A stretch of 24,425 nucleotides of DNA, from positions 1-24,425 of IMG/VR virus record IMGVR_UViG_3300010354_000632; one strand, 5' to 3'. Within the stretch, counting starts at the first letter, position 1. Every line of letters starts with the position of its first letter. Positions 1-24,425 of the stretch are shown one piece after another. The position numbers and the translations under genes are program-made. Source of the DNA: a virus. The notes beneath the pieces were generated by a model. That model had not been told where the DNA came from and ran no database searches. It saw nothing but the letters and a program-made list of their open reading frames with translations.

Positions 1-1143
1 AATGTAGAACTAGGTAATGCTAGAACCAATCAACTGGCTATTGGTAGCAGTGCAGCAAGAAGTCTAGCCAATGTGCTAGCAGGCACAATTAAGATGAGTG
101 ATTTTTATGGCAAAAGTAGTCTTACTGTGACCTTTGTCCCTGCTCCAGGCACAGGTGGCGTTCTCAGCATTGATGAATCTGCCAATACCACTGTTACATT
201 TAACACAGTAGGTGCACCGAATGGCACAGTACTTTATTGGGAAATCGAAAATACAACAACTAGCGGTGCTGATTGGACTGCAACCAGCGGATCATTTACT
301 ATTAATTCAAACACAGGATCATTTACCCTACGTGGTGTAGCAGATACCACCACTGAAGGCGATGAAACTTTTATTTTACGAATTAGAGCAGGCAGTGCCA
401 CTGGTGGTGTAGTCTGCTCAGTGAACGGTACGCTAGTTGATTCCAGTGTGACTCCAGGTGCTACTCCAGTTGTGCCTACATATACTAATCCAGGATTTCA
501 AGGAACTATTACACCTCCCCCACCTGGAGGAACCACTTACTACATTGAAGGCTGGACCATTGAGACTACCTTGGTATTTCCTGGATCACCCGGTGGTTAT
601 AGCCCCAACACCATTGCTGGTTTGCCAGTTCCTTCAGACAATACCATGCCAAGTCCCTATGTCTATCCAATTTGGCCAAACCCTGGTAGTGGGTATGCTG
701 GATATGATTATAATTTATATACTGAATTATCCAGTGATGTTCCTTCAGGTTCAAATGCTGGTACTCAATCAGTGAGACTATGGGCACAAGGATGGGTTCC
801 TCAAGGCTATGGTATCTTGTATGGACCATATATGTATAGTACCAGTGCTGCTAACCTAGCAGTAGGGGATCAGGCCAGGTTTTGGTGGAGAGCAGCAGGA
901 GGAGCAGATGCCTATAACGTATTTGCCTATCTTTTGGAAATTAACACCGGAGCCACTATTCAATTGCTTAATGGCACTGGAGCTAGTCTATCAGCAGCTA
1001 CACCGTGGGCTGAAGTCAGTGTTACTGTTAACACTGCGGGTCAATATAGATTTGTATTTTTATCAGGAACTTGGGATCAAACTGGCGGACAGTATCTCGG
1101 AGCCAGTTTGTATGTCACAAGAGTCAGTATCTTTAAACCTTAA
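1..1143 (+). CDS. Virion structural / putative receptor-binding protein, C-terminal part (5' truncated by window)
   Basis: The reading frame is open from base 1 with no convincing start, so this is the C-terminal 380 residues of a larger protein. It opens with a short segment ending in the phrase KMSDFYGKSS, a type of sequence common in phage tail and fibre proteins. A beta-rich stretch of about 80 residues follows, with a TVTF...GDETF pattern resembling a Calx-beta or Ig-like repeat. A Pro/Gly/Tyr-rich linker comes next, then a C-terminal beta-sandwich-like domain rich in Tyr, Trp and Gly, as in carbohydrate-binding modules. There is no signal peptide or membrane segment. The likely role is an exposed tail fibre or decoration protein contacting the host surface, made late. 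The 'structural' call rests on composition and repeat pattern and the exact virion role is unknown. A GTG at 73 is possible in frame but has no ribosome-binding site. Confidence 0.7.
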   Translation, partial: NVELGNARTNQLAIGSSAARSLANVLAGTIKMSDFYGKSSLTVTFVPAPGTGGVLSIDESANTTVTFNTVGAPNGTVLYWEIENTTTSGADWTATSGSFTINSNTGSFTLRGVADTTTEGDETFILRIRAGSATGGVVCSVNGTLVDSSVTPGATPVVPTYTNPGFQGTITPPPPGGTTYYIEGWTIETTLVFPGSPGGYSPNTIAGLPVPSDNTMPSPYVYPIWPNPGSGYAGYDYNLYTELSSDVPSGSNAGTQSVRLWAQGWVPQGYGILYGPYMYSTSAANLAVGDQARFWWRAAGGADAYNVFAYLLEINTGATIQLLNGTGASLSAATPWAEVSVTVNTAGQYRFVFLSGTWDQTGGQYLGASLYVTRVSIFKP

Positions 1144-1162
1144 TCCTGTCAGCTTGAGTTTT

Positions 1163-1170
1163 GGTAAATA
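1163..1170 (+). promoter_or_regulatory. T4-late-like promoter box (GGTAAATA)
   Basis: GGTAAATA lies 24 bases before the ATG at 1194 and resembles the T4 late -10 box TATAAATA. The same octamer precedes dps at 2352, and a GATAAATA precedes the gene at 20913. No -35 box is visible, as expected for T4-type late promoters. The leader after it contains GTATAGTAAACAAGG, which resembles the leaders of the early cassettes near 23.4-24.4 kb. Confidence 0.45.
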
Positions 1171-1193
1171 AGTATAGTAAACAAGGACTATAA

Positions 1194-1757
1194 ATGAAAG
1201 TAAATGACCTAACAGAAAAGCAACGTAGTCAAAGTCAACGCAGCAAGGAAAGTTGTTGGCCAGGATATCGTAAAGTCGGAACCAAACCCAGTCCGACTCA
1301 TGGCAAAAGTGTCAGAGTCAATGACTGTGAAAAAATCAAGGAAAATGAATTGGATCCAGCTAATACAGGCGAATATGACCGAGAAGGAGAAATGGCCAAG
1401 CAAAATCTAACCACTGCCGCAGATGCTGCCAATGAACTACGCAGTATATTAGACAGTGATGAAAACTTGCCAGAATGGGTACAGGCCAAAATTACCAAGG
1501 CAGTTGATTATTTAGATACTGCTCGAGACTATATGAAAGCAAAAGAACCCAGTGAGCCTCAAGAATCACTGACACCTGCTGGGCAGATGCAGACACTTAA
1601 ACAGAGATTGTCTCAAGTAGGAGAAGGAATTGATGCTAATCAGCGACGTGCTCGACAGGTTCCCGGAGAAGAAATGCCCAAGTCAACTGGCCCTATACTA
1701 GGTAAACAGCCCAAACAACATCCTTTCAAGGGCCGCGCAGTTGGCGGCGGCATTTAA
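1194..1757 (+). CDS. Conserved-type phage hypothetical protein with basic N-terminus and helical NLPEWVQAKITKA core
   Basis: The protein has 187 residues. The N-terminal ~50 residues are basic and polar (KQRSQSQRSKESCWPGYRKV), a low-complexity, probably disordered start. Residues ~60-120 form a predicted helical region with the phrases EYDREGEMAKQNL, ENLPEWVQAKITKAVDYL and TARDYMKAK. I recall this pattern from small uncharacterised proteins of marine T4-like phages. The C-terminus is Gln/Arg/Pro-rich and ends in a Gly run. There are no catalytic motifs, signal peptide or membrane segment. It sits behind a late-type promoter and after a virion protein gene, so a structural or assembly role is plausible but unproven. 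Its TAA overlaps the ATG of the following mini-gene as TAATG. Confidence 0.8.
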   Translation: MKVNDLTEKQRSQSQRSKESCWPGYRKVGTKPSPTHGKSVRVNDCEKIKENELDPANTGEYDREGEMAKQNLTTAADAANELRSILDSDENLPEWVQAKITKAVDYLDTARDYMKAKEPSEPQESLTPAGQMQTLKQRLSQVGEGIDANQRRARQVPGEEMPKSTGPILGKQPKQHPFKGRAVGGGI

Positions 1758-1891
1758 TGTTGATAGACATATGGATTGATTTTTATGTGAGAGTTTTTCT
1801 AGCTTGTTGGTACGGACCCAGTCTTATACAGGCAGACACAGAGAAGGTAGGCCTTACACTGAATGGTATGAAGAATATCTGTAAAACATGA
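1757..1891 (+). CDS. Possible 44-residue small protein, translationally coupled on both sides
   Basis: A 44-codon frame starts within the stop of the previous gene (TAATG, stop 1755-1757) and ends with an ATGA overlap at the start of the next gene (ATG 1888, TGA 1889-1891). The double overlap is how most neighbours here are arranged, which argues for translation. The product begins MLIDIWIDFYVRVFLACWYG, hydrophobic and aromatic, possibly a short membrane or amphipathic segment, followed by a polar tail ending NICKT. No family is recognised. It could still be chance. Confidence 0.4.
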   Translation: MLIDIWIDFYVRVFLACWYGPSLIQADTEKVGLTLNGMKNICKT

Positions 1892-2304
1892 AATATTGGT
1901 TTGAATATGTAAGAAGTAGCTATGAACTAGTTCTAGAAGCCGAAGGCAAGACCAGCATATTTCTGAATCAGGACATAGAAAGCTATCTAGTACATCTAAT
2001 GGCACGCTGGTTTGATAAAAATGATGTTCCACCAGACACTCCTGTAGCTCTGCTATTAATGACAGCCATGCAGACCAAGGACAAAAAGAAATTGGCTGAA
2101 ACTGCTGACATCTGTTTATTCTATGACGGATTCCAAATAAAACAACGCCGTTGGCCCAGTAATAACTACTATAAAGACATGGGCATGATGGCCTATGGCA
2201 TGGCCTACCTGGCCAGTCAGGATCAAGTCTATCAAAAACTAGAAGAAAATTTTAGCATTTGCAGCAGAGTCTTAAACAATATAAAACCTAGTACAATAGT
2301 ATAA
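1888..2304 (+). CDS. Uncharacterised helical protein, 138 aa
   Basis: ATG 1888 is the first start after an in-frame TAA at 1882. The product looks mostly alpha-helical. It has an N-terminal WFEYVRSSYELVLEA helix, a middle LVHLMARWFDKNDVPPDTPV segment, a VALLLMTAMQTKDKKKLAETAD helix and a Gly/Met/Tyr-rich MGMMAYGMAYLAS stretch near the C-terminus. There are no enzyme motifs, signal peptide or clear transmembrane helix. It is the last gene of the 1194-2304 cluster and is followed by an inverted repeat and the dps promoter, so it probably ends a transcription unit. I do not recognise the family. Confidence 0.75.
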   Translation: MKYWFEYVRSSYELVLEAEGKTSIFLNQDIESYLVHLMARWFDKNDVPPDTPVALLLMTAMQTKDKKKLAETADICLFYDGFQIKQRRWPSNNYYKDMGMMAYGMAYLASQDQVYQKLEENFSICSRVLNNIKPSTIV

Positions 2305-2320
2305 CAAAATTTTCATAGAT

Positions 2321-2341
2321 CAGTTTAAGTATATTAAACTG
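2321..2341 (+). repeat. Perfect 8-bp inverted repeat (hairpin) between genes
   Basis: CAGTTTAA - GTATA - TTAAACTG forms a perfect 8-bp stem with a 5-nt loop. It lies just after the end of the gene at 1888-2304 and before the late-type promoter box of dps. No U-run follows, so it is a weak terminator candidate at best. An RNA-stabilising hairpin or a protein-binding palindrome are the alternatives. Confidence 0.55.
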
Positions 2342-2351
2342 CTCTGAAAGC

Positions 2352-2359
2352 GGTAAATA
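2352..2359 (+). promoter_or_regulatory. T4-late-like promoter box (GGTAAATA) upstream of dps
   Basis: GGTAAATA is identical to the octamer at 1163 and lies 26 bases before the dps ATG at 2386. The spacing to the ATG is almost the same in both. No -35 box is seen. It implies late expression of the Dps-like protein. Confidence 0.45.
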
Positions 2360-2385
2360 CATGTAAATATTTACAGGATTAACTT

Positions 2386-2823
2386 ATGGATGAACTTATT
2401 CAATCAATGAAAAAAGCACTAGCTGATCACTTTGCTTTTTATCTCAAATCTCATGGATTTCATTGGAATGTTGAAGGTCCGGACTTTGTTCAACTGCACA
2501 AGTTATTTGGCATGATCTATGAAGATTTTTATAGCAGTATAGATCAGTTTGCCGAAGAAATTCGTGCCATGGAAGCCTATGCTCCTGCTAGTTTTAGTCG
2601 TTTCAGCGAACTAACTGGCATACAGGATGAAATTAAAATTCTTCCTGCAAGAACCATGGTAGAAAAATTACTAACAGATCTAGAAGTAGTCAAGATCAGC
2701 CTAGAAGAAGCCTACGAATTGGCTGAACAAGCACACAATCATGGATTAAGCAACTTCCTTGCTGAACGCCAAGATAAATGCGGCAAATGGGCTTGGCAAC
2801 TTAGATCAACCTTAAAGGTCTAA
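2386..2823 (+). CDS. dps: Dps-like ferritin (DNA protection during starvation protein)
   Basis: This 145-residue protein is slightly shorter than bacterial Dps (about 150-170). It has the diagnostic ferroxidase ligand pattern: His26 in HGFHWNVEGPDF, His38 in VQLHKLF, and Asp53 and Glu57 in SIDQFAEEIRA. Dps proteins form dodecamers, oxidise Fe(II) using H2O2 at inter-subunit centres and store the mineral. Many also coat DNA. The lysine-rich N-terminal tail used for DNA binding by some Dps is short here (MDELIQSMKK), so oxidant detoxification may matter more than DNA packing. A late-type promoter box precedes it, and its TAA overlaps the next ATG (TAATG). In a phage it could protect host or progeny DNA from oxidative damage. 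The family assignment is firm and the role is inferred. Confidence 0.93.
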   Translation: MDELIQSMKKALADHFAFYLKSHGFHWNVEGPDFVQLHKLFGMIYEDFYSSIDQFAEEIRAMEAYAPASFSRFSELTGIQDEIKILPARTMVEKLLTDLEVVKISLEEAYELAEQAHNHGLSNFLAERQDKCGKWAWQLRSTLKV

Positions 2824-3071
2824 TGTCAACTGATATTATCAAAAATCTAGTTCGAGTAGAACTAAACACTAATCAAATCCAAGCACTGACTTCGTTTATC
2901 AATGATAGAGGAGCTAGTGCTTTTCGAAATTCTAATCTACTCAAGGCTATTAATCGAAAAGATTTCGCTGCTGTTCCAGATGAATTTAGAAAATGGACAG
3001 TAGAACAGGGCAGATTCTGTAATGAACTAGCAGGTCTTAGAGAAAAAGAAATAGCATTATTTGCCAAATAG
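2823..3071 (+). CDS. C-terminal half of a GH24-type phage lysozyme; catalytic N-terminus absent
   Basis: The 82 residues match the C-terminal helical lobe of T4/lambdoid GH24 muramidases. The pattern VELNTNQIQALTSFINDRG, then AFRNSNLLKAIN, DEFRKWTV and LREKEIALF corresponds to family segments of the form VPLTQNQFDALVSF, STLLKKLN, FxRW and RRxAE-LF. The catalytic Glu-8-Asp-5-Thr portion, normally in the first ~30 residues of a ~150-residue enzyme, is missing. The upstream DNA is the dps coding region, so there is no nearby frame holding the lost half. It starts in a TAATG overlap with dps, so it appears to be translated rather than decayed debris. Possible roles are a non-catalytic peptidoglycan-binding or structural module, or a partner for a separately encoded catalytic half. 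Confidence 0.75.
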   Translation: MSTDIIKNLVRVELNTNQIQALTSFINDRGASAFRNSNLLKAINRKDFAAVPDEFRKWTVEQGRFCNELAGLREKEIALFAK

Positions 3072-3073
3072 AA

Positions 3074-3102
3074 TTGACAGTGCCTGTAAAATCCTATATA
3101 AT
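3074..3102 (+). promoter_or_regulatory. Consensus sigma70-type promoter for dsbA-like gene / polymerase unit
   Basis: TTGACA (3074-3079) and TATAAT (3097-3102) are both perfect and separated by 17 bases. The -35 starts three bases after the stop codon of the preceding gene. The ATG at 3127 follows a short leader with an AGGAG ribosome-binding site. The promoter probably drives the chain from 3127 through the polymerase early in infection, using host RNA polymerase. Confidence 0.85.
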
Positions 3103-3126
3103 ACTAGTTCATTAATAGGAGAAGTT

Positions 3127-3384
3127 ATGCCCGAACGCATGTTTAAACCTGAAGAAATTGCCAAAATTAAAAAGCTGTTTACTGAGGGTATTCAAGTTAT
3201 GAGCGAAGTTGCAGCACTCAATGAGGGACTCAATGACACCATCAAAGGTATTGCCGAAGAACTTGACATGAAACCAGCAACTTTAAAAAAAGCACTTAAG
3301 ATTGCCTACAAAAATGAATTCGAAAAAGAGCAAAACAATTTTACCGAAGTTGAAGAAGTACTAGAAGTAGCCGGGCATCGTTAA
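3127..3384 (+). CDS. dsbA: DsbA-like double-stranded DNA-binding protein
   Basis: The 85 residues begin at ATG 3127, chosen because it has an AGGAG site and lies 25 bases after a perfect -10 box. The earlier in-frame start at 3061 would lie before the promoter. The sequence is helical: FKPEEIAKIKKLFTEGIQVM, then EVAALNEGLNDTIKGIAEEL, then KPATLKKALKIAYKNEFEK, and an acidic tail. This matches the T4 DsbA family as represented in marine T4-like phages. T4 DsbA binds dsDNA and is connected with late transcription. The middle segment behaves like a helix-turn-helix. Its TAA overlaps the following ATG. Family confidence is good, and the regulatory role is by analogy. Confidence 0.75.
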   Translation: MPERMFKPEEIAKIKKLFTEGIQVMSEVAALNEGLNDTIKGIAEELDMKPATLKKALKIAYKNEFEKEQNNFTEVEEVLEVAGHR

Positions 3385-3620
3385 TGCTGGGTAAACCACT
3401 TGAATTCTACGTAAAGTGGTCAGCTACCTTGATCATTATGATCGCTGTTTCCATGTTAGCGGGAGAATGGTTTTATCCCTACAGTATCATGCTACAATTT
3501 TTTGGCAACTGCTTATGGATTTGGGCTGGTGTGATATGGCGAGAAAAAACCATAATATTCACTAATGCATTTTGCAATCTAATCATACTGACAGTTTTAT
3601 CTATTAAATATATTCTATGA
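3384..3620 (+). CDS. Small integral membrane protein, 78 aa
   Basis: It starts in a TAATG overlap with the previous stop. The sequence is strongly hydrophobic with three probable transmembrane helices: residues ~10-28 (SATLIIMIAVSMLAG), ~32-52 (YSIMLQFFGNCLWIWAGVIW) and ~58-77 (FTNAFCNLIILTVLSIKYIL). A positively charged WREK loop lies between helices 2 and 3. Small proteins of this kind occur in T4-like phage genomes, and no function is established to my knowledge. It is coupled to the downstream gene by an ATGA overlap. It is not an obvious holin: it lacks the usual charged C-terminal tail and is not next to a complete endolysin. Confidence 0.75.
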   Translation: MLGKPLEFYVKWSATLIIMIAVSMLAGEWFYPYSIMLQFFGNCLWIWAGVIWREKTIIFTNAFCNLIILTVLSIKYIL

Positions 3621-4417
3621 AACAGGTTCTAATGTGTCAGCCTAAACACTTTGATGTGATATATGATATCAATCCATGGATGACTAACAATCAAAACTTT
3701 GTAGATAAAGATCATGCCATGGATCAATGGAACATGCTGTATGCAATGATTCGAAGTTGTGCAGCAGTTCGATTAATAGATCCAGACTGGATCTGTCCTG
3801 ACATGGTGTTTACTGCTAATGCTGGTTTCCATTTTGGCAAACGGAATGTTATTCTCAGTAACTTTAGATACGAACAAAGACGGTTCGAAGAAGAAAGATT
3901 CGCTCATTGGTTTCAAACCAACGATTATAAAATTCACTACGTATCAAATAGTTTCGAAGGACAGGGAGATCTATTAGAAGACAGCGACGGAAATCTATGG
4001 CTAGGTACTGGCTTTAGGACTAGTATACAGGCAGTTGAAGAAATAGAAAATATTCTAGAATGTTACATTCGTCCGCTGAATCTAGTGGATCCTTTTTGTT
4101 ACCATTTGGACACTTGTTTTTGTCCTTTACCCAATGGAGAACTACTATGGTATCCAGGAGCATTTGATCTCGATAGTCAGAATGTCATAAGAGATCATTT
4201 TGATACTACTGTGGATGTCTGCGAAGAAGATGCTAGACTTTTCGCCTGTAATAGTGTATGCTTATACAATAATGTATTCACACCAGTGTGCAGTGATCTT
4301 GTTGGCATTATGTTAAAAAAACTAGGATATGATCATAGAATGTTTGACCTAAGTGAATTTATCAAGGCAGGAGGTGCCGCTAAATGTTTAGTAATGGATA
4401 TCGATGAGCTACGTTGA
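3617..4417 (+). CDS. Amidinotransferase / dimethylarginine dimethylaminohydrolase (DDAH)-fold enzyme
   Basis: This 266-residue protein has the ordered motifs of the guanidine-modifying superfamily. MVFTANAGF (~63-71) and FEGQGD (113-118, Glu114 and Asp118) form the substrate pocket. HLDTCFCPL places the catalytic His at 163, and GGAAKC places the nucleophilic Cys at 257 near the C-terminus. These enzymes form a thiouronium intermediate at Cys and act as DDAH, arginine deiminase or amidinotransferase. The length agrees with DDAH. The substrate cannot be read from the sequence: arginine or methylarginine catabolism, transfer of an amidino group, or action on a modified nucleobase are all possible. 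It is coupled to the membrane-protein gene upstream and overlaps the DNA polymerase start by 14 bases, so it is co-expressed with replication genes. Confidence 0.85.
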   Translation: MKQVLMCQPKHFDVIYDINPWMTNNQNFVDKDHAMDQWNMLYAMIRSCAAVRLIDPDWICPDMVFTANAGFHFGKRNVILSNFRYEQRRFEEERFAHWFQTNDYKIHYVSNSFEGQGDLLEDSDGNLWLGTGFRTSIQAVEEIENILECYIRPLNLVDPFCYHLDTCFCPLPNGELLWYPGAFDLDSQNVIRDHFDTTVDVCEEDARLFACNSVCLYNNVFTPVCSDLVGIMLKKLGYDHRMFDLSEFIKAGGAAKCLVMDIDELR

Positions 4418-7046
4418 CGCAATCTACGTTAAGGAAAAAGACCTAATCAAAGTTGTCGAGCGAGTTGATGGCAAGAGAAAAGAACGTCAATACCCTGCTC
4501 ACTACTTGTTTTATTACCCTGACAATAAAGGACAATATACTGGCATTGATGGACAGAGACTGGCTAAAATTGCAGTGGCCAGTCGCAAGGCCTTTGAAAA
4601 AGAACGCAAAATATACAGTCATAAAAAGTTATATGAAAGTGACATCAAACCACTGAATCGTTGTTTGGAATCAAACTATCTCAATGCTGATGCACCAGAA
4701 CTTAACAAGGCATTCTTTGACATTGAAGTTGCCTATGACCGTGTAAAAGGCTTTGCTGATCCCAGTGATCCTTTTAATCCTGTCACTGCTGTGTCAGTGT
4801 ATTGTGGTTGGTTAGACAAGCTAATCACTCTCTGCATCAAGCCTGAAGCAATGAGTCAAGAACAGGCAGAAGTGATTGTTAAAAGATTTGATGACACCAT
4901 TCTCTGTGCCAACGAAGAAGAAATGTTGGACATGTTTCTCAGTCTCCTAGATGATGCTGACACTATCAGTGGTTGGAACAGCGAAGGCTATGACGTACCC
5001 TATATGGTCAATCGTATAGCCAGGCTGCTTGGTGCGGATCATACACGTAGGTTTTGCCTATGGGACATGAAACCTCTAAGACGTGAATTTGAAAAGTACG
5101 GTAAGATTTCCGAGACCTATGACTTTGTTGGTCGTGTGCATCTAGATTATCTCGAGCTTTATCGCAAATACACCTACCATGAAATGCACAGCTACAGATT
5201 AGATGCCATTGGCGAGTATGAACTAGGTGAACGTAAGATACAGTATGAAGGCACCCTAGATCAACTGTATAATAATGACTTTGAAAAGTTTATTGAATAC
5301 AATAGACAAGACACACTGTTATTGGTCAAGCTAGACAAAAAACTACAGTACATTGACCTAGTAAATGTTCTTGCACACGCCAATACTGTTACACTGAGAA
5401 CTACCATGGGTGCTGTAGCAGTGACAGATCAGGCTATTATCAATGAAGCACACAGTCGTGGCTTGATGGTTCCTGACCGTAAGCGAGGAGGATCAGGCGA
5501 GACACAGGCCGCAGGTGCCTATGTAGCATATCCTAAAAAAGGCATGCATGACTGGATTGGAAGCATGGACTTGAACAGTCTATATCCCAGTCTTATTCGT
5601 GCTCTTAACATGAGTCCCGAAACTATTATAGGACAAGTTCGACAGATAAAAACCAAACAAGAACTCGATCAGTGGTTACGGGCGGGCAAAGGATTTGCTG
5701 ACTTTTGGGACGGCAAGTTCTGCGTCTATGAGTACGATGAAATCATGAACCGCAATGTAGGTTATGACGTAGTCATTGATTGGGAAGATGGTCGAAGCAC
5801 AGAAATGTCGGCAAGTCAAGCCTATGAACTAATTTATCTCAGTGGTAATCCTTGGATGCTAACAGCCAACGGCACTATCTTTACCTATGAGAAACAGGGC
5901 GTTATTCCAGGCCTGCTGGCTCGTTGGTACACTGAACGTAAAGAGCTACAGAAGAAGGCCAAGGCCTGTACTGATCCAAAAGAGTTTGAGTTCTGGGATA
6001 AGCGGCAGCTAGTTAAGAAGATTAATCTGAACAGTCTGTACGGTGCGTTACTTAACGCAGGCAGCAGATTCTTTGATCATCGTATGGGACAATCGACTAC
6101 GCTAACTGGTCGATGCGTTGCTCGTCACATGGCCAGTAAAGCCAACGAAATGTTTACTGGTGATTATAATCACTTGGGCAAATCAATTATCTACGGTGAC
6201 ACTGACAGTTGTTATTTCAGCGCATATCCGATTTATAAAGAACAGATTGATTCTGGTGATATAAGCTGGAATAAGGAAAAGGTTATTGAACTATACGATG
6301 CAGTGGCCGAGGAAGTCAACGCCAGTTTTACAGGCTACATGAATTCTGCTTTCAACTGTCCTGCTGCCTACGGCGAAGTTATAAAGGCAGGGCGAGAAGT
6401 AGTTGCCAGCAAAGGTCTTTACATTACTAAAAAACGCTATGCTGTCTTAATCTATGATAAAGAAGGCAAACGGGTTGACAAAGATCAGCCTGGTGAAATC
6501 AAGGCCATGGGCTTGGACCTCAAGCGAGCAGATACTCCTGAATTCATGCAAAAGTTTTTAGAAAGAATCTTGCTAATGGTATTGAATGGTCAAGACAAGC
6601 AGGATATCATTGACGCGATTAATCAGTTTAGAACAGAATTTAAAAGCAGACCTGGCTGGGAAAAAGGCACACCAAAACGTGTTAATAATCTAACCAAGCA
6701 CACAGAAGTATTTGAAAAGACTGGTAAATGCGGCATTGGTCATGCACTAGCAGCCATTAACTGGAATAGATTTAAACGTGTATTTGCTGATCAACGCAGT
6801 ATGGATATTACAGATGGTATGAAAGTCATTGTCTGTAAGTTGAAAAACAATCCAATTGGAATAACTAGTATCGCCTATCCTATCGATGAACTCAGACTAC
6901 CAGAATGGTTTAAGGAACTTCCTTTTGACCATGCTGCCATGGAAGAAACAATCATTGATAACAAAGTGGATAATCTCATTGGTGTATTGGGATGGGATAT
7001 AAGTTCTAGTGATCAAAAAACAACTTTTGACATGCTGTTCGCATGA
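4404..7046 (+). CDS. 43: Family B DNA polymerase (T4 gp43-like) with 3'-5' exonuclease
   Basis: The protein has 880 residues, close to T4 gp43 (898). Exonuclease motif I is FFDIEVAYD (Asp106, Glu108), Exo II lies in SGWNSEGYDVPYMVNRI and Exo III in EYNRQDTLLLVKLD. Polymerase motif A is MDLNSLYPSLIRALNMSP, motif B is KKINLNSLYGALLN and motif C is IYGDTDSCYF, followed by the KKRYA motif. All catalytic carboxylates are present, so both activities should be intact. It replicates the phage genome together with the gp45-type clamp encoded next. The ATG at 4404 lies inside the upstream gene. The N-terminal domain (MSYVDAIYVKEKDLIKVVER) resembles that of T4-type enzymes. No intein or split is seen. 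Confidence 0.98.
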   Translation: MSYVDAIYVKEKDLIKVVERVDGKRKERQYPAHYLFYYPDNKGQYTGIDGQRLAKIAVASRKAFEKERKIYSHKKLYESDIKPLNRCLESNYLNADAPELNKAFFDIEVAYDRVKGFADPSDPFNPVTAVSVYCGWLDKLITLCIKPEAMSQEQAEVIVKRFDDTILCANEEEMLDMFLSLLDDADTISGWNSEGYDVPYMVNRIARLLGADHTRRFCLWDMKPLRREFEKYGKISETYDFVGRVHLDYLELYRKYTYHEMHSYRLDAIGEYELGERKIQYEGTLDQLYNNDFEKFIEYNRQDTLLLVKLDKKLQYIDLVNVLAHANTVTLRTTMGAVAVTDQAIINEAHSRGLMVPDRKRGGSGETQAAGAYVAYPKKGMHDWIGSMDLNSLYPSLIRALNMSPETIIGQVRQIKTKQELDQWLRAGKGFADFWDGKFCVYEYDEIMNRNVGYDVVIDWEDGRSTEMSASQAYELIYLSGNPWMLTANGTIFTYEKQGVIPGLLARWYTERKELQKKAKACTDPKEFEFWDKRQLVKKINLNSLYGALLNAGSRFFDHRMGQSTTLTGRCVARHMASKANEMFTGDYNHLGKSIIYGDTDSCYFSAYPIYKEQIDSGDISWNKEKVIELYDAVAEEVNASFTGYMNSAFNCPAAYGEVIKAGREVVASKGLYITKKRYAVLIYDKEGKRVDKDQPGEIKAMGLDLKRADTPEFMQKFLERILLMVLNGQDKQDIIDAINQFRTEFKSRPGWEKGTPKRVNNLTKHTEVFEKTGKCGIGHALAAINWNRFKRVFADQRSMDITDGMKVIVCKLKNNPIGITSIAYPIDELRLPEWFKELPFDHAAMEETIIDNKVDNLIGVLGWDISSSDQKTTFDMLFA

Positions 7047-7052
7047 CAAATA

Positions 7053-7129
7053 AGTGATCACTGAAGACTATATACTAGTGCATGGCTTGGCGCCTCTGTC
7101 AACTTGTAATCTTAGTAAAACAGTTGACA
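7053..7129. repeat. Palindromes between polymerase and clamp genes
   Basis: AGTGATCACT (7053-7062) is a perfect 10-bp palindrome seven bases after the polymerase stop. TGTCAACT (7097-7104) and AGTTGACA (7122-7129) form a perfect 8-bp inverted repeat with 17 bases between arms. The right arm contains the entire -35 box of the clamp promoter. The arrangement suggests a repressor or activator site, though a chance match to TTGACA is possible. Confidence 0.4.
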
Positions 7130-7152
7130 TTCAATTCTAAATACCTTATAAT
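7124..7152 (+). promoter_or_regulatory. Consensus sigma70-type promoter for the sliding clamp gene
   Basis: TTGACA (7124-7129), 17 bases, TATAAT (7147-7152). Both hexamers are perfect. A short leader with TTAAGGAGAA precedes the ATG at 7171. It allows strong clamp expression independent of the polymerase gene. Confidence 0.85.
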
Positions 7153-7170
7153 TCCCTTAAGGAGAAAATA

Positions 7171-7908
7171 ATGAAAGATGCAATATTTGATATTGTGCGA
7201 CACACAGCCAGCCTAGGTTTCTTTGACCTAGCTAAGGTAACTGGCTCGACTCAAGGCACAGAAATCTGGACCATAGACGAAAAGAAAACTGTGGTGTTGG
7301 ATGCAAAACTAAAAAATCCCAGTGCTGACCTAATCGGAGAAGTGGGCTTTGGTAATCTTAGTTTTCTAAATGGTATTAGTAGTTTATACAACAAAGAAGG
7401 ATCCGATGTAGTAATTCTTAGCACTACAAAAAATGGAGTAGTTATACCTGACTATATTCAATTCAAAGACAACGATGGCAACAGCGACAAATATAGGTTA
7501 ATGAGCAAAGAAGTCATCGACGAACAGCTACAACAAAGCACCTTCAAAGGTGTCAAGTGGGACGTTGAATTTGAGCCCAGCAAATCTAAGGTAAGTGAAA
7601 TGAGTGCCAAGGCAGGAATTTATGCTGCCATCGAACCTACTTTTTCTGTCAAGACTGAAAACGGTAATCTAATCTTTATCTTTGGCAGCGACACTGCTGG
7701 TAGCCATTTCGGTCGAATGACTTTTGCTAACAATGTTAGCGGTAACATCAATGAAGGCTATGCTTGGCCTATTGACAAATTCTTGTCTATTATCAAACTT
7801 GGTATGAATGCAGACTGTACAGTTAAATTTAGCAAGACTGTCTGTATGATCACCATTGACAGTGGCATTGGAGTATACGATTATATCCTTCCTGGACATA
7901 CGAGATAA
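7171..7908 (+). CDS. 45: Sliding clamp, DNA polymerase processivity factor (T4 gp45-like)
   Basis: The protein has 245 residues against 228 for T4 gp45. It follows the gp45 layout: an N-terminal FDIVRHTASLGFFDLAKVTG segment, a central FGNLSFLNGISSLY helix, and a C-terminal domain with FIFGSDTAGSHFGRMTFA, AWPIDKFLSIIKLG and the closing GVYDYILPGHTR. gp45 trimers ring the DNA, tether gp43 and, in T4, also activate late transcription. Placement right after the polymerase, with a separate perfect promoter and AGGAGA site, supports the call. No clamp-loader genes (gp44/62) are in this window. Its TAA overlaps the next ATG (TAATG). Confidence 0.92.
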   Translation: MKDAIFDIVRHTASLGFFDLAKVTGSTQGTEIWTIDEKKTVVLDAKLKNPSADLIGEVGFGNLSFLNGISSLYNKEGSDVVILSTTKNGVVIPDYIQFKDNDGNSDKYRLMSKEVIDEQLQQSTFKGVKWDVEFEPSKSKVSEMSAKAGIYAAIEPTFSVKTENGNLIFIFGSDTAGSHFGRMTFANNVSGNINEGYAWPIDKFLSIIKLGMNADCTVKFSKTVCMITIDSGIGVYDYILPGHTR

Positions 7909-8171
7909 TGGTCAAGAAAAGAATCATACTAAAAAATAACAGACCGAATGAAACAGTTAACGAATCCAAATTGGACAAAAACACTGTAAATTCTACAGCT
8001 AGAGACAATACTGGTTCAATTAACAATAAAGATCTAAACAATCTTATACGCGAACTACGTATCCAAAACGATTATCTCAGTAAGATTGATTGGAAGTTAT
8101 GGAAGATAATGAACATGGTATCAGCAGTCTGTGAAGAAAACGGCTATGATTTCAAAGAAACTAGAAGGTAA
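7908..8171 (+). CDS. Small phage protein with IDWKLW motif, copy 1
   Basis: The product has 87 residues and a TAATG overlap with the clamp gene. The N-terminal ~40 residues are basic and polar (VKKRIILKNNRP, then Asn/Thr/Ser-rich), likely disordered. The C-terminal half is helical, with LIRELRIQNDYLSKIDWKLW followed by KIMNMVSAVCEENGY. The heptad-like hydrophobic spacing suggests a coiled coil. The next gene repeats the motif (LLEAIDWKLWTFH), so the two look like tandem relatives. Function unknown. Proximity to the clamp suggests a replication-era product. Confidence 0.75.
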   Translation: MVKKRIILKNNRPNETVNESKLDKNTVNSTARDNTGSINNKDLNNLIRELRIQNDYLSKIDWKLWKIMNMVSAVCEENGYDFKETRR

Positions 8172-8187
8172 TTTAAAGGAGAATATT

Positions 8188-8415
8188 ATGGATAATGAAG
8201 AAGTTGTTAAAAGTCTCAAACGCATGGAAAGTCTACTAGAAGCTATAGATTGGAAACTATGGACTTTTCACCAAAAATTTATGGTTCAGACAAAATCGGA
8301 GTCAGTGGCATCTAACAACGATGTTGAGCTGGATAGCTTAATGTCAAAAGACACAGGCTCTGAGGCTAAAACAAAACTATCAGACAAATATCCCAGTGTT
8401 GAAAAATGGAGCTGA
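8188..8415 (+). CDS. Small phage protein with IDWKLW motif, copy 2
   Basis: The start ATG 8188 is chosen because AAAGGAGAA lies just upstream, giving 75 residues. An earlier in-frame ATG at 8131 lies inside the previous gene without a ribosome-binding site. The N-terminal helix VVKSLKRMESLLEAIDWKLW shares the RME/REL-x(n)-IDWKLW pattern with the preceding protein. The C-terminal 45 residues are polar and Ser/Asp/Lys-rich (VELDSLMSKDTGSEAKTKL), probably disordered. So the order helix-then-tail is the reverse of copy 1. There are no enzyme motifs. It is possibly a protein-interaction peptide, such as a coiled-coil adaptor. Confidence 0.7.
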   Translation: MDNEEVVKSLKRMESLLEAIDWKLWTFHQKFMVQTKSESVASNNDVELDSLMSKDTGSEAKTKLSDKYPSVEKWS

Positions 8416-8416
8416 T

Positions 8417-8791
8417 ATGAAAAAAATGATTTGGGTTACTTTTCAGAAAGAAGGTATTCACAAATATCCAGCAGCTCTAACAGACCCTAATCTAGCAACA
8501 GGAGGTGAGGATGATGTTTCGTTCTTGGGCTACCCGCATAGGCATATTTTTCATTTTCGTATTAGCATTGAAGTATTTCACGACGACCGCGATGTGGAAT
8601 TCATCCAATTCAAACGATTTTGTGAGCGTCTCCTGCACGAGGGGGTAGTTCAACATAACTTTAAGAGCTGCGAAATGATTGCCGATGACCTATATCTACA
8701 GATCACGCTACGATATCCCGGTAGAGAAATCTGGATTGAAGTCAGTGAAGATGGTGAAAATGGCTGTCATATTCAATATGGGAAAACATAA
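8417..8791 (+). CDS. QueD / 6-pyruvoyl-tetrahydropterin synthase-like protein (possibly inactive)
   Basis: ATG 8417 gives 124 residues, the size of QueD (about 120). The layout follows the T-fold of PTPS/QueD. FQKEGIHKYP (His15) corresponds to the F..AAHRLP strand and PHRHIFHFRISIEV (His41, His43) to the HGHSF zinc motif and its strand. DVEFIQFKRF matches the xxDFxxLK helix, SCEMIADDLYLQI matches the PTSExLAxWIW helix, and IEVSEDGENGCHIQY (Glu111) matches the final VxETxxxGxxY strand. The three zinc His and the terminal Glu can therefore be placed. The catalytic Cys between the His and HxH motifs and the Asp-His pair (LDHxxLN) cannot. It may be a divergent carboxy-tetrahydropterin synthase or a binding protein. 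Presence of FolE and QueE in the window supports the link. The alignment was made by eye. Confidence 0.5.
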   Translation: MKKMIWVTFQKEGIHKYPAALTDPNLATGGEDDVSFLGYPHRHIFHFRISIEVFHDDRDVEFIQFKRFCERLLHEGVVQHNFKSCEMIADDLYLQITLRYPGREIWIEVSEDGENGCHIQYGKT

Positions 8792-9159
8792 TGAGAACAA
8801 TGAACCAATATCAAAACCAAGTCAGTCGAGCAATGATTCATATCAACGACATCAAATACGACTTACTTAAAATTTCTGAAATCTATGATGGTATTCTTCA
8901 AGAAGGTCTTGGACACATGCCTGCAGATATGTTTCAGTCCTATCTCAGTGACCTTCGAGAGCAGGAATGGATACATAACTATGAGATCAATGAAATAACT
9001 CTGAAAGAACAGAGCTATACCTACGATGTCAGTGTGCAGATTACTCAGGATCGTACTCCTAAGAAATTAAAGATTCATGTGGGATTGTATAAAAGTCCAT
9101 GGCCGGAAGTGGCTCTTGCCAAAATGAAATATACTGGCAGCGGCTATGTCATTAAGTAA
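8791..9159 (+). CDS. Uncharacterised phage protein, 122 aa
   Basis: It begins in a TAATG overlap with the QueD-like gene. Residues 1-65 look helical (QVSRAMIHINDIKYDLLKIS, then MFQSYLSDLREQEWIHNYEI). Residues 65-122 alternate hydrophobic and polar as in a beta sheet (QSYTYDVSVQITQDRT, then KLKIHVGLYKSPWPE). No motif, signal peptide or membrane helix is visible. Its end overlaps the start of the DpdA-like gene by 14 bases, so it heads or belongs to that coupled operon. I do not recognise the family. Confidence 0.75.
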   Translation: MRTMNQYQNQVSRAMIHINDIKYDLLKISEIYDGILQEGLGHMPADMFQSYLSDLREQEWIHNYEINEITLKEQSYTYDVSVQITQDRTPKKLKIHVGLYKSPWPEVALAKMKYTGSGYVIK

Positions 9160-10690
9160 AAAAACAAGAATCGATCTTAAAACAAGAAATCATGACTATG
9201 CAATATTCTTGCCTAGCATAAGTGGTTTTTATCAGGATCAGGTCAGTCGACAACAAAACGAACCTTATTGGATTCCCAAGGATCGTATTCCCAAGGACTT
9301 TGAAAATGAAATTGAAGGTCTAAATTTTCTCAACAAAGAACAAGGCTATTTCTATTATCCCGATGCTCTTTACAGTGCTGGACATGCTCAGTTAAACATA
9401 GATAAGAGTTCTGTGCAAGAAAGCATGATACAGAATAGAGACCGCAAGAATACTTTCATACTAGGGGACAGTGGAGGATTCCAGATCGGAAAAGGCGTAA
9501 TTAACTTTGACTGGAAACGTTTTTGGGAAAAGCAAGGAGATGCCGGCTATGTAGGTACAGCAGATAAAACCCGTATGGCCATACTTAACTGGTTGGAATT
9601 TACCGCTGACTACAGCATGGTATTAGATATTCCCACATGGGCTGCTGCTCCAATCAATCAAGAACGAACTGGACTCAAAGACTTCAGAGACTGCTTAGAT
9701 GGCACACTGTTTAACAATGATTTCTTTTTGAAACATCGTCAAGGTAAGACCAAGTTCTTAAACGTTCTACAAGGTGGTAACAATGTAGACGCTGAGATTT
9801 GGTATGAAGCAGTCAAACACTATCCCTTTGAAGGCTGGGCCTTTGGTGGTAATAACATGAAGGACGTGGATCTAATGCTGCGTCGGTTGATTAAACTGCG
9901 TGATGAAAAGCTGCTAGAACCTGGTAGAGATGTCATACACTTCCTTGGTACTAGCAAGCTGGAACTAGCAGTAATACTAACAGCCATACAGCGTAACATT
10001 AGACAGTACATTAATCCTGACATGAAAATTACCTTTGACTGTGCCAGCCCTTTCTTGGCCACTGCCTATGGACAGATCTATACTCAACATGTACACCTGA
10101 ATGATAGATTCAGTTACATCATGGACAAGGCTGTAGACAATAGACTATTATCTGGTTCTACATTGCCTTTCCCATGGTCTAGCCCCATTGGTGAACGTAT
10201 TACAATGGGCGATATCTGTTGGTATCAACCTGGACAGCTCAACAAGAATGGTAAAGAAAGTAAAACCAGTTGGGATAGCTTTAGCTATGCTATCATGATG
10301 GCCCATAATGTTTACCAACATATCGAAAGTGTACAACGAGCCAATGCTCTAACTGACACTGCTTATAAGTTAAAACAGCCAGATCCTACTAGGTGGCAAA
10401 AGCAAAAAGGCAAAAGTCTTGAGATTGACAATTGGGTTCCACGTAATGTATTATATGGTGTGGAACTTGTCAATCAAGTTTTTACCAGTCAGACTCCGTA
10501 TACTCTCTTGGATAATTGTCAAGCACTGTTGGCAGATTTGAACAGTAAAAAGACACTAAAAACCACTGCGGAAACCTGGCAGCAAAATTTCACAAAGACT
10601 GATAAAGGTAATAACAATGATGCTGAAGCAGCAGATAGTTGGGACATTGATCAAGCAGAAGAATTGTTGGAGGAATTAAGAAGTGCCTAG
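9146..10690 (+). CDS. dpdA: DpdA-like DNA guanine transglycosylase (TGT superfamily)
   Basis: The 514-residue protein carries the tRNA-guanine transglycosylase barrel signatures. ILGDSGGFQ (Asp108) forms the base-binding pocket, MVLDIPTW holds Asp161, and NVLQGG (208-211) and WAFGG are the LQGG and GG loops. HFLG lies at 265-268, and FDCASPFLAT (Asp298) is where TGTs carry the nucleophilic Asp in FDxxxPxR. The C-terminal zinc Cys cluster of queuine tRNA TGTs is not visible. That, the length and the phage context match DpdA, which exchanges guanine in DNA for preQ0 or another 7-deazaguanine. Neighbouring FolE, QueD-like and QueE could supply precursor. Residues ~470-514 form an Asn/Asp/Glu-rich tail. 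It overlaps both neighbours, indicating one operon. Modified DNA of this type resists many restriction enzymes. Confidence 0.85.
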   Translation: MSLSKKTRIDLKTRNHDYAIFLPSISGFYQDQVSRQQNEPYWIPKDRIPKDFENEIEGLNFLNKEQGYFYYPDALYSAGHAQLNIDKSSVQESMIQNRDRKNTFILGDSGGFQIGKGVINFDWKRFWEKQGDAGYVGTADKTRMAILNWLEFTADYSMVLDIPTWAAAPINQERTGLKDFRDCLDGTLFNNDFFLKHRQGKTKFLNVLQGGNNVDAEIWYEAVKHYPFEGWAFGGNNMKDVDLMLRRLIKLRDEKLLEPGRDVIHFLGTSKLELAVILTAIQRNIRQYINPDMKITFDCASPFLATAYGQIYTQHVHLNDRFSYIMDKAVDNRLLSGSTLPFPWSSPIGERITMGDICWYQPGQLNKNGKESKTSWDSFSYAIMMAHNVYQHIESVQRANALTDTAYKLKQPDPTRWQKQKGKSLEIDNWVPRNVLYGVELVNQVFTSQTPYTLLDNCQALLADLNSKKTLKTTAETWQQNFTKTDKGNNNDAEAADSWDIDQAEELLEELRSA

Positions 10691-11525
10691 AGCAGTGGTT
10701 ATTGGTTTGGGTATGGGTGTTCAGTATGTGTCATGGTTCAAAAAGTTAGGTTATACAGTTATAACCGTTGATGCCGACGCTAGTAAAAATCCTGACCATA
10801 CTGACTTTGAATTTTTATACGACGATTGGTACAGACAAGATATCATTTATATCGGTACTCCAAACTATACACACGAGTCTATTGCTAGGCAGGTCGCCAG
10901 TCATGCACGACTATTACTGATTGAAAAACCAGGTTTTAAGAACTACACCAATTGGATGCGTTTCGTTAATGACCATCATCGAACACGAGTCATGATGGTC
11001 AAGAACAATCAGTACAGACCTGAGGTTGAATTATGGCGTGATATGGCTGAACGTAGCGATAGAGTAAACGTATGTTGGGAACGACAACAGGGTATACCCG
11101 CAAGCACATGGTTTACTAATCCAAAACAAAGTTATGGTGGAGTAAGTAGAGACCTAATGCCACACATGCTTAGTTATTATACTAACTTGACATGCTATGA
11201 TTATGGCACTAAAATACACAGTAGAAAAGAAGACTTAGTAGGAGTAGGAATTGATACTTACTGTGTCATGGAATTCGTTGCTGCTAATGATAAAAAAACT
11301 GCGTGGACACTGGTGACTAATTGGCAGACTGATGAATATGATAGTGCTTGTATAGAATTTATCATCGATGGACACAGTCATATCTATGACCTCGGTACCT
11401 TATGTCCTGCTGAACCTTATTTAGATATGATTACAACTGCGACCAATAACATCGACAACAATGATTTTTGGAATAGCCAATATGATCAAGATGTATGGAT
11501 TCATAAACAAATAGGACTGTTATGA
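10683..11525 (+). CDS. Gfo/Idh/MocA-family NAD(P)-dependent oxidoreductase
   Basis: It starts at GTG 10683 with GGAGGAATT 7 bases upstream, overlapping the dpdA stop. The 280-residue protein opens with a Rossmann strand VVIGLGMGVQY. IIYIGTPNYTHE (~54-65) and LLLIEKPGFKNY (EKP at 81-83) are the family's dinucleotide and catalytic lysine motifs. YGGVSRDLMPHML (Asp157, His161) matches the GGxxxDxxxHxxD catalytic segment. Members oxidise or reduce sugars, inositols and sugar nucleotides. It is somewhat short (family about 330-370), so the C-terminal sheet is trimmed. Being coupled to dpdA and followed by a dehydrogenase and a glycosyltransferase, it may prepare a sugar or side chain for the modified base. 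The substrate is unknown. Confidence 0.82.
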   Translation: MPRAVVIGLGMGVQYVSWFKKLGYTVITVDADASKNPDHTDFEFLYDDWYRQDIIYIGTPNYTHESIARQVASHARLLLIEKPGFKNYTNWMRFVNDHHRTRVMMVKNNQYRPEVELWRDMAERSDRVNVCWERQQGIPASTWFTNPKQSYGGVSRDLMPHMLSYYTNLTCYDYGTKIHSRKEDLVGVGIDTYCVMEFVAANDKKTAWTLVTNWQTDEYDSACIEFIIDGHSHIYDLGTLCPAEPYLDMITTATNNIDNNDFWNSQYDQDVWIHKQIGLL

Positions 11526-12442
11526 AAACAAAAATATTGGCTACACAAGGGCAGGGATATTTTTATGAAACAGAATACAACTGCCCAGAAAGATTTGATC
11601 AAGGTATCATTGTAAAAAATATAATGACTGGCGTTTGTACCAGTGACATTGCCATGATGCGGGGAAATTTCGGTCCATTGCCACTAGATATGCAGGGGCA
11701 CGAAGGTCTAGGCAAAGTTATTAGTGTTGGTAGTGATGTTAGAACTGAAGTTACAGTCGGTGATTATGTTGCTACTAGGGGTGAACCTGCTTATGCTGAT
11801 TACTATCCAGTTCGTGAAGGCGAGTTTGTGGTTGTCCCAGAAGCAAATCCACGCTACATCATTGAACCAGTGGCCTGCGGTATCAACATTGTTGAAGGTG
11901 ATATCGCTGAAATAGAAGGAAGAAGTTATGCTAACGACCATGCCAAACTGTTAATTATTGGCAGTGGATTTTTATCCTACGTAGCATATAAAACACTCAA
12001 GCTACATCAAACGGAATACCATATTGACGTAGTAGGTCGCAGTAACAGGGACATTTGGCTACAAGATAATGTTGAACTTAAAAGTTGCCCTAGTAGTGGT
12101 TATGAAATCGTCATAGTGCTAAATGACAATCATAGTTTTTTAGAACTTCCTGAACTAATTAATGACAATGGTCTAGTTATTGATGCTGTTGGTCGCAGCA
12201 TCAGTAAAAAGGAAAGCGAAAACCTATTATGGCGTGCTGTTACTACAAGTAGACCAAGTCCGCGTCGCCCATTCTTCTTAGACTGTATGGAGCAAGGGGT
12301 AGCCTGGATTAAAAGTGGTAAACTCGATATTGATAAATTTTGGTCGAGAAGTTATAATAGAACAACTGAATGGCAACATGCGTTTCAAGATGGCATGAAT
12401 AGACCACCAGGTTATAGTAGAGGATATATTGTATGGCCATAG
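11522..12442 (+). CDS. Zinc-type medium-chain alcohol dehydrogenase-like protein
   Basis: ATG 11522 overlaps the previous stop (ATGA). The 306 residues contain MTGVCTSDIAMMRG (Cys39, Asp42), MQGHEGLGKVISVGSDV (His60, Glu61), VGDYVA and IEPVACGIN (Glu115, Cys119). These are the catalytic zinc and GHE landmarks of medium-chain dehydrogenases. LLIIGSGFLSYVAYKTL (~145-160) is a Rossmann nucleotide loop. The four-Cys structural zinc lobe is absent and the overall length is shorter than usual (about 350). The nearest familiar relatives are threonine/sorbitol or glucose dehydrogenase-type enzymes. It likely acts with the preceding MocA-type enzyme on one pathway intermediate. The substrate is not deducible. 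Confidence 0.8.
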   Translation: MKTKILATQGQGYFYETEYNCPERFDQGIIVKNIMTGVCTSDIAMMRGNFGPLPLDMQGHEGLGKVISVGSDVRTEVTVGDYVATRGEPAYADYYPVREGEFVVVPEANPRYIIEPVACGINIVEGDIAEIEGRSYANDHAKLLIIGSGFLSYVAYKTLKLHQTEYHIDVVGRSNRDIWLQDNVELKSCPSSGYEIVIVLNDNHSFLELPELINDNGLVIDAVGRSISKKESENLLWRAVTTSRPSPRRPFFLDCMEQGVAWIKSGKLDIDKFWSRSYNRTTEWQHAFQDGMNRPPGYSRGYIVWP

Positions 12443-12936
12443 ACACAGAAGGTAGACAGCAGGTAGATTACTTTATTGGTACGGAAGTTGAACATACACC
12501 AATGAAAGGTGAACGCACACTGTTTGTAGTTGGCATAAAGCCTGTAGACGAAATTGTCAGTCGAGTCGACAATCTACGTCATATATACCTAGGTACCAGC
12601 CAATGCTTCAACCCTGTAGGTCTAGACGACTGGCGTGCCTGGAGTAAGATGATCAATGATCTACTAGACCTTGATTATTGGGTTACCCTTGACTTTGATG
12701 TAAAGTACGCCAATGAAATTCATGAAATGGCATTTACAGAAAGTGCAAGATTCATTCCCATGATCAGTGTTAAACTTCCCTACATTAAGTTGTACAACTA
12801 TAACGCTGTATTAAAGATTGATGACACTACTTGGGGTGATTCTAACCCTGGAGTATGGTGCCATTACCTACATGATCTTATGGACCGTCGTGTCTATACG
12901 GATTGGAAAGACTATGTTGGAGACACTCCTCTATGA
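12433..12936 (+). CDS. Unknown protein in the dpdA cassette, 167 aa, Asp/Trp/His-rich
   Basis: ATG 12433 overlaps the dehydrogenase end by 10 bases, with AGAGGA upstream. The protein appears alpha/beta: YFIGTEVEHTPMKGERTLFV, then NLRHIYLGTSQCFNP, then LLDLDYWVTLDFDVKYANEI, then RFIPMISVKLPYIKLYNYNA, and finally GVWCHYLHDLMDRR. Regular beta strands followed by helices suggest a small TIM-like or Rossmann-like enzyme. Conserved-looking candidates for catalysis include Glu/His in TEVEHT, the LDFD pair and the C-terminal WCHYLHD. I recognise no family. Its position in a tightly coupled set of enzymes argues that it is an enzyme or subunit of the same modification pathway. Confidence 0.8.
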   Translation: MAIDTEGRQQVDYFIGTEVEHTPMKGERTLFVVGIKPVDEIVSRVDNLRHIYLGTSQCFNPVGLDDWRAWSKMINDLLDLDYWVTLDFDVKYANEIHEMAFTESARFIPMISVKLPYIKLYNYNAVLKIDDTTWGDSNPGVWCHYLHDLMDRRVYTDWKDYVGDTPL

Positions 12937-14039
12937 GTCGAATATTTTTAGTTGACTTAGAAAGCGTTGAAACACGCTACACTTCACAATGGAAGAAACA
13001 TGTACCCGAAATTCTTAAAAGACAAGGACATAATGTTCACGTCATCTCTGGTCCTGAGGATATTCCTAGTGCCACTACTCCTGGTGCTTTTCTTAATTTT
13101 GGCGGCACCAATATATACAAGTCTAGTCAGGTCGAACAGTTTAGCAGGCTTTTTTGTGAGGGAGCCGTTAAACCTGGCAACCATTTTGTTTTTACTGATG
13201 CTTGGCACCCAGGCATCATAAACTTAAAATACATGAGTGAGCTGTTAAAGACACCAGTAAAGATTCATGCACTATGGCATGCTGGTAGTTATGATCCCCA
13301 TGACTTTTTAGGTCGTCTAATCGGAGATGATCCTTGGGTTAGACATGCAGAAAAAGCATTCTTCCACGCCGTTGACTATAATTACTTTGCCACAGACTTT
13401 CATATTAAAATGTTCATGCAAAATCTTCTCAATGACAACCATGTTTTAGAAAATCCATGGTTCGAGGAAGACCTTGAAGAAGTTCTTAATGGCAAGTTTG
13501 ATAAAATTGTTCGTACAGGATGGCCTATGGAATATATGCCACAGACGCTACAGCCTTATATGAATATGGTCAAGCGTGACCTAATTTTATTCCCACATCG
13601 CATAGCACCAGAGAAGCAGGTTGAAATTTTTAGAGATCTTAAAGAACATCTGCCACAATATGAATTTGTGGTCTGTCAGGATCATGCCTTGACTAAAAAT
13701 GAATATCATAATCTACTAGGAGAATCCAAGATAGTATTCAGTGCTAATCTACAAGAAACTCTAGGTATCAGTTGCTATGAAGGTGCTTTGGTAGATAGTA
13801 TTCCAATGGTGCCAGACAGACTGAGCTATAGTGAAATGTACTACGAAGGTTTTAAGTATCCAAGTAATTGGACCGAAAATTGGGAAAGCTATCAAAGACA
13901 TAGACAAGAACTCTGTCATCATATCATAGTCACTATGACGCATTATGAAAAACGAATACCTCAGCTGAAAAAACAGACCAAAGATCTCGGAGAAGTATTT
14001 TTTAGTGCAGATTCTTTACTTAGTAATTTAAATGTATAA
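12933..14039 (+). CDS. GT-B fold glycosyltransferase
   Basis: ATG 12933 (ATGA overlap with the previous stop) gives 368 residues. The N-terminal half has alternating strands and helices (SRIFLVDLESVETRY, then HNVHVISGPEDIP, then AFLNFGGTNIY). The C-terminal half has the family 4-type donor-binding layout. LILFPHRIAPEKQVEIFRDL corresponds to the 'GRlxxeKg' strand, and YEFVVCQDH and LLGESKIVFSANLQETLGIS precede the ETxGxxxxEA-type motif, present here as ETLGISCYEGAL. VPDRLSYSEMY follows. It should transfer a sugar from a nucleotide sugar. The acceptor is unknown: a modified DNA base is attractive given dpdA nearby, but a protein or cell-surface glycan is possible. There is no signal peptide or membrane helix, so it is cytoplasmic. 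Confidence 0.8.
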   Translation: MSRIFLVDLESVETRYTSQWKKHVPEILKRQGHNVHVISGPEDIPSATTPGAFLNFGGTNIYKSSQVEQFSRLFCEGAVKPGNHFVFTDAWHPGIINLKYMSELLKTPVKIHALWHAGSYDPHDFLGRLIGDDPWVRHAEKAFFHAVDYNYFATDFHIKMFMQNLLNDNHVLENPWFEEDLEEVLNGKFDKIVRTGWPMEYMPQTLQPYMNMVKRDLILFPHRIAPEKQVEIFRDLKEHLPQYEFVVCQDHALTKNEYHNLLGESKIVFSANLQETLGISCYEGALVDSIPMVPDRLSYSEMYYEGFKYPSNWTENWESYQRHRQELCHHIIVTMTHYEKRIPQLKKQTKDLGEVFFSADSLLSNLNV

Positions 14040-14922
14040 AATACCTTTACGTTATAATAATTTTTGGCAGGACACTGGAACCGGAGTCAACTATAAGATT
14101 GACCTTAAAGGCTGCAATCGTCGGCCAGGAACTTACCTAGACGAAGTCTGTGCCAATGCCGAACTAATTAGAAGCATGACCAATGATCCAATACATATCA
14201 TGTACAGCGGAGGAATTGACAGTGAATTTATGCTGCGTGCTTTTATGAAATTGGGTATCAATGTGCGACCTGTATTTATAAGATTGATGCCTGACTACAA
14301 TGATTATGACTATCGATTTGTAATGGAACTTAACAAGAGTCGTAACATTCAAATAAAGATATATGACATCAACTTCGACGATTTCGTACATTCTGGAAAG
14401 TTTGCTGAAATTGCTGAGAAACTTGATTGTCATGTTCATCAATATCCGGCATTATTTCATACTGCACTTCAGCTTGATGGAGTTGTACTAATCGGAGACT
14501 ATGAACCACATTTCGTTGTTCACGATAAGGTATGGAGATTTGATGAATACGAAAGCCAATCTTGTCTCAATAGATTTTATAAGGTTTATGGGGTTGATGG
14601 TACTCCAGCTTTTTTAAATTACACACCCGAGACACTGCTCTCTTTCATGAATGAAGAAGTTATCATTGACCTAATTCAAGGAAAGTATGATAAAATTTTT
14701 GGTTCTAATGCTGTCAAGCCTAAAATTTATCACAAGTATTTTGATCTTCAGCAAAGAGTAAAAAAAGACGGTTATGAAAAAATTAGAGAATCCGAAATTT
14801 ATCAACATCCTGATATTCAAAACTTTAAAAAATTTAGAACCAGCTACACATTACCCGGAAACGGAATCTATAGATTAGACCATGTTAAAATAAGAGAAAT
14901 CTTAGAAAAGGAAATAAAATGA
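14032..14922 (+). CDS. PP-loop ATPase (asparagine synthase / QueC-like fold)
   Basis: The 296-residue protein has IHIMYSGGIDSEFMLRAF (SGGIDS at 59-64), the pyrophosphate-binding PP-loop of N-type ATP pyrophosphatases such as asparagine synthase, QueC, NadE and sugar amidotransferases. VRPVFIRLMPDYNDYD follows as the second strand with a loop, and then a strand-helix pattern consistent with the HUP fold. The QueC-specific zinc cluster (C-x8-C-x2-C-x2-C near the C-terminus) is not visible, so I do not call it QueC. Such enzymes adenylate a carboxylate or carbonyl and then amidate or thiolate it. It overlaps the glycosyltransferase stop and the next gene start, so it ends the coupled cassette behind dpdA. 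It may amidate a carboxy-deazaguanine or a sugar. Confidence 0.8.
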   Translation: MYKIPLRYNNFWQDTGTGVNYKIDLKGCNRRPGTYLDEVCANAELIRSMTNDPIHIMYSGGIDSEFMLRAFMKLGINVRPVFIRLMPDYNDYDYRFVMELNKSRNIQIKIYDINFDDFVHSGKFAEIAEKLDCHVHQYPALFHTALQLDGVVLIGDYEPHFVVHDKVWRFDEYESQSCLNRFYKVYGVDGTPAFLNYTPETLLSFMNEEVIIDLIQGKYDKIFGSNAVKPKIYHKYFDLQQRVKKDGYEKIRESEIYQHPDIQNFKKFRTSYTLPGNGIYRLDHVKIREILEKEIK

Positions 14923-15257
14923 TTCGAATGCAATATACAGGACACCCGCCGGTGGGTTATCAGATTGATCGCAGCTATAATCTACCACCTATTACAGGTG
15001 CAGTTCAATGGAATGGCGTAAACAAGTGTCTTGAAGTCAGTAACGGTAGCAGTTGGCAAAGAATTGATAACACCGTTGAGTTTCATAACAGCATCGACAT
15101 TCAAGCCATGTATAACTGGATAGAAGAACAAAAACGTAAGCAGTCTGAAGAACAAGAACTACGCAGTAAATATCCTGCACTAGATGAAGCTTACAAGCAT
15201 CTTGAATTGATTAAGACACTTGTAAAAGATCACACAGAAAACAAAACAACAGTATAA
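14919..15257 (+). CDS. Uncharacterised phage protein with beta N-terminus and coiled C-terminus
   Basis: It starts in an ATGA overlap with the PP-loop gene and has 112 residues. The first half, IDRSYNLPPITGAVQWNGVN followed by KCLEVSNGSSWQRID, has the look of a short beta-hairpin module seen in tail-associated phage proteins. The second half is a strongly charged helix (WIEEQKRKQSEEQELRSKYP, then EAYKHLELIKTLVKDH), likely a coiled coil. No catalytic residues are apparent. I recall similar proteins in aquatic T4-like phages without known function. It is the last gene before an intergenic leader with a late-type TATAAATA box. Confidence 0.75.
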   Translation: MIRMQYTGHPPVGYQIDRSYNLPPITGAVQWNGVNKCLEVSNGSSWQRIDNTVEFHNSIDIQAMYNWIEEQKRKQSEEQELRSKYPALDEAYKHLELIKTLVKDHTENKTTV

Positions 15258-15260
15258 ATA
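15253..15260 (+). promoter_or_regulatory. T4-late-type promoter box TATAAATA upstream of folE
   Basis: TATAAATA is an exact match to the T4 late -10 consensus. It overlaps the TAA stop of the preceding gene and lies 62 bases upstream of the folE ATG. A small inverted repeat, GTTAC-ACAAAG-GTAAC (15266-15281), follows in the leader. A chance match is possible because the octamer spans the stop codon, and late expression of folE would be unexpected for a precursor enzyme. Confidence 0.35.
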
Positions 15261-15321
15261 GATACGTTACACAAAGGTAACAACATTCAATCTCAATATC
15301 CGTGTAAGGAAGGATTCAAAA

Positions 15322-16005
15322 ATGTCATATAACAAAACAAAAACCGATCCCGAACTGGGTCGACAGGTTCATGAGTACCTAGTAAAAATGGGTGTGGAAA
15401 CACCTACTAACCCAAACCAGTATGATCGTAAAGAAAAGATTGACCATATTGAAGCACATTTTGGTCACATCATGCGTATCTTAGGATTAGATCTAACTGA
15501 TGATAGTTTGATAGAAACACCTAAACGTGTGGCCAAGATGTATGTCAACGAAATCTTTTGGGGCTTGGACTACGAAGCATTTCCTAAATGTACCACAGTA
15601 GATAACAAAATGAAGTATGATGAAATGGTTATTGAAAGAAACGTCAATGTTCAAAGCAATTGTGAGCATCATTTCGTAGTCATCGACGGCGTGGCCACTG
15701 TGGCATACATACCTAAAAACAAAGTTCTAGGACTAAGTAAGATTAACCGCATAGTAGAATATTTTAGCAAACGACCACAGATTCAAGAAAGACTCACAGA
15801 ACAGATCTTTCACGCACTAAGTTTTATTCTTGACACAGATAATGTAGCAGTGGTCATTGATGCTCAACATTACTGTGTTAAAAGTCGCGGTGTTGAAGAT
15901 GTTGGTTCAAGCACTGTGACCAGTAAACTAGGTGGTTGTTTTAAAACTGAACCTGCTGTTCGAGCAGAGTTTATGAACATTGTCAATAACTGTAAGAGAA
16001 CATGA
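15322..16005 (+). CDS. folE: GTP cyclohydrolase I
   Basis: The 227 residues match FolE (E. coli 222). VNVQSNCEHHFVVIDG holds the zinc Cys and the catalytic/zinc His pair, and KVLGLSKINRIVEYFSKRPQ and IQERLTEQI form the substrate helix region. AVVIDAQHYCVKSRGVEDVG holds the third zinc ligand Cys and the HxC segment, and STVTSKLGGCF is the family's usual end. It opens GTP to 7,8-dihydroneopterin triphosphate, the first step of both folate and 7-deazaguanine synthesis. In dpdA-bearing phages FolE normally feeds base modification. ATG 15322 follows AAGGAAGGA. It is the first gene of a new unit after a 64-base gap. The stop overlaps the next ATG. Confidence 0.95.
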   Translation: MSYNKTKTDPELGRQVHEYLVKMGVETPTNPNQYDRKEKIDHIEAHFGHIMRILGLDLTDDSLIETPKRVAKMYVNEIFWGLDYEAFPKCTTVDNKMKYDEMVIERNVNVQSNCEHHFVVIDGVATVAYIPKNKVLGLSKINRIVEYFSKRPQIQERLTEQIFHALSFILDTDNVAVVIDAQHYCVKSRGVEDVGSSTVTSKLGGCFKTEPAVRAEFMNIVNNCKRT

Positions 16006-16193
16006 TGAAAGATCCCGTAATAGTCAATCTAGTTGAACAACTTAAAATAAAGATATCAGAAATTAACAGTCTCATGTCTTTGCTAGATGATAATGATGTT
16101 ATAGTTCAATTGAGTGTGGGCAGAGAAACTGCAATTAAACCTAGTGCAATATCTATCGTAAGCCTGATACAGACACATGACTACCTACAATAA
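16002..16193 (+). CDS. Small uncharacterised protein, 63 aa
   Basis: It starts in the ATGATG overlapping the folE stop and ends inside the next gene. The N-terminal helix VNLVEQLKIKISEINSLMSL has heptad-like hydrophobics suggesting a coiled coil. The rest is VIVQLSVGRETAIKPSAISI and a short tail. No motif is recognised. Its tight coupling on both sides is the main evidence that it is expressed. Confidence 0.6.
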   Translation: MMKDPVIVNLVEQLKIKISEINSLMSLLDDNDVIVQLSVGRETAIKPSAISIVSLIQTHDYLQ

Positions 16194-16557
16194 ATCAATT
16201 ACATCTGTAACAGCAATTGTTGGCAGTGGTGGCAGTGGTGGCAGTGGTGGCAGTGGTGGCAGTGGTGGAGGCACAGGTCAATATAACATATCCACTGGCC
16301 TGTATCGGACTGGAAATGTCCAACAAGGAGGTTTAGTAATCAATAACTCTACTAAACCTGAAAAAATTTTTAGTATAACCACTGATGGTAGGTTCACATA
16401 CGGCACCGAAAGCGTTAAAATAGATGACCTACTTAGAACAATTAAGTTAGTAAAAAAACTAGCATTTGATGTAGCAGCGGATCCTGAACTCAGTAAAAAA
16501 TTACCTTACCTCAAAGATGCTGCCCACGATTGGGTCATAGATGACCTAAAACAATAG
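16177..16557 (+). CDS. Phage protein with Gly-Ser repeat linker, 126 aa
   Basis: ATG 16177 overlaps the preceding gene by 17 bases. The N-terminal TTYNKSITSVTAIVGSGG is followed by five GSG triplets encoded by a perfect 9-bp tandem repeat. A beta-rich segment comes next (YNISTGLYRTGNVQQGGLVI, then KIFSITTDGRFTYGTES), and then a helix (IDDLLRTIKLVKKLAFDVAA) ending in LPYLKDAAHDWVIDDL. The flexible Gly-Ser linker and beta segment resemble accessory tail or capsid proteins, but no family is recognised. Copy number of the repeat may vary between relatives. An AGGAG site for the next gene directly follows. Confidence 0.75.
   Translation: MTTYNKSITSVTAIVGSGGSGGSGGSGGSGGGTGQYNISTGLYRTGNVQQGGLVINNSTKPEKIFSITTDGRFTYGTESVKIDDLLRTIKLVKKLAFDVAADPELSKKLPYLKDAAHDWVIDDLKQ
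16222..16266 (+). repeat. 9-bp tandem repeat (GGCAGTGGT x5) within a coding region
   Basis: Five perfect copies of GGCAGTGGT encode Gly-Ser-Gly triplets, flanked by degenerate GGAGGCACAGGT. The unit is in frame, so expansion or contraction changes only linker length. It is a coding microsatellite-like tract, not a CRISPR or regulatory array. Confidence 0.9.
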
Positions 16558-16565
16558 GAGATATT

Positions 16566-16832
16566 ATGGCAACTAAAAAGAAAGCCAAGACCGAAGTCAA
16601 AGTCGATGATGTCACTAGCAGAGAAATACCTAAGAACACCAAAACACCAAAACTGACAATAGTTGCTCCCGAACAATATGAAATTGATTGGGACAAAATC
16701 GCTGCTAATGTAAAAGAGGCTGCGGAAGAATACGAACGAAAAAAACTAGTGGAAGCTGCACCATACCATCCAGGTTATGAAGGTGCAATAATCGAAACTA
16801 AACCTGTTAAGTCTAAGAAAAAGAAAAAATGA
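16566..16832 (+). CDS. Small Lys-rich uncharacterised protein, 88 aa
   Basis: ATG 16566 has an ideal AGGAGATATT site. Both ends are lysine-rich (ATKKKAKTEVKVDD and SKKKKK), with a central TIVAPEQYEIDWDKIAANVK helix and a YHPGYEGAI turn. The charge pattern suggests nucleic-acid binding or a disordered scaffold-like peptide. No family is recognised. It overlaps the phosphoribosyltransferase start by an ATGA. Confidence 0.7.
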   Translation: MATKKKAKTEVKVDDVTSREIPKNTKTPKLTIVAPEQYEIDWDKIAANVKEAAEEYERKKLVEAAPYHPGYEGAIIETKPVKSKKKKK

Positions 16833-17416
16833 ACAAGATCTATTATACATGGAAAGATTTTGACAAAGATGTTATCAATCTATCTAAACAGATAAAAACC
16901 AGTGAGTGGATACCAGATTACTTTGTGGCCATTAATAGAGGCGGACTACCTTTGGGTGTAAGTCTTAGCAATCTAATGAATATACCGTTGAAAGTTATAA
17001 CAGTTAGCTTGAGAGATCATGCATGTATTAGTGTAGACCGCAGTATTGCTGCTGATGCCTTTGGTTGGTATAATGCTCATGTTGAAGATCAATGGCTGTC
17101 ACATAATAATTATTCGTATAAGGCAGATTATAAAAAACACAGCAAAAAAATCTTAATCTGTGATGACATCAATGACAGCGGAGCAACCTTTAACTGGATC
17201 GTAGAGAATGTTCCTAAAGAAATGTTACCTGGAGATTCCAGGTGGCAAGAAGTATGGAACGACAATGTTCGGTTTGCCACACTGTGGGATAATCCTGCTA
17301 GTGAGTTTGTCAAAAAGCTCGACTACACTGTTCACAGTAAAGATCCTAGTAGCAACCCATGGATAGTATTTCCTTGGGAAGAACCAATGGCAAAAATTCC
17401 AAAACAAAAAAAGTAA
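16829..17416 (+). CDS. Type I phosphoribosyltransferase
   Basis: The 195 residues contain the PRPP-binding signature KKILICDDINDSGATFN (two Asp at 112-113, loop to 120). PDYFVAINRGGLPLGVSLSN is the usual strand-loop-helix with the PPi-binding RGG. These features place it with purine/xanthine phosphoribosyltransferases (HGPRT/XGPRT type, about 150-200 aa). It would attach ribose-5-phosphate to a free base or catalyse the reverse. The specific base is not evident. In a window with dpdA it could recycle the guanine released by base exchange, which is inference. It overlaps both neighbours and ends with a basic KIPKQKK tail. Confidence 0.82.
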   Translation: MNKIYYTWKDFDKDVINLSKQIKTSEWIPDYFVAINRGGLPLGVSLSNLMNIPLKVITVSLRDHACISVDRSIAADAFGWYNAHVEDQWLSHNNYSYKADYKKHSKKILICDDINDSGATFNWIVENVPKEMLPGDSRWQEVWNDNVRFATLWDNPASEFVKKLDYTVHSKDPSSNPWIVFPWEEPMAKIPKQKK

Positions 17417-17652
17417 TGAGTCAACTACTGCTAACTCTTAATTTTTGGGAAAGCAAGCAGTTAGAATACTGGTTGACAGACCACTATCCTGATGTTAAAA
17501 TAAGAACATTATATGATACATGGAGTCCTCCTGATTCAGAAGAATGGTATGCCCTTGAAGGATCGATTGATCAAGAGTTTGAGTGTTTGCTTAGACTCAA
17601 ATATGGTAATAAAGTTAGAGGCGGAATAAGATTTGGAAACATTCAAAGTTAG
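17416..17652 (+). CDS. Small uncharacterised protein, 78 aa
   Basis: ATG 17416 sits in a TAATG overlap with the phosphoribosyltransferase stop. The start at 17359 would lie deep in that gene. The product has a hydrophobic N-terminus (SQLLLTLNFWESKQLEYWLT), a Trp-rich middle (TLYDTWSPPDSEEWYALEGS) and a basic end. There is no recognisable motif. It overlaps the queE start by 20 bases and its end carries the ribosome-binding AGAGGCGGA used by queE. Confidence 0.65.
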   Translation: MSQLLLTLNFWESKQLEYWLTDHYPDVKIRTLYDTWSPPDSEEWYALEGSIDQEFECLLRLKYGNKVRGGIRFGNIQS

Positions 17653-18487
17653 TGAAATTTTTTATAGTGCCCAAGGTGAAGGTCGCTTTATTGGCGTACC
17701 TAGCATATTTTTTAGAACATTTGGCTGCAATTTTCAATGTGCAGGTTTTGGTTTACCACGTGGAGAAAAAACTACAGAGCCAGATGAAATTGACGTCACT
17801 AAGTATTCCAACTTTATGGAACTGCCATTGGTAAAATATGGTTGTGACAGTTATGCCAGTTGGCATCCAAATTTTAGAAAGTTTAGTCCAAGATACAGTA
17901 TACAAGAAAGCGTTGATGCCATGCTGGCTCTAACTCCTAACCATCATTGGCTGCAGGATAATGGCAACGATGTTCACCTTGTAATCACAGGCGGTGAACC
18001 TCTTCTAGGCTGGCAAAATTTGTATCCAGAACTCTTGACTCATACTGCTATGAGCGACCTACGTAACCTAACGTTTGAAACCAATGGTACTCAAATGTTG
18101 CATAAAGAATTTAAAACATTTCTTAGAGATGGTTATCGCTTACGTAAAGACAACATTACCTTTAGTGTAAGTCCTAAACTCAGTGCCAGTGGTGAAGCCT
18201 GGGAACATGCTGTCAAACCCCAAGTCATAATTGATTATCAACATGTTGGACATGTTTATCTTAAATTTGTAGTCAGTGCAGCGGAAGATTTTGACGAAGT
18301 AGACACTGCTGTTAAAGCATATAGACTGGCGGGATTTACTGGACAGGTCTATGTTATGAGTATTGGCGGCACAGACGAAAGTTATTTTGCTCATAGTAAA
18401 AACGTAGCAGACATGGCACTGGCACGTGGTTATCGTTATAGTCCTAGACTTCATGTAGATATTTGGAGCAATGGCTGGGGTAAGTAA
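17633..18487 (+). CDS. queE: QueE-like 7-carboxy-7-deazaguanine synthase (radical SAM), insertion in the Cys motif
   Basis: Translation most likely starts at TTG 17633. An in-frame TAA lies two codons upstream and an AGAGGCGGA site precedes it, giving 284 residues against about 220 for E. coli QueE. FYSAQGEGRFIGVPSIFFR is the characteristic QueE N-terminus. The cluster Cys are C32 and C36 in GCNFQC and C71 in GCDSYASW, so the usual CX3CX2C is interrupted by an insertion (C-x34-C). ITGGEPLLGW (119-126) binds SAM, LTFETNG follows, and SVSPKLSASGE and KFVVS match later QueE motifs. It converts carboxy-tetrahydropterin to carboxy-deazaguanine. With FolE and the QueD-like protein it supplies the DpdA pathway. 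The insertion may be typical of phage QueE and should not inactivate it. Confidence 0.88.
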   Translation: METFKVSEIFYSAQGEGRFIGVPSIFFRTFGCNFQCAGFGLPRGEKTTEPDEIDVTKYSNFMELPLVKYGCDSYASWHPNFRKFSPRYSIQESVDAMLALTPNHHWLQDNGNDVHLVITGGEPLLGWQNLYPELLTHTAMSDLRNLTFETNGTQMLHKEFKTFLRDGYRLRKDNITFSVSPKLSASGEAWEHAVKPQVIIDYQHVGHVYLKFVVSAAEDFDEVDTAVKAYRLAGFTGQVYVMSIGGTDESYFAHSKNVADMALARGYRYSPRLHVDIWSNGWGK

Positions 18488-18705
18488 TGTTTAGAACCAT
18501 TACCAATGTTATACTAGCAGTTTCATTAGTCATGATTTCTGCTCAAGCTCTGCGAGCAGATTGGTCCAGACTTGAAAAAACAGAAACACCACGCACAGAA
18601 AAAGAATACGTGGGGGGTGCTGCTGGTGTAGAGTACGTGCTACTCTGCCAAGATGGCCGAACAACCTTTGGAAAATGCAACGGAAATCAATCAATTAAGG
18701 AATAA
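18487..18705 (+). CDS. Small exported protein with signal peptide, 72 aa
   Basis: ATG 18487 follows the queE stop in a TAATG overlap. The N-terminus has Arg then a hydrophobic core (VILAVSLVMISAQA) and a likely cleavage near ALRA/D at residues 22-24, typical of a Sec signal peptide. The mature part of about 48 residues has two Cys (VEYVLLCQDGRTTFGKCNGN) that could form a disulfide. It is probably periplasmic. A function in superinfection exclusion or in altering the envelope is possible but speculative. Confidence 0.65.
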   Translation: MFRTITNVILAVSLVMISAQALRADWSRLEKTETPRTEKEYVGGAAGVEYVLLCQDGRTTFGKCNGNQSIKE

Positions 18706-18707
18706 TA

Positions 18708-18899
18708 ATGAAACAGATGTTAAGTGACTGTGATGGTTACCAGGTCTTTATGGAAGTCAAAAAAATCAGCTCTGTCAATAAGAATGTTGTAATCTTCTAT
18801 ACTAAATGGTTAGATGCCAAGAACCCCGATGAGTTTCATAAAAAGTTTGAGTTCTATTTGTCAGATGGTGAATTAATGAATCTGAAAGACAGTCTATGA
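18708..18899 (+). CDS. Small uncharacterised protein, 63 aa
   Basis: ATG 18708 follows an AAGGAATAAT site. It has a compact alpha/beta look, with strands YQVFMEVKKIS and KNVVIFYTKWL, a DEFHKKFEFYLS strand/helix and a final GELMNLKDSL. No motif is recognised. The stop overlaps the next ATG (ATGA). Confidence 0.65.
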   Translation: MKQMLSDCDGYQVFMEVKKISSVNKNVVIFYTKWLDAKNPDEFHKKFEFYLSDGELMNLKDSL

Positions 18900-19222
18900 T
18901 AGACAAGTTAAAAAATCTATTCAAAAAACCTAAGAATCACAAAGAATCTGACGAACCTTGGGTCAATGTAGTCAACACTGATTTCGATGAAAATAATCCG
19001 AGGCAAGGCTTTATGGAATTGGAATGGAACTCAGCCTTCATTGAATTTTTGAAGAAACATGGATATAAGGGTAAAAATGACGAAGAAATCGTGGATCGTT
19101 GGTTCACTGATTTGTGCAAGAACATTGGTGCTCAAATGGATGAAGAATCCAAATTTGTAGCTGATGCTGATGTGCTGCCAAAACGTAAGAAAAAAGTTGA
19201 CACAAAAAATGATGACAAGTAA
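18896..19222 (+). CDS. Uncharacterised charged phage protein, 108 aa
   Basis: It starts in an ATGA overlap. The N-terminus is basic (DKLKNLFKKPKNHKE) and the middle has ENNPRQGFMELEWNSAFIEF, then LKKHGYKGKNDEEIVDRWFT followed by DLCKNIG. The C-terminus is a Lys/Asp tail. The 'GFMELEWN..F...L...GY.G..DE.IVD.WF..LC' pattern is one I associate with small conserved proteins of T4-like aquatic phages, function unknown. There are no membrane segments or enzyme motifs. Confidence 0.75.
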   Translation: MIDKLKNLFKKPKNHKESDEPWVNVVNTDFDENNPRQGFMELEWNSAFIEFLKKHGYKGKNDEEIVDRWFTDLCKNIGAQMDEESKFVADADVLPKRKKKVDTKNDDK

Positions 19223-19424
19223 ACTACACTGGAGTTTTCGTGTAAATTGGGTTGGTGACAGTCATATTTTAGTTGGATATAAACGTCAAGACGACGATGA
19301 CTGGACAGAATTTCTTTTTACAGTAAATGAATACACAGAGTGGATGAGTTTGTTGCAGGAATTTAATATTAATTTTCGCGAACAGATTGATCAAAAGTTA
19401 ATCGAATCTTATATAAATGAGTAA
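19209..19424 (+). CDS. Small uncharacterised protein, 71 aa
   Basis: The ATGATG at 19209-19214 within the previous gene's end is preferred, while the earlier frame opening at 19164 has no ribosome-binding site. The product has a beta-like start (KLHWSFRVNWVGDSHILVGY), an acidic KRQDDDDWTEFLF loop and a helical end (TEWMSLLQEFNINFREQIDQ). No family is recognised. It overlaps the nuclease start by 8 bases. A TTGACACAAAAA-like stretch runs through its start region (see rejected items). Confidence 0.65.
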   Translation: MMTSKLHWSFRVNWVGDSHILVGYKRQDDDDWTEFLFTVNEYTEWMSLLQEFNINFREQIDQKLIESYINE

Positions 19425-20406
19425 AATGTATCTACTAGTTGACGCCGCTAACATGTTTTTTAGAGCCAGACATGTTGTTCGAGGAGATGATCCTGAAACC
19501 AAAGTTGGCATGGCCTATCACATCATGTTCAACAGCATTAACAAGGTATGGCGTGACTTTAAAGGCAGTCATGTGGTAATTTGTCTAGAGGGACGCAGTT
19601 GGCGCAAAGACTTTTACGAAGGTTATAAACGTAATCGACAAGATGCTCGTGCTGCACTCAGTCCCAAAGAAGCCGAAGAGGACAGAGTATTTTGGCAGGC
19701 CTTTGATGAACTAAAAGAATACCTTAGTGCCAAAACTAACTGCACTGTTCTGCGACATGAACGCTGTGAAGCTGACGACTTCATTGCTCGTTGGATACAG
19801 AACCATCCCAATGACAGTCATGTCATTGTTAGCAGTGACAGCGACTTTTATCAGCTATTGGCTCCAAATGTTAGACAGTTCAATGGCATTACTAAACAGT
19901 TGATTACCGTAGAAGGTGTATTTGATGAAAAAGGTAGACCTGTCTTAGACAAGAAAACCAAAGAGCCATTGCCCGCGCCTGATCCCGCTTGGCTCTTATT
20001 TGAAAAATGTATGCGTGGTGACAGTACTGACAATGTGTTTAGTGCTTTTCCAGGCGTTCGTGAACGAGGTACTAAAAATAAGGTCGGTCTTCGTGAAGCC
20101 TTTGCAGATCGCAACACCAAAGGCTACAATTGGAATAATATGATGCTACAGCGTTGGACAGATCATGAAGGTGTTGAACATCGTGTTCGTGATCGATATC
20201 TGTTCAATCGGCAACTAATTGACTTGACAGCCCAGCCCGAAGACATTAAAATTGCTATGGATGAAACTATCAATACTGCAATTGCCAAGTCGAGAATCAA
20301 TCAAGTGGGCTTGCATTTTGTTAAGTTTTGTGGTAAATGGGATCTTGTCAATGTCGCTGACAAGATGGTGGAACACAGTGATTATCTAGGAGCAGCATAC
20401 CAATGA
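19417..20406 (+). CDS. rnh: T4 RNase H-like 5'-3' exonuclease / flap nuclease
   Basis: The 329 residues (T4 Rnh is 305) contain the FEN/PIN metal sites. These are LLVDAANMFFRARH (Asp9), VVICLEGRSWRKDFYEGYK (arch region), ERCEADDFIARW (Glu118, Asp120, Asp121), VIVSSDSDFYQLL (Asp141, Asp143), and the helix-hairpin region MRGDSTDNVFSAFPGV (Asp202, Asp205). It removes RNA primers from lagging-strand fragments and trims flaps alongside the polymerase and clamp. All catalytic acids are present. It overlaps its neighbours at both ends. A short insertion around residues 165-190 (VEGVFDEKGRPVLDKKTKEP) may be lineage-specific. Confidence 0.9.
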   Translation: MSKMYLLVDAANMFFRARHVVRGDDPETKVGMAYHIMFNSINKVWRDFKGSHVVICLEGRSWRKDFYEGYKRNRQDARAALSPKEAEEDRVFWQAFDELKEYLSAKTNCTVLRHERCEADDFIARWIQNHPNDSHVIVSSDSDFYQLLAPNVRQFNGITKQLITVEGVFDEKGRPVLDKKTKEPLPAPDPAWLLFEKCMRGDSTDNVFSAFPGVRERGTKNKVGLREAFADRNTKGYNWNNMMLQRWTDHEGVEHRVRDRYLFNRQLIDLTAQPEDIKIAMDETINTAIAKSRINQVGLHFVKFCGKWDLVNVADKMVEHSDYLGAAYQ

Positions 20407-20864
20407 TATTGGCCAAGAATGTTATTAAAGATAAGTTTTGGATTCTAGAAGAAAATGCCAAACGTGTGGGCATGATGAATTTCAAAGATGATAATTATGT
20501 AATTAATCTAAAACGAAAAGAATACACAGTACACAGTCAAACAGACCTAAAAAATCTAGGTATTGAGTTTGTCAAGCGTGACTACAACCATGGTGGTCAT
20601 TTGGAAGTCATGGGCTATCCGACTGATCAAGAAGAAGTTTTTAATGTACAAGAAATAGACGGCTATCCCACTTTTACCAAAAAAGCAGCCAGTAGAAGCA
20701 CTCATGTAGCAGGTTGGTATGGTCTTAGGTTTAAGAATGGTTGGGTCTGTAGTCTTTGTCCTAGACTGACTACTATTCAGAATAATATTCATGTTGGTCC
20801 ATACAAGTCTAAAATGGATCTTAAGGTAGTCTTGGGTCAACAACGAGAAGACGACGAGGATTAA
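20403..20864 (+). CDS. Uncharacterised phage protein, 153 aa
   Basis: It starts in an ATGA overlap with the nuclease. The N-terminal part KDKFWILEENAKRVGMMNFK reads like a small beta domain. A middle region follows (LEVMGYPTDQEEVFNVQEID), then KKAASRSTHVAGWYGLRFKN with GWVCSLCPRL, and a helical, acidic end (MDLKVVLGQQREDDED). The Cys pair in WVCSLCPR might bind metal but could be incidental. I have seen comparable proteins in T4-like aquatic phages without function. It ends the unit before a 48-base gap with a late-type promoter box. Confidence 0.78.
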   Translation: MILAKNVIKDKFWILEENAKRVGMMNFKDDNYVINLKRKEYTVHSQTDLKNLGIEFVKRDYNHGGHLEVMGYPTDQEEVFNVQEIDGYPTFTKKAASRSTHVAGWYGLRFKNGWVCSLCPRLTTIQNNIHVGPYKSKMDLKVVLGQQREDDED

Positions 20865-20887
20865 GTTAGCATATAATACGTTTCCTA

Positions 20888-20895
20888 GATAAATA
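20888..20895 (+). promoter_or_regulatory. T4-late-like promoter box (GATAAATA)
   Basis: GATAAATA lies 17 bases before the ATG at 20913, with AGGAGAAACG between as ribosome-binding site. It differs from the T4 late box TATAAATA at the first base. A TATAAT at 20872-20877 lies just upstream but has no -35 partner. Confidence 0.5.
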
Positions 20896-20912
20896 TATTT
20901 AGGAGAAACGTA

Positions 20913-21230
20913 ATGGCAAGACCTAAACCTACTATATTGTTGACGCATGTAGATTCCGCTAGTTTTAAAAGTGAAGAAATACTGGAAGCCGATGCCATCT
21001 ATGCTGTCTTTTACAAAGGAAAACCTTTCAATCTAAGAACACATTTGAATAGTCTACAAGACTATCCTGGACCAAAATATAAAAAAGTTAGCTTTAGCAA
21101 TCCTGGACATGCATTTAATTTAATGGAAAAACTGAACAAGTTATTTAAATGCAGTGATTTTACAGTAGTCGAATTACGCGAAGGCATCGAGGTTCTTGAA
21201 GATGACCTTAACAAAAGAACAACTAAGTAG
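20913..21230 (+). CDS. Conserved-type small phage protein, 105 aa
   Basis: ATG 20913 has a good AGGAGAAACG site and a late-type box. The sequence is RPKPTILLTHVDSASFKSEE, then ILEADAIYAVFYKGKPFNLR, then DYPGPKYKKVSFSNPGHAFN, then LMEKLNKLFKCSDFTVVELR. This 'AIYAVFY.GKPFNLR...YPGPKYKKVSFSNPGHA..L' pattern is one I associate with aquatic T4-like phages. It is probably a compact alpha/beta protein. No catalytic motif is visible. Late promoter placement suggests a virion or assembly role, unproven. Confidence 0.8.
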   Translation: MARPKPTILLTHVDSASFKSEEILEADAIYAVFYKGKPFNLRTHLNSLQDYPGPKYKKVSFSNPGHAFNLMEKLNKLFKCSDFTVVELREGIEVLEDDLNKRTTK

Positions 21231-21537
21231 ATTTATAATCAATGAACTACAGAAAAGAGTTGATCATCCATTGGAATTTTTCGCTGTATTCAAAAATCCC
21301 AAAGGAACACGATTTACAACATCAGGCTACAGTATGGCCCATAAGATATGGAAAAACTATACTATAAAAATGCCTAAAGAATATTCAGTAAAAACAGGTA
21401 CTCTAATAATGCTAGACAAACGCATGTCTTGGCCTTACTACCTATCAGGTACCAAGCTAGTGCTGTTCAACGAAATGGACGCCTTTGAATTCAGTCTTTA
21501 TCAAGGTGATATTAATCTATGGGCCAACAAGGACTAA
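21202..21537 (+). CDS. Uncharacterised protein, 111 aa
   Basis: ATG 21202 inside the previous gene is preferred over a TTG at 21196. The protein starts with a basic helix (TKEQLSRFIINELQKRVDHP) followed by a beta-rich portion (EFFAVFKNPKGTRFTTSGYS, then YSVKTGTLIMLDKRMSWPYY, then GTKLVLFNEMDAFEFSLYQG). No family is recognised. The end overlaps the dioxygenase start by 19 bases, so the pair is coupled. Confidence 0.72.
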   Translation: MTLTKEQLSRFIINELQKRVDHPLEFFAVFKNPKGTRFTTSGYSMAHKIWKNYTIKMPKEYSVKTGTLIMLDKRMSWPYYLSGTKLVLFNEMDAFEFSLYQGDINLWANKD

Positions 21538-22229
21538 AAGAAATCTTTCTACGAGATGGATTCTTCGTAGCTAGGGACATTATAGATCCCAGTGTTATTC
21601 ACAGTATCAATTCAAGAGTTAGAGACCTAGTACCAAATCGCGGTCATGGCATAGACAATAAATATTGGCCGCAGGATCTAGTTCATGAATGCCCTGAATT
21701 GGCATTATGGTGGAGTCAACAATTAACTGACTGGCCACAGGTTCGAACTGTTGGCAACATACTAATCAACACTGTGGGATTTTTGTTTAAAGATCCCTGC
21801 GTTTATGTGGCAGATGTTATTACCAATACACCAAAAAACAAATATATCAAACCACACATAGACAGTCCTTATCGTTTTGAAAAATGGCATGAAAGTTTTG
21901 ATCTGTTAGGTGTACAGTGCATTGTACCTTTGTGTCAGTTTACTAGAGAGAATGGAGCGACTGGCTTATTGCCGCAGAGTCATATAAAAAATTGGATAGT
22001 AAGAGACAGCTATAAAGGTGTCTATAACGAAGAATTTTTAAAAAATGTTGTTCAGCCCAGTATGGATTTGGGAGATGTGCTAATTTATCATCCGAGAGTG
22101 TTGCATAGTACCATGCCCAATCATACAGACCAAGCTCGAAGGGCACTGTTAATACATATTACCAGTAGAGCTATGGCTGAACAAATGAAATTGGTAGACA
22201 ATGTGTTTACAGGTTTACCAAGTTTGTAA
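21519..22229 (+). CDS. Phytanoyl-CoA dioxygenase (PhyH)-like Fe(II)/2-oxoglutarate oxygenase
   Basis: The 236 residues have the double-stranded beta-helix iron site. KPHIDSPYRF supplies His113 and Asp115, and VLHSTMPNHTDQARRALLIH supplies the distal His196 and the 2-oxoglutarate-binding Arg207/208. RDGFFVARDIIDPSVI near the N-terminus and ENGATGLLPQSH (the 'NG.....PGSH' feature) are PhyH family traits. It hydroxylates or otherwise oxidises an unidentified substrate using O2 and 2-oxoglutarate. Phage 2-OG oxygenases are known in nucleobase and protein modification, and related proteins are frequent in aquatic phages. It overlaps the gene upstream. The region downstream holds hairpins and then a new unit. 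Confidence 0.85.
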   Translation: MGQQGLKEIFLRDGFFVARDIIDPSVIHSINSRVRDLVPNRGHGIDNKYWPQDLVHECPELALWWSQQLTDWPQVRTVGNILINTVGFLFKDPCVYVADVITNTPKNKYIKPHIDSPYRFEKWHESFDLLGVQCIVPLCQFTRENGATGLLPQSHIKNWIVRDSYKGVYNEEFLKNVVQPSMDLGDVLIYHPRVLHSTMPNHTDQARRALLIHITSRAMAEQMKLVDNVFTGLPSL

Positions 22230-22310
22230 ACGCTTTTTGCCCCTAAGGCGTTATATATAGTAAGCAAGTAAAATTATTTGCTTAATCGATTTCAACTATA
22301 GGAGATTATT
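22229..22310 (+). promoter_or_regulatory. Leader with two hairpins before the exported Ala/Lys-rich protein gene
   Basis: AACGC (22229-22233) pairs with GCGTT (22248-22252) as a short stem that could end the upstream transcript, though no U-run follows. TAAGCAAGTAA (22261-22271) pairs with TTATTTGCTTA (22274-22284), 10 of 11 positions plus a G-U, to make an AT-rich hairpin. TATAGTAAGCAAG resembles the transcribed leaders of the early cassettes downstream. An AGGAGATTATT site precedes the ATG at 22311. Confidence 0.4.
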
Positions 22311-22592
22311 ATGAAATCAGTTATCGCAACCCTAATCGCTCTGGCATTTGCTGGCAGCGTCGCAGCTCAAACCGCACCTGCTGCTAAGAAAGATGAAAAA
22401 GCTGCTGCTCCTGCCAAGGTAGAAGCACCTGCTACACCTAAGGAAATGCCCAAGGTTGACAAGCCAGCTAAGAAAGAAGATGCCAAAAAGGCTGATGCTA
22501 AAAGTGATGCAAAAGCAGCACCAGCAGCAGCAGCGGCTCCTGCTGCTCCTGCCAAGGACGAAAAGAAGCCAGCAGAACCTGCTAAGAAGTAA
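22311..22592 (+). CDS. Exported Ala/Lys/Pro-rich low-complexity protein
   Basis: ATG 22311 has an ideal AGGAG site. The 93 residues begin with a textbook Sec signal peptide (KSVIATLIALAFAGSVAAQ, cleavage after AAQ or VAA). A low-complexity chain of Ala, Lys, Pro, Glu and Asp follows (PAKVEAPATPKEMP, then KKEDAKKADAKSDAKAAP). Proteins of this type, with PAAPAK repeats, are common in betaproteobacteria and some phages of that group, which is a hint to the host. The mature chain is probably disordered, periplasmic and highly charged. A structural, envelope-binding or peptidoglycan-related role is conceivable. The repetitive codons give fairly GC-rich DNA compared with the neighbours. Confidence 0.8.
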   Translation: MKSVIATLIALAFAGSVAAQTAPAAKKDEKAAAPAKVEAPATPKEMPKVDKPAKKEDAKKADAKSDAKAAPAAAAAPAAPAKDEKKPAEPAKK

Positions 22593-22806
22593 TTTAGACT
22601 ATGACGATTTCGAACACGGTCCTGACACTATTAGTCCAAGTGATTTGGACATTGCAAGAAATCTCCGTAGATTAGAAATCGTTATACTAAATACCTTTAT
22701 AGATGATGAACACGAACTAAGTGACAACATCCAAGCAAGACTTCTGTTAGCCAGGACACTGGCAATAATGAAGTATAATAACAAAGGGCAACCCTGGGAA
22801 GGGTAG
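22591..22806 (+). CDS. Small acidic helical protein, start codon unresolved
   Basis: A coding-looking frame follows the stop of the exported protein and ends at TAG 22806. Its sequence is NLDYDDFEHGPDTISPSDLD, then IARNLRRLEIVILNTFIDDE, then HELSDNIQARLLLARTLAIM. It resembles small phage proteins but has no ATG. The first in-frame TTG is at 22645 and a CTG is at 22579, neither with a clear ribosome-binding site. ATG codons far upstream in this frame would mean an improbable Lys/Gln/Leu product from the repetitive Ala/Lys DNA. The coordinates give the open frame after the previous stop. A +1 shift at the AAG-TAA stop or a sequence error are alternatives. Confidence 0.5.
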   Translation, partial: NLDYDDFEHGPDTISPSDLDIARNLRRLEIVILNTFIDDEHELSDNIQARLLLARTLAIMKYNNKGQPWEG

Positions 22807-22811
22807 CTTTC

Positions 22812-22832
22812 AAACCCCGAAAGGGGTTTTTT
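22812..22832 (+). terminator. Rho-independent terminator
   Basis: AAACCCC-GAAA-GGGGTTT forms a stable 7-bp stem with a GAAA tetraloop, followed by a T-run (TTTTTT). It lies six bases after the TAG of the preceding frame and directly before the next TTGACA. It separates the upstream unit from the early-gene cassettes. Confidence 0.9.
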
Positions 22833-22833
22833 A

Positions 22834-22862
22834 TTGACACAAATTGACTAATTTGCTAGACT
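22834..22862 (+). promoter_or_regulatory. Early-type promoter, variant of the repeated cassette promoter
   Basis: TTGACA (22834-22839), 17 bases, TAGACT (22857-22862). The CAAA after the -35 is shared with the downstream copies but the spacer then diverges. An overlapping alternative is TTGACT (22844-22849) with TACAAT (22868-22873), 18 bases apart. The terminator ends two bases upstream. Confidence 0.7.
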
Positions 22863-22889
22863 TAGGATACAATGGAAAGGAAAGGAAAG

Positions 22890-23138
22890 ATGAATTTAAA
22901 ATTGAAAGCAGCACTACAAGCAGGTGGTTTCGTCATGGGTGTAAGTGCAGTGTCAATAACCCTGCAGATTTTAGCCAGTTATTTTACAGTAGAAGACATT
23001 GCAACTGGACTGACATGGTTTTTCCTAGCATTCTGCATTTATATGATCTACCAAATTAATCTGAGTCGTTTGGAAAGCGAATCTGAAACCAAGAAAATAA
23101 TTGAAGAAACCAAAGAAATTGTAGCCAAATATCGCTAA
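22890..23138 (+). CDS. Small two-helix membrane protein, 82 aa
   Basis: ATG 22890 follows AAAGGAAAG. The ATG at 22872 would lie in the possible -10 box. Residues ~8-30 (ALQAGGFVMGVSAVSITLQI) and ~36-56 (VEDIATGLTWFFLAFCIYMI) are transmembrane helices. They are followed by a charged cytoplasmic or periplasmic tail of about 25 residues (SRLESESETKKIIEETKEIV), a likely coiled coil. No family is recognised. An early promoter and membrane location suggest host takeover or superinfection exclusion, as inference. Confidence 0.75.
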   Translation: MNLKLKAALQAGGFVMGVSAVSITLQILASYFTVEDIATGLTWFFLAFCIYMIYQINLSRLESESETKKIIEETKEIVAKYR

Positions 23139-23154
23139 AAATCAAGGACTTAGC

Positions 23155-23364
23155 ATGGAAAAAGTATCAGCAATTAGCTCTGCTGCTGGCAGTTCTGCTC
23201 GTAATCAGATGATGGAAGTCTGGCGTATGAGTATGATGCAGAAGGTCCAGAAAGAACTGCGGGATCGCATTACCGGGCGCAGTCCTGAGCCAAAAGAACC
23301 CAAACGAGTAGAACCCGCTGTACGAGTAGACATTAGCTCGGAAGCTAGGAGATTGGCTGCTTAA
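23155..23364 (+). CDS. Small basic/Met-rich uncharacterised protein, 69 aa
   Basis: ATG 23155 follows CAAGGACTTAGC. The sequence starts EKVSAISSAAGSSARNQMME, then has an amphipathic helix WRMSMMQKVQKELRDRITGR, a PEPKEPKRVEP linker, and ends VRVDISSEARRLAA. The ending resembles short 'V.lS.eA..LA' motifs of several unrelated bacterial proteins, including FlgM-like anti-sigma factors, but that is too weak for a call. The stop TAA is immediately followed by the next promoter's -35 box. Confidence 0.65.
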   Translation: MEKVSAISSAAGSSARNQMMEVWRMSMMQKVQKELRDRITGRSPEPKEPKRVEPAVRVDISSEARRLAA

Positions 23365-23393
23365 TTGACACAAAATCGGTTTGGTACTATACT
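23365..23393 (+). promoter_or_regulatory. Repeated early cassette promoter, copy A
   Basis: TTGACA (23365-23370), spacer CAAAATCGGTTTGGTAC, TATACT (23388-23393). The spacer is nearly identical to the copies at 23693 and 24310. The -35 directly abuts the preceding TAA. A palindrome TACTGTA-GG-TACAGTA (23390-23405) overlaps the -10 and the expected start site. The leader then carries CGGAG before ATG 23423. Confidence 0.9.
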
Positions 23394-23422
23394 GTAGGTA
23401 CAGTAAGCAAAACGGAGTTAAA

Positions 23423-23692
23423 ATGTCCAAAGAAATCAAAATCAAAGTTTTCGCAGACCCAGGTCATGCTTGGGCTCGCTTTCCCAAAGCCCGTCTGGTC
23501 AAGTTGGGCATTGCTGACAAGATTACCGCCTATAGTTATCAATATAACGGTAACGCCTTCCTAGAAGAGGATTGCGACTTAGCTACTTTGGTTAATGCTC
23601 TCAAAGGTGCAGGCTACACTGACATCAAGTTTGACGAAAGCCACACCAACAAGTCTAGCAAGATCCGCAGTTATAGTCATTACACGGTTTAA
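23423..23692 (+). CDS. Uncharacterised early phage protein, 89 aa
   Basis: ATG 23423 follows the CGGAG site downstream of promoter copy A. Earlier in-frame starts lie inside the promoter. The sequence is KEIKIKVFADPGHAWARFPK, then ARLVKLGIADKITAYSYQYN, then AFLEEDCDLATLVNALKGAG, then DIKFDESHTNKSSKIRSYSH. I associate the 'KVFADPGHAWA..P...L..LGI..KI..YSY' pattern with small hypothetical proteins of phages of diverse proteobacteria. It is likely a compact alpha/beta fold. The function is unknown and host-takeover involvement is plausible from promoter type. Its codon use looks a little richer in G/C-ending codons than the core genes. Confidence 0.8.
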   Translation: MSKEIKIKVFADPGHAWARFPKARLVKLGIADKITAYSYQYNGNAFLEEDCDLATLVNALKGAGYTDIKFDESHTNKSSKIRSYSHYTV

Positions 23693-23721
23693 TTGACACA
23701 AAATCGGTTTGTCAGTATAAT
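23693..23721 (+). promoter_or_regulatory. Repeated early cassette promoter, copy B
   Basis: TTGACA (23693-23698), spacer beginning CAAAATCGGTTTG, TATAAT (23716-23721), all perfect with 17-bp spacing. The -35 abuts the preceding stop codon. Only the right half of the palindrome seen in copies A and C is kept (GATACAGTAAAC). The leader has CGGAG before ATG 23752. Confidence 0.9.
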
Positions 23722-23751
23722 ATGGATACAGTAAACAACACGGAGCCAGTA

Positions 23752-23955
23752 ATGTCTGTTAAGCATGTAGATACCACAAAATCCCTTGATTGGAATATCA
23801 ACGAGCTGTTTATAAATGACTTTGATCCCCAAGATATTGCAGAAATTTTAGACATCTCCTTGCTGAGAGTTGCCGAATATTTGGCTCCATTTGGCATGCA
23901 TTTCCCTGAGTTCGCTGAGCCTGTTCGGTTTAGTGTTAATGGTCGAGTGTTGTAA
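23752..23955 (+). CDS. Small early protein with possible helix-turn-helix, 67 aa
   Basis: ATG 23752 follows CGGAG. The ATG at 23722 is adjacent to the -10 box and would precede the expected start of transcription. After a polar N-terminus, NINELFINDFDPQDIAEILD and ISLLRVAEYLAPFG could form a helix-turn-helix of the 'DIAEILDIS...V..YL' type. VRFSVNGRVL ends it. A DNA-binding regulator is possible, which would be notable beside the palindromic promoters, but the motif is short. It is followed 21 bases later by the next gene without its own promoter. Confidence 0.7.
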   Translation: MSVKHVDTTKSLDWNINELFINDFDPQDIAEILDISLLRVAEYLAPFGMHFPEFAEPVRFSVNGRVL

Positions 23956-23976
23956 AATCACAATTTGGAGTTAGTA

Positions 23977-24309
23977 ATGAAAATTGATGTGAAAATCCCC
24001 ACCAGCGGCGACGGATACTACAGTTCAAAGCGAAAGCCTGTTAGGCTCACTAAGTTAGAGTTGATCAAATACGACGGCGATAACTACGGAGAATTGCGTG
24101 TACATTTTGACACTAGATCCTGGAACGTGGATCGTGACGGCTTAATCTATAGTGACAAATTGTTCATACACGAACTCAAGCATTTCCTAGTGGGAAAATT
24201 GGGTTTGCCCTCTGCTGTCAGCTATAGTGAACAGGGTATGCAGGGTGACAATTATGTAAGTTTAGACGCTGAGCCCATGTTCGTTGAGCGTTTTCTTCAG
24301 GTTGCTTAA
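23977..24309 (+). CDS. Uncharacterised early phage protein, 110 aa
   Basis: ATG 23977 follows TTGGAG and is preferred over the earlier frame opening at 23965. The protein is a mixture of strands and helices: KIDVKIPTSGDGYYSSKRKP, then LTKLELIKYDGDNYGELRVH, then SWNVDRDGLIYSDKLFIHEL, and KHFLVGKLGLPSAVSYSEQG. No catalytic motif is evident. It has the length and style of small proteins of phage early regions. Its TAA abuts the -35 of promoter copy C. Confidence 0.75.
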   Translation: MKIDVKIPTSGDGYYSSKRKPVRLTKLELIKYDGDNYGELRVHFDTRSWNVDRDGLIYSDKLFIHELKHFLVGKLGLPSAVSYSEQGMQGDNYVSLDAEPMFVERFLQVA

Positions 24310-24338
24310 TTGACACAAAATCGGTTTGGCACTATACT
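24310..24338 (+). promoter_or_regulatory. Repeated early cassette promoter, copy C
   Basis: TTGACA (24310-24315), spacer CAAAATCGGTTTGGCAC, TATACT (24333-24338). Apart from one base, the spacer equals copy A. The palindrome TACTAT-GAGT-ATAGTA (24335-24350) overlaps the -10 and the start region. TTAGGAG precedes the ATG at 24369. Confidence 0.9.
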
Positions 24339-24368
24339 ATGAGTATAGTAAACGATTAGGAGTTAAAA

Positions 24369-24425
24369 ATGAGCGATTTAGACATTGAGATGCAGGAGAT
24401 GCTCGAGCGTGGAGTGGGCATCGAT
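24369..24425 (+). CDS. Start of a further early gene (3' truncated by window)
   Basis: The ATG has a TTAGGAG site and sits behind promoter copy C. Only 19 residues are visible (SDLDIEMQEMLERGVGID), acidic and probably helical. The product cannot be identified. Confidence 0.7.
   Translation, partial: MSDLDIEMQEMLERGVGID

Follow-up and report, generated by a model that had tools for sequence, protein, structure and literature searches.

Why does a glycosyltransferase (GT) gene follow dpdA, the gene for a DpdA-type DNA-guanine transglycosylase, in the viral record IMGVR_UViG_3300010354_000632? We analyzed the whole 24,425-nucleotide stretch of this record, referred to as the window. The analysis suggested that the two genes belong to a DNA hypermodification module, in which DpdA would insert a deazaguanine and the GT would then add a sugar produced with the help of variable tailoring genes. 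We estimate the probability of this reading at about two in three. Every gene for which coordinates are given here is located on the plus strand. Successive overlaps from dpdA to the open reading frame that starts at 14919 after the PP-loop gene are 8, 4, 10, 4, 8 and 4 bases. These values take the GT to start at ATG 12933, which is backed by relatives and by an ATGA junction, instead of the TTG at 12903 in the open reading frame list. The coordinates thus bear out the original prediction that five genes run on from dpdA with overlaps of 4 to 10 bases. These genes sit within a longer module, which spans at least positions 8396-18487. Its gene order and content recur across many contigs, more than expected by chance.

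Searched individually against Pfam, four of the window proteins gave nothing significant: DpdA, a 167-aa protein, the GT and the PP-loop protein. For the GT (12933-14039), relatives and structure prediction were informative. Across 15 diverse members from phages and bacteria, two motifs are invariant, E275-x7-E283 and R223-x4-K228 in the numbering of the window protein. The homologue in isolate X1 matches PF00534 over the cut-off (8e-12), whereas the window GT by itself has no match among the Pfam GT families. The AlphaFold2 model of the window GT is of modest confidence (pLDDT 64). A Foldseek search with it against the PDB placed BshA, PglA and glycogen synthase at the top, with a probability of 1.0 and a TM-score of ~0.4. 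These data assign the enzyme to the GT4 type, with a predicted GT-B fold, a C-terminal Glycos_transf_1 domain and the E-x7-E motif. GT4 family members normally act on small-molecule or glycan acceptors, which counts against a DNA acceptor. A relationship to the tRNA-queuosine mannosyltransferase QTMAN was considered and rejected, as neither the window GT nor the relatives scanned match the Pfam QTMAN family.

The GT and DpdA are closely coupled in viral sequences. A scan of IMG/VR found at least 600 GT relatives, and 80 loci were kept. Among these, dpdA is present in all 53 with 6 kb of upstream sequence. The reverse search found the GT in 44 of 44 viral dpdA loci with 6 kb downstream; these were drawn from the 80 loci that best resembled a profile for which GT loci were the main source. 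Many of the viral loci are close relatives, so these counts overstate independence; the independent evidence consists of about six phage lineages and the bacteria described below. In INPHARED, 15 records carry the GT and all 15 also carry DpdA, and only ~83 of the 50,697 records match these DpdA queries. dpdA is also present in each of the 13 long phage or viral records. In the unrelated isolates ACP17 and X1, the GT adjoins DpdA and both folE and queE are nearby. Paride has the same GT-DpdA arrangement with queE nearby. In Phosso, the GT is located beside folE and DpdA is 170 kb distant, indicating that the coupling persists without synteny. The coupling between the GT and DpdA is near-obligate.

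The GT is also encoded at 19 loci in 84,980 bacterial species genomes, two of which resemble phage contigs within metagenome bins. DpdA is found within a few kb in all 14 loci with flanking sequence on both sides. Genera with both genes include Magnetospirillum, Devosia, Azospirillum, Aurantimonas, Shimia and Sulfitobacter. A 131-aa protein is encoded beside the GT and DpdA in eight bacterial loci, and a YhhQ/Vut_1-type transporter (PF02592, 1.1e-5, just under the cut-off) adjoins the GT in seven. QueD (PF01242, 1e-22) is present in all five Magnetospirillum loci. A conserved small tyrosine recombinase is found in 11 of the bacterial GT loci. Together, the recombinase and the deazaguanine-supply neighbors fit mobile islands and provide an independent link between the GT and deazaguanine supply.

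These distributions bear on the possibility that the GT and the sugar enzymes remodel the host surface, for instance the O-antigen, against superinfection, and that the adjacency to dpdA is incidental. Jumbo phages and cyanophages do have surface-sugar clusters that contain GTs, nucleotidyltransferases and cupins (PMC7824862), and GT4 enzymes often act on glycans. However, no GT locus without dpdA was found in phages or bacterial islands where the flank suffices, the coupling is kept despite the lost synteny in Phosso, and the bacterial neighbors are an integrase and genes for deazaguanine supply rather than LPS genes. A role at the host surface is therefore unlikely. The original prediction held that its gene set should not be found regularly without dpdA, and dpdA is indeed present in 53 of 53 viral and 14 of 14 bacterial GT loci with sufficient flank. 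Its central idea, a GT tied to DpdA and deazaguanine genes and not to surface-glycan clusters, was retained. Its five-gene pathway unit was not.

The composition of the module was determined from 127 viral loci with both dpdA and the GT. The 131-aa protein is encoded in all 127 and the 167-aa protein in 124. folE (15322-16005; PF01227, 8.8e-62), encoding GTP cyclohydrolase I, the first step to deazaguanine, is present in at least 80 and queE (17633-18487; phrog_2076, 8.2e-52), encoding 7-carboxy-7-deazaguanine synthase, in at least 61; both counts are lower bounds because contig ends cut loci off. The best match of the window QueE to the NCBIfam QueE models is 3e-12, below the model cut-offs. 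A phosphoribosyltransferase gene (16829-17416; PF00156, 1e-13) is frequent, being found in 63 loci. The Gfo/Idh/MocA oxidoreductase gene (10683-11525) and the gene for a zinc-type medium-chain dehydrogenase (ADH, 11522-12442; ADH_N PF08240, 4.9e-9) form a strict pair, present in 26 loci each and invariably located between dpdA and the GT. The window MocA matches PF01408 at 5.1e-5, just over the cut-off, and its relatives at 4.4e-8 and 1.8e-5. The PP-loop gene (14032-14922) is found in three loci, with 22-23% identity. All five genes behind dpdA occur together in only two of the 127 loci, which are near-identical contigs. On these counts we rejected the proposal that the five genes form one pathway unit. 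In the co-occurrence analysis proposed with it, the GT and the 167-aa protein emerged as core, MocA and ADH as an optional pair with a candidate role in sugar tailoring, and the PP-loop protein as a rare accessory.

Three of these proteins are less readily assigned. The PP-loop protein is ATPase-like and contains the SGGIDS motif; the PADLOC QueC model matches its PP-loop part only (1.2e-4). We rejected its assignment as QueC, since its only cysteines are at positions 28, 40, 133 and 178 and the C-x8-CxxCxxC zinc motif is absent. No relatives of it were found in INPHARED, and scanning viral contigs with a sequence pattern yielded none either. The 167-aa protein (12433-12936), part of the module core in the aquatic phage group, has no sequence match in Pfam, PHROGs or the PDB. 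Its AlphaFold2 model has a pLDDT of 86. Foldseek found no solved fold similar to it at E <= 0.001, a profile search of the PDB gave nothing significant, and its profile does not match QueD. The 131-aa protein (8396-8791), encoded upstream of dpdA, was absent from the original account. It contains HxH and SCE motifs and has no Pfam or PDB match. Its motifs resemble those of QueD/PTPS by eye, but an hhalign comparison with phage QueD gave a probability of 0.2 and this assignment was rejected. Members of the 131-aa family also lie close to folE in phages that have other DpdA-like barrels, suggesting that the protein probably acts on the base, by making or tailoring it.

Which base the module would use is suggested by the absence of QueC. 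No QueC over the PF06508 cut-off is found in any of the 13 long phage or viral records, the 24,425-base window being too short to tell. The QueC or Gat-QueC that characterizes the phage PreQ0/dG+ pathway is thus missing from these records. QueD is present in five of the 13. QueC is encoded by the DpdA2 phages nt-1 and pf16, neither of which has a GT near dpdA; several of the bacterial hosts also encode it. Because the long phage records lack QueC, the phage-made base is probably 7-carboxy-7-deazaguanine (CDG) or a product of it. This systematic lack was not part of the original prediction, and it changes the likely base. The inference that the acceptor base is the 7-carboxylate form is weak, and attachment of the sugar to the 7-carboxylate itself is a guess. 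A CDG decarboxylase was reportedly described by Cui et al. in 2023; the 131-aa protein is possibly such an enzyme, in which case no C7 handle would be left for the sugar.

In the proposed mechanism, FolE and QueE, with QueD of the phage or the host, would produce CDG or a derivative, which the 131-aa protein may convert. DpdA would swap guanine in phage DNA for this deazaguanine. The GT4 enzyme would then move a sugar from a nucleotide sugar onto the base installed by DpdA, its most likely acceptor. MocA and ADH in the window, and nucleotide-sugar dehydrogenases or nucleotidyltransferases elsewhere, may tailor the donor sugar. The modification may serve as protection against restriction. The gene content leaves the order of steps unset, and the GT might act on the free deazaguanine or a precursor, with DpdA taking a pre-glycosylated base. 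A paper on the pyrrolopyrimidine huimycin reportedly features a glycosyltransferase with a deazaguanine-type base, a possible precedent for this order. The base pockets of TGT and DpdA enzymes are generally small, however, and the known sugar additions to phage DNA come after replication. Pre-glycosylation therefore appears improbable compared to transfer onto the inserted base.

The GT may also act on another DNA base, such as hydroxymethylcytosine or hydroxymethyluracil, in parallel to the deazaguanine pathway. DNA glucosylation in T4 is a known precedent, and some of the phages have a PF00303 enzyme, which may be a thymidylate synthase or a hydroxymethylase. However, this enzyme is absent in six of nine phage records, including the complete ACP17 and X1, and in two of four bacteria. 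A phage-made hydroxymethylpyrimidine is therefore unlikely to be a general acceptor. In addition, the coupling partner of the GT is DpdA. We consider action on another base very unlikely.

The TGT barrel motifs DSGGFQ, LQG, GWAxGG, HFLG and FDCASP are kept across the aligned relatives of the window DpdA (9146-10690), and the conserved residues include D108-SGGFQ, Q209-G, G230, H265-L267-G268 and D298. In a profile comparison with all PDB sequences, it matched tRNA-guanine transglycosylases only, each weakly (E 0.27-1). With the nucleophile Asp and the DSGG(F/L)Q motif, the protein belongs to the DpdA/TGT superfamily. Its group aligns with the DpdA2 group, including Vibrio phage nt-1, over 181 columns (hhalign probability 80.5, E 1.3e-5). 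This profile homology assigns it to the DpdA2 subfamily, although the relation is distant and a separate subfamily is possible. That the whole module targets tRNA for a queuosine-like glycosylation is very unlikely: DpdA is a TGT relative and vertebrate QTMAN and QTGAL glycosylate tRNA queuosine (PMC12313893), but the closest studied group, DpdA2 of nt-1, goes with DNA deazaguanines (PMC6884629) and the GTs scanned have no match to a Pfam QTMAN model.

The putative glycosylation of the inserted deazaguanine appears to vary between loci. A UDP-sugar dehydrogenase (TIGR03026, 8.4e-39) is encoded in 36 of the 127 viral loci and an HldE/GCT-type nucleotidyltransferase (1e-21) in 13. In 14 loci, one of them in isolate BUCT-ZZ01, the place of the GT is taken by members of a second GT family, which scores above the cut-offs of two Pfam GT models. 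On a quick DpdA tree of 102 loci, the GT type changes at least four times, MocA at least seven and the dehydrogenase at least 16. This pattern, in which the base module is conserved and the GT and sugar genes are exchangeable, resembles variation of the sugar. The tailoring genes differ between loci, so related phages would bear different sugar ‘types’. A broader reading, that glycosylated 7-deazaguanine is common to phages and bacterial mobile islands and that exchangeable GTs and tailoring enzymes generate an antigen-like variety of sugars, is in our view evenly balanced.

To our knowledge, the glycosylated DNA bases described so far are all pyrimidines. If our reading is correct, we know of no earlier case of a purine-type DNA base that carries a sugar. 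The prediction is of a guanine analogue that bears a sugar, and the module behind it is carried by at least 600 environmental viral contigs as well as by phages in culture. Among the latter is Paride, a noted killer of dormant Pseudomonas, and the presence of the module in such phages makes the prediction directly testable by mass spectrometry. GTs annotated as ‘hypothetical’ in PA5oct-like phages gain a likely role, and the 131-aa and 167-aa proteins become candidate pathway steps. The literature searched, which did not extend to Cui et al. 2023, contains no report linking a GT to deazaguanine in DNA. A survey of jumbo phages mentioned that PA5oct has a deazaguanine system but drew no link to a GT (PMC7824862), and the words glyco- and sugar are absent from the text of Hutinet et al. 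(PMC6884629). The module thus appears to be a variant of 7-deazaguanine DNA modification undescribed in the literature searched.

The module shares features with several known systems. BshA and PglA have the GT-B fold and the E-x7-E and R-x4-K motifs in common with the window GT; their acceptors are malate and lipid-linked sugars, and the TM-scores to the window model are ~0.4. In the vertebrate QTMAN/QTGAL system (PMC12313893), a transglycosylase and then a glycosyltransferase act on nucleic acid, the latter modifying a 7-deazaguanine, as proposed here. Unlike the module, these enzymes act on tRNA and need the cyclopentenediol of queuosine, and no sequence match to them was found. In the glucosylation of 5-hydroxymethylcytosine in T4, a phage glycosyltransferase adds sugar to a modified base, as would the module. 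The T4 base is a pyrimidine supplied through the nucleotide pool, whereas the module would use a deazaguanine introduced by transglycosylation, and many of its phages have no PF00303 enzyme. The dCDG/dDG phages with DpdA3, said to be described by Cui et al. in NAR in 2023, reportedly encode FolE, QueD and QueE without QueC. They resemble the module in lacking QueC, and the 131-aa family also occurs with DpdA3-like barrels; we know of no GT reported in them. The DpdA2 system of Vibrio phage nt-1, the genome of which contains dPreQ0, dADG and dG+ (Hutinet et al., 2019; PMC6884629), likewise combines FolE/QueE-type base synthesis with a TGT-like DpdA to which the window DpdA aligns. It differs in having QueC and no GT near dpdA2, whereas the module has no QueC and its GT and 131-aa protein are near-obligate.

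An alternative GT family occupies the slot of the window GT, after the gene for the 131-aa partner protein, in 14 loci (L114, L115, L116, L121, L139, L142, L145, L146, L151, L155, L179, L184, L189 and L195). Its members are 59-72% identical to that of phage BUCT-ZZ01 and about 23% identical to the window GT. A second GT4 enzyme in this cyanophage (L195:4364-5707) adjoins DpdA2, and may add a second sugar. It shares 32% identity with an enzyme of the DpdA-GT islands of Shimia and Sulfitobacter (L099:12287-13483).

Islands containing DpdA and GT are located on alphaproteobacterial genome contigs (L095-L108), and possibly represent a glycosyl-deazaguanine system of bacteria. They carry a conserved small tyrosine recombinase and one of two further partners: a YhhQ-type transporter, or else the 131-aa protein, which in Magnetospirillum comes together with QueD.

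The 131-aa family is a candidate base-tailoring enzyme. Members are present near folE in phages RHph_I1_18, phiST, Ahp1, D479 and Bakedbeans (L190-L194), in the last as a C-terminal domain. DpdA3-like barrels adjoin them in most of these loci, and no QueC is annotated nearby.

The window also encodes a PhyH-type dioxygenase (21519-22229; PF05721, 1.9e-15), shared with the closest relative, L006, and a Ferritin/Dps-like protein (2386-2823; PF00210, 1.1e-16). A dimethylarginine dimethylaminohydrolase/arginine deiminase-like gene (3617-4417; PF19420, 3.7e-12) adjoins the DNA polymerase, an unusual neighbor.

Vibrio phage 2.275.O carries a different tailoring set, in which a related DpdA is followed by a putative amidoligase (weak match), QueF and a YhhQ-type transporter (L198:7908-12476).
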